Positions 1-64,000 of a stretch of DNA of 64,000 nt are shown here, piece after piece. The DNA is from Pedobacter cryoconitis (GTDB taxonomy: Bacteria; Bacteroidota; Bacteroidia; Sphingobacteriales; Sphingobacteriaceae). Each line of letters opens with the position of its first letter. Within the stretch, counting starts at the first letter, position 1. Both the position numbers and the translations under genes were made by a program. The notes under the pieces are model-generated. The model searched no databases and had not been told where the DNA came from. It worked only from the letters and a program-made list of their open reading frames with translations. The stretch covers positions 434,001 through 498,000 of the forward strand of contig NZ_JACHCE010000003.1 in NCBI RefSeq assembly GCF_014200605.1. Reading direction: 5' to 3'.

Positions 1-720
1 TAAAACCACCTCATTATTTTTCAGCGCTTCTGCTAAAACATCCGAAAGTTCATCTAATTGATCATCTGCTGCATAAAGTTTGATTTTTGTAATTTGTGCC
101 TGCTGCAAAGCAGCAGTTAAAGCAGCGGAATTGGACTCGTAAACCTGACCAAAAGCCAGCTCTTTTCCAGGCTGCTGTAATTCTTTACCGGTAATGATCA
201 CACCAACCGGGGGTACACCGTAAATTTCGACCTCAGTTTCTCCAATTCCGGCCAGGAAACCTATTGCTGCTGGTGTTAAGCGGCAGCCTTTTGAAATTGC
301 CAATGCAGCATTTTTCACTTCGGCCCCTTTGTTCCTAACATTCATACCTTTGGTTAACTGTGCATCCTGTATCGTTAAAACCCCGGCTGTAATTTCAACT
401 TTTTCCTGCATCACAACCGTATCGGCCCCTATAGGTAAAGGCGCCCCTGTAAATATACGTGCTGCCTGTCCTGGCATAAGGGTATATTGAATTGCTGTTC
501 CTGCCTGCATTTCGCCACTGATCACCAAAGTCTGGTTATGTTCATCAAAACGGATCGCATAACCATCCATAGAAGATTGTTCAAAAGCAGGGATGTCCGT
601 TTGAGCATAGACATCCTTTGCCAGGATATATCCCGCAGCCATAGCCAGAGGCACCTGCTGAACAGGCAATGTATTAATATTTTCTTGCAGGAATGATTTA
701 GCCTTATGGACAGAGATCAT
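1..720 (-). CDS. moeA: Molybdopterin molybdotransferase MoeA (3' end outside window)
   Basis: MoeA inserts molybdate into adenylated molybdopterin in the last step of molybdenum cofactor synthesis, in the cytoplasm. The first 240 codons are visible and run open off the left edge, against roughly 390-400 aa usual for the family. Seen: the MDGYA motif at residues 51-55, and IFTGAPLPIGAD around 89-100, which opens the central MoeA domain. In-frame stops lie just upstream of the ATG at 720, fixing the start. It follows moaA by 17 bases on the same strand, so the two probably share a transcript. The identity is secure; only the C-terminal part is unseen. Confidence 0.93.
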   Translation of the reverse strand, partial: MISVHKAKSFLQENINTLPVQQVPLAMAAGYILAKDVYAQTDIPAFEQSSMDGYAIRFDEHNQTLVISGEMQAGTAIQYTLMPGQAARIFTGAPLPIGADTVVMQEKVEITAGVLTIQDAQLTKGMNVRNKGAEVKNAALAISKGCRLTPAAIGFLAGIGETEVEIYGVPPVGVIITGKELQQPGKELAFGQVYESNSAALTAALQQAQITKIKLYAADDQLDELSDVLAEALKNNEVVL

Positions 721-737
721 AGAAACAGGTTTAGGTA

Positions 738-1718
738 TCAACCACCAATAGTGATCATACTTCTATTGTGAATAGTATCAGGATTTATATTTTTGAATAA
801 TCCGGAAAACTGACCACCCAGTGCTTCAGCTTTACCCGCAATACATTCCTGGATTAAAGGTAAGACATCTTCACCTCTTCTTAAAGGCGAGAGCAGATCG
901 GTTTCAGTGATCGAGAAAAGACAGTTTTTTAATTTTCCGTCGGCCGTTAAGCGCATCCGGTTACAAGTACCACAGAAAGGTTCGGTCATGGTACTGATAA
1001 TAGCAAATGTACCCGCATGTCCTGCAATCTGATAATGTTTAGCTGTATCATTCTGACCGGCTTCCATGGAGGTAAAAGTATATTTTGTTTGCACCCGGGC
1101 AAGAATATCTTCAAGGGAGACCACTTGATTACTCGTCCAGCGGTTACCTTCAAAAGGCATAAACTCTATAAAGCGGACCTCTACAGGTACCTCTTTTGTC
1201 CAGGCTATAAAATCCAGAATTTCATGATCGTTGAATTCCTTCATCAGCACCACATTAATCTTAACTTTGATCTGATGTTCCAGTAAAAGGTCAATATTAT
1301 TCCTGACCTGCTGAAAAAGATCTCTCCTGGTAATGATCCGGAACTTATCGGCATCCAGCGTATCCAGACTGATATTTATACTTTTAATTTTTGCCTCCAG
1401 CAATACATCAATAAAGTCATGTATTCTGACACCATTGGTTGTAAAAGAAAGGTCTACCGGTAATTTGGAGAGGGATAAAATGATTTGTGCCGCATCTTTA
1501 CGCACTAAGGGCTCACCCCCGGTGAGCCGGATTTTATTAACCCCTGCCCCTGCAAATATTTCTGCAAGAGAAGAAATTTCTGCGGCATGCATCAATTTTG
1601 AAGCCTGTGTGAATTCATAATCCTCTTCTGGCATACAATAAAAACAGCGGAGATTACAGTTGTCTGTAAGCGATATCCGCAGATAATTATGTACCCGGTC
1701 AAAAGAATCCTTGATCAT
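738..1718 (-). CDS. moaA: GTP 3',8-cyclase MoaA
   Basis: This is the radical-SAM enzyme that, with MoaC, converts GTP to cyclic pyranopterin monophosphate, the first step of molybdenum cofactor synthesis. Seen: the N-terminal radical-SAM cluster C21-x3-C25-x2-C28, the TGGEPLVRKD segment, and the second cluster ligands C249-x2-C252-x13-C266. The protein ends in Gly-Gly, as the family requires for activity. The length of 326 aa is normal. It lies directly upstream of moeA. No moaC, moaB or moaD is visible here, so they must lie outside the window or elsewhere. Confidence 0.96.
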   Translation of the reverse strand: MIKDSFDRVHNYLRISLTDNCNLRCFYCMPEEDYEFTQASKLMHAAEISSLAEIFAGAGVNKIRLTGGEPLVRKDAAQIILSLSKLPVDLSFTTNGVRIHDFIDVLLEAKIKSINISLDTLDADKFRIITRRDLFQQVRNNIDLLLEHQIKVKINVVLMKEFNDHEILDFIAWTKEVPVEVRFIEFMPFEGNRWTSNQVVSLEDILARVQTKYTFTSMEAGQNDTAKHYQIAGHAGTFAIISTMTEPFCGTCNRMRLTADGKLKNCLFSITETDLLSPLRRGEDVLPLIQECIAGKAEALGGQFSGLFKNINPDTIHNRSMITIGG

Positions 1719-1761
1719 GTGCAGTCTTTATGAATCTTTATGGAGGGAATTAAGGATGTGA

Positions 1762-1995
1762 CTACATACGATAGCGCAATGATACTGATCTTCCTAAAGC
1801 CTGAGCAAGATCAGGTTCAATAGTAAATTCACTTTCCTGCTGCATCCAGACCTGATTGACATTTTTCAATAAAGTTATTGGTTGCCCATTTAAAATAATC
1901 TTCAATTCGGTAGTCTCTTTGTTTATTGCAGCACCATCTATAATTTCGTACACATAATCTGTGTCTCTATACGTTATACGCATTTTCAATCCCAT
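1762..1995 (-). CDS. Small conserved-looking protein of unknown function
   Basis: A 77-residue soluble protein that I do not recognise. The sequence looks beta-rich (alternating hydrophobic and charged residues, MRITYRDTDYVYEI near the start) and has no signal peptide or membrane segment. The start at 1995 is supported by a GGAG-type ribosome site a few bases upstream and by a TATCTTTG promoter box at 2013-2020. It lies 43 bases upstream of moaA on the same strand, so it may lead the moa/moe transcript. A role in the cofactor pathway is only positional guesswork. Confidence 0.7.
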   Translation of the reverse strand: MGLKMRITYRDTDYVYEIIDGAAINKETTELKIILNGQPITLLKNVNQVWMQQESEFTIEPDLAQALGRSVSLRYRM

Positions 1996-2012
1996 ATTCT
2001 TCTCCTCGACCC

Positions 2013-2020
2013 CAAAGATA
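2013..2020 (-). promoter_or_regulatory. Bacteroidota -7 promoter box (TATCTTTG)
   Basis: On the minus strand this reads TATCTTTG, an exact match to the TAnnTTTG -7 element used by the Bacteroidota housekeeping sigma factor. It lies 17 bases before the ATG at 1995, leaving a leader of roughly 10 bases that contains the GGAG ribosome site. I see no good -33 TTG at the usual spacing. Confidence 0.55.
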
Positions 2021-2216
2021 AATTAAAACTCCTATAACAGCGTCTTTTTGTTGCTATTGATAAAGAATAATTTAAAACTCACCTACTGTCTTGTTTAAAC
2101 CCATTTTATGAGGTCAATTATTTATTGCTGGGCGCTGGCCAAAATCCCCTTTGTCTCAAGCATGTCAATAAATTCGCTAAATTTGGACATCAAATTCTAT
2201 ACACTAACATTTGCAT

Positions 2217-3995
2217 ATGACATATCAGGATAAACTGCGCGAAATACGTAAACAAATGAAGGCCGATAATGTACAGGCCTATATAATTCCATCTGCTGAC
2301 CCTCATATCAGTGAATATTTGCCAAAACATTATAAATGCATTCCATTTACTTCTGGCTTTACAGGTTCTGCCGGGACTTTAGTGATTACACATGATTTTG
2401 CTGGTTTATGGACTGATTTCAGATATTTCGAACAAGGGGCTGAACAATTGGCGCACAGTGGTTTTGAACTGGTGAAACAAAAAGTACAGCATGCGCCAGA
2501 ATATATACAATGGTTAAATGAGACACTGGATAAAGGTGCAATCGTTGCGACCAATGAAAAACTTCTTTCGGTATTGCTGGGTGACCTGCTTACGCAGCAG
2601 TTAGCTGTAAGTGATATTAAATTAGTAAGTAAAGATTATTTGAGCCCGATCTGGGAAAACCGCCCTGAATTACCTGTTGATCCAGCATTTTTAATTGCAG
2701 ATGAACATATCGGACAATCGGTAAGCAGTAAACTGACGCAGGTCAGAGCTGTACTGGCTAAATATCAGGCAGATCATCATCTTGTTTCCTCATTGGATGA
2801 TATCGCCTGGTTATTCAACATCAGAGGTAAAGATGTGAATTTCAATCCTGTAGTATTAGCTTTTGCCCTGATCAACCAGGATCATGCAACTTTATTTATC
2901 AATCCGGATAAGTTAACAGAAAATGAGAAAGTGACTTTACTGAAAAGTGGTGTTGAAGTTCTTCCTTATGAAGAAATAGAGCGTGCATTGACTTTGCTTC
3001 CTGCAAACAGTTCGATCTTTATCGATCCCAAGCGCAACTGTTATGCTTATGCCAAATTAGTACCTTCTTCAGTCAGGATAATTAAAGAAACTAACCCTTC
3101 TGCTAATCTGAAAGCCGTTAAGAATGAAACGGAGCTAAAAAACACCCGCGAAGCCATGCTTAAGGATGGTGTTGCGATCACCAGATTTTTAAAATGGTTA
3201 GAAGAAACCATCGGAAAAACTAAGATTACCGAACTTTCTGCAGCGGCACAATTACGTAAATACAGAGCAGAACAGGAAGGCTTCATTGGAGATAGTTTCA
3301 CCACAATAAGTGCTTATAGAGCACATGGTGCATTACCACATTATTCCGCTTCGGCAGAAAGTGATGCAGAAGTCATTCCTGAAAGTCTTTTTCTTGTAGA
3401 TTCGGGTGGCCAGTATTTTTATGGAACGACTGATATTACCAGGACCATTCCAATGGGCATCACAACCGAACAGGAGGAAACTGATTATACACTTGTCCTT
3501 AAAGGAATGATTGATGGCTGTAAAGCAAAGTTCCCTAAAGGCACCTGCGGTTATCAGATTGATGCGATCACCAGAAAGCCGCTATGGGATTATGCCATTA
3601 ACTATGGTCACGGTACAGGTCATGGTGTAGGTTATTTCCTTAATGTACATGAGGGCCCACAGGTATTTAATCCAACCAATACTCCGGTAGCTATAGAACA
3701 GGGTATGATTACTTCTATTGAACCAGGTATATATCGCCCGGGAAGACACGGTATCCGTATTGAAAATCTGGTGCAGACCATTTCAGTTGAAGCCAATGAA
3801 TTTAACGAATTCTATGGTTTTGAAACACTGACTATTGCGCCAATCAATACAACGATTGTGAAAAAAGAATTGCTGGAGCAATCACAGATTAACTGGCTGA
3901 ATAATTATAATGCAGAGGTTTTTGAAAAACTAAGCCCAAGATTAACTCAGGAAGAAAGCGACTGGTTGAAAGAAGCGACAAAAGCCATCTCATAA
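2217..3995 (+). CDS. Xaa-Pro aminopeptidase, M24 family (APP1-like, long form)
   Basis: This is a cytosolic metallopeptidase that removes an N-terminal residue next to proline. The order is a creatinase-type N-terminal domain (about 1-130), a second such domain (about 160-300), then the pita-bread catalytic domain. All five dinuclear metal ligands can be seen: Asp about 395, Asp about 406 (spacing 11), His about 469 in HGTGHGVG, Glu about 502 in IEPG and Glu about 516 in IRIEN. At 592 aa it is the long, eukaryote-like form. I prefer the ATG at 2217 to an in-frame TTG at 2211. A TTTG ends three bases before the ATG, so the leader may be very short or absent. Confidence 0.93.
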   Translation: MTYQDKLREIRKQMKADNVQAYIIPSADPHISEYLPKHYKCIPFTSGFTGSAGTLVITHDFAGLWTDFRYFEQGAEQLAHSGFELVKQKVQHAPEYIQWLNETLDKGAIVATNEKLLSVLLGDLLTQQLAVSDIKLVSKDYLSPIWENRPELPVDPAFLIADEHIGQSVSSKLTQVRAVLAKYQADHHLVSSLDDIAWLFNIRGKDVNFNPVVLAFALINQDHATLFINPDKLTENEKVTLLKSGVEVLPYEEIERALTLLPANSSIFIDPKRNCYAYAKLVPSSVRIIKETNPSANLKAVKNETELKNTREAMLKDGVAITRFLKWLEETIGKTKITELSAAAQLRKYRAEQEGFIGDSFTTISAYRAHGALPHYSASAESDAEVIPESLFLVDSGGQYFYGTTDITRTIPMGITTEQEETDYTLVLKGMIDGCKAKFPKGTCGYQIDAITRKPLWDYAINYGHGTGHGVGYFLNVHEGPQVFNPTNTPVAIEQGMITSIEPGIYRPGRHGIRIENLVQTISVEANEFNEFYGFETLTIAPINTTIVKKELLEQSQINWLNNYNAEVFEKLSPRLTQEESDWLKEATKAIS

Positions 3996-4007
3996 AATCT
4001 TAGCTAT

Positions 4008-4226
4008 ATGTATAAATTTATAAAGTGTAATATCATCACTTTTCTGAAAGGTTGTTTGTTATTCACCTGTCTGCAAATTATATCCACGCTGTTCAGCTAT
4101 TATATCATGGGAGAAGCGATTAATTTTTCCCTGGTATTAATTGCAGGCTACGCCGGAATTATAATCTTTGCAGCTCTTTTATACACCTTTGTGATGAAAA
4201 GAAATAAAGACAGACAAACGGGCTGA
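4008..4226 (+). CDS. Small two-helix membrane protein
   Basis: A 72-residue protein of unknown function with two clear hydrophobic segments, about residues 10-33 and 40-63, and a short Lys/Arg-rich cytoplasmic tail. It starts 12 bases after the aminopeptidase stop and is followed at once by a strong palindromic terminator, so it is likely the last gene of that transcript. I cannot link it to a named family. Confidence 0.65.
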   Translation: MYKFIKCNIITFLKGCLLFTCLQIISTLFSYYIMGEAINFSLVLIAGYAGIIIFAALLYTFVMKRNKDRQTG

Positions 4227-4231
4227 AAACA

Positions 4232-4267
4232 AAAAGCGTTGCTTCCTGATCAGGAAGCAACGCTTTT
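4232..4267. terminator. Perfect 36-bp palindrome, bidirectional terminator
   Basis: Positions 4232-4267 are a perfect palindrome centred between 4249 and 4250, with AAAA at its left end and TTTT at its right end. It lies between two convergent genes (ending at 4226 and 4288) and gives a stem followed by a U-run on either strand. Confidence 0.9.
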
Positions 4268-4287
4268 ATTTATAAATATATATAACC

Positions 4288-5160
4288 TTAAGCCTGCAAC
4301 CAGGTATAAGCTGCCCCCACAAGAGCTGCATCTTCCCACATTACGCTTTGTTTTAAAACTACCTGTTTATCTTTCAGATGTTTCTCTACCTGCGGGATAA
4401 AATAATCCCAGGTTTTAGCAATATTTCCACCAATAACAATCACATCAGGTTTCTCCTGGTCAATAAAATCATTAAGGAATAAAGCAAGGTTCTCCCCAAA
4501 TTCTTCAAAGATCTGATCTATGATTTCCTGTTTACCTGAAGCCAGCAAAGATTCCACATTTTTAATGTCTTCGCCTGTTAATTCTTTGAATCTTTTAGCG
4601 AACCACCTGGTTGAAATATATTCTTCAGCTATGCTATCCTTAAACGGAATAAAGGCACGGTCTGAATCTACAGTTTTACCCTGGCAATTGCTTGCAGAGC
4701 CTAATCCTGTACCTAAAGTAATTCCAAGTGCCCTTTTCTCACCAGCAACTGCTCCCGATGCCAATTCACCATGCAAAAACGATTCAGCATCATTTCGGAA
4801 AAGAATATGGCTGGCTGGGATGCTTAATTTTTCGGCTAGAATTTCTAAAACATTAAGTCCATATAAAGAATCATATTTCTTAGTTCCTTTCATTAAGGAA
4901 ATACCTTTTTCATAATCAAAAGGTCCTGGCATTGCAATGCCAACATAAGTGATTTTTTCTCCATTATTTTCAATCAGGGGCTTCAAAGCGTCCACCCAGG
5001 ATTTAATAATTACATCTGCACCTTCCATCGAAGCTACACGTTCTCTGATAAGTGAACTTTTTATTACTTTCAAATCAGCAGCACCTACGTGTGCTGCCGT
5101 AATATGAGAGCCTCCAATATCTACCCCTACATAGGGCAGTTCAGGCGAATTATAATTCAT
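4288..5160 (-). CDS. ROK-family sugar kinase (glucokinase-like)
   Basis: A 290-aa cytosolic sugar kinase of the ROK / actin-like ATPase fold. Seen: the phosphate-binding VGVDIGGSH at residues 11-19, the catalytic Asp124 in the FRNDAES context, the glycine-rich LGTGLG at 149-154, and the adenosine-site VIVIGGNIA near the C terminus. The zinc-binding Cys cluster of typical ROK repressors and kinases (CxCGxxGC) is absent, and there is no DNA-binding domain. It probably phosphorylates glucose or a related hexose. It is followed in the same direction, upstream, by rfbA, which suggests a link to activated-sugar supply, but the substrate cannot be read from the sequence. Confidence 0.85.
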   Translation of the reverse strand: MNYNSPELPYVGVDIGGSHITAAHVGAADLKVIKSSLIRERVASMEGADVIIKSWVDALKPLIENNGEKITYVGIAMPGPFDYEKGISLMKGTKKYDSLYGLNVLEILAEKLSIPASHILFRNDAESFLHGELASGAVAGEKRALGITLGTGLGSASNCQGKTVDSDRAFIPFKDSIAEEYISTRWFAKRFKELTGEDIKNVESLLASGKQEIIDQIFEEFGENLALFLNDFIDQEKPDVIVIGGNIAKTWDYFIPQVEKHLKDKQVVLKQSVMWEDAALVGAAYTWLQA

Positions 5161-5185
5161 GTTTCTGGTTAAGATTGGTTTAAAT

Positions 5186-6046
5186 TTATTTGATCATTTT
5201 TAACAAATAGGCACCGTACCCACTTTTAACAAGCGGAGTTGCGATTTTACGCAATTGCTCGGCATCGATATATTCCATGCGATAAGCTATTTCTTCAATA
5301 CATCCTATTTTAAGCCCCTGGCGTTCTTCAATTACCTGAACAAACTGTCCGGCCTGCATCAGTGAAGCAAACGTCCCTGTGTCCAGCCATGCAGTTCCGC
5401 GGCTCAAAACCCCAACCTTTAGTTTACCCTGCTCAAGATATACTTTGTTGACGTCAGTGATTTCATATTCACCACGGGCAGAAGGTTTAATATTTTTAGC
5501 AATTTCGACTACACTGTTATCATAAAAATACAATCCCGGAACTGCATAATCAGATTTTGGTGCTACTGGTTTCTCTTCAATAGATATTGCTTTTTTATTT
5601 TCGTCAAATTCAACAACTCCATAACGTTCAGGGTCCGAAACACGATAAGCAAAAACAACACCTCCATCAGGATCAGAACTGGCTTGTAACAGTTTAGCCA
5701 TTCCATCTCCATAGAAAATATTATCTCCTAATACCAGGGCAACTTTATCGGTTCCTATAAAATCTGCACCAATCACGAAAGCCTGTGCCAGTCCGTTTGG
5801 CTCATGCTGAACTGCATAAGAAAACTTACAGCCTAAACTGCTTCCGTCACCCAAAAGTTTCTCAAAATTAGGAAGGTCATGAGGAGTAGAAATAATCAGT
5901 ATTTCATTGATTCCGGCCAGCATTAATATGGACAACGGATAATAAATCATTGGTTTATCGTAAACAGGCATCATTTGTTTACTCATAACCAGAGTTAGGG
6001 GATGCAGTCTTGTACCGCTCCCGCCTGCTAAAATTATTCCTTTCAA
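5186..6046 (-). CDS. rfbA: Glucose-1-phosphate thymidylyltransferase
   Basis: RmlA/RfbA joins glucose-1-phosphate and dTTP to give dTDP-glucose, the entry point to dTDP-rhamnose and related sugars for surface polysaccharides. Seen: the nucleotidyltransferase signature [11 protein letters not shown] at 8-18, the [19 protein letters not shown] substrate segment, [10 protein letters not shown], and [20 protein letters not shown]. The 286 aa are close to the usual 290. No rfbB, rfbC or rfbD lies next to it. It sits between the ROK kinase and a DUF3109 gene on the same strand, and its product probably feeds the polysaccharide cluster near 28-34 kb. Confidence 0.95.
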
Positions 6047-6063
6047 GATATTATATTTTAAGG

Positions 6064-6630
6064 TTATCGATTTGAAGATACACTATTTTCCAATTCTTCA
6101 TACCAGTCAGCACCATATTTTCTGATCAGTGGCCCTTTCAAAAAAGTATAAACGGGTACCTTAAGCTCTCTGCCAAATGCACATGCGTCAGAACAAATAT
6201 GCCATCTGTCATAATTAAGCACATCAAATTCAGGATATTGGGTAATACGTATGGGATATAAATGACAGGAGATTGGTTTTTGCCAGTCCACAATTCCCTG
6301 TTCATGTGCTTTTTCAATCGCACATTTAGTAATTCCATTTTCGAATGTTACATAAGCACATTCTTTATTACCATCCACACATGGAGTGGTCAGATCACCG
6401 TCTGCATCAACAACAGAGGTTCCATACTCTTCAATGGCTGCAATCCCTTTGGGGGCAAGCATATGTTTGATCTTAGGATAAATTTCTGCAAGAATAGCTG
6501 TCTCAGCTACATCAAGCGGTGCACCCGCATCTCCCTCTACGCAACAGATACCTTTACACTTGTTCAGGTTACACACAAAGTTTTCACGTATAACATCCTC
6601 GTGTATAAGGGTATTTTGTACTTCTATCAT
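6064..6630 (-). CDS. DUF3109 family Cys-rich protein
   Basis: A 188-aa cytosolic protein with ten cysteines (C20, C25, C29, C30, C84, C91, C103, C122, C146, C150) arranged as in DUF3109, which resembles the YkgJ-like zinc/iron-chelating proteins. The [11 protein letters not shown] motif near the N terminus is diagnostic. The function is unknown; metal or Fe-S binding is inferred from the cysteine pattern. It starts five bases after the DUF3108 stop, so the two genes are very likely co-transcribed. Confidence 0.87.
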
Positions 6631-6635
6631 TTCTT

Positions 6636-7412
6636 TTAGTTTTCTTTAGCCAGAGGATACTTCAATCCTTCAGCTGATTTAATTTCCATAGTTACCGCAC
6701 CCACTATAATCTCTACCTGAGCCTTTACAGGCACCCTGTTGCCGTCATCGGTTATCCATAGATACAAAGCACTGTCTTTTCTAAAGATCCTTCCAGGCTC
6801 AATAGAAGGACTGAATTTCAGACAGCGTATACTTCCCAGTTTACTTTTTATAACTTCTTTTCCGGCATATTTAATTTCCAGCTGGTGAATCCCATCCCCC
6901 AGAAAGTAATTCAGTTTAAATTTCTCTCCTATTTTGAGTTTGGAAATATCCAGACTCCTTGCAAAATAATAGGCCGAAACAAGATCAAAAGTCTGCGTGG
7001 TTGGTGCAGTAAAAGTCCCTTTATTAGAAACAACTTTCTTTGTCTCCTGAGTAAACCTCGCCTTATCTTTTCTTGTATAACTTGCTTCTTTTATATCCTC
7101 CTGATAAAAATAGGGAGTTAGTGTAGTCTTATCTATATAGGAATCATAATGATCCCTGATTTTATAAAAAATATCAAAGGTCCCTGATGTTTTCGCATCC
7201 ACTACCAGTTTATAAGTTTCATTGTCATCAAATTTGAGATCTGAATTCATCACTTTAATGGTCGCTTCTGCTGCTGTAATAAAGCCATATCTCAATTTAT
7301 AGGATAAAACTTCACCAGCCTGAAAGATGGGTTCCTTTTTTAAGGGTAATTCCTGAGCTTCAGCATCAACAATGGTAATCAAAAAAAATAATAGCAAAAA
7401 TAATTTCCTCAT
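6636..7412 (-). CDS. DUF3108 domain periplasmic protein
   Basis: A secreted protein of about 258 aa with DUF3108. I chose the ATG at 7412 over an in-frame TTG at 7448, because the ATG gives a clean signal peptide (MRKLFLLLFFLITIVDAEAQ) while the TTG adds twelve unrelated residues. The mature part is beta-rich, with the family features AGEVLSYKLRYGF near the N terminus and LWITDDGNRVPVKAQ near the C terminus. DUF3108 proteins are periplasmic and of unknown role. It lies downstream of DUF2480 with no room for a promoter. Confidence 0.85.
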   Translation of the reverse strand: MRKLFLLLFFLITIVDAEAQELPLKKEPIFQAGEVLSYKLRYGFITAAEATIKVMNSDLKFDDNETYKLVVDAKTSGTFDIFYKIRDHYDSYIDKTTLTPYFYQEDIKEASYTRKDKARFTQETKKVVSNKGTFTAPTTQTFDLVSAYYFARSLDISKLKIGEKFKLNYFLGDGIHQLEIKYAGKEVIKSKLGSIRCLKFSPSIEPGRIFRKDSALYLWITDDGNRVPVKAQVEIIVGAVTMEIKSAEGLKYPLAKEN

Positions 7413-7444
7413 ACCTGATCTGAACAAAAACTCATCCAAAAAAA

Positions 7445-7960
7445 TCAATCCTTTCGTTTAAAGATAGGAACCGTAGAACAAGGTTCACCATACATTATAC
7501 TTTTAACCACCGGGGTTAACAAAGAAGTGATTTCTACATAAGCCGCTACAGGGACATCAATATCTGCACACCCTTTAATCACTACACGTTCATCCTGGTA
7601 AACCGACAGATCAACCTTAGCCAATGCTTTACTGAACAAAACAGCTTCTAAAGTCTCGGGGCTTCCAAATACAACCTCATTGGCATAAGGCTTTAATTTA
7701 TTAGCCAGCAGCATATATGCCCATGTCGGAACAATGGCATCAGCACTGCAGATTACTGCGATATTTTTACCGGTATAAGATGCCCAGTCATGCTCTTTAA
7801 TAAATGCCCTGAAATCCTTTTCTCTTAGCATTAAACCATGAAAAAGATTGTCCTTGATATCATAAACTACTCTTTCCCCTTTATGATAATAGAGCTCCAG
7901 ATTAAAAGTAACTAAACCACTGGCAGCAACCTTATTGACTATATTTTCCTGAATGTCCAT
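7445..7960 (-). CDS. DUF2480 family protein
   Basis: A 171-aa soluble protein of DUF2480, a family essentially confined to Bacteroidota. Recognisable stretches are FNLELYYHKGERVVYDIKDNLFHGLMLREKDFR, given here as two parts (FNLELYYHKGERVVYDI and LREKDFR), and KGCADIDVPVAAYVEIT near the C terminus. There is no signal peptide or membrane segment. The function is unknown. It is the first gene after the terminator at 7978-8004, so it probably starts the DUF2480-DUF3108-DUF3109 transcript. Confidence 0.85.
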   Translation of the reverse strand: MDIQENIVNKVAASGLVTFNLELYYHKGERVVYDIKDNLFHGLMLREKDFRAFIKEHDWASYTGKNIAVICSADAIVPTWAYMLLANKLKPYANEVVFGSPETLEAVLFSKALAKVDLSVYQDERVVIKGCADIDVPVAAYVEITSLLTPVVKSIMYGEPCSTVPIFKRKD

Positions 7961-7977
7961 TTGTATCTAAAATAAAA

Positions 7978-8004
7978 AAACCGGAAGTGATATACTTCCG
8001 GTTT
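7978..8004 (-). terminator. Rho-independent terminator after the PpiD-like gene
   Basis: Arms 7978-7988 and 7994-8004 are perfect 11-bp inverted repeats around a 5-base loop. Read leftwards, the stem is followed by a T-run (7 A on the plus strand at 7974-7980). It ends transcription of the foldase gene at 8025. Confidence 0.88.
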
Positions 8005-8024
8005 CAAAATTACGCAAAATAAGA

Positions 8025-10121
8025 TTAATAGAATTTCACTCTATTGTCTTTTATGTCACTTTTATCTTGCAATGCCTGGAATGCTGCTCCTAATGACTTC
8101 TGAGCAATAGCCTGACGCATAGTTTCTTTTTGTTTGTAAGTATTTCCAATTGGAGCAGGATTAGTGAATCCGTTCACTGTGAAAACATATACGCCATGTT
8201 CACCGTCAACTGGTTTAGATAATTTACCTGGTGCTGAACCAAATACGCTACCAATCAATTTATTTTCCTGTGCCGCACCCGGAACAATCGGATTAGAGAA
8301 TACGATGTTTGTAACTGGTGTAACTGCTTTTCCAACTTTCTGAGCTACCTGTGCAAGTGTACCAGCACCTTTAGCTGCATTGTTTAATTTTTCCGTTAGC
8401 ATCTTAGCTTTAACGGCATTGATTACCATTGGTTCAATATCTTTCTTAACTGCATCAAGAGGTAAAATACCTTTTGCTTTGATATCTGTAACGTGAGCTA
8501 CAACAAATGCATTATCCATTTGATAAACTTCTGATAAGACATCTCCTTTTTTAGCTGCAAAACCATCACGGATCAATTGACGTGGATTATCTAATCCTGG
8601 CGCATAACCCTGGCTTCCTGTAATTCTATCTGCGATAGCTACAGTATAACCTAATTTCTTAGCTTCTGCACTAAAGTTATCACCTTTAGCAATATTCAGG
8701 AAAGATGAAGCTTTTTTATAAGCCTGATCTTTAGTTTTGCTGCTTGGGGTAAGGTTTTTCTCAATATAAGCCAGTTTAGCTACTTTAGAAGAACCAATTT
8801 GTTTTTCAATTTTAATCAGGTGAACACCAAACTGTGAACGCACTACTTTAAGATCACCAACCTGACCATTAAATGCTGCATTCTCAAATTCAGGAACCAT
8901 TTGTCCTCTGGAGAAAGTACCAAGCTCACCGCCTTTATCTTTTGATCCGTCTACACTGTAAGTTTTAGCCAGTGCTTCGAAACTTGCACCTTTTTGAATC
9001 AGGCTCTTTAAAGAGTCAGCAAGTTTCTCTGCTTTATCAACCCCACCTAATTTGGTTGCGTCTAAAAGGATATGACTTGCTTTTACCGAATCAGGAGAAA
9101 AACGGGTATCGATCACTTTAACCAGTTTGTAAGAGTTTCCAGTGAACACAGGTCCGTAGAAACTACCTGCTGGTAAAGCGAATACCGCTGAATCAATTTT
9201 CGGGTCTAATTTACCTTTGTTGATATAAGTATATGGAACTTTAACATCAGAGTTCACTGCTGCAAATAATGAATCGCTTTTAGAAGCTTTGAAATCCGAA
9301 GCTAATTTTTCTACCTGGTTTTTAACCGCTGCAGAATCTTCTTTTGTTGGATTTACATTAAATGAAACATACTCAAATGAACGGGTTTCAGTAGGGTTAT
9401 CAAATCTTTTTTTGTTGTTATTGTAGTAATCTGCATAATCAGATTCTGCTGGTTTAACTGATGCATCAGGAATGCTTGCATAGTCTAAACTTACATAATT
9501 GAAGCTAGCCAGTTTATTTCTGTTCTGATACTCATCGTTAGCTTCGATAGAAGTTACGTAAACAGAGTTTTTAATCAGGTTACCATATTTCTGTTGTAAA
9601 GCTTGTTTTTCAACTTCAGCTTCCAGCAAATCCCATTGTTGTTTCAACTGAGGGTTTGTTGCCTGTTGTTTCAATGAATTGATTACCGCAGCACGGTCAA
9701 CCTGACCAGTTTGAGGATTACCAAAATATTGAACGATCAGCGGGCTGGGGTTTTTGCCCTGATATAAATCGAACAATTCTTCACTGGAAATACCTAAACC
9801 TAAACGGTGATACTCTTTAGCAAGTAATAAGCCAGCTAACTCACCATTCCACGCGTTATCAACAGCCATAGCTGTCATTTGAGGATTAGCGCTGCCGCCA
9901 TACTGCTGTTTGAACTGTTGTAAATTCTGATCTACTTTAGGACCAAATTCATCGATGTTGATTTCCTCACCATCCACTGACCCAACAACCTTTTGAGATG
10001 CTGCCCAGAAAGGCTTTCCTACGTTAATTGCATCACCGACTAAAAATGCAACAATTGCAAAACCGATGGCGCCCACTAAGATAATGCCCATGCGATTCCG
10101 CAAAAAAGTCATAAAACCCAT
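8025..10121 (-). CDS. PpiD/SurA-like peptidyl-prolyl isomerase, membrane anchored
   Basis: A 698-aa periplasmic folding factor anchored by one N-terminal helix (about residues 10-32). Next come a SurA_N-like helical region, a parvulin domain at about 345-450 (VKASHILLDA ... GGELGTFSRGQMVPEFENAAF ... GVHLIKIE), and a C-terminal region with a second, degenerate isomerase-like part. The family helps outer-membrane and secreted proteins emerge from the Sec translocon. The length and layout match PpiD-type proteins of Bacteroidota. It is a single-gene unit bounded by terminators on both sides. Confidence 0.93.
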   Translation of the reverse strand: MGFMTFLRNRMGIILVGAIGFAIVAFLVGDAINVGKPFWAASQKVVGSVDGEEINIDEFGPKVDQNLQQFKQQYGGSANPQMTAMAVDNAWNGELAGLLLAKEYHRLGLGISSEELFDLYQGKNPSPLIVQYFGNPQTGQVDRAAVINSLKQQATNPQLKQQWDLLEAEVEKQALQQKYGNLIKNSVYVTSIEANDEYQNRNKLASFNYVSLDYASIPDASVKPAESDYADYYNNNKKRFDNPTETRSFEYVSFNVNPTKEDSAAVKNQVEKLASDFKASKSDSLFAAVNSDVKVPYTYINKGKLDPKIDSAVFALPAGSFYGPVFTGNSYKLVKVIDTRFSPDSVKASHILLDATKLGGVDKAEKLADSLKSLIQKGASFEALAKTYSVDGSKDKGGELGTFSRGQMVPEFENAAFNGQVGDLKVVRSQFGVHLIKIEKQIGSSKVAKLAYIEKNLTPSSKTKDQAYKKASSFLNIAKGDNFSAEAKKLGYTVAIADRITGSQGYAPGLDNPRQLIRDGFAAKKGDVLSEVYQMDNAFVVAHVTDIKAKGILPLDAVKKDIEPMVINAVKAKMLTEKLNNAAKGAGTLAQVAQKVGKAVTPVTNIVFSNPIVPGAAQENKLIGSVFGSAPGKLSKPVDGEHGVYVFTVNGFTNPAPIGNTYKQKETMRQAIAQKSLGAAFQALQDKSDIKDNRVKFY

Positions 10122-10215
10122 AATATCTATTATTTATATTTTTTAAAGAGGGCGCAAGATACAACTTTTGCTAAAAAAAGAAAACAATTTAATGTTTTTG
10201 AATAAGGCCTCATTT

Positions 10216-10254
10216 AAAAGCACACTGACTAACTCAGACAGCCAGTGTGCTTTT
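10216..10254 (-). terminator. Terminator after the TonB-dependent receptor gene
   Basis: Arms 10216-10227 and 10243-10254 form a perfect 12-bp stem around a 15-base loop, 21 bases after the receptor stop codon at 10275. Read leftwards the stem ends in TTTT, so the U-run is short. Confidence 0.75.
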
Positions 10255-10274
10255 TGACTATTTTAACTGAAAAA

Positions 10275-13043
10275 CTATAAGGTTAAACCCACACGAACAA
10301 AGAAGCGTCTTCCATTTCCGCCCATCTGCACCGCATCAAAAGGCCCGGCAGGTTCATTGTTATAAGCAAATCCTTTTGCCCCTTTCACATAACCAAGATC
10401 CGGATGAACATTAAAAACATTATCAGATCCCAGCGTAATGCGGGCTATTTTATTCGGTTTAAACGAGAAATATACATCACTCACTACCTTACCGTTATAA
10501 TTATATAAATCTGGCAGCGGGCCAGACCCATTATCGGCAGGTACAGTAGGATAAATGCTTGTACCATCACCATATCCATAGATTTCAACTTTACCAAAAT
10601 AAGTAAAACGTGTCCCAACAGTAAAATCCTTATGCCCAAACTCAGGATTAAGAGAAAACTTAGCAGGCGGTGCAGAGGCCAGAATGAACTTCTGCTCCCT
10701 TAAACTCAGAAAAGTCTGCTGTAAAGCTTCTGTTCTGCCTAATATTGGCGGATAATTAATCTTATCGATAGTCATATGCTGAAAGTTACCTGTAAACAGC
10801 ATTCTGTACCGGTTATCGCCTATTGTTTTATTGTAATCCAGTACCACATCAAGCCCTCGGTTTGTGGTATTGACAGCATTGGCAAAAAACTGTGCAGAAC
10901 CCACATGAAGGGCTTTCAATGCATTGGTAAAAGAGGGGTCCAGTGAGGTATCATCTGCACTAAACTGACCAGACAAAACCACACGGTCTGTAACCCTGAT
11001 GATATAACCGTCAACTGTAATACTAAATTCAGGAACTGGTTTAAAAGTAAATCCTAAACCTGCATTTTTAGATTTCTCCTGTTTCAGACTGGGTATGCCA
11101 GCAGCCTGCGTGATCGGGCTGCCATTAGGGGTAATCTTAACCTCCGAAATAATAGCTCCCTGCACATTCGTAAACGTAGAACTATAATTAATCTGCTGCA
11201 GCGATGGCGCACGGAAACCCGTTCCAACCGATCCGCGGACATTAAAGTTGTCTGTTATTTTATAACGGGTAGCAAACTTAGTACTGAAATTATAACCAAA
11301 ATCACTGTAATGCTCCAGGCGATTGGCAAAATCAATCAGCCATTTTTCAGTAATATCCACCTCAAAATCAACAAAACCACCAAATACAGACCGGTTTGCA
11401 TTGGCGACATCCCCAGGTTGAAAACCAGGAAAACCCTGTGAACCGGCCGCCTTTACCCCATTGGGATCATAATTTTTATAAGAGGCCTCTTCGCCCGAAA
11501 AAATCTTGTAGCGCTCATAGCGATATTCCGCACCAAAGCCAAGGTTAAATCCCGATAATACTTTATCAAAATGTTTACTAAAATTCAGATTACTTGTATT
11601 CTGCAGAAACGCAGAACCACCATCATCAAAATGTGTTTTATCAGCACCTAAGGAAGCATTATATGTCTTTTTTCCATAAAAATGAAAATTATTATTCCCC
11701 GTATTATTGCTGAAATCCCAATCCCAGGCATCGCCAAAAGTCCCTTTCAGACCAGCTGCAAAAGACAAATCGCTGTTATGGGTTTCAATCAGCGGATTAT
11801 AATAAGAATCCCCATTTGGTGTATTAAAAATTATCCCCTCTGCAGGGATCAATGCTCCAGCTGCAGTGGTTGGAAAACGATCTGGTCTGGCCAGGAAATT
11901 TCTCGAAAAGGCATAAGCATCAGAGCCTTTATAGCTATAACCACCAAAACTATAAAAAGTTGTCTTGCCACTCACCGGGATCTCGTTATTAAAGAATATA
12001 GTTCCATTTTCAGAAGAACCATCTCCATTAGCCCTTCTTGCCGTATTTACAGGCAGTGCTTTAGGATTTGCAGTTGCAGTATCATGTACCTGCCTATAAG
12101 TTTTTCCGCTCTTGGAATAATCAGCTGTGATATTCAAAAACCCTTCCTTGCCAATCTTAAATCCATAATTGGCATCTGCATTCACTGCATTTCCATCAAT
12201 AGCCCCGCCATGCGGATATTGATTGGCAACAATACTTTTACCACTATTAAATGCCGGATCATAATAGCCAGAATAGCCCGCATTGATATTAAACTGATTC
12301 ACCGTTTTCTTCAGAACGATATTAATTACCCCTGCAATCGCGTCAGAGCCATATTGTGCAGAAGCTCCATCTCTTAAAATCTCTACCCGCTCAATGGAAG
12401 CTGTAGGGATAGAACTCAGGTCCACTCCCGAATTGCCCCTGCCCCTTGTACCAAATACCGATACAAAAGCAGTAGAGTGCCTGCGTTTACCATTCACCAA
12501 AACTAAGGTCTGATCTGGCCCCAACCCTCTCAAAGTTCCCAGTTCAACATGATCTGCCCCATCAGAACCAGATTGTTTATTATAATTGAATGAGGGTGCT
12601 GCATAATTCAAAATATCCGTAAGCTCCATACGTCCGGTAGTCGCTGCAGATTTACTCACATTAACAATATCGACCGGAACAGCCGTTTCCAATTTCACCC
12701 GGCCTGCAGAACGGGTACCAATGAGCACCACTTCATCCAGCTGAGCGGTATTACTCTGTAGTACAACATCAATTTTTGTATTGTTTCCAACCACCAAAGT
12801 TACCGGGGTATACCCTGTATAGCTAAAAATCAGTTGATCTGACGGATCTGCTTTAATCGCAAAAGCCCCGTTCTGATTGGTACTGGTACTTAAAGTACCC
12901 CCTTTAATCCGTACAGAAACCCCTGGAATGGTTTCTTTGCTGACCCCATCGGTAACGGTTCCACTAATCACTTTTTTTTGTGCGATTGCTACCCCTGTGC
13001 TAAGAAATAGCAAGGCAGCAATGAAGAATAAATGTTTTCTCAT
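10275..13043 (-). CDS. TonB-dependent outer-membrane receptor
   Basis: A 922-aa outer-membrane active transporter. Seen: signal peptide 1-22 ending AIAQ, a carboxypeptidase-regulatory-like domain at about 24-110 (VISGTVTDG ... IPGVSVRIKG), a plug at about 120-240 (TLRGLGPDQTLVLVNGKRRHS, GSDAIAGVINIVL), then a 22-strand-type barrel to the C terminus. It lacks a SusD partner and is shorter than SusC, so it is probably not a glycan-utilisation receptor; the substrate is unknown. It is monocistronic, with a terminator below and a weak candidate promoter upstream (TAATATTG on the minus strand at 13096-13103). It interrupts the stretch between lptC and the PpiD-like gene. Confidence 0.93.
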   Translation of the reverse strand: MRKHLFFIAALLFLSTGVAIAQKKVISGTVTDGVSKETIPGVSVRIKGGTLSTSTNQNGAFAIKADPSDQLIFSYTGYTPVTLVVGNNTKIDVVLQSNTAQLDEVVLIGTRSAGRVKLETAVPVDIVNVSKSAATTGRMELTDILNYAAPSFNYNKQSGSDGADHVELGTLRGLGPDQTLVLVNGKRRHSTAFVSVFGTRGRGNSGVDLSSIPTASIERVEILRDGASAQYGSDAIAGVINIVLKKTVNQFNINAGYSGYYDPAFNSGKSIVANQYPHGGAIDGNAVNADANYGFKIGKEGFLNITADYSKSGKTYRQVHDTATANPKALPVNTARRANGDGSSENGTIFFNNEIPVSGKTTFYSFGGYSYKGSDAYAFSRNFLARPDRFPTTAAGALIPAEGIIFNTPNGDSYYNPLIETHNSDLSFAAGLKGTFGDAWDWDFSNNTGNNNFHFYGKKTYNASLGADKTHFDDGGSAFLQNTSNLNFSKHFDKVLSGFNLGFGAEYRYERYKIFSGEEASYKNYDPNGVKAAGSQGFPGFQPGDVANANRSVFGGFVDFEVDITEKWLIDFANRLEHYSDFGYNFSTKFATRYKITDNFNVRGSVGTGFRAPSLQQINYSSTFTNVQGAIISEVKITPNGSPITQAAGIPSLKQEKSKNAGLGFTFKPVPEFSITVDGYIIRVTDRVVLSGQFSADDTSLDPSFTNALKALHVGSAQFFANAVNTTNRGLDVVLDYNKTIGDNRYRMLFTGNFQHMTIDKINYPPILGRTEALQQTFLSLREQKFILASAPPAKFSLNPEFGHKDFTVGTRFTYFGKVEIYGYGDGTSIYPTVPADNGSGPLPDLYNYNGKVVSDVYFSFKPNKIARITLGSDNVFNVHPDLGYVKGAKGFAYNNEPAGPFDAVQMGGNGRRFFVRVGLTL

Positions 13044-13244
13044 AGGTCCTGGTTAGTTTTTTGGTTTAGGTAATAATAATATTACATTGAATATACAATA
13101 TTATTCACCCTATGCCGCTAACAACCAATAATTTACCCTAGAATATTCTTTTATATCAGAAAGCCTCTTATTAAGTCACCAACCAGTTAACTAAATCACC
13201 AATTAACTAACACACGTTCGCAGAAGGAAATACTGTGTGATCAT

Positions 13245-13322
13245 AAAAAAAGGTTGTACGTGTATTCAGACATTAGTTCCATGAAATGGAACGTAGACTG
13301 AATACACGTACAACCTTTTTTT
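13245..13322 (-). terminator. Large nested hairpin after lptC
   Basis: The outer arms 13245-13269 and 13298-13322 are perfect 25-bp inverted repeats, A7 at one end and T7 at the other. Inside lies a second hairpin, 7-bp arms 13276-13282 and 13286-13292 with a 3-base loop. The right arm covers part of the lptC stop codon. It works as a terminator for lptC by position, but the stem is far longer than is usual for one. Confidence 0.8.
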
Positions 13323-13893
13323 ATTCCCCTAAATTTCCTTTCAGATAAGTCTCTCCGGAACCCTGCTCAAAAGCAACCGAACCAAAATCTTCTGGTGCAG
13401 TAAAGTTAACCGCATTTAAAACAGTTCCGTCAGGCCTGGTGACTATGCCTTTTGGAGAATAATACATTTTCTTCTGCTGATTCCAGGTAAGTTCTTCTGT
13501 GTTAAAAGTCATTTCGTCCCTGACTACAACTACATTTTTTCTAAAAATGGTCAATTGTTCAGTTTCTTTCCTGATCGCATAATCAGAAGTAATTGTGCCT
13601 GTTATTTTTTGCTGAGGATCAAAGAAGGTAATTTTTATTCCCTTCGGCATTTCCTGATATTTAGTACCAGAAGATGGATTTACCTGATCAAGTATGGGTG
13701 CGAACCCTTTGGCCTTTACGATGGCAGAATCACTAAAAATAATTTCTACGTTTAAAGACCTGTCCTTACTGAGTGTAAGTTTCTTAGAAGAAATAGTAGC
13801 CGCTTTTTTTAAGTCATCATCATTACAAGAGCTTAAAAAAAGCGGAATAAAGCACAGTATAACTATACGTGATAATATACCGGCACAGTTCAT
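13321..13893 (-). CDS. lptC: LPS export periplasmic lipoprotein LptC
   Basis: LptC passes lipopolysaccharide from the LptBFG transporter to LptA across the periplasm. The 190 aa begin with a lipoprotein-type signal whose lipobox cysteine is C23 (LFLSSC), followed by a beta-jellyroll-like LptC domain (about 45-180) with the recognisable ITSDYAIRKETEQLTIFRKNVVV. E. coli LptC is anchored by a helix, whereas lipoprotein forms are usual in Bacteroidota. Its stop lies inside the following hairpin. It follows the barrel protein with a one-base overlap, so the two are co-translated. Confidence 0.88.
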   Translation of the reverse strand: MNCAGILSRIVILCFIPLFLSSCNDDDLKKAATISSKKLTLSKDRSLNVEIIFSDSAIVKAKGFAPILDQVNPSSGTKYQEMPKGIKITFFDPQQKITGTITSDYAIRKETEQLTIFRKNVVVVRDEMTFNTEELTWNQQKKMYYSPKGIVTRPDGTVLNAVNFTAPEDFGSVAFEQGSGETYLKGNLGE

Positions 13894-15215
13894 TAATCGA
13901 ATTTAAATCTTTTAAACCATGTATCATTAAGCGTAAAGCCTAAATGAAAGCTGACATAATTTTCCTGAAGAGATCCACTTTGCATGGTACCCCTGCGGCC
14001 AATTTCAGTAGTAAAGTTCAGTTTATAGAATGTACCCCTGGTTTGTGCATTTGCCAATGGCAGACCCAGACCAAAAGAGACAGCAGCCTGCTTTACGTCC
14101 TGATCAGAAATATTAATATATGTTTTATCGTAACTAAAGCCTAAGCGATAATCAACTCTCTTAAAATAGCTATTGATCGAAGTAATATCAGGTGTAATCT
14201 GACCACCTACCGATACTCCCTGACTATTCTGCAATCCCTGGTTAACACCATTAATAGATAATGCAGACCATTTACCTGTTCTGAAATCCGCTCCGATTAA
14301 CCATTTATTATCTTTTTGCAGGGCGATACCGAAATTATGTATCAAAGGAAGTTTCATGTTAGATTTTCCGCTTCCAATAGAATCTACAGTTTCGACAGTA
14401 ACATTACTTTCTCCTGTATTTCCGTCATACAAGTATTTACTTGCCATGAAGGTCCTTGTTGAATTAACAGTAGATGCTGACGATCCTGAATAACCAAAAG
14501 TCAGTAACATTTTCGAATTCAGGCGGATGTCATATTGTGCACCATAAGAAAAGCTGATACCGCCAACGCTGTTTTTATTTTGAAGACGGGTAGCAAACGC
14601 TGCCGGATCATTCACAAATTCTACACCTTTATTCTCAATCAGGTTTCCAAAAAGATACTCAATATTACCACCGATCCTGAAATGCTCACCAAAACGGTAA
14701 CCATAACCAATATAGGCTTTTGTTAAACCACCCTCACCAGAATAAACATTATTTACCTGAGAAGAGGAAGGGTTCTGAGGATCCGTACCTGTAATAGTTT
14801 GCGGATTAGAAAAGTTATACCCAAGCTCTGAATATGGAAGGATACCAAAACTCAATGCAGAATGCTGATTTACAGGAAATGCCAATGCAAGATGACTTAA
14901 TGTACCATTGAAACTGTTTTCACTCCCGCCATTCTTTTTCAGATTGGTAAAAGTACCACCAATACCCACATCTATCGTAGTTGAAGTAATCCCGGCATAA
15001 GAAGCTGGATTCTGCATATTGATGTTGTTATAACCAGTCGGCTTGTTAACAGCTGTAGAAATACCGCCCATCGCCCTGAACTGAGGGAGCAAAATTCCTT
15101 TTAGATTTCCGATTCCATACTTAGAGTACGGTGATTGAGTCGTAACCTGTGCGTTCACAGAAATGCTGGCTAGCAGAACTAAAACTGCAGTTATATAGTT
15201 AATTTTTTTGTACAT
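13893..15215 (-). CDS. Outer-membrane beta-barrel protein
   Basis: A 440-aa secreted outer-membrane protein with many amphipathic beta strands, resembling the FadL/OmpP1-like barrels of Bacteroidota. I chose ATG 15215, which gives a signal peptide ending NAQ; an in-frame upstream start at 15236 would lie further inside coaX. The N-terminal mature part (TTQSPYSKYGIGNLKG ... RAMGGI) is typical of this group. It overlaps the end of coaX by 17 bases and lptC by one base, so coaX, this gene and lptC form one operon. The function is unknown; the position hints at envelope assembly. Confidence 0.82.
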   Translation of the reverse strand: MYKKINYITAVLVLLASISVNAQVTTQSPYSKYGIGNLKGILLPQFRAMGGISTAVNKPTGYNNINMQNPASYAGITSTTIDVGIGGTFTNLKKNGGSENSFNGTLSHLALAFPVNQHSALSFGILPYSELGYNFSNPQTITGTDPQNPSSSQVNNVYSGEGGLTKAYIGYGYRFGEHFRIGGNIEYLFGNLIENKGVEFVNDPAAFATRLQNKNSVGGISFSYGAQYDIRLNSKMLLTFGYSGSSASTVNSTRTFMASKYLYDGNTGESNVTVETVDSIGSGKSNMKLPLIHNFGIALQKDNKWLIGADFRTGKWSALSINGVNQGLQNSQGVSVGGQITPDITSINSYFKRVDYRLGFSYDKTYINISDQDVKQAAVSFGLGLPLANAQTRGTFYKLNFTTEIGRRGTMQSGSLQENYVSFHLGFTLNDTWFKRFKFD

Positions 15216-15954
15216 ATTCAAATGCAATGACTTCATTTAATCCTTTTAATACTAAATAGGGATCGTGTATAATTTGAGGTGCAAAGATGCTGTTTTTTAA
15301 TTGTTCCAGCAAAAAAGTAGCATCCCCTCCAGTTATAACTACCTTCAGTTCTTTATTATTCTTAGCGTTGAGTGTTATAAAACCTTCAACTTCGTTGATT
15401 ACGCCCTGTAAAACCCCATTTATTATCGCCGTCTCTGTATCTGTACCTGATGGAATATTTTCTAATTCTCTGTCCCACTTCACCAGTGGCAGCTTACCTG
15501 TGTAGTGATTTAAAGCATTGAACCTCATATTTAAGCCCAAACTTATGCTCCCACCATAATAAGCCCCCTCATTGTTTAACAAATCATAAGTAATGCAGGT
15601 ACCTGCATCTATAACCAAACAATTCTGCTGGGGATAAGCGTGGTGAACAGCTATTATTTTAGCCCATCTATCCTGCCCAAGGGTGGATATTGTTTTATAA
15701 TAATTATTAATGCCAGTATTCAAATTGGTAGAAAACGGCAAATAATTAGTTTTAGCCTTTAAAACAGCTACCAATTGAGAATCAGCTTTCTTCACACTGG
15801 AAACAGTGGAATTAACTATTTTATATTCTGCTATTAATGCCGTCAGCACCTGCTGATCAAAATGCTCAAGGATTTGAAAAAATACCAGCACCTTATCCTT
15901 AAAAACAGCTATTTTACTGTTAGTATTGCCGATATCTATAACAAGATTATGCAT
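15199..15954 (-). CDS. coaX: Type III pantothenate kinase
   Basis: CoaX phosphorylates pantothenate in the first step of coenzyme A synthesis and belongs to the actin-like ATPase fold. Seen: the phosphate-1 motif DIGNTNSK at 7-14, GQDRWAKII (pantothenate and dimer region), the phosphate-2 motif VIDAGTCITYD, and the GGSISLGLNMR substrate loop. The length of 251 aa is normal. It is the first gene of the coaX-barrel-lptC group. Confidence 0.95.
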   Translation of the reverse strand: MHNLVIDIGNTNSKIAVFKDKVLVFFQILEHFDQQVLTALIAEYKIVNSTVSSVKKADSQLVAVLKAKTNYLPFSTNLNTGINNYYKTISTLGQDRWAKIIAVHHAYPQQNCLVIDAGTCITYDLLNNEGAYYGGSISLGLNMRFNALNHYTGKLPLVKWDRELENIPSGTDTETAIINGVLQGVINEVEGFITLNAKNNKELKVVITGGDATFLLEQLKNSIFAPQIIHDPYLVLKGLNEVIAFEYVQKN

Positions 15955-16028
15955 TTACCAATCCACACTTCATGTTACAAAGCTATTAATCTTTACCAAG
16001 TTTCAAGCCGTCAAATTGTTAAAAAAAG

Positions 16029-17009
16029 TTAAACAAATAAAAAGAACTGAATTGTCAGAACTAAAATGAGGAATAAACTTTCATAAAACCAGCGTTTTGT
16101 TGCGTTAGAAAAATAATAAGCCAGCAAGACTGCTCCCGGCGGCACACAAAGTAAAAAATGGTACAGCTTGAAGTTTGATTTGGTATAAACACTTAAAACG
16201 CCAATCAAAAACATAAAAAACAGCATTTGAAATGCCTTTCTTGTACTGATAAAACTCCTGAAGAAATTTTCACGCAATTGTATCGTTGCCAAAACCATCG
16301 TTAGTCCTACCGGCACTAACACCAGGTAATCATTATATCTGATTTTAAACATCGAAGGAAACTTATTTTTCAGAGGCAGCCAGATCTTATAAAACATCCC
16401 CAGGTTATCATTCCAGTAATAGAACACTGCCAGGAAGAAAATAATGGTCAGAAAGCCCACCAGTCCGGAAATCCATTCTCTCCAGTTAAACGACCTGTAC
16501 AGCAGCAAACTAAGCCATGTCAGCAACAGCATCATTACAAAAGGAAAATAGATCAATGTCCCTACAGCAATATACAGACCGATATCAAACATCAGCATGA
16601 TCGCATTGGGTGATTTACCGATTTTCAGTAGCTTGTCCATGATCAGGATCAGCATGAAATTGCAGATCAGTACCGGGCTCAAAATCAGAAACGGATCAAA
16701 TAAACTGGCTCCGGTAATAAAAAGCAAAGCTGGCAGAAAACTTGGTTTTGCCAGCAGCGTATGATTATTGACGATTCTGTTGAAAATGATTGCCTGTATA
16801 TAAATCAATAAACCTGCTATCAGGATATTGCCAGTCACAGAAAAACTATCTCCTATAGGAATTTGAATCAGAAACTTGGTATAAGGCTCCAGGAATTCAA
16901 AATTCAATCTGACAGGTGGATTAATCAGGATAGAAATCCGCATAAAAAAAGTATATGCGAACAACAGAAGCAGGTTGATTGGATTTAACGTTTTGAATTG
17001 ATTGATCAT
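16029..17009 (-). CDS. DUF6427 family integral membrane protein
   Basis: A 326-aa polytopic membrane protein with about nine to ten hydrophobic helices spread along its length and a conserved-looking short motif RISILINPPVR near the N terminus. I match it to DUF6427, a Bacteroidota family of unknown function. It stands 30 bases before the glycosyltransferase stop on the same strand, so it is probably the last gene of the lpxH-glycosyltransferase transcript. A role in envelope lipid or glycan handling is inferred from the neighbours only. Confidence 0.78.
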   Translation of the reverse strand: MINQFKTLNPINLLLLFAYTFFMRISILINPPVRLNFEFLEPYTKFLIQIPIGDSFSVTGNILIAGLLIYIQAIIFNRIVNNHTLLAKPSFLPALLFITGASLFDPFLILSPVLICNFMLILIMDKLLKIGKSPNAIMLMFDIGLYIAVGTLIYFPFVMMLLLTWLSLLLYRSFNWREWISGLVGFLTIIFFLAVFYYWNDNLGMFYKIWLPLKNKFPSMFKIRYNDYLVLVPVGLTMVLATIQLRENFFRSFISTRKAFQMLFFMFLIGVLSVYTKSNFKLYHFLLCVPPGAVLLAYYFSNATKRWFYESLFLILVLTIQFFLFV

Positions 17010-17039
17010 GCCATAAATAGAAAGGCAAAGTAAAGAAAT

Positions 17040-18026
17040 TTATCTGGCAAAATCCTTTACAACTTTTGCAATCACATCTGCCGTTTCATCTGGAAAATTA
17101 AATTGATGTTCCTGCGGCTGAAGTACCCATTTCTGAATCACAGGCAGCCAGTTTTTATTAGAACCCCAGATCACCGGCAAACCCATTTGCTGCAAAGCAT
17201 AGGCATTACACTGCTGCTCATACTGGAATTTCATGGGAACGACCAATAACTTCTTTCCTAAAAACAAGGCTTCTGCGGGGCCCTCAAAGCCTCCTCCTGT
17301 AAACAAGCCTTCACAACTGGCCAGGCTGCTGTTAAACTGTTCATTATTAACAGGGCGTACATTTACATTACCATCTGTAAAACTAACTTTAGTATGTTTT
17401 GAAAACACTTCCCACCGAACATGCGGGATCTGTTTTAAAATAGGTACCAGTAATTTATCATCGATTGCCGGCAGATATACCGTATAATGTCCCAGGTTAC
17501 TGGTTTGAAGGTTTCTGATCTCTGAGCGGATAACGGGCGTATGAATAAAATCATCGTATTCCTTGAAGTGAAAGCCCACATAATGTGTAGATGGTGCATA
17601 ATATTTCATCACCAGCTGTGCCCAGTCTATGCTTTTGGGTTTAGGAACTTTTTTTGACTGAAAAGAGGCCTGATGACTCAACCCCACACTTTCTACCCCT
17701 TTCAATTTACAAGCCCAGGCAGTAACAGGCTCAAAATCATTTAAAATAAGATCGTAATTTTTTAAAGGCAGACTGCGCATATCCTTTACAAATCTCGGAA
17801 GGTTCATGGACTTCCAGGTTTCATAATGATCTACACCACCTTTTTTACCGAAAATAAAACTGAATCCGTGAAGCTGATAAGCTACCTGCTGACTTAATTT
17901 AACGTCTGCCTGTGTTCCGCTAATCAACAATTCTACATCACCGTGCTGTTGTAATAAGGGTACAATTTCCCTTGCACGGCTGATATGGCCGTTTCCTGTA
18001 CCCTGAATAGCATAAAGTATCTTCAT
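17040..18026 (-). CDS. GT-B glycosyltransferase, family-28-like
   Basis: A 328-aa cytosolic or membrane-associated glycosyltransferase of the GT-B fold. The N-terminal GTGNGHISRAREI (about 9-21) is the nucleotide-sugar transferase signature seen in MurG/MGT-like enzymes, and the C-terminal GLFTGGGFEGPAEALFLGKKLLVVP (here split: LFTGGGFEGPAEA, LFLGKKLLVVP) is the donor site. It lies 28 bases after lpxH, which points to glycolipid or lipid A-related glycosylation. The acceptor is unknown. Confidence 0.85.
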   Translation of the reverse strand: MKILYAIQGTGNGHISRAREIVPLLQQHGDVELLISGTQADVKLSQQVAYQLHGFSFIFGKKGGVDHYETWKSMNLPRFVKDMRSLPLKNYDLILNDFEPVTAWACKLKGVESVGLSHQASFQSKKVPKPKSIDWAQLVMKYYAPSTHYVGFHFKEYDDFIHTPVIRSEIRNLQTSNLGHYTVYLPAIDDKLLVPILKQIPHVRWEVFSKHTKVSFTDGNVNVRPVNNEQFNSSLASCEGLFTGGGFEGPAEALFLGKKLLVVPMKFQYEQQCNAYALQQMGLPVIWGSNKNWLPVIQKWVLQPQEHQFNFPDETADVIAKVVKDFAR

Positions 18027-18054
18027 CCTTGCCGAATATCTGTAATTTTATTTG

Positions 18055-18906
18055 CTAGACAATTTCTAATTTTATCTTTTGCAGCAACATATTGATATCC
18101 AGCTTACTATGTAAATCCTCACTATCTGAAAGAATTCCTTCTTCTACCTCATCTGTTTGGAAGTCTTTAGCGTCATACTTAAAGACAGTCCAGTTTTCCT
18201 GATTATATTCCAGTGCAGTCAGGTTCTCTACCCAGTCTCCACTGTTTAAATACAGGACCTGACCATCTTCAGTTGTCACATTCCGCATTTCGGGTTGATG
18301 GATATGACCGCAAACCACATAGGCATATCCGTTTTTTGCTGCCAGTTCAGCAGCCGTATCTTCAAATTTATTGATAAACTTAACAGCGTCTTTAAACTGT
18401 GCTTTAACTTTTTTAGAGAAACTCATTTTTTCTCTGCCAAATAGTTTAAGGCCCCAGTTGACAAAACTATTGATCAGAATTAAACTGTCATAACCTACAG
18501 CTCCCAGTTTGGCAAGCCATTTGGAATGCTGCATAGTCACGTCAAAAATATCACCGTGGAAAAACCACGCCTTTTTGCCGTCAAGTTCTAAAACTAATTT
18601 ATTCTGAATATGGAAAGTTCCCAGGTGCATATCTGCAAATTTACGCAGCAGCTCATCGTGGTTACCAGTTAAATAGTATACAGGTACGCCTTCTACTACA
18701 AATTTCATCAGTTTCCTGACCACCTTCATATGTGTCTCAGGCCAGTATCTTTTGCTAAACTGCCAGATATCAATGATATCCCCGTTAAGGATCAGCATTT
18801 TAGGCTTAATACTTTTCAAATATTTAAGGAGTTCTTTTGCATGACAGCCATAAGTGCCCAAATGGACATCAGAAATCACTACAATATCAACTTCTCTTTT
18901 ACACAT
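18055..18906 (-). CDS. lpxH: UDP-2,3-diacylglucosamine diphosphatase (LpxH-type)
   Basis: A 283-aa metallophosphoesterase that cleaves UDP-diacylglucosamine to lipid X in lipid A synthesis. Calcineurin-like metal motifs seen in order: VISDVHLGT near the N terminus, LNGDIIDIWQF, YLTGNHDE, FFHGDIFD and VCGHIHQPE. I favour the ATG at 18906, which begins MCKREVDIVVISD; another ATG at 18915 adds three residues. The start overlaps the end of a 30-codon ORF at 18899-18991, suggesting translational coupling. The close link to the next glycosyltransferase is in keeping with an outer-membrane lipid role. Confidence 0.88.
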   Translation of the reverse strand: MCKREVDIVVISDVHLGTYGCHAKELLKYLKSIKPKMLILNGDIIDIWQFSKRYWPETHMKVVRKLMKFVVEGVPVYYLTGNHDELLRKFADMHLGTFHIQNKLVLELDGKKAWFFHGDIFDVTMQHSKWLAKLGAVGYDSLILINSFVNWGLKLFGREKMSFSKKVKAQFKDAVKFINKFEDTAAELAAKNGYAYVVCGHIHQPEMRNVTTEDGQVLYLNSGDWVENLTALEYNQENWTVFKYDAKDFQTDEVEEGILSDSEDLHSKLDINMLLQKIKLEIV

Positions 18907-18991
18907 CGTCTTCATCAATGGTTAAATCATAAGGACTGAAAAAGAAGGCTACAAGAGCGATAACACAAACAAACGTAATTACTTCTTGCAT
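18899..18991 (-). CDS. 30-residue single-helix membrane peptide
   Basis: A short ORF whose product is MQEVITFVCVIALVAFFFSP followed by YDLTIDEDDV. It has one hydrophobic helix (about 4-19) and an acidic tail. The stop overlaps the lpxH start by eight bases, the arrangement expected of translational coupling. It may be a leader peptide or a small membrane protein. I do not recognise a family, and 30 codons may arise by chance, so the call rests on hydrophobicity and overlap. Confidence 0.45.
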   Translation of the reverse strand: MQEVITFVCVIALVAFFFSPYDLTIDEDDV

Positions 18992-19264
18992 ATCTTTCAG
19001 TTTATATACACAAATGTGCAAAACTCAGGTTAACAATGTGTTAAGTCAACATTATCGTATAACTATTTGTAATTGAGCCTACTACTTTACTGTAAGACAG
19101 CTATTAGACATATATCACAAAAAGTATTTAAACTATAACAAGGCTATATACTGACTAACAATGATACGACATTGAAACGGGGTTGAAAGATAAGGCGAAC
19201 ATAGCACATTTATAGCAGAGGCATAGGATTAAAACGCCGTCTTACCGACCACAAAAGGAAACAA
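18992..19264. other. Intergenic region upstream of the lpxH group
   Basis: About 270 bases with no open frame I can support. It must hold the promoter for the leftward lpxH group; on the minus strand CACATTTG near 19015 is a one-mismatch -7 box. GTTAAC-type short inverted repeats lie at 19030-19052. Nothing else stands out. Confidence 0.4.
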
Positions 19265-19300
19265 AAAAAGGCCTGTTGCGATCATGCAACAGGCCTTTTT
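19265..19300 (-). terminator. Rho-independent terminator after the YfhO gene
   Basis: Perfect 15-bp arms 19265-19279 and 19286-19300 with a 6-base loop, followed leftwards by a T-run, 20 bases after the stop of the membrane-protein gene at 19320. Confidence 0.92.
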
Positions 19301-19319
19301 CTAATTATTTGTTCAGGTC

Positions 19320-21785
19320 TTAATTCACCTTTTTTGTTTTTTTCTGATCGGTATAAACAGCAAATCCCAAACCCAGTACCAGCAAGAGTGATCCTGCCAG
19401 AGAGATTTTCTCTCCTGTATAATAAGAAGTCGGGTGGAAAACAAATTCCAGTTTGTGATTTCCAGCTTCAAGCTGTGCTGCACGCAACACATAATCAGCT
19501 CTGAAATATGGCTTCTCAACACCATCAATCAACATTTTCCAGCCTTTATCATAATAGATCTCAGAGAATACAGCAATGACATCTCTTGGAGCGCTGTAAG
19601 AGTAGACCATATGATCAGGATGATAACTATCTAATTTAATCATAGCTGTAGGCCCGCCCAAACCAGCTTTAGCCGTATCAATTAAGTGTTTATACTTAAT
19701 GTCTACAATAGCCTCTTTTTTAGGGTCAAAACTACTGATCGCTTTCATCTCCTCATCAGAGTTCTTTACAAACTGCACCTGCTCTACAATCCAGGCATTA
19801 CCTGCTGCTGTTTCGTTACGCTGCATTTTATAGGCACCTGATTGCTGATCTTGTGTGATGATATATTTAGTATTGAACATATCCAGCACATCATGGTTTA
19901 CGCTTTTTGTAAACTGATGATCAATCAGTTCCTGAATACGTTTTAATCTTGCAGAATGTGCCCCGCCAACTGTTTTGTGGAAATAAGAAGCATCAGCACT
20001 GGTAAAAGTAGGGATAGTTGTATCAAACACCCTGAAGTCAGGATCTTTATCTGCCAAAATGAAAGTATCGACATCTCTTGGCTGATAATGATTAGTCAGC
20101 GAAGATGCAGGTACAAAATTTTCGTTATTCAGATAACGGCGGTCTATCTGCCACATATCAATCAGCGTGAATAAAGCCAGTAAACCGAAAGCATATTCAG
20201 CTTTCATTTTCTTAGTAATGAACGCCCACGTTAATCCAAAGCCTATAGCAATAAAGATTAAAGTTCTCCAGGCATCGGCCTTTGCCAGATCTGCTCTGTC
20301 TTGTATCAAAGCATTACCTATAGTGACCGCAGCACTTTTATTGTTATTTAAAGCCTGGGTCAATGAATTCAGGAATGCCTCATGGTCAGAGGTCCTGAAA
20401 CTGAAAAATAAGGTAGGCATGATCGCTATGATCAAAGCAAAACCACCTGTAATACAGGCAGACCAGGTTAATTTCTTAACCAGGTATTTCTCATCATATT
20501 GTCCGTCCTGAGCTTCTTTTACGGCAAGTACAGCTAAGATTGGGAATAACAATCCTACTACCGCCAGAATCGATTCTACAGCTCTGAATTTGTTGTAAAG
20601 CGGTACGTAGTCGAAAAAGAGATCAGATATAAATGGCAGATTTTTACCAAACGATAAGAAAAGGAATAAAATGGTAGTTGCTAATACCCACCATTTGATC
20701 CGGTTACGAACGATAAACAAACCGAAAACAAACAGAAAGCAAATAATAGCCCCAAAATAATAAGGTCCGGCTGTACCTGGCTTATCGCCCCAGTATACAG
20801 GCATCTGTGCAGCAAAACCTGCAGCCTGTTCTGGTGATGCACCAACAGTCTCAATCGCTTTAGCTACGTTTGACTTTCCATCAAGGCGATTAGTTCCGCC
20901 CCCATATAAATTAGGGATTAAGAAAGTGAAAGATTCACTTACTCCCTGGCTCCACTGATAGGCATAATCTTTTGGAAGTCCATTGTCTGGTTCAGCTGCA
21001 TCAGCAGTCAGATTAGATTTACCACGGATAGTTTCTTTTCCATATTCATAAGTAGTCCAGAGATTACTCGCGTTCACCATCACTGAAAGCAGTACCGCAG
21101 CACCTAAAAACGCAATTGCTTTAGAAAGTTCTTTCGTTTTATGTGCTTTGAAAGCATGATATATTTCGATTCCGATATAAATTAACAGCGCCAGCAGAAA
21201 ATAATAAGTCATCTGGATATGGTTGGCCCTGATATTCAGCGCCAGGAAAAGTGCCGTTAAACTCGCACCCATCCAGTATTTACCACGCATGGTCAGGATA
21301 ATTCCTGCAAGAATCGGGGCAAATAAACCAATTGCCAGTGCTTTATTGCTATGCCCTGCACTAATGATAATAAAATTATAAGAGGTAAATGCAAAAGCGA
21401 TCGCTCCTGCTGCTGCAAGCCAGGGATTAACCTTTAACACACAGAAAAGTAAATAAGCACCTAAAAGATACATTAATACTGTTCCAACCGGATTAGGAAG
21501 AACGTCTGTGATCAGAGAGATCCCATAAGTTGTTAAGTTCAGGGGATATTGAACCCAGATCTGATAAGCGGGCATCCCGCCAAACATTTCGTTTGTCCAT
21601 AGAGGGCCTTTACCATCTTTGGCCTTATACTCCATGATCTCCCTTTGCATGGCTTTAGCCTGCATTACATCGCCTTGAATCGGAACTTTTCCCTGTAAAA
21701 CAGGACTAAAATAGACGAAACATAAAATTACAAAAAATGCACTGATGGCTAAGTGTATGCCATTCCTTTTTAACCAATTGTTCAT
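19320..21785 (-). CDS. YfhO family polytopic membrane protein
   Basis: An 821-aa inner-membrane protein of the YfhO family, which has a GT-C-like layout: an N-terminal helix, a first periplasmic loop with GDVMQAKAMQREIMEY, some twelve helices, and a large soluble C-terminal part before a last helix (about 795-812). YfhO relatives are thought to move sugars from lipid carriers in the envelope, for example in teichoic acid glycosylation in Bacillus; the Bacteroidota role is not established. It has its own candidate promoter box at 21813-21820 and a terminator below, so it is probably transcribed alone. Confidence 0.87.
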   Translation of the reverse strand: MNNWLKRNGIHLAISAFFVILCFVYFSPVLQGKVPIQGDVMQAKAMQREIMEYKAKDGKGPLWTNEMFGGMPAYQIWVQYPLNLTTYGISLITDVLPNPVGTVLMYLLGAYLLFCVLKVNPWLAAAGAIAFAFTSYNFIIISAGHSNKALAIGLFAPILAGIILTMRGKYWMGASLTALFLALNIRANHIQMTYYFLLALLIYIGIEIYHAFKAHKTKELSKAIAFLGAAVLLSVMVNASNLWTTYEYGKETIRGKSNLTADAAEPDNGLPKDYAYQWSQGVSESFTFLIPNLYGGGTNRLDGKSNVAKAIETVGASPEQAAGFAAQMPVYWGDKPGTAGPYYFGAIICFLFVFGLFIVRNRIKWWVLATTILFLFLSFGKNLPFISDLFFDYVPLYNKFRAVESILAVVGLLFPILAVLAVKEAQDGQYDEKYLVKKLTWSACITGGFALIIAIMPTLFFSFRTSDHEAFLNSLTQALNNNKSAAVTIGNALIQDRADLAKADAWRTLIFIAIGFGLTWAFITKKMKAEYAFGLLALFTLIDMWQIDRRYLNNENFVPASSLTNHYQPRDVDTFILADKDPDFRVFDTTIPTFTSADASYFHKTVGGAHSARLKRIQELIDHQFTKSVNHDVLDMFNTKYIITQDQQSGAYKMQRNETAAGNAWIVEQVQFVKNSDEEMKAISSFDPKKEAIVDIKYKHLIDTAKAGLGGPTAMIKLDSYHPDHMVYSYSAPRDVIAVFSEIYYDKGWKMLIDGVEKPYFRADYVLRAAQLEAGNHKLEFVFHPTSYYTGEKISLAGSLLLVLGLGFAVYTDQKKTKKVN

Positions 21786-21812
21786 TAAGGTCTGTTTATA
21801 TTAAACTAACCC

Positions 21813-21820
21813 CAAAAATA
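21813..21820 (-). promoter_or_regulatory. -7 promoter box (TATTTTTG) for the YfhO gene
   Basis: The minus strand reads TATTTTTG, matching TAnnTTTG, 27 bases before the ATG at 21785. At the -33 position I see TTC rather than TTG, with 19-base spacing. Confidence 0.5.
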
Positions 21821-21869
21821 TAAAATTGATACAGATTAGGAAGGAAATATCTCGATTAGCGTGATATTT

Positions 21870-22139
21870 TTATTTAACCTCCTCGTAATCAACAAAATCA
21901 CCTAATTTATCGGCATTTCCCTTCTTGGGTTGCGGTGGTACATAATCGATGGACAATGAGCCCTCAGGTCTGTTAGAAGGATGTTGTTGCTGATGTTGCT
22001 GCTGCTGTCCGGCATAACCAGAAGACTGCTGCATTTTCCCGAAGATACTTTTGATTACTAAAGGGAAAACCAATCTCAAAAGAAGACGGATAATCCAGAG
22101 TATCAGTATAGTAAAAAAAAGAAATTTAATTAATCCCAT
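21870..22139 (-). CDS. DUF4834 family small membrane protein
   Basis: An 89-aa protein with one N-terminal transmembrane segment (about 4-28), a basic patch, a Gln/His-rich linker (QQQQHQQQHP) and an acidic C-terminal motif, LGDFVDYEEVK. This layout matches DUF4834, a Bacteroidota family of unknown function. A TATATTTG promoter box lies 19 bases upstream of the ATG. It sits between the YfhO gene and ywbE, all reading left. Confidence 0.82.
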   Translation of the reverse strand: MGLIKFLFFTILILWIIRLLLRLVFPLVIKSIFGKMQQSSGYAGQQQQHQQQHPSNRPEGSLSIDYVPPQPKKGNADKLGDFVDYEEVK

Positions 22140-22158
22140 TTATTTTTCAGTTAATCTA

Positions 22159-22166
22159 CAAATATA
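22159..22166 (-). promoter_or_regulatory. -7 promoter box (TATATTTG) for the DUF4834 gene
   Basis: The minus strand reads TATATTTG, an exact TAnnTTTG match, 19 bases before the ATG at 22139. A TTTG lies 24 bases further upstream, slightly far for a -33 element. Confidence 0.5.
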
Positions 22167-22255
22167 GACAGAATTCAAGGTGAATAATTACAAAGTCTGT
22201 CTGTTTGTTGCATTATAATTACAATTTGTACAGAAATCTCGTTTTAAACGTTATC

Positions 22256-22275
22256 AGGGCTCTTTTTAAAGCCCT
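22256..22275 (-). terminator. Weak terminator-like hairpin at the ywbE stop
   Basis: Arms 22256-22261 and 22270-22275 form a 6-7 bp stem that overlaps the ywbE stop codon. There is no strong T-run beyond it, so termination may be partial. Confidence 0.45.
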
Positions 22276-22474
22276 AATCTTCTTCAACGATCTCTGCGAC
22301 CCTACCTATTTGCCCGTCTTCGAGACGGACCTTGATTCCACGGGAGTGAAAAGCCGATGATGTCAATAAATTAGCTACGATGCCCCTGGTCAGCTTCCCG
22401 CTGCGCTGATCTTTCTTTAAGATGATATCTACCTCTAGTCCCGGATATATATCCGATCTGTTTTTTCCGTCCAT
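22274..22474 (-). CDS. YwbE family protein (DUF2196)
   Basis: A 66-aa basic protein of the YwbE/DUF2196 family: RSDIYPGLEVDIILKKDQRSGKLTRGIV is the family core (read here as YPGLEVDIILKKDQRSG and LTRGIV), ending HSRGIKVRLEDGQIGRV. Such proteins have a small KOW/SH3-like barrel and are presumed nucleic-acid binding; the function is not established. Its start overlaps the uvrB stop by one base (TAATG), so it is translated with uvrB. Confidence 0.9.
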   Translation of the reverse strand: MDGKNRSDIYPGLEVDIILKKDQRSGKLTRGIVANLLTSSAFHSRGIKVRLEDGQIGRVAEIVEED

Positions 22475-24522
22475 TATTTAACTTTTTGTTTACCAAACCT
22501 TTCTTCAAATACGGTTTCCATTGCGAACATTTCGTCACGCAATCTTGCCGCCATTAAGAAGTCCATATCCCTGGCTGCTTTAGCCATTTCTTTACGTGTT
22601 TTATCAATTGATTTCTGCATTTCCGGCTGTGTCATATACTGAACAATCGGATCTGCAATTATACTTGCCTGATTAGTTTCTACATAAGCGTTCTTATGCT
22701 CTGCATTTGCTGAAAAATCCAGTACAGAAGTCTGCTCCAGAATAGCTTCCCTGCTTTTTCCTACAGTTTTAGGGACAATGCCATGCTCTGTATTGTAAGC
22801 AATCTGTCTTTCTCTGCGGCGATTGGTCTCATCCATAGTTCTGGCCATAGAATCAGTGATCTTATCTGCATAGAGAATTACCCTGCCCCTATCATTCCTT
22901 GCGGCGCGTCCTACAGTCTGGATCAGTGCACGGTCAGATCTTAAAAATCCTTCTTTATCGGCATCCAATATGGCTACAAATGACACTTCCGGTAAATCCA
23001 GACCTTCTCTTAAAAGGTTAATCCCGATCAGTACATCGAACTCTCCTAAACGTAAACCCCGCAGGATCTCTACTCTTTCGAGCGTTTTTACCTCCGAATG
23101 GATATAACGGCATTTAATATTGAGCCTGTCCATGTATTTGGTTAACTCTTCTGCCATTCTCTTGGTCAGTGTAGTTACCAGTACACGGTCACCCATTTTT
23201 ATAGTTTTATCGATTTCATCCAGCAAATCATCTACCTGGTTGACTGCCGGCCTTACCTCTATCAGCGGGTCCAGTAATCCCGTAGGGCGGATCACCTGCT
23301 CAATTACCACTCCTTCTGTTTTCTGTAATTCATAATCTGCAGGGGTCGCACTGACATAAATCGTCTGCGGGGCAAGACTTTCAAATTCTTCAAAGTTTAA
23401 AGGCCTGTTGTCCAGTGCAGACGGCAACCTGAACCCGTATTCTACCAATGACATTTTACGGGATCTGTCTCCTCCGTACATCGCCCTGATTTGCGGAACA
23501 GTTACGTGACTTTCATCAATCACCATCAGGTAATCATCAGGGAAATAATCCAGTAAACAGAAAGGGCGCATACCTGGCTGACGGCCATCAAAGAATCTTG
23601 AATAGTTCTCAATACCTGAGCAATAGCCCAGTTCTTTCATCATTTCAATATCAAAATTCACTCTTTCTTCCAATCTCTTGGCTTCCAGCAATTGTCTGTC
23701 ACCTATCAATTGATTTTTACGCACTTCAAGTTCTTCCTGTATCCCCCAGATGGATGAAGTAAATCTATCTTTTGGGGTCACGAAAAGATTTGCCGGATAA
23801 ACGGCCATATCTTCTACTTTTTCTATTGTTTTACCTGTTACCGGATCAATGATACTCAGCTCTTCGATATCATCTCCGAAAAAAGATATACGGTAAGCCG
23901 TATCCAGATAAGCCGGAAAGATATCAACAGTATCCCCTTTTACCCTGAATGTTCCTCTTTTAAAATCGTTGATCGTCCGGGCATATAAGATTTCTACAAG
24001 GCTATGCAGAAATGAATTTCTGGAAACCTTTGTACCTACAGCAAACCGGAATACTGAACGGGAGAAATCTTCCGGGTTTCCCATACCATAAATACAGGAG
24101 ATAGAAGAAACTACAATAACGTCCCTGCGCCCCGACATTAATGCCGAAGTTGTTCTCAACCTCAGCTTTTCTATTTCTTCATTGATACTTAAATCCTTTT
24201 CGATATAAGTATTACTGCTCGGCATATATGCCTCCGGCTGATAGTAATCATAGTAAGAAACAAAATAATTGACCTGGTTTTCAGGAAAAAAGTTTTTGAA
24301 TTCTCCATATAACTGAGCAGCCAGCGTTTTATTATGACTCAGAATCAGGGTAGGCTTCTGTGTCTGCTGGATTACATTAGCCACCGTAAACGTTTTACCG
24401 GACCCTGTCACCCCCAATAAGGTCTGATAATTTTCATTATTGTTAACGCCTGTAACCAATTGTTCAATGGCGGCCGGTTGATCACCCGTAGGTTTGTAAT
24501 CTGAAACAAGTTGAAATTTCAT
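22474..24522 (-). CDS. uvrB: UvrABC excision nuclease subunit B
   Basis: UvrB verifies DNA lesions and loads UvrC in nucleotide excision repair. The 682 aa carry all expected parts: Walker A GVTGSGKT at 37-44, the beta-hairpin YYDYYQPEAY, the DESH helicase box (VIDESHVTVPQ), the RecA-like C-terminal motor (GINLLREGLDLPE, QTVGRAARN), and the UvrC-binding UVR motif at about 635-670. A TATCTTTG box lies only seven bases before the start. It is followed by ywbE. Confidence 0.97.
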   Translation of the reverse strand: MKFQLVSDYKPTGDQPAAIEQLVTGVNNNENYQTLLGVTGSGKTFTVANVIQQTQKPTLILSHNKTLAAQLYGEFKNFFPENQVNYFVSYYDYYQPEAYMPSSNTYIEKDLSINEEIEKLRLRTTSALMSGRRDVIVVSSISCIYGMGNPEDFSRSVFRFAVGTKVSRNSFLHSLVEILYARTINDFKRGTFRVKGDTVDIFPAYLDTAYRISFFGDDIEELSIIDPVTGKTIEKVEDMAVYPANLFVTPKDRFTSSIWGIQEELEVRKNQLIGDRQLLEAKRLEERVNFDIEMMKELGYCSGIENYSRFFDGRQPGMRPFCLLDYFPDDYLMVIDESHVTVPQIRAMYGGDRSRKMSLVEYGFRLPSALDNRPLNFEEFESLAPQTIYVSATPADYELQKTEGVVIEQVIRPTGLLDPLIEVRPAVNQVDDLLDEIDKTIKMGDRVLVTTLTKRMAEELTKYMDRLNIKCRYIHSEVKTLERVEILRGLRLGEFDVLIGINLLREGLDLPEVSFVAILDADKEGFLRSDRALIQTVGRAARNDRGRVILYADKITDSMARTMDETNRRRERQIAYNTEHGIVPKTVGKSREAILEQTSVLDFSANAEHKNAYVETNQASIIADPIVQYMTQPEMQKSIDKTRKEMAKAARDMDFLMAARLRDEMFAMETVFEERFGKQKVK

Positions 24523-24529
24523 AGCTATT

Positions 24530-24537
24530 CAAAGATA
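24530..24537 (-). promoter_or_regulatory. -7 promoter box (TATCTTTG) of uvrB
   Basis: The minus strand reads TATCTTTG, seven bases from the uvrB ATG. If the start of transcription is the usual 4-7 bases after the box, the leader is only 1-4 bases long. Confidence 0.55.
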
Positions 24538-24590
24538 ACAATTATTGATGTATTGGATTGTCGTGATTATATCCTAAATTTATTGGCATC

Positions 24591-25712
24591 ATGAAACTAC
24601 TGGTTTACGTCCCCATACTTACGCCAAGGATTAAGTATGTTTTCAGCTTCATTTTCACCGATATCCTCAAAACACAAGCAGGGTTTAGTTCTAACGTGCA
24701 AGAATTTAAAGCTTCAAAATTACCAAAGATTACTTATTCTGATCAGCCCATAGCTGATGAACCCTTTTTTAAAAATTCTGATTTACTTCTTGAACATACA
24801 ATTTCCCCGCCAAATATTAAGACCACCACATTCGGAGACATGATTGTCCCTTTTGCAGTTGATAACAGCAGTTTACCCTTTGATGTTTTTGCTGCTGCAT
24901 TTTATTTTGTCAGCCGGTATGAAGAATATTTACCTTTTGACCCCGATGCGGAAGGAAATTATCCCCCCGAAGCAAGCTTACAGTTCAAACTTAAACTTCT
25001 TGAATTTCCGGTGATAGACGGCTGGGCACTGCTACTGAAAAACATACTTTTGAAACGTTATCCAAAAATGCATTTCGGACAGCAGAAATTCGAATTCACG
25101 CCTTTAATCTGTATGTATGATGCTCCGGGAATGAGCTCATTTAATATATTTAAACATGCCATTAACTTTTTAAGGAATATCCCTTTTGTTTCTGGTAAAA
25201 AGTCTGCTGAGCAGACCAAAGGCAGCGGTTTGTCCTTATTTCTCAATACTGAACATAAAAAATACAGGTTAAACCCGGTTTACTTTTTTAAACCTTCTGC
25301 CGAAATTGACCTGGTTTGCGACCGGCAGATCACATTTCCCAAAAGCTATCTCCAATTGCTGAAAAGCGGAGTAATGAAAGATTACAGAATGGGTTATCCC
25401 ACAACAATTGGCTTTAGGGCGGGCACCTCTGTCCCTTTTTTCTGGTACGACCTGCAGCTGGAAAAAACAACACACCTGCAAATTTATCCCATCGCAATAA
25501 ATGATTCCATTTTGTTAAAACACAGAACTTTCAACATTGATGAAACCCTTTATAACTGGGGCAGATTAATAGAAAATGTAAAATTACTTAATGGGCATTT
25601 TTATATTTTATGGCATAAAGAATCATTGCCAGAGTTTGGCAAGGGTAAAGTCGGAAGAAGACTTTACACACAATTGTTAAGCAATTTTTTATCTTTGCAG
25701 AATGATATTTGA
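24591..25712 (+). CDS. Polysaccharide deacetylase-like protein, apparently inactive
   Basis: A 373-aa protein resembling the DUF7033 / polysaccharide deacetylase proteins of Bacteroidota: SRYEEYLPFDPDAEGNYPPE near residue 110 and DYRMGYPTTIGFRAGTSVPF near 265 are their conserved stretches. At the place where the deacetylase has its TFDID metal motif (about 174-178) this protein has MYDAP, and the usual HPS motif is not seen. I infer a catalytically dead or altered member. It is also shorter than the roughly 430 aa I recall for relatives. The last 11 bases overlap upp, and the upp promoter box lies inside its end. Confidence 0.7.
   Translation: MKLLVYVPILTPRIKYVFSFIFTDILKTQAGFSSNVQEFKASKLPKITYSDQPIADEPFFKNSDLLLEHTISPPNIKTTTFGDMIVPFAVDNSSLPFDVFAAAFYFVSRYEEYLPFDPDAEGNYPPEASLQFKLKLLEFPVIDGWALLLKNILLKRYPKMHFGQQKFEFTPLICMYDAPGMSSFNIFKHAINFLRNIPFVSGKKSAEQTKGSGLSLFLNTEHKKYRLNPVYFFKPSAEIDLVCDRQITFPKSYLQLLKSGVMKDYRMGYPTTIGFRAGTSVPFFWYDLQLEKTTHLQIYPIAINDSILLKHRTFNIDETLYNWGRLIENVKLLNGHFYILWHKESLPEFGKGKVGRRLYTQLLSNFLSLQNDI
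25690..25697 (+). promoter_or_regulatory. -7 promoter box (TATCTTTG) of upp, inside the upstream gene
   Basis: TATCTTTG lies four bases before the upp ATG and inside the last codons of the deacetylase-like gene. Transcription would begin at about the A of the ATG, giving a leaderless message. No clear -33 TTG is seen at 19-21 bases. Confidence 0.5.
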
Positions 25713-26346
25713 CCTGAGTAAAACAAATTCTATTGCAAATATTTTCATGGCAGAATTACGTGATGAAAATATACAGAAGGATACGATGCGTTTCCGTAAA
25801 AACCTGGAAAGACTCGGTGAGTTTTTTGCCTGGGAAATCAGCAGAAATCTGACTTATAATGATTCAGAAACACAAACACCACTGGGTATTGCAAAAACTA
25901 AAGCTTTAGAAAGTCAGCCTGTACTGGCTACGATCCTTCGCGCAGGTTTACCTATGCAACAAGGGATGCTGAATATTTTTGACCGTGCCGATGCAGCTTT
26001 TGTGACTGCTTACAGAAAGTCAAATCCCGCAGGAACGATAGAAATTCATGTGGATTATATCTCTTCTCCTGATTTAACAGACAGGGTATTAATTATGGTT
26101 GATCCGATGCTGGCTACTGGCTTAAGCATGGTTTTATGCTGCAAAGAATTAATGGCGAAATACAAAATCAAAGAGTTACATATTGTCGCTGCCATTGCAA
26201 GTGCAGAAGGTGTAAAACATGTACGTGCAAATTTACCGAATGCCAAATTATGGTTAGGGGCAATTGATGATGAAATGACCGTTAAATCATATATCGTACC
26301 CGGATTAGGTGACGCAGGGGATCTTGCTTACGGAACCAAAATCTAA
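25702..26346 (+). CDS. upp: Uracil phosphoribosyltransferase
   Basis: Upp salvages uracil with PRPP to give UMP. The 214 aa include the PRPP loop VLIMVDPMLATGLSM, the uracil-binding C-terminal DAGDLAYGT, and the substrate region RAGLPMQQGML. It is somewhat divergent from the E. coli type but of normal length. It overlaps the upstream deacetylase-like gene by 11 bases, and the YjjG-type nucleotidase follows seven bases later, making a compact pyrimidine-salvage pair. Confidence 0.95.
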   Translation: MIFDLSKTNSIANIFMAELRDENIQKDTMRFRKNLERLGEFFAWEISRNLTYNDSETQTPLGIAKTKALESQPVLATILRAGLPMQQGMLNIFDRADAAFVTAYRKSNPAGTIEIHVDYISSPDLTDRVLIMVDPMLATGLSMVLCCKELMAKYKIKELHIVAAIASAEGVKHVRANLPNAKLWLGAIDDEMTVKSYIVPGLGDAGDLAYGTKI

Positions 26347-26353
26347 GTATCAA

Positions 26354-27043
26354 ATGATAAAACATATCTTTTTTGATCTGGATCATACGATCTGGGATTT
26401 TGATAAAAATGCAAGAGAAACGCTAACTGAATTATACCATCAATATGAATTGAACCTGCTGGGCCTGCCTGCATGTGATCAATTTATTGATGTTTATACA
26501 GAAAATAACCACGCACTCTGGGCCGAATATCATTTGGGAAAAATTACCAAAGAGACGCTGAGAACTGAAAGGTTCAGCAGGACTTTTATTCAGTTGGGGG
26601 TTGCACCAAAATTATTACCGCAGAATTTTGAAGCAGATTATGTCAACCAGAGCCCTAGAAAAAGAAATCTTTTTGAAGGTTCAGAAAAGGTACTGGCTTA
26701 TCTACAGCAAAAATATACGCTCCATATTATTTCCAACGGCTTTAAGGAAACGACGCTGACCAAAATGGAAACCTGCAAATTAAACCCTTATTTTTCGAAT
26801 GTAATTATTTCGGAAGATGTAGGTGTAAACAAACCTGACAAAGCAATTTTTGAATATGCACTGCAGAAAGCCGGCGCGCATAAAGAGGAAAGTATTATGA
26901 TTGGCGATAGCCTGGAAGCTGATATCCGCGGTGCGCAGGATTTCGGTATCAAAGCGATCTTTTTTAATCCACTGAATATTGCGAAACCTGATGATGTGGA
27001 GTGGCAGATTTTACATCTGGAAGAATTGATGCAACATTTTTAG
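26354..27043 (+). CDS. YjjG-type noncanonical pyrimidine nucleotidase (HAD)
   Basis: A 229-aa HAD-superfamily phosphatase that probably dephosphorylates pyrimidine nucleotides, including damaged ones. HAD motif I is FFDLDHTIWDF at residues 5-15 (catalytic Asp7 and Asp9), motif II ISNGF, and motifs III/IV NKPDKAIFEYAL and MIGDSLEADI. I chose the ATG at 26354; an upstream in-frame start would lie inside upp and has no homology sense. It directly follows upp, which fits pyrimidine salvage. Confidence 0.9.
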   Translation: MIKHIFFDLDHTIWDFDKNARETLTELYHQYELNLLGLPACDQFIDVYTENNHALWAEYHLGKITKETLRTERFSRTFIQLGVAPKLLPQNFEADYVNQSPRKRNLFEGSEKVLAYLQQKYTLHIISNGFKETTLTKMETCKLNPYFSNVIISEDVGVNKPDKAIFEYALQKAGAHKEESIMIGDSLEADIRGAQDFGIKAIFFNPLNIAKPDDVEWQILHLEELMQHF

Positions 27044-27064
27044 CAATTTGCTGTTTTAACCAGA

Positions 27065-27095
27065 CAGCTGTTTAAATCGTGAATTTGAACAGCTG
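27065..27095 (+). other. Stem-loop between the nucleotidase and DinB genes
   Basis: Arms 27065-27077 and 27083-27095 pair over 13 positions with one G:U pair and a 5-base loop. No T-run follows, so it is not a standard terminator; it could be RNA structure in the leader of the DinB gene at 27116. Confidence 0.4.
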
Positions 27096-27115
27096 CTAAA
27101 CCCCGACCTGACCTT

Positions 27116-27628
27116 ATGCGTAATTCTTCTGTATTTTCTTCTCTGAAAAGCATTTCAGCAGCCTATAGTAAAACATTACAGGAAATTCCTGAAGAGCAGT
27201 TTCAGCTCACCCCCCCTATTGGCGGATGGTCATACAGTGAAGTCTATTCACATATTTTTGACATCAGTATCCTGACCTTAAAGGAAGTTGAAAACTGTAT
27301 TAAAGGCGAAGGCAAGGTGAAACCCACAGCATTTATTGTCAAAGTGATTCTGTTTTTTGGAAGTTTTCCCCCTAATGCAAGATACAAAGTACCCAAAGCA
27401 TTGGTAGGTAGAGAAAAGAAAATCACAAAAGATGCAGCTGCTGATCTCATAGAAAAGTTTCTTGAACAACTGCATATTGTTTATTCACAGCTCCACCTGG
27501 CTGATCCTTCGATAAAAACATTACACCCCCGTTTGGGCTATTTAAATGCAGACCAATGGTTACGTTTTATGGAAATACATCTGAAACATCACCTGAAACA
27601 ACTAAAGCGAATTGAGAAGAGTTTTTAA
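27116..27628 (+). CDS. DinB/YfiT-like putative metal-dependent hydrolase
   Basis: A 170-aa four-helix-bundle protein of the DinB superfamily. The presumed metal ligands are in place: H46 in the GGWSYSEVYSHIFD context, and H155-x3-H159 in EIHLKHHLKQL. Many such proteins are thiol S-transferases or metal-binding proteins with unknown substrates. Damage inducibility cannot be assumed from the family name. It is followed at once by the flippase, whose promoter box (CATCTTTG) is near its own ATG, so the two may be separate units. Confidence 0.85.
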   Translation: MRNSSVFSSLKSISAAYSKTLQEIPEEQFQLTPPIGGWSYSEVYSHIFDISILTLKEVENCIKGEGKVKPTAFIVKVILFFGSFPPNARYKVPKALVGREKKITKDAAADLIEKFLEQLHIVYSQLHLADPSIKTLHPRLGYLNADQWLRFMEIHLKHHLKQLKRIEKSF

Positions 27629-27646
27629 TTTCACATCTTTGCGCGA

Positions 27647-28987
27647 ATGAAATTACCCGGTTTAAAAGGTTTTGACGAAGAAGCATTTAACAAGTATTTT
27701 AAAAATACGGGCTGGCTGATGTTTGGAAAGATCCTGAGCATGGTAACCAATCTGGTTATTGCAAGATATCTCATGGCCTCTTCTTTTGGAGAACTCAGTT
27801 TTGCTGATGCTTTTACACTGATCATTGCCGCTGTCGGCGCTTTAGGCCTGGATACTTTTATCATCCGGGAAATTCTCAATGAACCACACAAAAAGGACGA
27901 AATCCTGGGTACTGCTTTATTGATGAGACTAGGCGTGAATGCACTGCTGATCCCTCTGACGGTAGGTATTTATTTGTTTTTTCACAATTATGCCGAAAAA
28001 CCGGGAGATCCGCTAACCTGGATTATCCTGATCTTATCTTTCGCCTCGTTTTTTAAATCTTTTAATGTGATTGATTCTTATTTTCAATCGCAGGTAGCCT
28101 CTAAATATGTAGTAAAAGTTCAGAATGTCTGCGTCATCTTATCTGCCGGTGTTAAAATTCTGCTGGTTGTTTTTAAAATGCCACTGATTTATTTTGCTGC
28201 TTCAATTACCTTTGACAGTCTTGCACTTTCGGCCGGATTGGTTTACATGTATCATCACAGAGGTTTTAGCCTGTTTACCTGGACTTTTGATTTTAAAAGA
28301 GCACGCAATTTATTAAAACAGTCTTTCCCGCTGATCCTGTCTGCGGTGATGGTTTCTATCTATATGAAGATTGATCAGGTAATGTTAAAAAGTGTGGGCA
28401 GTGTCGAAGTAGGGATCTATAGTGCCGCAGCCAAACTTAGTGAAGCCTGGTATTTTATTCCTGTAGCCATTGTCACTTCTGTATTCCCTGCTTTAATTAA
28501 TGCCCGGAAAACTGATCTGGACCGCTATACAAAAAGATTGAGAAATTTGTATGATTTACTGGTATTTATCAGTGTGCCTGTAGCAGTATTCATTACTTTC
28601 ACTGCTCCGTTTATTATTCAACTGCTCTATGGTGGAAAATATGATGGTGCAGGGCCAATGTTAGCTATTCATATCTGGTCCGGGGTGTTTGTATTCCTGG
28701 GCAGCGCCAGTTCACAATATTTACTGGCAGAGGGTTATACAATGATTTCTTTTCAGCGCACAGCTATGGGCGCAATCGTCAATATCCTGCTGAACTTCTG
28801 GCTGATCCCCAAATATGGCGGTATAGGTGCATCAATTGCTACATTAATCGCTTGTGTGGTCAGCGCATTTTATCTTTTATTTATTTCCAAAACCAGACAG
28901 CAAGGTATAGTGATGCTAAAATCATTATTTTTGTTTACTGTATTTCAAAAAGTGTTTAAACGTCAGAAAAATTTACCGCATGCATAG
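27647..28987 (+). CDS. Lipid-linked oligosaccharide flippase (Wzx-like)
   Basis: A 446-aa integral membrane protein of the MOP/polysaccharide transport superfamily, with about fourteen hydrophobic helices. The N-terminal pattern NTGWLMFGKILSMVTNLVIARYL (read NTGWLMFGKILSM, NLVIARYL) is typical of Wzx-type flippases. It would move lipid-linked glycan units across the inner membrane. It opens a cluster of glycosyltransferases and methyltransferases (to 34130), which supports an O-antigen or exopolysaccharide role. CATCTTTG ends five bases before the ATG, a one-mismatch -7 box. Confidence 0.92.
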   Translation: MKLPGLKGFDEEAFNKYFKNTGWLMFGKILSMVTNLVIARYLMASSFGELSFADAFTLIIAAVGALGLDTFIIREILNEPHKKDEILGTALLMRLGVNALLIPLTVGIYLFFHNYAEKPGDPLTWIILILSFASFFKSFNVIDSYFQSQVASKYVVKVQNVCVILSAGVKILLVVFKMPLIYFAASITFDSLALSAGLVYMYHHRGFSLFTWTFDFKRARNLLKQSFPLILSAVMVSIYMKIDQVMLKSVGSVEVGIYSAAAKLSEAWYFIPVAIVTSVFPALINARKTDLDRYTKRLRNLYDLLVFISVPVAVFITFTAPFIIQLLYGGKYDGAGPMLAIHIWSGVFVFLGSASSQYLLAEGYTMISFQRTAMGAIVNILLNFWLIPKYGGIGASIATLIACVVSAFYLLFISKTRQQGIVMLKSLFLFTVFQKVFKRQKNLPHA

Positions 28988-29044
28988 CCTGCCTCAATTT
29001 TTTATACATCACATCTTATTTACACCTATAAAAGACCTTTTGCT

Positions 29045-29806
29045 ATGTTAAGCGATGAAGTAAAATCAGCCTACGATAATTTTTATACACAAACGGATAC
29101 CACCTGGCGCATGCTCGGAGCAGAAGCCAAAGCAACGAATATTATGGATGTCTGCAAAAGCATCCACCCCGATAAAGTGCTGGAAGTTGGTGCCGGTGAC
29201 GGTAGTATTCTTCATTTTTTAAATGAATGGAACTTTGGCAAGGAGCTTTATGCACTGGAAATTGCAGATACCGGCGTTTCTTTGATTAAGAGCCGCAATT
29301 TGAACCGCCTGAAAGAAGTGCAGAGCTTTGATGGCTACCAGATCCCTTATGCTGACAATGAGTTTGACCTTGTTATTTTAGCACATGTGCTTGAACATGT
29401 GGAACATGAACGTATTTTAATCAGGGAACTGAAACGTGTAGCTAAAAATTTAGTGATCGAAGTTCCATTGGATTATCGTTTTGGCGTAGATAAACGGATG
29501 AAGCATTTTCTGGATTATGGCCATATCAATATGTATACGCCCACCGCAGTACGCTTCCTTTTACAAAGTGAAGGCCTCGAAATTGTTAAGGACAAGGTTT
29601 CTATGACACCTACAGCAACAATTAAATTCAATCATTTTGTCAATAATAAAGAACCGAAAACTTTTGCCCGGGTTTTTAGAATAGAACTGGAATACAATAT
29701 TAAAAAGTTCTTTGGAAATCTATTAGGCACAAAAAAGCAGGAACAATATGGAAATGCTTATACCGTTTTAACCAAGAAATCAAGTCAGACTCTTCAAATA
29801 TTTTAA
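29045..29806 (+). CDS. Class I SAM-dependent methyltransferase
   Basis: A 253-aa Rossmann-fold methyltransferase. Motif I is KVLEVGAGDGSIL (about 40-52); the later LVILAHVLEHVEHE is motif IV/post-I as in the methyltransferase_11 group. The C-terminal part is extended and basic. It lies three bases before the next glycosyltransferase, within the polysaccharide cluster, so a sugar or lipid-carrier substrate is likely but unproven. Confidence 0.87.
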   Translation: MLSDEVKSAYDNFYTQTDTTWRMLGAEAKATNIMDVCKSIHPDKVLEVGAGDGSILHFLNEWNFGKELYALEIADTGVSLIKSRNLNRLKEVQSFDGYQIPYADNEFDLVILAHVLEHVEHERILIRELKRVAKNLVIEVPLDYRFGVDKRMKHFLDYGHINMYTPTAVRFLLQSEGLEIVKDKVSMTPTATIKFNHFVNNKEPKTFARVFRIELEYNIKKFFGNLLGTKKQEQYGNAYTVLTKKSSQTLQIF

Positions 29807-29809
29807 TTT

Positions 29810-30715
29810 ATGCAAATCTTCGCTCCTATCGCCTTATTCGTTTATAACAGACCTAAGCATACTGAACGTACGCTTAAGTTTTTAAAACAGAATGAACTGG
29901 CAGCCGAAACCCGGTTATTCATTTTCTCTGATGGTGCCAAAACACCGGAAGAAGAAGAAAATGTAATGGAAGTAAGAGCGTTGCTGAAACATGCCGATGG
30001 CTTTAAATCTGTTGAAATTATTGAAAGAAAGGAAAATATGGGCCTTGCAGAGTCTGTCATTGCCGGAGTAACCAGATTGGTCAGGGATTATAAGCAGGTT
30101 ATAGTTTTTGAGGACGACCTGGTCAGCTCACCTTATACATTGACTTATTTCAATGACGCACTAAACCGCTACCGCAAGGAAGAAAAGGTGATGCACATTG
30201 GTGCTTATATGTATCACCTGAAGGAAAATAAACTGCCTGAATCTTTTTTCTACAGAGCAGCAACAAGCTGGGGATGGGCAACGTGGGAAAGAGCCTGGGA
30301 TCATTTTGAACCTGATATTGATAAGTTGATGAAGGGTTTTGATGCGAAGAAACGTGCCGGTTTTTCTATTGACCACCAGATGAATTTCTGGAAACAAATG
30401 AAGGATTTTAAGAAAGGAAAGAATAATTCATGGGCAATCAGATGGTACGCCTCGATATTTTTAAAAGGCGGACTGACACTGAACCCAAGCCAGTCTCTGG
30501 TGAATAATATCGGACATGATGGTACTGGAGTGCATTCCGGGATTAATGATATTTATAATGTGATTATTAACCCGAAACCGATAAAGGTTTTTCCGAAAGT
30601 GATTGCAGAAGATAAGGAAGCCTATGAAGCGATTAAAGGGTTTTTAAGTACGAGGAAGGGGAGTTTCGTAGAAAGAGTAAAGAGATATCTGAAAGAGATG
30701 AGGCTTTTCAGGTAA
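29810..30715 (+). CDS. GT-A type glycosyltransferase
   Basis: A 301-aa glycosyltransferase with the GT2-like GT-A fold. Seen: PIALFVYNRPKHTERTLKFL at the N terminus, the metal/donor DxD-type EDDLV near residue 103, and the ATSWGWATWERAWDHFE stretch, which I recognise from capsular glycosyltransferases. It begins four bases after the methyltransferase and ends the first half of the cluster. Downstream lies a large nested hairpin, then a convergent methyltransferase. Confidence 0.88.
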   Translation: MQIFAPIALFVYNRPKHTERTLKFLKQNELAAETRLFIFSDGAKTPEEEENVMEVRALLKHADGFKSVEIIERKENMGLAESVIAGVTRLVRDYKQVIVFEDDLVSSPYTLTYFNDALNRYRKEEKVMHIGAYMYHLKENKLPESFFYRAATSWGWATWERAWDHFEPDIDKLMKGFDAKKRAGFSIDHQMNFWKQMKDFKKGKNNSWAIRWYASIFLKGGLTLNPSQSLVNNIGHDGTGVHSGINDIYNVIINPKPIKVFPKVIAEDKEAYEAIKGFLSTRKGSFVERVKRYLKEMRLFR

Positions 30716-30743
30716 AAAAAAGGGGGGCTTCTAAGGGAAAAAT

Positions 30744-30813
30744 AAAAACCTATACTACTTTCCGACTCGCGTTGACTGAGGTCAACAATAGTCGGAAAGT
30801 AGTATAGGTTTTT
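30744..30813 (+). terminator. Large nested hairpin after the glycosyltransferase
   Basis: Outer arms 30744-30767 and 30790-30813 are perfect 24-bp inverted repeats with an A-run and a T-run at their ends. Inner arms 30771-30776 and 30781-30786 pair over a 4-base loop, with three unpaired bases on each side. The design matches the element at 13245-13322, though the sequence differs. It lies 28 bases after the gene and serves as a terminator by position. Confidence 0.8.
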
Positions 30814-30931
30814 TATTTTTTTCATACCGGTATGACGCCCGTTTTAGGGCTGCAAAGCAGACGTAATTTAAGATATTTGAGTGGTGTTGGTTAGGAGGAT
30901 AATTGAGTTATTTGTTACTTTATCTGATATA

Positions 30932-31010
30932 GCTTATTACTATTACTTATTACTACTGCTTATTACTTATTACTTCTGCTTAGTACTATCACTTATTACT
31001 ACAGCTTATT
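30932..31010. repeat. Degenerate tandem repeat, GCTTATTACT-rich
   Basis: Three units begin with GCTTA: 30932-30957 (26 bases), 30958-30977 (20) and 30978-31003 (26). The next GCTTATT reaches across the stop codon of the methyltransferase at 31006. Within each unit a shorter TTATTACT motif recurs. Confidence 0.7.
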
Positions 31011-31758
31011 TTTGTTTTCTAGCCTCGAGGATGATGTATGGAGACAGCTGACGCGAATTGAAAGGGAATATTTTCGTGAATACTTTCCCGGTTAACCATA
31101 TTGTCTTTTTCAGGAGTTTTACTCCGGCTGATCTTTGTTTTTCGTTTTCTAACCACAAGCTGAAATGTCCGAAGTATTTGGATTGAATTACTTCGAGGCC
31201 CGCATTTTTACAGATGGAAGCAAGAAATTCGGGGTCCATGCAGTTGATGTTGTGTTTGTCGTAGTTGTCCCGGTCAAAGTTCTTTTGGAACCATCCGTTG
31301 ACAGCTTTGAAGTTGGGAAGGGTAATGAAAAGGGTTCCTCCGGGTTTTACAAAGTCAATGTGACGCTGAATGATGTCGGCGGTGTCATTGAAGTGCTCGA
31401 TCAGGCCACAGGATAGGACGAGGTCGTATTTTTGGGTCTCTTTATGGTTGAAGAGATCGGTTTCGATGATGTGGATATCGCTCTGATTAAGGTTATTGGC
31501 TTTGAGCAGGTCGTTGGTTACAGGCTGATGAACAAAGTAATCCAAAAGGGTTACATCAAGTTTCAGGTATTTTTTTAGGAATACAGCGTAATAGCCAGGG
31601 AAGCCCCCAAGCTCAATAGCAGTTTTTACTTTCTGGGTGCTGGCTATAGCAGCGAGCTCTCGATGAAACAAATAGTTTGCAGGGATATTGACGGACAATC
31701 CTGTTTTGCTTTCCCAATAATTTACCCAAAATTGTCTGTCTGTTAAAAGGTTATCCAT
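31006..31758 (-). CDS. SAM-dependent methyltransferase
   Basis: A 250-aa class I methyltransferase. Motif I is IELGGFPGYYAVFL (about 44-57), with LVLSCGLIEHFNDT as the motif IV equivalent and GGTLFITLPNF as motif VI. It is the only leftward gene within the polysaccharide cluster. The tandem repeat at 30932-31010 overlaps its stop codon. The glycan or lipid substrate is unknown. Confidence 0.87.
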   Translation of the reverse strand: MDNLLTDRQFWVNYWESKTGLSVNIPANYLFHRELAAIASTQKVKTAIELGGFPGYYAVFLKKYLKLDVTLLDYFVHQPVTNDLLKANNLNQSDIHIIETDLFNHKETQKYDLVLSCGLIEHFNDTADIIQRHIDFVKPGGTLFITLPNFKAVNGWFQKNFDRDNYDKHNINCMDPEFLASICKNAGLEVIQSKYFGHFSLWLENEKQRSAGVKLLKKTIWLTGKVFTKIFPFNSRQLSPYIILEARKQK

Positions 31759-32085
31759 GTTGTATTTGCTTTTGTTGTTGTTTTATTGTTTTGATCTTTT
31801 GTTAATTAACGTCAAATTCAGGCACTAGAGTTTATGGATGTGACGTTATGAAAGAAAAATATGTCTCAATTGCTTATTTTGGGTGCTGTAAAAATATGAT
31901 AAAATTATTTACAGGCTCTAATAAGGAGAACAATTATATGTAATTTTGATCTGTTGAAAGCATTATGTGCAGTAAAATACAGAACAAAATCAGGTAGCAC
32001 ACGATAACCTCAATACCCTTGAAACCAAACTTGCTCTTGAGAACCATTAGAAACTTATACAGCAGGAAAAAACAAATTTACACGA
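31759..32085. other. 327-base divergent intergenic region
   Basis: AT-rich sequence between the leftward methyltransferase and the rightward GT4 gene; it should hold promoters for both. I find no exact TAnnTTTG match close to either start. The last 90 bases, read in the frame beginning at 32003, encode a 15-residue coiled-coil-like stretch, a stop at 32048 and 12 more residues; I do not call this a gene. Confidence 0.4.
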
Positions 32086-33357
32086 TTGAAAATAATCCAT
32101 TTAAATACATACGAAGGAAACGGAGGCGCCGGAAGGGCCTGCCTCAGGTTAAGTGATGCACTGCAAACAAGCGGCATTGAATCCCGTGTTATGGTTTATT
32201 ATCAGTTTAAGGAAAGCCAGAAAGCAGATGCATTCAGCCGCACACCTTTCCAAAAGGGAAAAGCCATTTTTAATATTCTTTCTGAAAGATATTTAGCGAA
32301 AGGCTTAACTAAAGCACTTAAAACCCCTTTTTCTTTGCAGTGGTTTGGACGTTCTGTGATTTCCAGCAAAGCTTTGAAGGAAGCCGATCTTATCCATATT
32401 CACTGGATTAATCACGGTTTTTTAAGACCAAAAGATCTCGCCGAACTTGAAGAACTGGATAAGCCGATTGTATGGACTTTCCATGACAGTAACGCTTTTA
32501 CAGGAGGCTGCCACGTACGCTATTCCTGCGAGAATTTTCATAAACAATGCGGGTTCTGTCCACTACTGAAAATGAGCGGGAAGAACGATATTTCTCACCG
32601 CAACTGGTTAAGCAAGAAGAAAGGATACGCCAATCTGGGTTTTCATATCGTGGCACCAAGCAACTGGATGGCGAAATCTGTTAAGTTCAGCAGTTTGATG
32701 GGCGCAAGAGAAGTTACAGTAATCCCTAACACAATTGAAACGAAGGTCTTTAAGCCTTATCTGAAAACCGAAGCCAAAAGGTTATTAAATATAGCTCCTG
32801 AGAAGTTTGTGCTGATGAGTGGTTTTATGCCTTCTGCAAATGATAAGCATAAAGGAACAGCTTACCTGATTGATGCCATGAATGATCTGGCAAACAGACC
32901 AGGCATTGTTAAGGAGAATATAGAATTGCTGATTTTCGGAAATAAAGAAAATACAGATATGCCTATTTTTCCTTTTAAAACGACATTCCTCGGCAAAATA
33001 GATAATGATGCACATCTGGCTAAATGTTATTCTGCCGCCGATGCCTTTATTACAGCTTCTCTGGAAGATAATCTTCCGAACACGGTTATGGAGAGCCTGG
33101 CTTGTGGAACTCCTGTAGTGGCCTTTAAAACAGGTGGGATTCCGGATATGGTGGAGCATTTAGTGAATGGCTATCTAGCCGATTATGAATCCTCAGAAGA
33201 TCTGGCCACCGGAATGGAATGGCTATACCATGAAGAAAATGCTTCGGACATTCAGAAGGAAGCCCGCTTAACTATACTTACTCATTTCTCGGAAGAGGTA
33301 ATTGCTGATAAACATATTAGTTTATACCAATCCATGATCAATTTACATCCCCGTTAA
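32086..33357 (+). CDS. Family 4 glycosyltransferase (TTG start)
   Basis: A 423-aa GT-B enzyme. Seen: HLNTYEGNGGAGRACLRL at the N terminus (acceptor side), and the donor-site CSAADAFITASLEDNLPNTVMESLACGTPVVAF stretch (read SLEDNLPNTVMESLACGTPV), with the EX7E-type pattern. The only possible start near the conserved N terminus is TTG at 32086; an in-frame stop lies at 32038 with no ATG or GTG between. There is no clear ribosome site. It is the first gene of the second half of the polysaccharide cluster. Confidence 0.9.
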   Translation: MKIIHLNTYEGNGGAGRACLRLSDALQTSGIESRVMVYYQFKESQKADAFSRTPFQKGKAIFNILSERYLAKGLTKALKTPFSLQWFGRSVISSKALKEADLIHIHWINHGFLRPKDLAELEELDKPIVWTFHDSNAFTGGCHVRYSCENFHKQCGFCPLLKMSGKNDISHRNWLSKKKGYANLGFHIVAPSNWMAKSVKFSSLMGAREVTVIPNTIETKVFKPYLKTEAKRLLNIAPEKFVLMSGFMPSANDKHKGTAYLIDAMNDLANRPGIVKENIELLIFGNKENTDMPIFPFKTTFLGKIDNDAHLAKCYSAADAFITASLEDNLPNTVMESLACGTPVVAFKTGGIPDMVEHLVNGYLADYESSEDLATGMEWLYHEENASDIQKEARLTILTHFSEEVIADKHISLYQSMINLHPR

Positions 33358-33377
33358 TCAATTATATTTTTCTTTTC

Positions 33378-34130
33378 ATGTTACAGCCAAAACTTAGTGT
33401 CATTACCATCGTATATAATAATGTAAGGGATATTGAGCGCACCATGCTTTCGGTATTAAATCAGACGTACCCGAATATTGAATATATTATTATTGACGGA
33501 GCCTCAAATGATGGGACTAAAGATATTATCTATAAATACAAATCCAGGCTCGCCCAGTTTATCTCGGAAAAGGATAAGGGGATTTATGATGCCATGAATA
33601 AAGGATTAAAAGTTGCCACCGGCGATTATATTCTTTTTATGAATTCGGGAGATGAGATTTATGCACCCGAAACAGTTACGGAGATATTCGATACAGCTCC
33701 CGGAGCTGATATTTATTATGGAGAGACGGAAATGTTTAATGATGCATGGCAAAGTTTAGGACAAAGAAGACACCGCGCCCCCGAATGTTTTAGCTGGCGC
33801 AGTTTTAAACACGGCATGAGTATTAGCCATCAGGCGATTTATGTGAAACGCAGCTTAGCAGAACCTTACGATTTGCAATATAAATACAGTTCAGATATTG
33901 ACTGGATTATTAAGGCAGCAAAAAAAGCTTCAAGTATCGTAAATACGCATAGTTATGTAGCCAAATACCTGGTTGGGGGGATTTCTAAACAAAAACATTT
34001 TGCGAGTTTAAAGGAACGCTTCCGCATATTTAATAAGTACTACGGATTTATTCCAAACCTGGTTAACCACTTCTGGATCGCCATCAATCTGACGCAGTAC
34101 TATGTGAAACATAAAAAAACGAATGACTAA
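33378..34130 (+). CDS. Family 2 glycosyltransferase
   Basis: A 250-aa GT-A enzyme. The N-terminal LSVITIVYNNVRDIERTMLSVLNQTYPNIEY (read SVITIVYNNVRDIERTMLSV, NQTYPNIEY) and IIDGASNDGT are classic GT2 motifs; GDYILFMNSGDEIYAPE holds the acidic donor site. It follows the GT4 gene by 20 bases and ends the cluster. Convergent with the serine hydrolase, 13 bases apart, with no obvious terminator between them. Confidence 0.92.
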   Translation: MLQPKLSVITIVYNNVRDIERTMLSVLNQTYPNIEYIIIDGASNDGTKDIIYKYKSRLAQFISEKDKGIYDAMNKGLKVATGDYILFMNSGDEIYAPETVTEIFDTAPGADIYYGETEMFNDAWQSLGQRRHRAPECFSWRSFKHGMSISHQAIYVKRSLAEPYDLQYKYSSDIDWIIKAAKKASSIVNTHSYVAKYLVGGISKQKHFASLKERFRIFNKYYGFIPNLVNHFWIAINLTQYYVKHKKTND

Positions 34131-34143
34131 CTGCCTTTATATT

Positions 34144-35361
34144 TTATTGACTTATCGCCGGTTCTAATGGCGGATTCTTCGGATAAGTGAAAGGTAAGCC
34201 TGACAAATACCGGCTTATCTTTCTGAAAGGATATCCCCCTGCCCCTTTACCCGAGAATTGAACAATGATGGTATGGGTTAAAGGATCAATGTATAACCTT
34301 TGCCCTCTCATTCCTTCTGCCGCATAATCTCCGTTTATACCCTGCTGAGGCACCCACCACAAATAATGCTGCGCCGATTGCTGCCAGCCTTTGGAGTTGG
34401 CCGGAGTATCTTTACCCATGTTCACAGACCGGGTCACCCAGTCTTGTGAAATCACCTGGTCTCCGTTATACTGACCTTTATTCAGGTATAAACGTCCCAG
34501 CTTAGCCAAATCTATTGCCGTTGACTGAAATCTGCTTGCCGTATTTGCCAATCCATTCACATGGTCCAGCCCGAAACTTGCCGGATAAGCTGTACCAATC
34601 TTTTTCCAGATTTTATCCTGAAAGTAGGTCGCCGCCTTTTTCCCGGTCGCATTCTCCAATGCCCAGGTCAGCAGAAAAGCATCGATACTTTTATACTTCC
34701 AGACGGTCCCCGGAGGATTAACAGCCTTTACTTTGATTAATTCTTTTTTGATATCTTCTGTATAATAATATTTGGCTTCATCTGATAAGAAAGCAGCTAT
34801 AATGCCTCCGTAAACATCTTTAAATTCAAGACCGGATTTCATATCCAGTAAATTCCTTAAAGTGATCTGATCAAATGCCGGGTTCACCTTTAATTCTGGG
34901 ACATAGCTGATCAGCTGATCATCCAGGCTTTTAATTTTTCCTTCTTTTATGGCCTCACCAACCATTATGGAGACCATAGTTTTCGCTACAGAGAAGAGTG
35001 TGGTCAGCGTAGTGTCGCTATAACCGGGAGCAAACTTCTGATAAATGATCGTATCATTCCTGATCACCATAAAAAGGTTTGCCTGCCCATCTTTAAGAAA
35101 GGTTGTAAAGGGAACGGATTCATTTTTCCAGTTCAGTACTTTCACCGTATCCAGATCATCTCTGTTTACCGCAGCTTTTACAAAATGAAAAGCACTGTCC
35201 GAAGGCTGGATGATGGCTTGCGGAAATATTTTATAGGTATTGGCATCCGGAGACTGATAACGTAAAACCCGCACCAGTTCGGGGCGCCAGGTAAACAGGA
35301 CAGCAAAAAGGAGAACAATTAATAAAATTACGGCCGCAAGCCAGTATAGAATCCGTTGCAT
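34144..35361 (-). CDS. Serine hydrolase, beta-lactamase class C-like
   Basis: A 405-aa protein anchored by one N-terminal helix (about 5-25) with a periplasmic penicillin-binding-protein-like domain. The active-site tetrad is S124-V-A-K127, with YKS at 223-225 in the place of the class C YxN. Members act as esterases, D-amino-acid peptidases or lactamases; nothing here shows antibiotic hydrolysis. The start lies two bases after the SDR stop, so the two genes are one transcript. Confidence 0.9.
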   Translation of the reverse strand: MQRILYWLAAVILLIVLLFAVLFTWRPELVRVLRYQSPDANTYKIFPQAIIQPSDSAFHFVKAAVNRDDLDTVKVLNWKNESVPFTTFLKDGQANLFMVIRNDTIIYQKFAPGYSDTTLTTLFSVAKTMVSIMVGEAIKEGKIKSLDDQLISYVPELKVNPAFDQITLRNLLDMKSGLEFKDVYGGIIAAFLSDEAKYYYTEDIKKELIKVKAVNPPGTVWKYKSIDAFLLTWALENATGKKAATYFQDKIWKKIGTAYPASFGLDHVNGLANTASRFQSTAIDLAKLGRLYLNKGQYNGDQVISQDWVTRSVNMGKDTPANSKGWQQSAQHYLWWVPQQGINGDYAAEGMRGQRLYIDPLTHTIIVQFSGKGAGGYPFRKISRYLSGLPFTYPKNPPLEPAISQ

Positions 35362-35362
35362 A

Positions 35363-36079
35363 TTATGGGTTTGTAGACCAGAGCCCTGCTTCTTTTACAA
35401 AAACTCTTCTGTTTAATTTCAATTGACTAACTACCAGTTCAGCAAGATCTTCGGCCTGCATAACTTTATCGGGATTACCATCAGTAAGCTTCAGGTCTTT
35501 TGCCATATCTGTTGCGACAGTACTGGGGGTCAAAGTAGTTACCCTGATATTGTGTTTACGGACTTCCTGCATTAATGATTCTGAAAGACCAATTAAACCA
35601 AACTTAGAAGCACTATAAGCACTCGTTACCGCAGCGCCGCGCTGGCCAGCTGTAGAAGAGATATTCACAATATCACCTGTCTGTCTTTCAATCATTTCCG
35701 GCAAAACGGCACGGGTTACATAATAAACACCAAATAGGTTGACTTTTACAATTTCTTCCCATCTGGCTGGCTCTAATTCCAGGAATGAACCAAAAGAGCT
35801 GATCCCCGCATTGTTAATTAAGATGTCTATAGCACCCAAATCAGATTTTACCTTTGCAACAGCAGTATTTACTGAATCGATAGAAGAGACATCTGCCATA
35901 GCAACCGCAACCTGAACATTAAAAGTTTTGAGCTCTTCAGCTACCTGCTGCAAATCAGATTCCGTTCTTGCAATCAGCCCTACATTTACTCCTTCTTGCG
36001 CAAGAGCAATCGCCAAAGCACGACCAATTCCTTTACCAGCACCTGTAATCAGTGCACTTTTTCCTTTTAATGATTCCAT
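35363..36079 (-). CDS. Short-chain dehydrogenase (3-ketoacyl-ACP reductase-like)
   Basis: A 238-aa classical SDR. Cofactor motif [11 protein letters not shown] near the N terminus, NNAGIS near residue 90, catalytic Ser in ISSTAG, and YSASK (Tyr and Lys). The 3-ketoacyl reductase-like group is broad, so the substrate is uncertain. It is the first gene of a two-gene unit with the serine hydrolase. Confidence 0.92.
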
Positions 36080-36280
36080 GAGCTAATTTTATTGAGACAC
36101 AAAACTAAGAAACTTTGCAAAAATACCCCAATAGCTATTTCATAATTAGATAACTATAGTTTTTATCTATATCAACAACCTGCATCTGTGACAGGAAAAG
36201 GCAATCCCTCCAAAAAAAAATCCGGAGCACCTGTGGATAAGATAAAGATCTTATTGATTGACACATAAAAAGTAACAGTG

Positions 36281-36311
36281 TTGCATTTATAATATATTAT
36301 ACTTATTTTTG
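36281..36311 (+). promoter_or_regulatory. Promoter with a palindrome between its -33 and -7 boxes
   Basis: TTG at 36281-36283 and TATTTTTG at 36304-36311 (exact TAnnTTTG) are 20 bases apart. A perfect 14-bp palindrome, TATAATATATTATA, fills 36288-36301 inside the spacer. It should drive the small His/Cys gene at 36344 and the receptor at 36751. The palindrome is the kind of site a Fur/Zur-type repressor could use; that is inference. Confidence 0.6.
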
Positions 36312-36343
36312 ATCCATAATAGGATGACATATATCATGTACTC

Positions 36344-36670
36344 ATGAAAAGCCGTATCAGTCATAGCATACTTTCTTTCTTTTTTCTGCTATGCCTTTTT
36401 ACAGGCCAGCTGATTATTTACGGCCATACGCATCAGGACAATAGCGCCACAGCCTTTCACCATACACAAAAACCAAGACCTGCGAATACGGCACAGGCCA
36501 GGTGTTCGATTTGTGACCTCGCCGTTCATTCTGTTATTGCAATTGAACATGCCAACTCCACTTTTATTCTGGACAGTGCTGTCTTTTACTGGCAGGACAT
36601 TCTTCAGCATTATAAGGGTACTTACCTGGCCCATTCCGATGGGCTCTCCCCTCCTTTAGTTTCTTCCTGA
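36344..36670 (+). CDS. Small His/Cys-rich exported or membrane protein
   Basis: A 108-aa protein with an N-terminal hydrophobic signal (about 7-26), then a His-containing part (H28, H30, H39, H40, H62) and a C54-x2-C57 pair in ARCSICDLAVHS. This resembles DUF2946-like proteins next to metal receptors, but I cannot name it firmly. It precedes a TonB-dependent receptor by 80 bases and shares its promoter. Metal (zinc or copper) capture is inferred from residues and position. Confidence 0.7.
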   Translation: MKSRISHSILSFFFLLCLFTGQLIIYGHTHQDNSATAFHHTQKPRPANTAQARCSICDLAVHSVIAIEHANSTFILDSAVFYWQDILQHYKGTYLAHSDGLSPPLVSS

Positions 36671-36750
36671 TTTTAAAACCCGTTCCGGGTCTGCCACTAT
36701 ATTTTATAGCTGGCCTTTTGATATATATATACCCCATTTGTATAAAATTT

Positions 36751-39249
36751 ATGAAACATAAAATATTATGTACAGGGCTTCTCATGCTCTTGATTTTCTC
36801 TTTTTTCAACCATTCAGCCTTTGCGGGAAATATTCCTGTAAGTTCTTTAACAAGCTCTCTGACAGGCGCTGTAACTGACCAGGCAGACAACAAACCGATT
36901 CCCGGAGTGACCATCACTATTCCAGATCTAAAGATCGGGACTGTAACAGACGCCAATGGTAAATACGTATTGAAACATATGCCCAAAGGTGCTTACCTGG
37001 TACAATTCAGTATTATAGGTTACTCGACAGTGGTACGCACAGTTGACCTTTCAAAAACTAACAGTCTGAATATTAGCATGAAGACCGCCACGATCGAAGC
37101 AGGCGAAGTTGTCATTACAGGTGTAAGCAGGGCAACTGAATTAAAAAAGAGCCCTATTCCGATTTTAGCAGTAGGTAAAGTTTATTTAGATCAGCGTGCA
37201 GCATCGGGAAACATCATTGATGCGATAGCCAATTTACCCGGGATCAGCGCGCTGACCACTGGCCCCAATGTTTCTAAACCTTTTATTCATGGACTGGGCT
37301 ATAACCGGGTCGTAACCTTACAGGATGGTATCCGCCAGGAAGGACAACAATGGGGTGATGAACATGGTATAGAAGTAGATCAGAATTCTATTGACCGGAT
37401 AGAGGTTATTAAAGGTCCGGCCAGCTTATCGTACGGCTCTGACGCCATAGGTGGTGTGGTTAACCTGATTACTGCCCCAGCAGTGCCTGACGGCAAAATC
37501 CTGGGGTCACTGCAAGGAACATATGGTACAAACCAGGGACTGGTCAATGGATCATTTAAGCTGTATGGGAACCAGAACGGACTGGTTTGGGGTACCGTTC
37601 TTTCAGCGAAACAAGCTAAGGATTACCAGAATCAGCATGATGGCAGGGTCTACAATACCGGCTATCAGGAAAAAGATGCAAGGGTAATGGTAGGCCTGAA
37701 TAAATCGTGGGGATATACACATGTCAACGCTTCAATTTTTGATGATTTGCAGGAAATACCTGATGGAAGCCGTGATCCGGCAACCCGTCAGTTTACCAAA
37801 CAGATAACAGACGATGACGCCTTCAGACGTATAGTTTCGCCTTCGGAACTGGATTCTTATGCGATATCACCTTTACACCAGCATGTACAGCTATACCGGA
37901 TCTATAGCAATAGCAATTTCATTTTGGGCAATGGAAACCTTGTCGTTAATTTAGGGTACCAGTTTAGTCACAGAAGAGAGTATACGCACCCGACCCAGAC
38001 CAGTATCCCTGGTTTGAACCTTAACCTGACTACCTATACTTACGATGTAAAATATAATTACAACCTGGGAAATGGTTTTGAAACATCGGTAGGATTAAAT
38101 GGTATGTATCAAAAAAATACGCTGGGCGAAAGTACCGCTTTCCCAATACCAGCCTATCATCAATTTGACATTGGCCCTTTTGTCATCGTCAAAAAGAGCT
38201 ATGGCAAATTAGACCTTTCGGCAGGTATAAGATATGACAGCCGCTCGTTTAATGGACAGGCTGCTTATATTGATACCACGAAAGCCTTTTATCCGGCAAT
38301 TTATAATGGTACGGACCCAACTTCTGCTCCGAATGTAGTTTCACAGTTCAGTGCCCTGAAGAAGACATTTTCGGGCCTTTCAGGAAGTCTGGGCGGTACT
38401 TATAACTTTTCTGATGAATTCCTGATGAAGGCAAATATCGCAAGAGGGTTCAGAGCGCCAAGTATAGCTGAGCTTTCTGCCAACGGGCCTGATCCGGGTT
38501 CTCAGATCTATCATATCGGAAATAATAATTTCAAACCAGAATTCAGTGTTCAGGAAGATATCGGTGCTGTGCTGAATTTACCGCATGTTACAGCAAGTTT
38601 AGACCTGTTTAACAATAACATTCAGAACTATATATTCCAGGAGCAGGAATTAAATACGGATGGTTCTCCTGTGGTGACCCAGGGCTACAACACTTTTACC
38701 TATGTACAAAGTAAAGCAAGGATCAATGGCGGGGAATTCAGCCTGGATATCCATCCCCTGCCATGGCTGCACTTCGAGAATTCACTCACACTAACTTACG
38801 GCAAGAACCTGGGAAATGGCGGCCCGGTACCAGATAGCCTGAAATATCTGCCTTTTATTCCGCCATTGCATACACACAGTGAACTGAGAGGGAATTTTAA
38901 TAAAGCATTTGGGGGTAGTATCAGAAATTGTTACGCTTTTGCAGGCTTTGATCATTTTAGCGCACAGGATCATTTCTTTGGGGCTTATGGTACAGAAACC
39001 TATACAGCTGGCTATAACCTGCTGAGCGCAGGAATAGGCGGAAGCCTGGTTAATAAAACTGGTCAGACTATTGTACAGATTTTCATTGAAGGCAGAAACC
39101 TGACCAATGTAAACTATCAGTCCAATGTGAGCAGGCTAAAGTATTTTGATAACCCGAATGTACCAGCAGGTATACAACCCGGTATTTTTAATATGGGACG
39201 AAACGTTAGTTTTAAGGTAGTCATTCCTTTTGATCTTTCAGCCCATTAA
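36751..39249 (+). CDS. TonB-dependent receptor, probable metal uptake
   Basis: An 832-aa outer-membrane receptor. I chose the ATG at 36751, giving a signal peptide ending SAFA. A carboxypeptidase-regulatory-like domain follows (about 36-115), then the plug (about 130-245) with RVVTLQDGIRQEGQQWGDEHG and GPASLSYGSDAIGGVVNL, then the barrel. The plug resembles BtuB/ZnuD-type receptors. The preceding His/Cys protein and the palindrome in the promoter suggest a metal or metallophore as the substrate. The gene ends at a terminator shared with typA. Confidence 0.88.
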   Translation: MKHKILCTGLLMLLIFSFFNHSAFAGNIPVSSLTSSLTGAVTDQADNKPIPGVTITIPDLKIGTVTDANGKYVLKHMPKGAYLVQFSIIGYSTVVRTVDLSKTNSLNISMKTATIEAGEVVITGVSRATELKKSPIPILAVGKVYLDQRAASGNIIDAIANLPGISALTTGPNVSKPFIHGLGYNRVVTLQDGIRQEGQQWGDEHGIEVDQNSIDRIEVIKGPASLSYGSDAIGGVVNLITAPAVPDGKILGSLQGTYGTNQGLVNGSFKLYGNQNGLVWGTVLSAKQAKDYQNQHDGRVYNTGYQEKDARVMVGLNKSWGYTHVNASIFDDLQEIPDGSRDPATRQFTKQITDDDAFRRIVSPSELDSYAISPLHQHVQLYRIYSNSNFILGNGNLVVNLGYQFSHRREYTHPTQTSIPGLNLNLTTYTYDVKYNYNLGNGFETSVGLNGMYQKNTLGESTAFPIPAYHQFDIGPFVIVKKSYGKLDLSAGIRYDSRSFNGQAAYIDTTKAFYPAIYNGTDPTSAPNVVSQFSALKKTFSGLSGSLGGTYNFSDEFLMKANIARGFRAPSIAELSANGPDPGSQIYHIGNNNFKPEFSVQEDIGAVLNLPHVTASLDLFNNNIQNYIFQEQELNTDGSPVVTQGYNTFTYVQSKARINGGEFSLDIHPLPWLHFENSLTLTYGKNLGNGGPVPDSLKYLPFIPPLHTHSELRGNFNKAFGGSIRNCYAFAGFDHFSAQDHFFGAYGTETYTAGYNLLSAGIGGSLVNKTGQTIVQIFIEGRNLTNVNYQSNVSRLKYFDNPNVPAGIQPGIFNMGRNVSFKVVIPFDLSAH

Positions 39250-39255
39250 AATAAA

Positions 39256-39282
39256 AAAGGGGTGCCTTTTGGGCACCCCTTT
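39256..39282. terminator. Bidirectional terminator between the receptor and typA
   Basis: Perfect 11-bp arms 39256-39266 and 39272-39282 with a 5-base loop, A-run on the left and T-run on the right, between convergent genes ending at 39249 and 39300. Confidence 0.9.
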
Positions 39283-39299
39283 ATCAAATTTATAAGGTA

Positions 39300-41102
39300 T
39301 TAGAAATTTTTACCTTTTATTTTACGTTCACCTTCAGTTAAGTAGATTTTACGTAAACGCATACTTAACGGAGTGATCTCGATGTACTCATCAGCCTGGA
39401 TATATTCCATTGCCTCTTCCAGAGAGAACTTAATTGCCGGAGCAATACGGTTACTATCATCTGTACCTGATGCACGCATGTTAGTTAAAGCTTTTCCTTT
39501 AACAATGTTAACTACTAAGTCGTTATCACGGATGTGCTCACCCATAATCTGACCTTCATAAACATCAACACCCGGATCAACGAAGAAACGACCACGATCC
39601 TGTAATTTATCAATTGAATAAGCTGTTGTGCTTCCTTTTTCCATAGAAACCAATACACCATTCAATCTTCCAGGAATAGTACCTTTCCAAGGCTCGTAAG
39701 CTTTGAAACGGTGAGCCATAATCGCTTCACCACCTGTAGCAGTTAATACGTTATTTCTTAATCCAATGATACCACGTGCAGGGATTTCAAACTCTAAATG
39801 CTGTAAATCTCCTTTTGGTTCCATAATCAGTAACTCACCTTTACGCTGAGTAACCAGTTCAATTACTTTACCAGCAACTTCACCAGGAACATCTACGATT
39901 AAAGTTTCAACCGGCTCACATTTCTTACCATCAATTTCTTTGATAATAACCTGTGGCTGTCCTACCTGAATTTCGTATCCTTCGCGACGCATAGTCTCGA
40001 TCAATACTGATAAATGCAGAATACCTCTTCCGTATACTAAATAAGCATCAGGAGATTCAGTTTCAACAACTTTCAAGGCAAGATTTTTCTCCATCTCTTT
40101 GTACAAACGTTCTTTGATACGTTGAGATGTAACAAATTTACCTTCCTTACCAAAGAATGGTGAGTTGTTGATTGTGAACAGCATGTTCATAGTCGGCTCA
40201 TCAATTTTGATAACTGGTAATTGCTCAGGAGCATCAAAATCAGCAATAGTATCACCAATATCAAATCCATCAATACCTACAACTGCGCAGATATCACCTG
40301 AACTTACCTGAGTAGTACGAATTTTACCTAATCCTTCGAAAGTGTATAATTCTTTTACTCTTGATTTTACCATTTTACCATCGCGTTTGATTAAAGTAAC
40401 CGGCTGGTTTTCTTTAATTGTTCCACGGTGGATACGTCCAACTGCGATACGGCCTACGAAAGATGAATAATCTAACGAAGTGATCTGCATTTGAAGAGTT
40501 CCCTCGATTAATTTTGGTGCAGGAATGTTAGCAACAACTGCATCTAATAACGGGAAAATATCTGTAGTTGGTTTAGTATAATCAGTACTCATCCATCCTT
40601 GTTTGGATGAACCGTAGATTACAGGGAAATCCAACTGATCTTCTGTAGCTTCAAGGTTAAAGAACAATTCAAAAATCTGCTCATAAACCTCTTCAGGACG
40701 ACAGTTTTCTTTGTCTACTTTATTTACAACAACAATAGGTTTCAAACCTAAAGCCAAAGCTTTTTGAGTTACGAAACGAGTTTGAGGCATTGCACCTTCA
40801 AACGCATCGCATAACAACAATACACCATCAGCCATTTTTAATACACGTTCAACTTCACCACCGAAATCGGCGTGACCAGGTGTATCAATGATATTAATTT
40901 TAATATCTTTATACATTACTGAAACGTTTTTGGAAACGATCGTAATACCACGTTCTCTTTCCAGGTCGTTATTGTCAAGTATTAAGTCACCTGTTTGCTC
41001 GTTGTCACGAAAAATAGAACAAGTGTGTAAAATCTTATCAACCAATGTAGTTTTACCGTGGTCAACGTGTGCTATAATAGCTATGTTTCTTATTTTTTGC
41101 AT
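39300..41102 (-). CDS. typA: Translational GTPase TypA/BipA
   Basis: A ribosome-associated GTPase that supports 50S assembly, especially in cold or stress. The 600 aa show the G1 motif AHVDHGKTTLVD, G2 in ERERGITI, G3 DTPGHADFGG and G4 NKVDKE, followed by elongation-factor-like domains and the BipA-specific C-terminal part (ERKIKGKNF). The length is normal. A TATCTTTG promoter box lies 22 bases upstream. Confidence 0.97.
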   Translation of the reverse strand: MQKIRNIAIIAHVDHGKTTLVDKILHTCSIFRDNEQTGDLILDNNDLERERGITIVSKNVSVMYKDIKINIIDTPGHADFGGEVERVLKMADGVLLLCDAFEGAMPQTRFVTQKALALGLKPIVVVNKVDKENCRPEEVYEQIFELFFNLEATEDQLDFPVIYGSSKQGWMSTDYTKPTTDIFPLLDAVVANIPAPKLIEGTLQMQITSLDYSSFVGRIAVGRIHRGTIKENQPVTLIKRDGKMVKSRVKELYTFEGLGKIRTTQVSSGDICAVVGIDGFDIGDTIADFDAPEQLPVIKIDEPTMNMLFTINNSPFFGKEGKFVTSQRIKERLYKEMEKNLALKVVETESPDAYLVYGRGILHLSVLIETMRREGYEIQVGQPQVIIKEIDGKKCEPVETLIVDVPGEVAGKVIELVTQRKGELLIMEPKGDLQHLEFEIPARGIIGLRNNVLTATGGEAIMAHRFKAYEPWKGTIPGRLNGVLVSMEKGSTTAYSIDKLQDRGRFFVDPGVDVYEGQIMGEHIRDNDLVVNIVKGKALTNMRASGTDDSNRIAPAIKFSLEEAMEYIQADEYIEITPLSMRLRKIYLTEGERKIKGKNF

Positions 41103-41124
41103 AAAATGCGCCTAAATTTTGGCG

Positions 41125-41132
41125 CAAAGATA
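41125..41132 (-). promoter_or_regulatory. -7 promoter box (TATCTTTG) of typA
   Basis: The minus strand reads TATCTTTG; a CTG 19 bases upstream is a partial -33. A 6-bp inverted repeat (41107-41112 and 41121-41126) spans the expected transcription start, between the box and the ATG. Confidence 0.6.
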
Positions 41133-41347
41133 ACGTAAATAATTGATATATCAGCCTATTACCTAGGACTATGTCAATATATTTTGTATTATAAGCCGCT
41201 GAAAGACCAAAATTCTTTTCATCTGACGAAAGGATGATTATGTAACAAATGTGTTTAATCCGCAAAGAAAGAAATTGATAACACGTATTTTCACGCAGAA
41301 AACTGATATTTAAATATTAATCAAAAATAGCTAAAGCGGGACAGTTT

Positions 41348-42022
41348 ATGACGATGACGGATATGAAGGCGATACTAGTTGGTGCAAGCGGCGCGATAGG
41401 CCGGTGCTTACTGCAGGATTTATTAAATGACAGTAATTATAAAGAGGTCCTGATCCTGGTCCGCAGGAAATCAGACATTGAACATCCTAAATTAAAACAA
41501 CTGGTTATAGATTTTAACCGTCTCAGTGACTATTCGGCAGACCTTAAAGGAGATGCTGTTTTTTGCTGCCTGGGAACCACAAAAAGCCAGACTCCCGATC
41601 AGAAAGAATATTTAAAAATAGATTATCAGTACCCTTTAGACATCGCCTGGATGGCTTATACCAATGGCGCACAAAGTTATCACCTGGTATCTGCAATGGG
41701 CGCAGATAAAAACTCTTCTTTTTTTTACAACAGAACTAAAGGAGAAGTAGAAAGTGAACTGAAAACTGTCCCTTTTAAAAGTATCCATATTTACCGCCCC
41801 TCTTTACTGGACGGCAAAAGAACCCAAAAACGCTTTGGTGAAAGTGTTTTGAACAGCTTAATGCAGCTGATTAATCCCTTACTGATGGGCTCCTGGAAAA
41901 AATACAGAAGTATCAAAGTAGAGTCTGTAGCAAAAGTGATGCTGGCCCAGTCACTGAATGACCAGAAAGGCATATTTATACATCCCTCCGATCAGATACA
42001 AATGTTGAGTGATGTGCTATAA
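41348..42022 (+). CDS. NAD(P)-binding oxidoreductase, TIP30-like
   Basis: A 224-aa atypical short-chain dehydrogenase. Cofactor motif GASGAIGR near residue 11, and SAMGADKNSSFFYNRTKGEVE carrying the Tyr/Lys pair (YNRTK). This matches the HTATIP2/TIP30-like group. ATG codons at 41348, 41354 and 41363 are all possible; the last gives the tightest start. Its end overlaps the convergent esterase by six bases. The substrate is unknown. Confidence 0.85.
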   Translation: MTMTDMKAILVGASGAIGRCLLQDLLNDSNYKEVLILVRRKSDIEHPKLKQLVIDFNRLSDYSADLKGDAVFCCLGTTKSQTPDQKEYLKIDYQYPLDIAWMAYTNGAQSYHLVSAMGADKNSSFFYNRTKGEVESELKTVPFKSIHIYRPSLLDGKRTQKRFGESVLNSLMQLINPLLMGSWKKYRSIKVESVAKVMLAQSLNDQKGIFIHPSDQIQMLSDVL

Positions 42023-42838
42023 AAACGTTTTTCTGGCAAAAGCCCAGCATAAAAATGCAGGCAGTGCTTTAGACCAGGTAGCGACATTATGTTTACCCCC
42101 TACCATTTCATAGTAAAAGATATCATCCTGTCTTTTATATCCCTTTTTGGTAAGCTCTTTAATCAGATCAATAGTATCATCAATAGAGTCAATGATAAAA
42201 TTGCGGTTACGGTCGGCCGTTTCATCTTCCGTTCCTGTCATTAACCAGAATTTGAGAGCTGGCTGCCCCTGCGTCTCTCTGACCACCTGATGCATAATCC
42301 TGTCTTCATCTGTATAACCATCTTTCAGGTCCTTTTTTCTCCACCAGAAAGAACCTGAAAAGACCCCTATAGTATCGAAAAAGCTATTATTTTTCCAAAC
42401 GATATCAAAAGCAGTCAGCCCTCCCAAAGAACATCCGGCAAATGCACGTTTACCCAGAAATGGCATTCCACTTTCTTTTTCAATAAAAGGCATCAGCTCT
42501 AAAGTGATGAATTTAGCATAGTTATCAGCCCTGCTGCCTCTTCCTGCAAAATCGGGGACACCAGCAACCCCATATTCTAAAAGCCGGTCTGCCGATGCTT
42601 TAATTGCTACAACAACAACTGGTTCAATTTTCTGGTCTTCATATAGATTATCCAGTGTCTCTTTCAGATTTAATCCGGCAGCATCCTGTCCGTCGTTTAA
42701 CAGCAACAGATTCAGCTTTTCATTACCCAACAATCCTGAAGGATAAAAAATATCTATTTCCACTACCCGCTGTAAATGAACGGATTCTAATTGAAGGCTG
42801 ACAGGGCTTACCCCAGGTATTGACACGGTACTATACAT
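42017..42838 (-). CDS. Esterase D-like alpha/beta-hydrolase
   Basis: A 273-aa cytosolic alpha/beta-hydrolase of the putative-esterase group. The nucleophile elbow is GCSLGG; the chain has the LLLLNDGQDAAG strand and a C-terminal His in GGKHNVATW. It is divergent from the esterase at 43064, with about 225 bases between, so both promoters are in that gap. It may take part in the ligase cluster next door, or be unrelated. Its stop overlaps the convergent reductase. Confidence 0.82.
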   Translation of the reverse strand: MYSTVSIPGVSPVSLQLESVHLQRVVEIDIFYPSGLLGNEKLNLLLLNDGQDAAGLNLKETLDNLYEDQKIEPVVVVAIKASADRLLEYGVAGVPDFAGRGSRADNYAKFITLELMPFIEKESGMPFLGKRAFAGCSLGGLTAFDIVWKNNSFFDTIGVFSGSFWWRKKDLKDGYTDEDRIMHQVVRETQGQPALKFWLMTGTEDETADRNRNFIIDSIDDTIDLIKELTKKGYKRQDDIFYYEMVGGKHNVATWSKALPAFLCWAFARKTFL

Positions 42839-43063
42839 AATTCGAACGAATTCCCTTTCTCACAAATTCCCTGCAAATTTAACAATCTCTGTAATAATAT
42901 GAGTTATTTTTTGACAGCGAACTATATTTAAGGGTATCCGGTTGATCTTTTCAAACCGAATCCTATACAGTTTTAATTAATTGTTCTTCCATAAGAATAA
43001 ATCGGCAAAACCTTTTGCGGTCTAGTGGGGTTTAGCTATATTCAATACATAAAAGGGGAATCC

Positions 43064-43768
43064 GTGAAAGAAGAATATAAAAAATGGTACAGTCCTAATT
43101 TAAGCGGCGAGATAGAACTTCTGATTTACGGGCACAGCGGACACCCTGTATTTCTTTTCCCTACCAGTAAGGGGCGTTATTATGAAACCAAAGACTTTGG
43201 TCTGATCACCTCAGTACAACACCTGATTGAGGATGGAAAAGTTAAAATATACTGCCCCGACAGCATTGATGCACTGAGCTGGTATAATAAATCCATAGCT
43301 CCTGCGGACCGGGCGAAAAATCACAACTGGTATGATAAAATGCTGGTTGAAGAGCTTTTTCCTCTGGCAACCCATGAAACAGGATACGAAAAAGTGGTAA
43401 CTGCCGGCTGCAGCTTTGGCGGTTATCATGCCGCAAATTTCGCTTTCAAACATCCTGCACTGGTCAGTCATCTTTTTAGCATGAGCGGTACTTTTGATAT
43501 CAGCCCGCAAGCGGACGGCTTTTATAACAATGATATTTACTATAATAACCCTGTCGATTTCCTGCCCGGAGATCAGGACCCGGATTTATGGAAAATATCC
43601 ATTATACTAGGTACTGGTGACAGAGATATTTGCAGATCATTTAATGAGAGGCTATCTGGTATCCTTTATCAAAAAAACATAGCGCACTGGCTGGATATCA
43701 GGCCCGGTGCAGACCATGACTGGCCGGTATGGCGCCAGCAATTTCCAGAATACTTATCAAAAATATAA
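43064..43768 (+). CDS. Esterase-like alpha/beta-hydrolase (GTG start)
   Basis: A 234-aa alpha/beta-hydrolase. I chose GTG 43064, three bases after an AAGGGGAA ribosome site, since the text then starts MKEEYKKWYSPNLSGEIEL as in related esterases; a GTG at 43025 adds thirteen residues. The nucleophile elbow is GCSFGG, and GADHDWPVW carries the catalytic His. It heads the plus-strand ligase block, 40 bases before the ATP-grasp gene. It could release or trim an amide- or ester-linked product. Confidence 0.82.
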   Translation: MKEEYKKWYSPNLSGEIELLIYGHSGHPVFLFPTSKGRYYETKDFGLITSVQHLIEDGKVKIYCPDSIDALSWYNKSIAPADRAKNHNWYDKMLVEELFPLATHETGYEKVVTAGCSFGGYHAANFAFKHPALVSHLFSMSGTFDISPQADGFYNNDIYYNNPVDFLPGDQDPDLWKISIILGTGDRDICRSFNERLSGILYQKNIAHWLDIRPGADHDWPVWRQQFPEYLSKI

Positions 43769-43808
43769 ATCATATCAGCTTCATCACCTCTAATTAAAAA
43801 AAAATTCT

Positions 43809-44936
43809 ATGAAGAAAATAGGCATTTTATTCGGACAGGAGCGTTCATTTCCTGAAGCCTTCGTGAAACGTGTAAATGAATTAGGAGGAAAAGACTTCAA
43901 AGCAGAATACGTAAATATCAGTAAAATATACCAGGCAGAACCATTGGATTATGCGGTAATTATTGACCGCATTTCTCAGGATGTACCATTCTACAGGGCA
44001 GCGCTGAAAAACGCAGCAATTACTGGAACTGCGGTGATTAACAACCCTTTCTGGTGGAGCGCTGATGAGAAGTTTTTTAATAATGCACTGGCTGTTAAAC
44101 TGGGAATACCAGTACCTAAAACGGCCCTGATCCCTTCTCATGCAAGGCCTGATGATACGACAGAAAATTCTTTCAGCAATCTGGCTTTCCCTTTTGACTG
44201 GGAGCATATTTTTGAATATACGGGCTTCCCGGCCTACATGAAACCTTTTGACGGGGGTGGCTGGAAAGAGGTTTATAAATTGAATACTAAAGAGGAGTTT
44301 TTTGATAAACATAGCCAGACACATCAGCATGTGATGATGCTGCAGGAAGAAATCGAGTTTGATGAGTATTTCAGATGTTATTGTATAGGTGGAAAATATG
44401 TACGCATTATGCAATACGAACCCCGCAACCCCTTCCATTTGAGATATGCTGTGGATCAAAAAGTCTCCAGTGAAGAGCTGCTTCAAACGATACATGACTA
44501 TGTCATTAAACTGAACCAGTATTTAGGTTATGATTTTAATACGGTAGAATTTGCTGTTCGTGATGGTATTCCCTATGCAATTGACTTTTGCAACCCCGCA
44601 CCCGATGCTGAGGTATCCAGTGTAGGACAGGAAAATTTTGACTGGGTAGTCGATACCTCAGCTAAATATGCAATAGAAAGGGCAAAAGCACAGATCAACG
44701 GACAGGACAATTTAACCTGGGGCGAATATGTAAAATCGGCAATTGCCGGAAAACCATTATCAGCCAAAGGTACGCCGGCAAAAACAGTTGAGGTTAAAGC
44801 TAAAACAGCTCAGCCTAAAACTGTTCAAGCCAAAACTGACACGACTGCAAAACCTAAAACAGCTGCTAAAAATACAACACCCGATAAAAAGGCAAAACCC
44901 GCAGCAGCTGGTAAAACTGCTGCAAAGAAAAAATAA
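43809..44936 (+). CDS. ATP-grasp ligase with Lys/Ala-rich tail
   Basis: A 375-aa ATP-grasp enzyme, presumably joining a carboxylate to an amine via acyl phosphate. Seen: AYMKPFDGGGWKEVYKL (nucleotide lysine and glycine loop, about 140-156), MLQEEIEFDEYFRCYCIGG, and FAVRDGIPYAIDFCNPAPD, where the acidic and Asn residues bind metal. Residues 321-375 form a tail with 15 lysines among 55 residues, plus Ala, Thr and Pro, like histone H1. The tail is not part of any ATP-grasp fold. It leads the ybdK-like, amidotransferase and second ATP-grasp-like genes. Confidence 0.85.
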   Translation: MKKIGILFGQERSFPEAFVKRVNELGGKDFKAEYVNISKIYQAEPLDYAVIIDRISQDVPFYRAALKNAAITGTAVINNPFWWSADEKFFNNALAVKLGIPVPKTALIPSHARPDDTTENSFSNLAFPFDWEHIFEYTGFPAYMKPFDGGGWKEVYKLNTKEEFFDKHSQTHQHVMMLQEEIEFDEYFRCYCIGGKYVRIMQYEPRNPFHLRYAVDQKVSSEELLQTIHDYVIKLNQYLGYDFNTVEFAVRDGIPYAIDFCNPAPDAEVSSVGQENFDWVVDTSAKYAIERAKAQINGQDNLTWGEYVKSAIAGKPLSAKGTPAKTVEVKAKTAQPKTVQAKTDTTAKPKTAAKNTTPDKKAKPAAAGKTAAKKK

Positions 44937-44943
44937 ACTCGAT

Positions 44944-44951
44944 AAGGAGGT
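44944..44951 (+). promoter_or_regulatory. Exceptionally strong Shine-Dalgarno (AAGGAGGT)
   Basis: AAGGAGGT lies six bases before the ATG at 44958. It is complementary to the 16S 3' end over all eight bases. Most genes in this window have no such site, so this start may be translated at a raised rate. Confidence 0.75.
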
Positions 44952-44957
44952 TTCAAG

Positions 44958-46064
44958 ATGATGAATGAATTTACGCTCGGTGTAGAAGAAGAGTACATGG
45001 TCATTGACCCGGTTACCCGTGAACTGACTTCACATGATCAAAAGATAGTGGAGGCTGCGCAGAAAATCCATAAAGACCAGGTAAAAGCAGAGATGCACCA
45101 GGCCGTTGTGGAAGTAGGTACTGGTATTTGTAAAAATACGGAACAGGCCAGGAAAGAAATCTCGCAACTGCGCCATACGGTTTCAACATTAGCCGGTGAA
45201 CAGGGCTTACGCATTGGCGCTTCAGGAACCCACCCTTTTTCTCACTGGGAAAAACAGTTGATTACTGAACATCCAAGATATAGTGAGATCGTAAATGAAC
45301 TGCAGGAAGCTGCACGTTCTAACCTGATTTTTGGACTGCATGTGCATGTAGGTTTCCAATCGCGCGAGCTGGCTATTCATATTGCTAACCAGGTGCGCTA
45401 TTTTTTACCGCACGTTTTCGCTTTATCGACCAACTCTCCTTTTTGGGAAGGAAGAAATACAGGTTATAAATCCTATAGAACTAAAATCTTTGATAAGTTT
45501 CCAAGAACCGGTATTCCGGACGTATTCAATAGTATAGAAGACTATGATAATTACGTTAAATTATTGATTAAGACCAATAGCATTGATAATGCAAAAAAAA
45601 TCTGGTGGGATATCCGTGTCCATCCTTTCTTTGAAACCATCGAGTTCAGAATTTGTGATTGCCCGATGCTGATTGATGAAACTATGGCTTTTGTAGCCTT
45701 GTTCCAGGCTCTTTGCGCTAAATTATATAAACTTCGATTGCAGAATATGAGTTTTATCAATTATTCAAGGGCACTGATCAATGAAAATAAATGGCGGGCA
45801 GCACGTTATGGTATCGACGGGAACCTGATTGATTTTGGTAAGGAGATGGAAATTAACTGCCGTAACCTTGTCCTTGAATTACTAGATTTTGTGGATGATG
45901 TAGTGGATGAATTAGGATGCAGAGAGGATCTGAATTATATCCACAAGATTCTGGAAAATGGTACCGGAGCAGACCGTCAGCTGGCTGTTTACTCACAAAC
46001 CGGCAGTTTTGAATCGGTTGTGGATTATATTACTTCACAAACCTTAATTGGGGCACACGCATGA
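44958..46064 (+). CDS. YbdK-type carboxylate-amine ligase
   Basis: A 368-aa member of the glutamate-cysteine ligase 2 superfamily (COG2170). Seen: FTLGVEEEYMVIDP at the N terminus (metal/ATP Glu residues), AEMHQAVVEVGTGIC, FGLHVHVGF and WWDIRVHPFFETIEFRICD near 215-233. YbdK itself is a weak glutamate-cysteine ligase; the true substrate here is unknown. Start ATG 44958, directly after a strong ribosome site, with an adjacent ATG at 44961. Its stop overlaps the next start (ATGA). Confidence 0.92.
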   Translation: MMNEFTLGVEEEYMVIDPVTRELTSHDQKIVEAAQKIHKDQVKAEMHQAVVEVGTGICKNTEQARKEISQLRHTVSTLAGEQGLRIGASGTHPFSHWEKQLITEHPRYSEIVNELQEAARSNLIFGLHVHVGFQSRELAIHIANQVRYFLPHVFALSTNSPFWEGRNTGYKSYRTKIFDKFPRTGIPDVFNSIEDYDNYVKLLIKTNSIDNAKKIWWDIRVHPFFETIEFRICDCPMLIDETMAFVALFQALCAKLYKLRLQNMSFINYSRALINENKWRAARYGIDGNLIDFGKEMEINCRNLVLELLDFVDDVVDELGCREDLNYIHKILENGTGADRQLAVYSQTGSFESVVDYITSQTLIGAHA

Positions 46065-46891
46065 CAGGACAAATAAAAGAAATAAAGGTTGCCGTAATAG
46101 ACATGAATAAAGGGGTGCCTAATCAGGGACTGAGAGGTATTCTTGATATTGTGGCTACTTACAAAAAAGAACATGCGCTGGATTTGTCCTGTAAAGTATT
46201 TGATCTGCGGGTAAAGAATGAAATACCAGGAACTGAATATGATATTTATATTTCAAGCGGAGGTCCCGGCAGCCCTTATGAAGGGGAAGGCCAGGCCTGG
46301 GAAAACTCATTTTTTGATCTTCTGGATAACCTTGAAGCTTATAATCAAACACACGATCTTAAAAAATACGTCTTCCTGATCTGCCATTCATTCCAGATGG
46401 CCTGCCGTAAATATGGCCTGGGCATGGTGACTGAAAGGAAATCCAATGCCTTTGGAATTTTCCCGGTAACGCTAACTGAGCAGGGTGAAAATGATATCAT
46501 TTATGCCGGCCTGAATAACCCTTTTTATGCAATTGATAGCAGAGACTGGCAGGTGGTAGATGCGGAGGATGAAACTTTCAGCGAAACCGGAGCAGAGATT
46601 CTGGCACTTGAAAAAGAACGTCCTCATGTTGACCTGGAACGCTGTATTATGTCAATTCGTTTTTCGAAAGAGTTTGTAGGTACACAATTCCATCCCGAAG
46701 CAGACCCTGAGGGCATGAGACTCTATCTTTTGGAAGAGGAAAAGAAAAATAAAATTATTGAGGACCATGGAGAGGAAAAGTATCTTGACATGCTGGAAAG
46801 CCTGGATCATCCGGAAAGAATCCTGCTGACCCAGCAATCAATCCTTCCTAATTTTTTAACTGAAGCTATTCAATCGCTAAAAGAAGCCTGA
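46061..46891 (+). CDS. Class I glutamine amidotransferase-like protein
   Basis: A 276-aa protein with the triad C108, H211, E213 (LICHSFQ; QFHPEAD) of class I amidotransferases, which free ammonia from glutamine. The elbow reads C-H-S instead of the usual C-x-G. SSGGPGSP (65-72) is the oxyanion-type loop. It may supply ammonia to a partner ligase, or act as a peptidase or amidase. It overlaps the YbdK-like gene by four bases and stops one base before the next start. Confidence 0.85.
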   Translation: MTGQIKEIKVAVIDMNKGVPNQGLRGILDIVATYKKEHALDLSCKVFDLRVKNEIPGTEYDIYISSGGPGSPYEGEGQAWENSFFDLLDNLEAYNQTHDLKKYVFLICHSFQMACRKYGLGMVTERKSNAFGIFPVTLTEQGENDIIYAGLNNPFYAIDSRDWQVVDAEDETFSETGAEILALEKERPHVDLERCIMSIRFSKEFVGTQFHPEADPEGMRLYLLEEEKKNKIIEDHGEEKYLDMLESLDHPERILLTQQSILPNFLTEAIQSLKEA

Positions 46892-46892
46892 T

Positions 46893-48098
46893 ATGATCCA
46901 TACTTACAGGGAATATTTTAACCGGAATTTTACAAGAGATAAGTATGTGAGTTTTTTACAGATGCTGGGCAAAGACTATCCGCCAGTATCGATAAGATTC
47001 GCTGAAACACCAATCTTTATTCCTGAAGATTTAAAGAATCAACTGATCGAAGCGGGTGAAGAGATCATCAAATTAATCAAACAACCTGATTTCAAAACGC
47101 TTACAGAACAGTCCATTCCTAAAGAATGGACTGTTCCTAATGAAAATGACCATCCTCATTTTCTAGCTTTTGACTTTGGTATATCCAAAGATGAAAAGGG
47201 ACGGCTGGTACCAAGACTCATAGAAATGCAGGGATTTCCTTCACTTTTCGGTTTCCAGCTTCATCTGGCCGACACCTATAAAGAAGTATTTGAGCTGAAT
47301 AACCTGGCAGATTTCAGTCCGTTTTTTAATGGCATAGATCAGCAGGAGTATATCGCTTTATTAAAAAAGGTAATCCTGGGGCCATATGCCCCCGAAGAGG
47401 TTGCATTAATGGATATTGATGCCCCAAATCAAAAAACTGCGATTGATTTTTTTGTGACAGCAAAACATCTGGGTATCCGGATTCTAAGCCTGACAGATAT
47501 TTTCAAAGAAAATGGCCAGCTATTTTACAAGGAACAGGGAAAGAAAATACGGTTAAGAAGGATTTATAACCGCTTGATTTTCGACGAGGTCAGCACACAG
47601 CAAGACTTATTCAAGATCAGTTTTGACCCCCGTGAACCTGTCGATGTCGAATGGATAACACATCCTAACTGGTTCTACAGAATCAGTAAGTATACGATGC
47701 CATTTCTGAAGAATGAATTTGTACCAGAAACCCGGTTTCTGAATACCATAGCATCAATTCCTGCTGATCTGGAGAATTACGTACTTAAACCTTTGTTTTC
47801 ATTTGCAGGAATGGGTGTAATTATAGATGTGACTCAAACGGATATCGAAGAGATAGCTGATCCCGAAAACTGGATATTACAGCGAAAAGTAAATTACGAG
47901 CCCGTTGTAAAATCGCCGGATGGCTATGTAAAAGCAGAGATCAGGCTTTTATATATCTGGCCTGACGGTGAAGAACCGCAATTATGTATTAACCTGGCAC
48001 GGTTAAGCAGGGGAAAAATGATCGGAGTACGCTATAATGCTGATTTTGATTGGGTTGGAGGCACCGTAGGCCTGATGGCACAAGAAATTGACAATTAA
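46893..48098 (+). CDS. ATP-grasp-like protein of unknown family
   Basis: A 401-aa soluble protein I do not recognise by name. The C-terminal half looks like ATP-grasp: YVLKPLFSFAGMGVII (about 290-305) would be the lysine and glycine loop, and ENWILQRKVNYEP and AEIRLLYIWPDGEEP follow in the right order. The N-terminal half has no obvious match. It begins one base after the amidotransferase stop, so it is the fourth gene of a tight ligase block. Confidence 0.75.
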   Translation: MIHTYREYFNRNFTRDKYVSFLQMLGKDYPPVSIRFAETPIFIPEDLKNQLIEAGEEIIKLIKQPDFKTLTEQSIPKEWTVPNENDHPHFLAFDFGISKDEKGRLVPRLIEMQGFPSLFGFQLHLADTYKEVFELNNLADFSPFFNGIDQQEYIALLKKVILGPYAPEEVALMDIDAPNQKTAIDFFVTAKHLGIRILSLTDIFKENGQLFYKEQGKKIRLRRIYNRLIFDEVSTQQDLFKISFDPREPVDVEWITHPNWFYRISKYTMPFLKNEFVPETRFLNTIASIPADLENYVLKPLFSFAGMGVIIDVTQTDIEEIADPENWILQRKVNYEPVVKSPDGYVKAEIRLLYIWPDGEEPQLCINLARLSRGKMIGVRYNADFDWVGGTVGLMAQEIDN

Positions 48099-48136
48099 CA
48101 GACTCCATGAGAAAATGAATTAATTATAATTGTATT

Positions 48137-48295
48137 ATGGATATTCAAGCTATTTTAGTAGGCCTTTTATTTGTTGCTGCCCTGTTTTATATCGGACGGC
48201 TCATTTATCGTGCTGTATCCCCAAAAAGTGGCGGATGCGGATCTAATTGCAAATGTGGTGTAGATTTCTCTAATATTGAAACTAAGAATAAATAG
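48137..48295 (+). CDS. FeoB-associated-type Cys-rich small membrane protein
   Basis: A 52-aa protein with an N-terminal transmembrane segment (about 4-26) and a C34-x3-C38-x-C40 cluster in a Gly-rich stretch. That layout matches the FeoB-associated Cys-rich membrane proteins. No feoA or feoB lies in the window, so it may be an orphan. It stands 18 bases before a Crp-family regulator, which may share its transcript. Confidence 0.75.
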   Translation: MDIQAILVGLLFVAALFYIGRLIYRAVSPKSGGCGSNCKCGVDFSNIETKNK

Positions 48296-48312
48296 TTTTC
48301 ATCTATATCAAT

Positions 48313-48900
48313 ATGTTCGAACAGCTTAAAGAGTACTTACAGAAAAGAATTACAGTAACTGATGAGCAGTTTGAACTGATTTCAAGAGATATTAAAGTTA
48401 AAGTTTTTGAGAAAAACCAGGTGCTTGTTGCTCCTGGAGATATCAATTCCAAGGGTTATTTTGTAACCGAAGGATTAATCCGCTGTTATTCTGTAGACAG
48501 TAAAGCAAAGGTTAATATCATTCAGTTCGCTCCCGAGAACTGGTGGATGTCTGAAAGGAACAGTCTTTTCAACGAACCTTCTGATTTCTATATTGATGCT
48601 GTAGAACGAACTACGGTATTGCAGATTCCGAAAAACTATTTCGACGATGCCGCAAAAAATATCCCTTGTTTCGCTGACCTGAATTATACGATGCTTAACA
48701 ACTCGATCCGCTTTATGCAAAGAAGGATCAATATGTTATTAAGTGCTACCGCTGAGGAAAGATACCTTGATTTTATCAAATTATACCCAAACCTTACACT
48801 GAGGGTTCCACAATGGATGATTGCCTCTTATCTGGGCATTACTCCAGAGTCCTTAAGCCGCGTACGTAAAGACCTGGCACACAAACATTTTAAAGTTTAA
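48313..48900 (+). CDS. Crp/Fnr family transcription regulator
   Basis: A 195-aa regulator. An N-terminal cyclic-nucleotide-binding-like jelly roll (about 20-120) is followed by the dimer helix and a helix-turn-helix at about 160-190 (WMIASYLGITPESLSRVRKDL; read WMIASYLGIT, PESLSRVRKDL). There is no Cys cluster as in Fnr, so it probably does not sense oxygen through Fe-S. The target may be neighbouring genes. It lies between the small Cys-rich gene and yceI. Confidence 0.9.
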   Translation: MFEQLKEYLQKRITVTDEQFELISRDIKVKVFEKNQVLVAPGDINSKGYFVTEGLIRCYSVDSKAKVNIIQFAPENWWMSERNSLFNEPSDFYIDAVERTTVLQIPKNYFDDAAKNIPCFADLNYTMLNNSIRFMQRRINMLLSATAEERYLDFIKLYPNLTLRVPQWMIASYLGITPESLSRVRKDLAHKHFKV

Positions 48901-48942
48901 CATTTCTTATCATACATCAACACCCACGCCTAACAATAGCTT

Positions 48943-48950
48943 TAATTTTG
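48943..48950 (+). promoter_or_regulatory. -7 promoter box (TAATTTTG) of the YceI gene
   Basis: TAATTTTG matches TAnnTTTG exactly, 36 bases before the ATG at 48987. No clear -33 TTG is seen. Confidence 0.5.
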
Positions 48951-48986
48951 TGTTATACTAAAAAACCAATATTAAAAACAAAGATT

Positions 48987-49517
48987 ATGGCAACTACTAA
49001 ATGGGTATTAGATCCAACACACAGTGAACTTCAATTCAAAGTAAAACATTTAATGATCTCTACTGTAACAGGTAGCTTCAATGAATTTTCTGCAGAATTA
49101 GCGACTGATAACGATGACTTCGAAAATTCAACTGTTTCATTTAAAGCAGGCGTAGATTCTATCGATACGGGTAATAAAGACAGAGACGGTCACTTGAAAA
49201 GCGGTGATTTCTTTAATGCTGCTGAATTTCCATCAGTTTCATTTGTATCTACTTCATTCACTAAAGATGGTGATGATTACAAATTAGCAGGAAACCTGAC
49301 TATTAAAGACGTAACTAAACCAGTAACACTTGATGTTGAATTTGGTGGTACCGCACAAGATCCATGGGGTAATACTAAAGCAGGTTTTACAATCAAAGGA
49401 AAAATAAACAGAACTGATTTTGGCCTTACTTACAATGCAGCACTGGAAACTGGTGGTGTAATGTTAGGTGAAGAAGTTCGCGTATTAGGTGAATTGCAAT
49501 TTGCAAAACAAGCTTAA
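48987..49517 (+). CDS. YceI family lipocalin-like protein
   Basis: A 176-aa protein with the YceI lipocalin-like barrel, a family that binds isoprenoid or similar lipids. Start ATG 48987 (MATTKWVLDPTHSELQFKVKH, read as MATTKWVLDP and LQFKVKH) rather than an upstream in-frame start. No signal peptide is seen, so it looks cytoplasmic, unlike E. coli YceI. Pirin follows 26 bases later. Confidence 0.92.
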   Translation: MATTKWVLDPTHSELQFKVKHLMISTVTGSFNEFSAELATDNDDFENSTVSFKAGVDSIDTGNKDRDGHLKSGDFFNAAEFPSVSFVSTSFTKDGDDYKLAGNLTIKDVTKPVTLDVEFGGTAQDPWGNTKAGFTIKGKINRTDFGLTYNAALETGGVMLGEEVRVLGELQFAKQA

Positions 49518-49543
49518 TAAGCAACATTAATTATAAAATTTTT

Positions 49544-50416
49544 ATGGGAACCAATGTAAAATCCGTTTCGGCTGTTTTAGATGCACCGTCACCGCATATG
49601 GTGGGGGATGGCTTTAAAGTAAGTAATTTTTTCCCAGGAGGTTACCAGATTAAAATGAGCCCCTTCTTTTTGCTCGATTTTAATGACAAAACAGAGCTGT
49701 TGCCAACTAATCAATTACGCGGTGTTGGTGTACATCCGCACCGTGGTTTTGAAACAGTAACCATTGCTTATCATGGAGCTATTGCGCATCACGATAGTTC
49801 CGGGAACAGCGGGATAATTTATGCCGGTGACGTTCAGTGGATGACTGCTGCAAGTGGTATTCTGCATAAAGAGTATTTTGAAAAGGAATTTAGCCAGCAG
49901 GGCGGCCTGTTTCAGATGGTGCAATTATGGGTAAACCTGCCGGCAAAAGATAAAATGAGTAAGCCTAAATATCAGGCTATTCAAAATGATACTATTGAAA
50001 AATATGTACTGCCTGAAAATGCAGGGGTAATAGAAATCATTGCAGGCGAATATAATGGGTCTAAAGGTACAGCAAGTACATTTACGCTTTTAAATGTATA
50101 TAATGCACGCTTAAATGCCGATGGTGAAGCTGTATTTAATTTTCCTGCCGGTTTTAATAGCGGGATATTGATTGTTGAAGGCAGCGTTGTCATCAATGGA
50201 GAAAAAGCAATTGGAAATCAGTTTGTCTATTTCAAAAATGATGGAGAAGAAATCCACGTTAAAGCTTCTGAAAACAGTATTATTTTAGTCTTGAGCGGTG
50301 AACCTATTAACGAACCCGTTGCACAATATGGTCCGTTCTTAATGAATAACCAGGCAGAGATAAAATTAGCCATCAACGATTATAATGAAGGTAAATTTGG
50401 CTACCTCGAGGATTAA
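49544..50416 (+). CDS. Pirin family protein
   Basis: A 290-aa bicupin. The metal-binding motif HPHRGFETVT lies near residue 65 with further ligands AYHG... His and the Glu in GILHKEYFEKE. Pirins of bacteria include quercetinases and redox proteins; the exact activity is unknown. It sits behind yceI and ends at a strong terminator. Confidence 0.93.
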   Translation: MGTNVKSVSAVLDAPSPHMVGDGFKVSNFFPGGYQIKMSPFFLLDFNDKTELLPTNQLRGVGVHPHRGFETVTIAYHGAIAHHDSSGNSGIIYAGDVQWMTAASGILHKEYFEKEFSQQGGLFQMVQLWVNLPAKDKMSKPKYQAIQNDTIEKYVLPENAGVIEIIAGEYNGSKGTASTFTLLNVYNARLNADGEAVFNFPAGFNSGILIVEGSVVINGEKAIGNQFVYFKNDGEEIHVKASENSIILVLSGEPINEPVAQYGPFLMNNQAEIKLAINDYNEGKFGYLED

Positions 50417-50432
50417 TATCAAAGCCGATTAT

Positions 50433-50478
50433 AAATAATAAAGCCGCTGAATCAAATGATTCAGCGGCTTTATTATTT
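50433..50478. terminator. Bidirectional terminator after pirin
   Basis: Perfect 21-bp arms 50433-50453 and 50458-50478 around a 4-base loop (AAAT), between the pirin stop and the convergent lipoprotein gene at 50481. Confidence 0.92.
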
Positions 50479-50480
50479 GA

Positions 50481-50699
50481 TTACTTTTTAACCGGTTTAG
50501 AATGATCAGTCTGCAAACTATCAATCAATGTGGTAGAATCTTTACTGTCTTTTTGCTGCACCGGCTGTGAAGCTTTAATGTTTGTATCTATTTTTATTGA
50601 ATCGGGAACCTTTTCACTTCCTTTATCTCCCAGAGTACAGGATGAAAAAGAAACAGCTGTTACACCCGCTATCAATAAACATTTGAATGAATTTTTCAT
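50481..50699 (-). CDS. Small lipoprotein
   Basis: A 72-aa lipoprotein with a signal peptide and a lipobox ending SFSSC (cysteine about 21). The mature part is Ser/Asp/Lys-rich and likely unstructured. I chose ATG 50699 over an in-frame TTG at 50705. The function is unknown. It follows ispF by 47 bases on the same strand. Confidence 0.72.
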   Translation of the reverse strand: MKNSFKCLLIAGVTAVSFSSCTLGDKGSEKVPDSIKIDTNIKASQPVQQKDSKDSTTLIDSLQTDHSKPVKK

Positions 50700-50746
50700 A
50701 ATCAAGGTTTTCTTTTCTTAAAAACCCATCCTAACGCTAATTGTTT

Positions 50747-51223
50747 TTATTTTTCAATCAAACAAACTGCGTAAGCTACTACTCCCTCTTCCCTTCCAAT
50801 AAAACCCATTGTCTCATTTGTAGTTGCTTTAATCGAAATATCCTCTACAGACATTCCTGTTGCAGCGGCTATATTTTCCTGCATCTGTGGAATATGAGGA
50901 TTGATTTTAGGAGCTTCAAGGCATAACATGGCATCAATATTTCCAATTGTCCAACCCTTTTCTGCAATCAGTTTTACCGTTTCCTTTAAAAGGATAATAC
51001 TGCTGATTCCTTTCCACTGCGGATCTGTATTTTTAAAATGGAAGCCGATATCGCGCAGGTTCGCAGCCCCTAATAAAGCATCACAAATTGCATGTAACAA
51101 AACATCTGCATCCGAATGTCCGAATGCACCCTGATGGTGTTCAAGATTTACTCCTCCAACCACAAATGGATGACCACCCTTTAACTGGTGCACGTCAAAA
51201 CCAAATCCTACTTTAATCTTCAT
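50747..51223 (-). CDS. ispF: 2-C-methyl-D-erythritol 2,4-cyclodiphosphate synthase
   Basis: IspF makes the cyclic diphosphate of the MEP isoprenoid pathway. The 158 aa include the zinc DxH motif (DVH at 10-12), the H-S-D-A-D-V-L-L-H-A helix, the DIGFHFKNTDPQW segment and the C-terminal NETMGFIGREEG. The length is normal. It is downstream of porV on the same strand. Confidence 0.96.
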   Translation of the reverse strand: MKIKVGFGFDVHQLKGGHPFVVGGVNLEHHQGAFGHSDADVLLHAICDALLGAANLRDIGFHFKNTDPQWKGISSIILLKETVKLIAEKGWTIGNIDAMLCLEAPKINPHIPQMQENIAAATGMSVEDISIKATTNETMGFIGREEGVVAYAVCLIEK

Positions 51224-51256
51224 TTCTAATTATATATTATTTACTGGTATTCCCGA

Positions 51257-52441
51257 TTATTTACTGGTTTCTCCAAAATTGAACAACAAGGTAAACCTTA
51301 AGGTATTAGCCAACGGGCTTTTACGGGCAGTAGCTGCCAGATAAGATACATCCAGGTTAAAATTCTCATATTTAAAACCTGTACCCAATGTAAAATATCT
51401 CCGGTCTCCCTTTTGCGGGTTTTCGTAAAAATACCCCGCTCTTAAAGCGAATTTCCGGTTATACCAATACTCCAGCCCCGAAGCTATATTGATTTCCCTC
51501 ATCTCTTCGCTGAACCCTCCCGGCGCATCACTGAATGAACCGAATATACCAGAAGGAACTGAACGGTCAGGATCTCTTCCGGATTGTATAGTCCCATCCT
51601 GATTATAGATAGGCTGCGTAGGTACTAAAAGTTTATTAAAATCAAGGGCAATGGTTATTTCATTATAATCGTCCAGGATGAAAGTTGACGCACCCCCGAT
51701 TTTCAGGTTGGTAGGCAGGAAATAACTCTGTCCCCCATCCATATAATTCATCTTTGTGCCGATATTGGAAATATTTGCACCCGCAGATACAATCGCATCA
51801 TAGCCAAACAAAACTGTAGGCTTTTTAAAATAGGCAGAAACGTCCATTGCAAATGATTTCCCTGCTTTTGACTGCTGGCCTACTGAAAACTGACCGGCAG
51901 CGAGATTGGAATAAATATACCTTGCTGAGGTTCCTAAAGAGAAAGAGTCTCCAAACCGGCGCGCAAAGGTTGCATCAATAGCAAATTCATTTGGATTATA
52001 AGTACCCAGGTCCTGCTGATTGACATCTGTCATCTGAATTTTCCCCAAAGAGAAATACCGAAGCGAAGCTCCTAAAGTTGTTCTGTCATCGACTTTATAA
52101 AATCCACTCAGATATCCCAGATTAATATCGGACACTATACTCCTTAACCAGGGACTATAAGAAGCTGAGAAGCCATATTTTTGTTCCAGAAAGGCAATTT
52201 TTGAAGGGTTTATACTGTTTGAGTTTGCATCCGGTGCGATTGCCACACCAGCCTCTCCCATTCCGCCCACTCTGGCATCCGGTGTAATTAATAAGAATGG
52301 AACCGCAGTTTTCAGACTATTCAGCCTGCTGCCATTCGTTTGTGTTTCAGGGACCTGCGCATACAGGGAGAAACTTGTCACAGAAAAAAAGAAGCAAATC
52401 AATAGAAGTTTTGAAGAGCGCTTAAGATTTATTATCCTCAT
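51257..52441 (-). CDS. porV: Type IX secretion outer-membrane protein PorV
   Basis: PorV (LptO) shuttles type IX cargo from the translocon to the attachment complex. The 394 aa start with a signal peptide (ending SLYAQ), followed by PFLLITPDARVGGMGEAGVA, which is the family core, and a FadL-like barrel up to the C terminus. A TATATTTG box at 52503-52510 is a possible promoter. Divergent from gldJ. Confidence 0.94.
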   Translation of the reverse strand: MRIINLKRSSKLLLICFFFSVTSFSLYAQVPETQTNGSRLNSLKTAVPFLLITPDARVGGMGEAGVAIAPDANSNSINPSKIAFLEQKYGFSASYSPWLRSIVSDINLGYLSGFYKVDDRTTLGASLRYFSLGKIQMTDVNQQDLGTYNPNEFAIDATFARRFGDSFSLGTSARYIYSNLAAGQFSVGQQSKAGKSFAMDVSAYFKKPTVLFGYDAIVSAGANISNIGTKMNYMDGGQSYFLPTNLKIGGASTFILDDYNEITIALDFNKLLVPTQPIYNQDGTIQSGRDPDRSVPSGIFGSFSDAPGGFSEEMREINIASGLEYWYNRKFALRAGYFYENPQKGDRRYFTLGTGFKYENFNLDVSYLAATARKSPLANTLRFTLLFNFGETSK

Positions 52442-52502
52442 TTAATCGATTTTCTGTTTTCAGGTTCATAGATAGGTGCGAATCAGTACTGACTCTCTTC
52501 CT

Positions 52503-52510
52503 CAAATATA
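52503..52510 (-). promoter_or_regulatory. -7 promoter box (TATATTTG), likely porV
   Basis: The minus strand reads TATATTTG, 61 bases before the ATG of porV. A good -33 TTG at the usual spacing is not seen. Confidence 0.4.
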
Positions 52511-52661
52511 ATTTAATTAAGCAATTTATTTAAATTAAGACTTAAGATTTAGGGTTGTAAATAATCTAAGATGTTAATCTGATATGATATTATTCAATTA
52601 TTTTGTTGCTTAGATCTTTTTTTGTGTAATTTTAACAGTTAGAATAGCTCAAAACGCAATT

Positions 52662-54260
52662 ATGGAAAAAACATACCTATATTCATTTGCTTTTTTATTG
52701 TCTGTTTCCTCATTGATTTCGTGCACATCGAAAAAAAGTGCAACCTCCGAAAAAACAGGATTAGCATACAATAGACCAGAAAACGGAGGGTTTCAGGTAA
52801 ATAACAAATTCAAACGCGGACCTGGTCCTGGTTTGGTTGAGATTGAGGGTGGTGTATTTGTGATGAGCGGAAGCGCGACCGATGTTCCGGGACAGGAACT
52901 TAAAGATTATAACCACAAAAGAGAAACCACAGTGTCTTCATTTTACATGGATGAAACCGAAGTTTCCAATACAAACTGGTTAGAATATCTGAACTGGATC
53001 AGAAAAACCGATCCTACAAATTACGAATATTATTACGATGAGTTACCTGATACGCTGGTTTGGCGCAGGCCTCTTTCTTATAACGAACCTTACGTTGACA
53101 ACTATTTAAGACATCCTGCTTATCAGGATTATCCTGTTGTAGGTGTAAGCTGGGAACAGGCACAAAGATACTGTGTATGGAGAACCAACATCGTGAATGA
53201 GTCTCTTTTAAGAGAGCAGAACTATATGACCAGCTACAAAGATCTGAATGGCACTGGTAATAAAAAAGGAAATGCTGCAGCTACTGCCGCTAAGCCAACC
53301 GGACCATTTAATACTGATCTTTATTTAAATGGTCAGTATGATGATAAAGGAACTAAAGCCATGAAAGATTTTAGCCCCGCTGCAACAGCTGCAAATGCGA
53401 GTGGTAAAGGTGCTAAAGGTGGTGCAACAAGAAATGTAAGGTTAGAGGACGGTATCGTAAAACAACCTTACCGCCTGCCAACTGAAGCTGAATGGGAATA
53501 TGCAGCTCTGGGTCTGATCGGAAATACAAACTACGAGAATATTTCTAATAATAAAATCTATCCATGGGATGGTTTAGGTATCAGTTCTGCAAAAAATAAA
53601 ACACGTGGTTTAATCCTGGCCAACTTTAAAAGAACTAAAGGAGATTATATGGGTGTTGGCGGAACATTGAATGATAAAGGAAGTATTACTGTTCCTGTTC
53701 GTTCTTATGTTCCTAACGATTTCGGTTTATATAACATGGCTGGAAACGTGAATGAGTGGGTAGCTGATGTTTACCGCTCTAATACATTTGCTGATGCGGA
53801 TGCTTTAAATCCATATAGAGGAAATTACTATCAGAATAAAAAAGTGGCAGATCCGCTGACTGGCAGACTGGAAAAGGATGCTTATAACAGACCGATTATG
53901 ACTGCTGCTGTTTCTGGCAAAAAACAAACCTGGGCAGAAAAACAGGCTGCAGCAGCTAAAGCGGATACGTTAAAAAATTCATACGCTGACCAAAGAGGTT
54001 TCCGCGATGAGGAAAACAAATTATATGGCGAAATTACCCTGGTTAATAACAAATCCAGAGTTTATAAAGGTGGTTCATGGGATGATCAGGCTTTATGGTT
54101 AAACCCGGCTACCAGACGTTTCTTACAACAGGATGAGTCTACTGCCGATATCGGTTTCCGCTGCGCAATGACTATGCTTGGTGCTTCTGAGATCCATTCA
54201 GTTGGTAAACCTCAGTTTAAGCCTAAACAACAAAAACCATTCAATGCTAAAAAGAAATAA
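52662..54260 (+). CDS. gldJ: Gliding motility / T9SS lipoprotein GldJ
   Basis: A 532-aa lipoprotein with a formylglycine-enzyme-like (SUMF1) domain. The signal ends LISC (cysteine about 21); then TGLAYNRPENGGF and GPGLVEIEGGVFVMSG open the family core. The insert with FNTDLYLNGQYDD, the RNVRLEDGI stretch and RLPTEAEWEYAALGLIGN support GldJ rather than GldK. Alanine- and glycine-rich low-complexity parts are present (about 200-260 and 415-435). GldJ supports the type IX secretion core, and porV lies divergently beside it. Confidence 0.9.
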   Translation: MEKTYLYSFAFLLSVSSLISCTSKKSATSEKTGLAYNRPENGGFQVNNKFKRGPGPGLVEIEGGVFVMSGSATDVPGQELKDYNHKRETTVSSFYMDETEVSNTNWLEYLNWIRKTDPTNYEYYYDELPDTLVWRRPLSYNEPYVDNYLRHPAYQDYPVVGVSWEQAQRYCVWRTNIVNESLLREQNYMTSYKDLNGTGNKKGNAAATAAKPTGPFNTDLYLNGQYDDKGTKAMKDFSPAATAANASGKGAKGGATRNVRLEDGIVKQPYRLPTEAEWEYAALGLIGNTNYENISNNKIYPWDGLGISSAKNKTRGLILANFKRTKGDYMGVGGTLNDKGSITVPVRSYVPNDFGLYNMAGNVNEWVADVYRSNTFADADALNPYRGNYYQNKKVADPLTGRLEKDAYNRPIMTAAVSGKKQTWAEKQAAAAKADTLKNSYADQRGFRDEENKLYGEITLVNNKSRVYKGGSWDDQALWLNPATRRFLQQDESTADIGFRCAMTMLGASEIHSVGKPQFKPKQQKPFNAKKK

Positions 54261-54278
54261 TAATTAGCTTAAGATTAT

Positions 54279-54312
54279 AAAAAAAGAGGAGCCAAATGGC
54301 TCCTCTTTTTTT
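54279..54312. terminator. Bidirectional terminator after gldJ
   Basis: Perfect 15-bp arms 54279-54293 and 54298-54312 around AAAT, with A7 and T7 at the ends, between gldJ and the convergent DUF4159 gene. Confidence 0.92.
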
Positions 54313-54370
54313 ATGGAATATTTTGTCACCCCGTATCAGGTCCTTAGTATTTCCCTATCAAAACAACAGG

Positions 54371-55030
54371 TTAATGGGTTAAAACATAACTGACTAAATT
54401 TGCGCCCATTTTAAGCGCGCTGGTTCTTTTTTCGGCACTATCACCAGGATAAGTACCAAAGTCTTCCCAGCCGTTCCCTAAATCACTTTCATAGGAATAA
54501 TAACAAACTACTCTTCCCTCCCAGATCAGTCCAAATCCCTGTGCACGTTTTCCATCATGCTCATGTATTTTCGGTAATCCGTTTACCAGTTTAAATTTTT
54601 GGCTGTAAACAGGATGGCTGACCGGCAATTCGACAAATGATAACTCAGGAAACACCTTTTTCATTTGTACCCTTACATACTTATCAAGGCCATAATTATC
54701 ATCTATATGCAGAAAGCCCCCGCCCGTTAAATAGCGGCGAAGATTCTGCGCCTCCTGTGCACTGAAAACAACGTTTCCATGCCCGGTCATATAAATAAAA
54801 GGATAATTAAAGAGTTCGGGGCTCCCGGCTTCAGCGATCGCTTCTTCCGGAGCAAAATTTGTATGGAGGTTCTGATTACAAAAGGCTATCAGATTAATTA
54901 AAGCTGTCCTGTTGCCATACCAATCCCCGCCTCCGTTATATTTAAGTCTTGCCAATTGATAAGCTGGCGTATGAAAACCGCTTGTCAATAAAACCAGTAA
55001 AGGAAAAAGGATTAATAATTTAAATTTCAT
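54371..55030 (-). CDS. DUF4159 domain exported protein
   Basis: A 219-aa exported protein with a hydrophobic N-terminal signal and DUF4159, which has a glutamine-amidotransferase-like fold (FIYMTGHGNVVFSAQEAQNLRRYL, read as FIYMTGHGNV and EAQNLRRYL; GGGFLHIDDN). No catalytic Cys is evident. The role is unknown. It overlaps rsmE by four bases (ATGA) and ends the long leftward run. Confidence 0.88.
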   Translation of the reverse strand: MKFKLLILFPLLVLLTSGFHTPAYQLARLKYNGGGDWYGNRTALINLIAFCNQNLHTNFAPEEAIAEAGSPELFNYPFIYMTGHGNVVFSAQEAQNLRRYLTGGGFLHIDDNYGLDKYVRVQMKKVFPELSFVELPVSHPVYSQKFKLVNGLPKIHEHDGKRAQGFGLIWEGRVVCYYSYESDLGNGWEDFGTYPGDSAEKRTSALKMGANLVSYVLTH

Positions 55031-55731
55031 CTGTTTAAGTAATTCACCTCAAAACATGCAGCCAAAGCAGCAGTTTCTGTCCTGAGACGTGTATTACCTA
55101 AAGTTAATGGTTTAAAGTCATTTTGCAAGGCCAGTTCAATTTCATTTGGGCTAAAGTCTCCTTCCGGACCAATCAGGATCAGGTAACTCTGTCCCGGTTT
55201 GGAAACCTGGCTGATAAACCCACGGGTTTCACCATCAACGCAATGAGCTATCATTTTATAATCAGCAGTTGTTTTACCGATAAACTCTTTGAAGCTGACA
55301 GCAGCATTCAATACCGGATGATAGGCCTGTAAAGATTGTTTGACCGCAGAAGTTATCACTTTATTCAAGCGCTCATCTTTTACAATCTTACGTTCTGAAC
55401 GGTCACAGATCAGCGGGGTGATGGTATCAATTCCGATCTCTGTGGCTTTTTCCAGAAACCATTCCAGCCTGTCTATATTTTTAGTGGGTGCCACTGCAAT
55501 ATGAAGACTATGGTTTCTTTTTTGATATTCCCTGGTGGTTTTGAGCACATTCAGGGTTACATTTCTTTTAGACTCAGCAACGATCTCTGCTTCATATAAA
55601 CCGCCATGCCCATCAATCAGATGAACAATATCACCAATCACCAGGCGCAGTACTTTCATACAGTGCCGGCTCTCTTCCTCATTTAAAATATAAGTATCAG
55701 CAGTAATATCTGGCGTATAAAAAACGTGCAT
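55027..55731 (-). CDS. rsmE: 16S rRNA m3U1498 methyltransferase
   Basis: RsmE methylates U1498 of 16S rRNA. The 234 aa have an N-terminal PUA-like part and a SPOUT domain with the knot motifs LILIGPEGDFSPNEIELA (read LIGPEGDFSPNEIELA) and LTLGNTRLRTETAAL. The length is normal. It lies 11 bases after the CNNM gene and overlaps the DUF4159 gene. Confidence 0.96.
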   Translation of the reverse strand: MHVFYTPDITADTYILNEEESRHCMKVLRLVIGDIVHLIDGHGGLYEAEIVAESKRNVTLNVLKTTREYQKRNHSLHIAVAPTKNIDRLEWFLEKATEIGIDTITPLICDRSERKIVKDERLNKVITSAVKQSLQAYHPVLNAAVSFKEFIGKTTADYKMIAHCVDGETRGFISQVSKPGQSYLILIGPEGDFSPNEIELALQNDFKPLTLGNTRLRTETAALAACFEVNYLNR

Positions 55732-55742
55732 CCTGTAAAATT

Positions 55743-57068
55743 TTAATGGTTATCTACCATATCATCGTCATTGATTACCAATTCCAATTTGATGGTTTCT
55801 ATATTCTGCTCTGTTTTTTTAAGGATGGTAAATAAATACCCATAACATTCTTCACTATCCCCTACATCAGGAATTTTCCCAAAAGCATGAGATACCAGAC
55901 CACCAACAGTATCAAAGTCAAGATCCTCAGGCAGGTCATGCGGAAGGTGTTCATTCACGTCATAAACCGTTGCATAAGCATTGATCACAAACTCTGTGTC
56001 AGATATTTTCTCTACTGTAGGTTTCTCTTCATCATACTCATCCTGGATCTCCCCTACAATCTCCTCTACGATATCTTCGAGGGTCACCATACCGGCAGTA
56101 CCTCCAAATTCATCAATTACAATAGCAATCTGGATACGTTTCTGCTGCAGCTCGCTTAACAGATCATTAATCTTTTTCGTCTCAGGAACAAAATAAGGCT
56201 TTCTGATAATATCTTTTAATGACCACTCTTTATTTCCTGCCAGTAAAGGCAAAACATCTTTGGCGTGAACGATACCAATGATCTTATCAATGATATCATC
56301 ATATACCGGCATTCTAGAATAACCCTCTGCAATAATCAGCTCAACCACCTCTTCTTTAGGCGTAGACAGTTCTATACCAGAAATCTTGGTTCTTGGTACC
56401 ATAATATTTTTTACCACACGTTCATTGAAATCAAAAACGTTGCGGATGAGTTCGTGCTCGTTATTATCCAGAGCACCACTCTCTCTTCCCTGGTCTAACA
56501 GGTAATAAAGTTCTTCTGTACTGTGTACTGCTTCATGGCCGCCAGCTGTTGAAATGCCAAACCCTTTTAAGATAAAAGTGGCAAATCCATTCAGTAACCA
56601 GATAAATGGTCTGAAAACTACATAGAAAACCTGTAACGGAACAGAGATAAAAAGTGTAGTGGCAACGGGGCGTTGAATTGCGATTGATTTTGGGGCAAGC
56701 TCTCCGAATACGATATGCATAATCGTAATAAAACTAAATGCGATAATTGGAGAAGCTGTTTTAGAGAAAGAATCAATGAATTCCGGGGACTGGTTTAATG
56801 AGGTTAATAAATTGTGTAACAGATGTTCCATTACTGATTCTCCAACCCAGCCTAATCCCAGTGATGCTAATGTAATACCCAGCTGCGTGGCAGCCAGGTA
56901 TCCATCAAGATGTTGTGTAATATATTTAGCAATATTAGCTACTCTATTACCAGATTTAGCCTTAATTTCTATTTGCGACGCTCTGACTTTAACGATTGCA
57001 AACTCAGCTGCAACGAAAAAGCCGTTTAAGACGACTAAGAAAAAGGTTAAGAATATTTGAAAGCCCAT
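55743..57068 (-). CDS. CNNM/CorC hemolysin-family transporter
   Basis: A 441-aa membrane protein: DUF21 transmembrane domain (about 1-190), a CBS pair (about 210-330), and a C-terminal CorC/HlyC domain. EFGGTAGMVTLEDIVEEIVGEI is the CBS signature. Relatives extrude Mg2+ or Co2+; some Bacteroidota members (GldE) support gliding. Its start overlaps the ppa stop by one base (TAATG). Confidence 0.9.
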   Translation of the reverse strand: MGFQIFLTFFLVVLNGFFVAAEFAIVKVRASQIEIKAKSGNRVANIAKYITQHLDGYLAATQLGITLASLGLGWVGESVMEHLLHNLLTSLNQSPEFIDSFSKTASPIIAFSFITIMHIVFGELAPKSIAIQRPVATTLFISVPLQVFYVVFRPFIWLLNGFATFILKGFGISTAGGHEAVHSTEELYYLLDQGRESGALDNNEHELIRNVFDFNERVVKNIMVPRTKISGIELSTPKEEVVELIIAEGYSRMPVYDDIIDKIIGIVHAKDVLPLLAGNKEWSLKDIIRKPYFVPETKKINDLLSELQQKRIQIAIVIDEFGGTAGMVTLEDIVEEIVGEIQDEYDEEKPTVEKISDTEFVINAYATVYDVNEHLPHDLPEDLDFDTVGGLVSHAFGKIPDVGDSEECYGYLFTILKKTEQNIETIKLELVINDDDMVDNH

Positions 57069-57619
57069 TAAGAGTTGTTTCTAAATGTACTATTATAAAG
57101 TTCGATACTTTCTTCAATTACTTTATAAGCATAAGTTACGCCCATCAGTTTTTCGATAGTTACGTTCTTTTCTTCTAAAGCTTTATAATCCTGGAAGAAT
57201 CTTACGATTTCTTTCATCTGGTGCGGTGGCAATTCTGAGATGTCATTGATATAGTTTACTGACATGTCGTTTTTTGCAACAGCAATGATTTTATCATCCT
57301 GCTCACCATTGTCAACCATATGCATTACACCAATAACTTTTGCCTCAACAATAGATAATGGATAAACATCAACAGAACATAAAACAAGAATATCTAACGG
57401 ATCATTATCATCACAGTAAGTCTGAGGGATGAAACCATAGTTTGCAGGATACATTACAGAAGAAAACAGGACACGATCCAATTTAATTAAATGAGAGTCT
57501 TTATCTATTTCGTATTTAGCTTTTGATCCTTTAGGAATTTCAATAATAGCATTTACCGATTCTGGTAAATTAGCACCTGGAGAAACACTGTGCCAGGGAT
57601 GTTTTGTGTCTATTTGCAT
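57068..57619 (-). CDS. ppa: Inorganic pyrophosphatase
   Basis: A family I soluble pyrophosphatase that splits pyrophosphate to phosphate. The 183 aa carry the signature [13 protein letters not shown], the [14 protein letters not shown] substrate loop and [11 protein letters not shown]. The length fits. It is co-translated with the CNNM gene and lies 15 bases after DedA. Confidence 0.95.
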
Positions 57620-57634
57620 TTTTTTTTAATGTTG

Positions 57635-58279
57635 TTATTTATTCTCTTCGTTTGTATGTACCCTCTTTTTCAAAAAAGTATAGAGCAGAGGGATAGTAGT
57701 TATAACCATAAAACCCACAATAATATAAAGCAGGTAATCGCTGATCTCTTTTTCAAATTTCCTGCCAAGAAAATAGCCCAGCAAAGTTAAAGATGTTATC
57801 CATAAAAAAGCACCACAAATATTATATAGTGCAAACTTCTTAAAATCAAGTCTGACTACTCCGGCAATAATTGGTGCAAATGTTCTTACGATAGGTACAA
57901 ACCTGCCCATAATTAAAGCAAAAGCACCCTGTTTATGATAGTAAGCTTCAGCGGCTTTAAGATAGCGCTTTTTAAAGAAAAGAGTGTCTTTACGGTCATA
58001 TAAAACCGGACCCGTCTTTTTTCCGAACCAATACCCTGTAAAATTACCCGAAACTGCTGCAGCGATTAAACCGAAAATAAGCACGTAGATATTCACGTCA
58101 AGTTTACCCGTCGCCACAAACATCCCGGCTAAAAACAGTAAGTAATCACCAGGTAAGAAAAATCCAAAAAATAATCCTGTCTCAGCAAAAATTACGAATA
58201 TCAGGACATAAAAACCACCTTCTTTAAGTAATTTCTCAGGATCAATAAAGTGATGTACGGAGGTCCAGAAATCGTGCAT
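57635..58279 (-). CDS. DedA family membrane protein
   Basis: A 214-aa polytopic membrane protein of the DedA/VTT family. The core GLFFGFFLPGDYLLFLAGMF and GRFVPIVRTFAPIIAGV, with the charged Glu and Arg residues, are visible. DedA proteins are thought to flip lipids such as undecaprenyl phosphate. The gene lies 44 bases after nuoN. Confidence 0.93.
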   Translation of the reverse strand: MHDFWTSVHHFIDPEKLLKEGGFYVLIFVIFAETGLFFGFFLPGDYLLFLAGMFVATGKLDVNIYVLIFGLIAAAVSGNFTGYWFGKKTGPVLYDRKDTLFFKKRYLKAAEAYYHKQGAFALIMGRFVPIVRTFAPIIAGVVRLDFKKFALYNICGAFLWITSLTLLGYFLGRKFEKEISDYLLYIIVGFMVITTIPLLYTFLKKRVHTNEENK

Positions 58280-58323
58280 AGTTCAAGTAATCGTAAAATT
58301 ACAAATAATTTCCTGAGAAATGC

Positions 58324-59697
58324 CTATATCAGATTTAATATTATAGTTGGATAAACTCCTAAGAATATCGTGATGATTACAGATAAAACTAAAACAACTT
58401 TATATTGAACTGGTGTTTCTAAGACGATGTCAGAACCTTCTTTAAAGTACATGGCCACAATTACCCTCAGGTAGTAGTAAAAGCCTACAAGCGCGTTTAA
58501 AATTGCAAATGCAACCAGATAAACCTGGTATTGACTCATTACGTTTAAGAACATCAGGTATTTTCCTATAAAACCAGCCGTAAGCGGAATCCCTGCCAGA
58601 GAAAGCATCGCAATAGTCAGCGCAAGCGCCACTAAAGGATTACGTTTTCCCAGTCCATTGAAACTTTCGAAAGTATCATGCCCTGTTTTCTGTTTAACCA
58701 GGATCAATACTGCAAAAGCAATAATGCTGGCAAAAGTATAGGCTGCTGCGTAAACCATTACATTGTTAGCCGAATTAGCAGTCAGTGTAACTAAAGAGAA
58801 CAACAGGTAACCTGCATGAGAGATACTTGAATAAGCAAGCATTCTTTTGAAGTTCTTTTGGAAAAGGGCTGTAACGTTACCGATAAACAGGGTAATACAT
58901 ACAATTGCCATCAGTGGTGGCATCCAGAAATCATGAAGCGGAGCGAAAGTACCAGCGAAAAGACGCAGGAAAGCTGCAAAACCAGCAGTTTTAACCACTG
59001 TAGACATGAATGCTGTAATTAAAGAAGGTGCGCCTTCATATACATCCGGAGTCCAGAAGTGGAAAGGTGCAGCACCAATTTTAAAACATAAACCAACCAT
59101 AATCAAAATCACCCCAGGATAAAACAAAGGAGATACTGCCTGGTAATTTCCAACCAGGTACTGATTGATGGCATGTAAACTGAATGAACCCGTCGCGCCA
59201 TAAACTAAAGTGATCCCGAATAAAAGGAAACCTGTAGAAAAGGCACCCATCAGGAAGTATTTTAAAGAAGCTTCATTAGAAGCAAAATTGCTCTTTCTAA
59301 TACCTGCAAGAATATACAGGGCAACAGACATAATCTCTATTCCAATAAATAACATGGACATATTGGTATAAGAAACCATGATGACAATACCTGCAAGAGC
59401 AAATAAGATCAAAGTATAATACTCAGCCACATTTTCACTGTCTTTAGCGAAGTAATTTTGTGTCAGTAAAAAGATAAAAATAGTACCCAGGATAGTAAGA
59501 GACGAAAAGGCTAATGCATAATTATCCATTTCCATCATTCCATAATACACTGTATTAGAATTCCAGGCTGTAACTGCAAAGGTCAGAGAGATCAGTAACC
59601 CCACAAGAGTTAGTGGTAACAAAGCTTTTTTCGCTTTGAATAAACCTGCATAAAGCACCGCTAAAGCTGTAACAACAATTGTTATAATGATATTCAT
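58324..59697 (-). CDS. nuoN: NADH-quinone oxidoreductase subunit N
   Basis: A 457-aa antiporter-like subunit of respiratory complex I with about fourteen helices. GLCFKIGAAPFHFWTPDVYEG and KNFKRMLAYSSISHAGYLL (the conserved Lys and the broken helix) identify NuoN. It lies four bases after nuoM and is the last nuo gene of this operon. Confidence 0.96.
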   Translation of the reverse strand: MNIIITIVVTALAVLYAGLFKAKKALLPLTLVGLLISLTFAVTAWNSNTVYYGMMEMDNYALAFSSLTILGTIFIFLLTQNYFAKDSENVAEYYTLILFALAGIVIMVSYTNMSMLFIGIEIMSVALYILAGIRKSNFASNEASLKYFLMGAFSTGFLLFGITLVYGATGSFSLHAINQYLVGNYQAVSPLFYPGVILIMVGLCFKIGAAPFHFWTPDVYEGAPSLITAFMSTVVKTAGFAAFLRLFAGTFAPLHDFWMPPLMAIVCITLFIGNVTALFQKNFKRMLAYSSISHAGYLLFSLVTLTANSANNVMVYAAAYTFASIIAFAVLILVKQKTGHDTFESFNGLGKRNPLVALALTIAMLSLAGIPLTAGFIGKYLMFLNVMSQYQVYLVAFAILNALVGFYYYLRVIVAMYFKEGSDIVLETPVQYKVVLVLSVIITIFLGVYPTIILNLI

Positions 59698-59701
59698 TTC
59701 C

Positions 59702-61168
59702 TTATTTTACCGATGTTAATTTTTGATTTACCTGTTCTAATAATTGTTGTACCGAAGCTTCTGACAAATGCAGAATTGGCTTAGGATATACTCCCAATAC
59801 GATAATCAACGCACAAATTATAAATAACACAATTTGTTCTGTTCCTTTAATGTCTGCAAATCCAAGCGTAAGGTCATTTGTTTTCCCTAACATGATATTC
59901 TGGTAAAGACGGAACATATATACCGCACCAAAAATAACTGTCAGACCAGCAAATACAACCGCCCAGATATTGTACTGATAAATACCAATCAGCAATAGAA
60001 ACTCTCCGATGAAACCGTTAGTTCCTGGTAAAGCTACTGTTCCCAGTATAATAATCAGAAATGCAATTGCCAGTTTTGGCGCCGATTTAGCAATACCACC
60101 CAATTCAGCGATAGTATTTGTTTTCACCCTGGAGAAGATAATATCCAGAACAAAGAACAAACCGATTACGTTAACACCGTGACTTAACATCTGAATCATT
60201 GCGCCCTGTAAACCCTGCGTGTTTAAGGCAAAGATACCTGCAGAGATCAACCCCACGTGAGCAATAGAAGAGTAAGCAACCAGTCTTTTTGCATCCCTTT
60301 GCTTGAAAGCGATTAAAGAAGCATATACAATTCCTATAATAGACAGGATGATCGCTGTATTACCCCAATCCTGTACACCTGCTGGTACGATTGGCAATAA
60401 CCATCTGATCACTCCGTAAATACCCATTTTTAACATGATACCCGAAAGCAGCATAGTACCTGCCGCAGGTGCTTCTGTATAAGTGTCCGGCTGCCAGGTG
60501 TGGAATGGGAAAACCGGCATTTTAATTGCAAAAGCAATAAAGAATGACCAGAAAATCCATCCTTGCTGAACAGGATCTAAATGAAGCTGATAAAATGCCT
60601 GTATATCAAAGTTATGTGCAGGATTCTGTAAATACAGGTAAATAATACCCAATAACATGAATAAAGAACCGGCAATAGTGTAAACAAAGAATTTCATGTT
60701 TACTTTAATACGGTCTTTACCTCCCCAGATTGCACAGATAAAGTAGATTGGAATTAAAGCCGCTTCCCATCCGATATAGAATAAGAAAGCATCCATTGCT
60801 GTAAATACAACAAGCAAACCTGCCTGCATAAATAAGATTAAAGCAAAGAAGCCGGCCGGCGATTTATAATTATGCTGATAACTTGCCAGTATAATGATAG
60901 GTACCAGTACATTGGTCAGTAATACAGTAATTAAACTGATCCCGTCAATACCCGCATGGAAATGAATCCCAAGATCCTGAATCCACGGTAAATTAACGAC
61001 AAACTGTGTACTTGCGTCCGGAACAAACTGTCCGGCAACAACTGCTGTTAATGCCAATGAAGCAACAGCGAAAACCAGGGCTACATGTTTAGCGGCATTG
61101 CCGGTAAATGCTGTAACCAGTGCACCAACTACTGGCAGAAATATAAGAAGTATTAAAAGTTGTTCCAT
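59702..61168 (-). CDS. nuoM: NADH-quinone oxidoreductase subunit M
   Basis: A 488-aa antiporter-like subunit of complex I. FAIKMPVFPFHTWQPDTYTE and RDAKRLVAYSSIAHVGLISA are the NuoM motifs, and the Glu in GWEAALIPIYF is the conserved TM5 residue. The gene lies 21 bases after nuoL. Confidence 0.97.
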   Translation of the reverse strand: MEQLLILLIFLPVVGALVTAFTGNAAKHVALVFAVASLALTAVVAGQFVPDASTQFVVNLPWIQDLGIHFHAGIDGISLITVLLTNVLVPIIILASYQHNYKSPAGFFALILFMQAGLLVVFTAMDAFLFYIGWEAALIPIYFICAIWGGKDRIKVNMKFFVYTIAGSLFMLLGIIYLYLQNPAHNFDIQAFYQLHLDPVQQGWIFWSFFIAFAIKMPVFPFHTWQPDTYTEAPAAGTMLLSGIMLKMGIYGVIRWLLPIVPAGVQDWGNTAIILSIIGIVYASLIAFKQRDAKRLVAYSSIAHVGLISAGIFALNTQGLQGAMIQMLSHGVNVIGLFFVLDIIFSRVKTNTIAELGGIAKSAPKLAIAFLIIILGTVALPGTNGFIGEFLLLIGIYQYNIWAVVFAGLTVIFGAVYMFRLYQNIMLGKTNDLTLGFADIKGTEQIVLFIICALIIVLGVYPKPILHLSEASVQQLLEQVNQKLTSVK

Positions 61169-61189
61169 TATGTTTTCTTGGACGATCTT

Positions 61190-63082
61190 TTATAGAGATA
61201 AATAAGTATACAATAACAACGAGATGATTCCAACCACCATCATAAAAATATAGAAACCAACATTACCCGATTGTAATAATCTGACACCTTTGCTTGCTTC
61301 TGATGTGCTCCATCCTAAACCATTGACAATACCATCAATAATTTTCTTATCAAATACCTTATAAAAGAATACTGATAAAGCGTCCAGAGGTTTTCTGATT
61401 ACGGTATCATAAATCTCGTCGATATAGAATTTATGATAAGATAATTTAGCTAATGCTGAACGTTGTCCTTCGTCTGCCACAGGAACATGATTCTGTTTCA
61501 CATATTTGCTGTAAGCAAATGCGATAGAAATCAATACACCCACCACTGAAACAGCCATTAAAATGTATTCAGTAGCATGATCCGGTGCTTCTCCATGATG
61601 CTGGATAACCGGCGCAAGCCAATGTGATAACCAATGAGAACCACCCAGCGATTCTGGAATGCCAATCGCACCACCGATAGCTGAAAGCACAGCAAGAACG
61701 ATTAATGGAATAGTCATACTTTTTGGTGACTCATGAATTTTTTCTTCAGCATGGTGTGTTCCTCTGTATTTACCGAAAAAGGTAAGGAACAACATTCTGA
61801 ACATATAGAATGCAGTTAAGAAGGCAGTAAATACCCCGATTGCCCACATTACTTTGTTATACTCATATACATGAGAAAGAATTTCGTCTTTAGAGAAGAA
61901 ACCAGAGAATGGAGGTAAGCCTGAAATAGCTATCGTACCAATCAGCATGGTTAAGAAAGTAACCGGAAGTTTTTTACGCAAACCACCCATATGTCTCATA
62001 TCCTGCTCATGGTGCATCGCATGAATAACCGATCCCGCACATAAGAACAATAATGCTTTGAAGAAAGCGTGTGTGATTACGTGGAAGAAAGAACCGTTAT
62101 AAGCGCCAACACCTAATCCTAAGAACATATACCCCAATTGAGATACTGTAGAATAAGCCAGTACTTTTTTGATGTCCGTTTGTGTCAGGGCAATCAATGC
62201 ACCCATTACAGCTGTTGCCAGACCGATAATTGCAATTAAGTGCTGTACTACCGGAGCCAGGTCAAATAATACATTTGAACGGGCAATCATATAGATACCA
62301 GCTGTTACCATCGTTGCTGCGTGGATTAACGCCGAAACAGGCGTTGGACCAGCCATCGCATCAGGTAACCAGGTAAACAATGGAATCTGTGCAGATTTAC
62401 CGCAGGCCCCTACAAATAATAACAAAGCAATTAATGCGATGGTAGAGTTACCGGAAATCATATTGCCAGCCAGTGGGAATACTTTAGAGAACTCAACACT
62501 ACCGAAAGTAGTGAAGATTAAAAATACAGCAATCAGAAACCCAAGATCACCAATACGGTTCATCACAAAGGCCTTTTTTGCTGCTGTAGCATAACTGCTG
62601 TTGGTAAACCAGAAGCCGATCAGCAGATAAGAGCATAAACCTACACCCTCCCAGCCGATAAACATCACGATATAGTTTGATCCGAGAACCAGCAATAACA
62701 TGAAAAAGATAAACAAGTTTAAATAGCTGAAGAATTTACCGAACCCTTCATCATCATGCATATACCCGATCGAATATACATGAATCAGGAACCCGATTCC
62801 GGTAATGATCAGCAGCATGATTGAGCTCAGCGGATCTACCAGGAAGGATACCGGTATTTTTAATGAACCAGCACTGATCCAGTCAAACAAGAAAATCTCA
62901 TGCGATTTCACAGCATCATTGCCTAAAGCTAAAAAGATGCCGATACTAATCACAAAAGATATGAATATCACGCTACTCCCAATAAAACCTATCAGGTTTT
63001 TGGATAATGTATTTCTCCCAAGACCGTTGATGATAAAGCCTAAAAGAGGAATTAACGGAACCAGCCAAACTAAATTTATCAT
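61190..63082 (-). CDS. nuoL: NADH-quinone oxidoreductase subunit L
   Basis: A 630-aa antiporter-like subunit of complex I with the long C-terminal lateral helix. GWEGVGLCSYLLIGFW, SAQIPLFTWLPDAMAGPTPV and DIKKVLAYSTVSQLGYMF are NuoL motifs. The gene lies 21 bases after nuoK. Confidence 0.97.
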   Translation of the reverse strand: MINLVWLVPLIPLLGFIINGLGRNTLSKNLIGFIGSSVIFISFVISIGIFLALGNDAVKSHEIFLFDWISAGSLKIPVSFLVDPLSSIMLLIITGIGFLIHVYSIGYMHDDEGFGKFFSYLNLFIFFMLLLVLGSNYIVMFIGWEGVGLCSYLLIGFWFTNSSYATAAKKAFVMNRIGDLGFLIAVFLIFTTFGSVEFSKVFPLAGNMISGNSTIALIALLLFVGACGKSAQIPLFTWLPDAMAGPTPVSALIHAATMVTAGIYMIARSNVLFDLAPVVQHLIAIIGLATAVMGALIALTQTDIKKVLAYSTVSQLGYMFLGLGVGAYNGSFFHVITHAFFKALLFLCAGSVIHAMHHEQDMRHMGGLRKKLPVTFLTMLIGTIAISGLPPFSGFFSKDEILSHVYEYNKVMWAIGVFTAFLTAFYMFRMLFLTFFGKYRGTHHAEEKIHESPKSMTIPLIVLAVLSAIGGAIGIPESLGGSHWLSHWLAPVIQHHGEAPDHATEYILMAVSVVGVLISIAFAYSKYVKQNHVPVADEGQRSALAKLSYHKFYIDEIYDTVIRKPLDALSVFFYKVFDKKIIDGIVNGLGWSTSEASKGVRLLQSGNVGFYIFMMVVGIISLLLYTYLSL

Positions 63083-63103
63083 TTTATAATTTATTCTTAA
63101 TAA

Positions 63104-63433
63104 TTACCACTTAAGGCGATTCAATACATTAATATCTGTTGACTGCGTATTTCTGTAAACCATTACAATAATACTTAAGCCCACTGCTACTTCGGCCGCT
63201 GCCAGAGCCATGATGAAAAATACAAACACCTGCCCCGAAGGATCGTTGCTATGTACAGAGAAAGCGGTAAGTAATAAATTAACAGCATTCAGCATCAATT
63301 CTACCGACATAAAGATTACGATAGCATTTCTACGGGTCAGTACGCCTATTACACCAATGGTGAAAATGATAGCACTTAACCATATATAATGATTAAGCGG
63401 TACACCCTGTAAGGTTTGAGTAAGATTATCCAC
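63104..63433 (-). CDS. nuoK: NADH-quinone oxidoreductase subunit K (GTG start)
   Basis: A 109-aa three-helix subunit. VPLNHYIWLSAIIFTIGVIG and MSVELMLNAVNLLL (with the conserved Glu residues) are NuoK. Start GTG at 63433 shares one base with the nuoJ stop (TAGTG), so the two are translationally coupled. Confidence 0.96.
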   Translation of the reverse strand: MDNLTQTLQGVPLNHYIWLSAIIFTIGVIGVLTRRNAIVIFMSVELMLNAVNLLLTAFSVHSNDPSGQVFVFFIMALAAAEVAVGLSIIVMVYRNTQSTDINVLNRLKW

Positions 63434-63930
63434 TATACTTTTTCTTTTTTAGTTAATAATACGGCACCCACCATAGCTGTAAGCAATAGAATTGAGGACA
63501 ATTCGAAAGGCAGCATAAACGGACCGAACAATTCTTTACCCAGGTTTTTAACCAGACCTAAGTTTGGATTCTGCAAGACCAATGGATCAGATACAGCTGT
63601 AGCCTTTAAAGAGCCAATCAGTGTCACTACCAGACAACATCCGGCAACGATACCAACAACTTTTACCAGACCTGACTTTAAAGGCTCATTCTCTTTATTA
63701 AGATTGAGCAGCATCAGAACAAACAGGAATAGAACCATAATTGCCCCCATGTACACAATAAAGTTTACTACTGCCAGAAACTGGGCATTAAGCAAAATGT
63801 AATGGACTGTGAACGTAAAAAACGTTACGATCAGATAAAGTACACTATGCACCGGGTTCTTTGCGAAAATCACCATCAGTGAAAAGAAAATACTTAAAAA
63901 AGCGACCAAATAGAATACTGATGTACCCAT
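63433..63930 (-). CDS. nuoJ: NADH-quinone oxidoreductase subunit J
   Basis: A 165-aa membrane subunit with about five helices, carrying FIVYMGAIMVLFLFVLMLLN (the conserved pi-bulge helix). Start ATG 63930. It follows, by the usual order, a nuoI that would lie beyond the right edge. The gap to the window edge is 70 bases. Confidence 0.94.
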   Translation of the reverse strand: MGTSVFYLVAFLSIFFSLMVIFAKNPVHSVLYLIVTFFTFTVHYILLNAQFLAVVNFIVYMGAIMVLFLFVLMLLNLNKENEPLKSGLVKVVGIVAGCCLVVTLIGSLKATAVSDPLVLQNPNLGLVKNLGKELFGPFMLPFELSSILLLTAMVGAVLLTKKEKV

Positions 63931-64000
63931 TTATTATTTTTGTTTTAAAGCCGTGTAAACGGCAAATGTATAAACTGTTTATATCAAGAAGCGTAATTAA
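63931..64000. other. Edge region upstream of nuoJ
   Basis: Seventy bases between nuoJ and the window edge. A 5-bp hairpin lies at 63950-63963. One frame on the minus strand ends in a stop soon after the edge (Asn-Tyr-Ala-Ser-stop), which may be the tail of nuoI; too short to call. Confidence 0.3.

Follow-up and report, generated by a model that had tools for sequence, protein, structure and literature searches.

A locus of six genes in Pedobacter cryoconitis encodes two esterases, three amide-bond-making enzymes and one amide-cutting enzyme in an operon-like layout, and the linkage of the six genes is well supported by their recurrence together in relatives. What might such a set of enzymes make? 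We tentatively propose, at a little less than an even chance, that they form a conserved and probably cytosolic non-ribosomal amide-ligation pathway, which would produce a short gamma-glutamyl peptide bearing an amine cap (a polyamine would be plausible), and that a hydrolase would trim or recycle this product.

Layout and conservation of the locus

Within the window, a stretch of 64,000 nucleotides of contig NZ_JACHCE010000003.1, five consecutive plus-strand ORFs form a tight run (43064–48098), in which the gaps are 40, 21, −4 and +1 bases if the first gene, estB, is taken to start at the GTG at 43064. A preliminary description had reported five consecutive plus-strand genes with spacings of −4 and +1 among the last three, and the ORF coordinates confirm this. 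As a gene set, the five were incomplete, since the esterase gene estA (42017–42838, minus strand), which is divergent from the run and outside it, also belongs. The 225 bases between the two esterase genes (42839–43063) are the likely promoter region, as judged from coordinates, because this is the sole sizeable gap upstream; a sigma-70 scan of 41300–49000 found fewer sites than chance (12, versus 20.2 expected from shuffles) and carries no information on promoters. At the other end, 214 bases separate grasp2 from the next gene. A graspetide RiPP cluster is disfavored within the run, where gaps of at most 40 bases leave no room for a precursor; the 225- and 214-base flanks could fit a short ORF, and in relatives the flanks were mapped, and thus searched for precursors, for ORFs of at least 70 amino acids. 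The accessible part of PMC8939145 contains none of the terms YbdK, GCS2 or carboxylate-amine.

The arrangement is far from chance. By tblastn, all six genes are present at 40 of the 54 named relatives' loci with enough flank, and estA lies on the opposite strand, no more than 3.5 kb upstream, in 64 of the 70 relatives whose flank is long enough to hold it. The same gene order is seen in further families of the class to which the host belongs, where the flanking genes differ, and the order from grasp1 to grasp2 is also found, again with different flanks, in families outside that class. Scattered homologues would have spoken against an operon; the conserved neighbourhood that was found favors one. 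The best 80 of 584 confirmed stretches from a scan of named genomes are all, by title, from Bacteroidota. Spread on plasmids was rejected, as tblastn with grasp1 and grasp2 gave no match among 72,556 plasmid records.

In a sample of 296 Bacteroidota genomes, grasp1, grasp2 and gcs2 show a strong tendency to be found together, also when they are unlinked (on separate contigs or far apart): grasp1 is present in 89 and gcs2 in 87 of the 92 genomes with grasp2, and 178 genomes have none of grasp1, gcs2, gat and grasp2. At E ≤ 0.001, with weak matches counted, grasp1 is found in 82 of 139 genera, usually as one strong match per genome. After six weak matches (E 9e-6 to 9e-4) were left out, reducing the grasp1 count from 114 to 108, and two sub-cutoff matches were left out for gcs2 (103 to 101), the grasp1 genomes divide into 57 with both gcs2 and gat, 34 with gcs2 only, 12 with gat only and 5 with neither. 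Since gat is not enriched with gcs2, it is not simply a remover of what gcs2 adds. Moreover, as gcs2 is missing from 4 of the 54 genomes with grasp1, gat and grasp2, a gamma-glutamyl step cannot be universal.

No published description of this operon was found in the literature searched, of which Iyer et al. 2009 was not a part. That survey reportedly predicted neighbourhoods of ATP-grasp and GCS2 genes, grouped with peptidase genes, as parts of amidoligase pathways yet to be characterised, a general idea that would apply to this operon as well.

Three putative amide ligases

The first ligase gene, grasp1 (43809–44936, plus strand), encodes a RimK/LysX-like ATP-grasp protein with a C-terminal tail rich in Lys, Ala, Pro and Thr. 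It has no Pfam match and a sub-cutoff RimK/LysX match (rimK_fam, 4.9e-8, residues 44–247), which constitutes its likeness to the RimK/LysX/ArgX ligases; it differs from them in falling far below the curated cut-off of the RimK family (TIGR00768; 32.7 versus 143.4 bits), in its basic tail and in its operon. A KPxxGGG loop and residues E247, D259 and N262 are invariant in 26 of 26 members. In two genomes (G110 and G190), the open frames exceed grasp1 in length.

The gcs2 product (44958–46064, plus strand) matches the GCS2 family at 1.1e-61 and belongs by cut-off to the YbdK-type carboxylate-amine ligases of the PRK13515 group (NCBIfam NF010039; 542.9 versus 371 bits). All 13 Glu, His, Arg and Cys positions examined are the same in 23 of 23 members. 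YbdK-type ligases are widespread and their biological roles are unclear. E. coli ybdK has no adjoining ATP-grasp or amidotransferase gene, whereas gcs2 lies in a fixed multi-ligase operon.

The last gene, grasp2 (46893–48098, plus strand), had been called ATP-grasp-like, which was correct but too vague. The window protein has no Pfam or NCBIfam match and thus does not reach the gathering cut-off of GSP_synth (PF03738), which 14 of 46 family members match at E ≤ 0.1 (best 5.2e-5), also below the gathering score; for the one member whose score was seen (L103), this was 20.3 versus 29.3 bits. However, its AF2 model is confident (pLDDT 93.3) and matches YgiC (Z 26.1), YjfC (25.8), GspS (24.5), human GSS (24.2), TryS and their kin with Z of 19.6–26.1 over 315–370 residues, with the other matches listed at 12.7 or below. 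In this model, grasp2 shares the full-length fold of the GSP_synth/glutathione synthetase superfamily, N-terminal domain included. E111, R227, D231, K299, G306, G308, E349, R351 and R370 are invariant in 46 of 46 members. Identity to solved ligases is 8–16%, and profile alignments are partial, both with YgiC/YjfC/GspS (54 columns, probability 49) and with a circularly permuted ATP-grasp protein described below (probability 10.5), so the relationship rests on the predicted fold. YgiC and YjfC are peptide-spermidine ligases, according to the accessible part of PMC12568646, which cites Pederick 2023, and their RefSeq names agree.

How close is the operon to these known systems? With GspS, TryS and YgiC/YjfC, the grasp2 model shares the whole fold (Z 22–26, 315–346 residues aligned) at low identity (13–14% for GspS, YgiC and YjfC, 10% for TryS). 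The pairing of amide ligase and Cys hydrolase in bifunctional GspS resembles that of grasp2 and gat. The GspS amidase is a Cys hydrolase of the CHAP type, in contrast to the class I GATase fold of gat. The operon also differs from these systems in having two esterases, a YbdK-type ligase and a RimK-like one.

In genomes without grasp2, the circularly permuted ATP-grasp protein (CP-ATPgrasp) is encoded after grasp1 at 10 of 10 loci (tblastn), which suggests that it stands in where grasp2 is absent; it is a candidate replacement known by position rather than by shared fold. The statement that no transporter is present holds for the run itself, but not for one distant relative, in which grasp2 is fused to a sodium/solute symporter; a symporter also lies beside grasp2 in two relatives. 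As the nearest solved relatives of one of these (L097) are choline transporters, an amine-like small substrate is suggested.

Candidate hydrolases and the replacement of gat

Free-standing gat (46061–46891, plus strand) passes the class I GATase model PF00117 (2.7e-11; 43.9 versus 22.8 bits), and its Cys108-His211-Glu213 triad (25 of 25 members) and GGPG loop are invariant. Its AF2 model (pLDDT 92.9) matches TM1158, DnfC, MetA and GGP1 (Z 21.5–24; 22.1 for GGP1) and is about equally close to glutaminase-type GATases, MetA acyltransferases and the gamma-glutamyl peptidase GGP1. At 14–19% identity, gat shares the fold of these proteins and has a Cys-His-Glu triad of its own; it may be a glutaminase, a gamma-glutamyl peptidase or an acyltransferase.

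In five sampled genomes, an M29-type metallopeptidase lies between gcs2 and grasp2, in the place of gat. Four of four such proteins pass the M29 aminopeptidase cut-off (PF02073; 52–65 versus 27 bits). The family occurs in 6 of the 296 genomes, none with gat (p = 0.003 for mutual exclusion), five of them at this position and one (G263) outside the operon; four of the six had supplied the profile, leaving two independent finds, of which G263 is one. It is also absent from 29 of the 35 genomes that have grasp1 and grasp2 without gat. In some species a metallopeptidase stands in its place, so gat may not donate ammonia but instead hydrolyse gamma-glutamyl or amide bonds. The earlier assignment to the class I amidotransferases stands, and the role attributed to it, freeing ammonia, may have to give way to that of a hydrolase.

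The product of estA is an enterochelin-esterase-like alpha/beta hydrolase (PF00756, 1.5e-25), with a GxSxG[GAS] motif in 82 of 83 homologues, the exception being a 90-amino-acid fragment. That of estB (43064–43768, plus strand) matches both PF00756 (6.4e-8) and PF00561 and has the motif in 80 of 81 homologues (L088 lacks the Ser). Its GTG start agrees with the start of several homologues in an alignment of 19.

A possible peptide-amine pathway and its alternatives

In the pathway that we tentatively favor, gcs2 would link glutamate, through its gamma-carboxylate, to an amino compound and grasp1 would add a second residue. The grasp2 enzyme would then convert the free carboxylate of this peptide into an acyl phosphate and couple it to an amine, in the way that YgiC/YjfC and GspS use spermidine; a polyamine is a plausible candidate for this amine. 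The product could be matured or recycled by gat, or by the M29 metallopeptidase that replaces it, through cleavage of the gamma-glutamyl or terminal amide bond, and estA and estB might remove ester or thioester groups from precursor or product. The comparison of polyamine enzymes supports polyamines weakly, since DS-family enzymes occur in most genomes, whether these carry the cluster (38 of 40) or lack it (31 of 40); DS-family or NspC enzymes together are found in 39 of 40 cluster-bearing and 32 of 40 cluster-free genomes (p = 0.03), a set that was hand-picked and is confounded by phylogeny, and NspC is nearly absent from it (3 of 80).

Could gat instead be a true glutaminase, feeding ammonia to grasp2 or grasp1 in an operon that converts a small-molecule carboxylate to its amide (CONH2)? 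We consider this unlikely. Its intact triad and loop, its structural matches to glutaminase-type GATases and its position one base from grasp2 would fit, and the two genes stay adjacent at three loci (L076, L077 and L079) where gcs2 and grasp1 are not among the mapped neighbors. However, gat is missing from 37 of the 92 grasp2 genomes, and it tracks grasp1 (69 of 70 gat genomes) more closely than grasp2 (55 of 70), although in the 15 gat genomes without grasp2 another ATP-grasp protein stands in. The distribution cuts both ways on ammonia transfer to a partner synthetase. The M29 peptidases that take the place of gat are also not known to draw ammonia from glutamine. It is quite unlikely that the operon modifies a protein, whose tail would receive glutamate or a small tag from the RimK-like ligase while the rest of the set makes or removes this tag. 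The RimK alpha-L-glutamate ligase and LysX models do match 26 and 17 of 26 grasp1 members, with the window protein far below cut-off, and the basic tail, which might target nucleic acid or the ribosome, is present in 50 of 119 homologues. Yet the tail is shorter than 20 residues in 60 of the 119, the mapped flanks hold no recurrent carrier or substrate protein (ORFs of at least 70 amino acids), and the folds nearest to grasp2 act on small peptides.

It is very unlikely that the operon serves a glutathione-like thiol, a reading in which gcs2 would produce gamma-Glu-Cys, one of the ATP-grasp enzymes would attach a further residue, and the esterases would have a part like that of S-formylglutathione hydrolase. 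The combination of GCS2, ATP-grasp and a GSS/GspS fold does correspond to the way in which glutathione and trypanothione are built, and prokaryotic GshB (TIGR01380) has no match in the host (8 of 14 controls match, E. coli included; GshA and GshF were outside the search). But the host encodes BshC and so probably uses bacillithiol, and we rejected ordinary glutathione synthesis, which is unlikely in a host with BshC and without detectable GshB. Also, gcs2 passes no glutamate-cysteine ligase cut-off, and the esterases match enterochelin-esterase-like models, below cut-off, with no S-formylglutathione hydrolase model among the matches listed. Two PF00756 esterases beside amide ligases, with no housekeeping annotation, could also belong to a secondary-metabolite or siderophore-like tailoring cluster, its hydrolases acting on the finished product; the broad distribution, usually with one strong match per genome, and a conserved core without receptor, exporter or peptide synthetase make this highly improbable.

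We therefore return to peptide-amine ligation. The preliminary description had proposed an amide-bond set that makes or tailors a small peptide-like or amidated metabolite. Its amide-forming operon is upheld by the conserved neighbourhood, the co-occurrence and the invariant motifs, and the fold of grasp2 shifts the presumed product toward peptide-amine, glutathionylspermidine-like ligation. Since the last enzyme of the conserved block has, by prediction, the fold of ligases that join glutathione-like peptides and polyamines, a small, undescribed peptide-amine conjugate is probable. A broader claim, which strikes us as rather unlikely, is that undescribed gamma-glutamyl peptide-polyamine conjugates, analogues of glutathionylspermidine and trypanothione, are widespread in Bacteroidota, made by a six-gene operon with three amide ligases, released by either of two unrelated hydrolases and capped by either of two ATP-grasp families.

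Most genes of the operon carry generic names, and the run from grasp1 to grasp2, with its glutathionylspermidine-synthetase-fold enzyme, offers the YbdK group a testable pathway. If our reading is correct, a large part of the Bacteroidota would possess, in addition to bacillithiol, a soluble metabolite that has gone unrecognised and might be a peptide-polyamine conjugate.

Conservation of the operon

The preliminary description placed five consecutive plus-strand genes at 43064-48098, and all were found there: estB, encoding an alpha/beta-hydrolase esterase, grasp1 (a RimK/LysX-like ATP-grasp ligase), gcs2 (a YbdK-type ligase), gat (a class I GATase fold) and grasp2 (an ATP-grasp ligase of glutathionylspermidine-synthetase fold). 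Its family assignments stood except for that of grasp2, which has no Pfam or NCBIfam match. The best start of estB is a GTG at 43064, shared by several homologues, and successive genes are spaced by 40, 21, -4 and +1 bases. A second PF00756 esterase gene, estA (42017-42838), diverges from the run 225 bases upstream of estB. Downstream, 214 bases separate grasp2 from a Crp-like regulator gene, followed within 48313-50416 by genes that we take to be YceI-like and pirin-like. This crp-yceI block is present in most Pedobacter-type loci and absent from the other families mapped.

Of 59 genomes around the host, 37 have grasp2 and 36 have grasp1. In each case four of these, the same ones, lie outside the host genus; within it, host counted, grasp2 occurs in 33 and grasp1 in 32 of 36 genomes. 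A grasp1 profile search gave 584 loci, and the counts that follow concern the best-scoring 80, which are biased to the host's own kin. Where there was room, gcs2 (68/72), gat (47/62) and grasp2 (44/58) lie downstream of grasp1, estB lies upstream (54/73) and estA is divergent (64/70). With room on both sides, 40 of 54 loci carry the complete six-gene set and 10, mostly from Chitinophagaceae, carry estA-grasp1-gcs2 alone. The crp gene is visible in 19 of the 80 loci, all from Pedobacter or Sphingobacteriaceae except one from Flavobacteriaceae. The same gene order is found again in families whose flanking genes differ, and we regard linkage of the operon genes as established, with very little room for doubt.

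After removal of weak matches, grasp1 was found in 108, gcs2 in 101, gat in 70 and grasp2 in 92 of 296 Bacteroidota genomes; 178 have none of the four. Together, grasp1 and grasp2 occur in 89 genomes, gcs2 and grasp2 in 87, and gat and grasp1 in 69. The Fisher p-values for co-occurrence are tiny, with a statistic that ignores phylogeny. Several genomes of one family (f25) carry grasp2, or gat-grasp2, at a separate place from the rest. More telling is the co-retention of unlinked genes: some genomes retain grasp1, gcs2 and grasp2 despite the genes being apart; in three (G084, G099 and G188), the stretches with grasp1 and with gcs2 have neither partner adjoining. On the possibility, raised in the preliminary description, that homologues are scattered with no conserved neighbourhood, the outcome favours a cluster, the genes being retained together even when unlinked.

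The esterase motif GxSxG[GAS] is kept in 82 of 83 estA and 80 of 81 estB homologues; one estB homologue (L088:9533-10255, in a relative's locus) lacks the catalytic Ser (GCDLG) and has grasp1, gcs2 and grasp2 alongside. At its C-terminal end (about residues 320-375), the grasp1 protein (43809-44936) has a tail like that of histone H1, in which Lys, Ala, Pro and Thr abound, and 50 of 119 homologues have a tail of at least 20 residues with at least 60% of these amino acids. Six loci (L145, L150, L152, L153, L157 and L158; five Cyclobacteriaceae, one Cytophagales) have an extra alpha/beta hydrolase between estB and grasp1 that, in the one scanned (L145), resembles S33 peptidases and has an apparent signal peptide. 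In L172, L182 and L191 (the last scanned), a Uma2-type putative nuclease gene lies immediately 3' of grasp1, between it and gcs2 wherever gcs2 is in view.

The terminal ligase and its stand-in

The AlphaFold model of grasp2 (pLDDT 93.3, pTM 0.92; 46 aligned sequences) is matched best in VIA-align by YgiC (Z 26.1, 344 residues, 3.5 A), followed by YjfC (25.8), GspS (24.5), human GSS (24.2), plant homoglutathione synthetase (24.2), fungal Cp1B (23.1) and trypanothione synthetase (23.0). Outside that group, among the matches listed, 3k1t reaches Z 12.7 and the remainder at most 8.5; Foldseek agrees. The sequences themselves lend this little support, with YgiC found by the profile at E 0.017 and weak GSP_synth matches in 14 of 46 members. 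Invariant in all 46 rows are E111, R227, D231, K299, G306, G308, E349, R351 and R370. RefSeq names YgiC and YjfC peptide-spermidine ligases, and passages of PMC12568646 that cite Pederick 2023 term them peptidylpolyamine synthetases.

Fifteen of the 296 genomes have grasp1 and gat and lack grasp2. At all 10 such loci examined (L194-L203), a protein of about 450 residues comes next after grasp1; gat follows it in nine, the tenth contig ending before any gat, and estB precedes grasp1 in eight. The predicted stand-in here is a different amide ligase that resembles circularly permuted ATP-grasp type 2 proteins: of two scanned, one passes CP_ATPgrasp_2 (1.8e-9) and the other scores under the cut-off, and a profile built from eight hits the GspS-like structure 3n6x (1.2e-8).

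A single 867-residue ORF in genome G180 combines grasp2 and a sodium/solute symporter (L217:2637-5240; residues 1-460 and 475-864), and the two are near neighbours in G188 (L097) and G327 (L093/L220). Among solved structures, the G188 symporter is most closely related to choline transporters, which, for this one family, would suit a small, amine-like substrate.

Amide hydrolysis or ammonia supply by gat

The gat protein has a complete class I GATase triad (C108, H211, E213) and GGPG loop in 25 of 25 rows. Its model (pLDDT 92.9) is near-equally close to TM1158, DnfC, MetA-type acyltransferases, SMU.1228c and the gamma-glutamyl peptidase GGP1 (Z 21.5-24), and the fold thus leaves its chemistry undecided. 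Five loci or genomes (L148 and L185 of Saprospiraceae, L155, G119 and G036) have grasp1-gat-grasp2 with no gcs2 between. In L087, L089, L091 and L102, an M29-type metallopeptidase (PF02073) occupies the gcs2-grasp2 slot. A genome-level search found this family in 6 of 296 genomes, four of which had supplied the profile; none has gat, and in five the gene lies in that slot. Within the 89 grasp1+grasp2 genomes, the exclusion has p=0.003. As a peptidase fills the slot of gat, amide hydrolysis fits better than ammonia supply. However, 29 of 35 grasp1+grasp2 genomes without gat also lack M29, and among grasp1 genomes gat shows no enrichment where gcs2 is present.

A candidate peptide-amide pathway

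The host encodes BshC, and its genome has no match to GshB. It also encodes a deoxyhypusine-synthase-family (DS) protein; in Bacteroidota, such proteins may work as homospermidine synthases. In two hand-picked sets of 40 genomes, with and without the cluster, a polyamine enzyme (DS family or NspC) occurs in 39 and 32, respectively, a distribution compatible with a polyamine acceptor and no more.

If each enzyme follows the known chemistry of its fold, gcs2 would form a gamma-glutamyl amide, grasp1 would lengthen this product and grasp2 would add an amine cap to the peptide; an amide bond would be cleaved by gat or M29, and estA and estB would act on an ester or thioester. Tentatively, the product could be a peptide-amine conjugate; a polyamine as its amine is plausible, at a lower probability still. 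Our literature search found no account of the operon, parts of which may reportedly be shown in a survey of amidoligase neighbourhoods from 2009. We file the operon as a putative non-ribosomal peptide-amide pathway, which would share the logic of the glutathionylspermidine pathway but use a different enzyme set.
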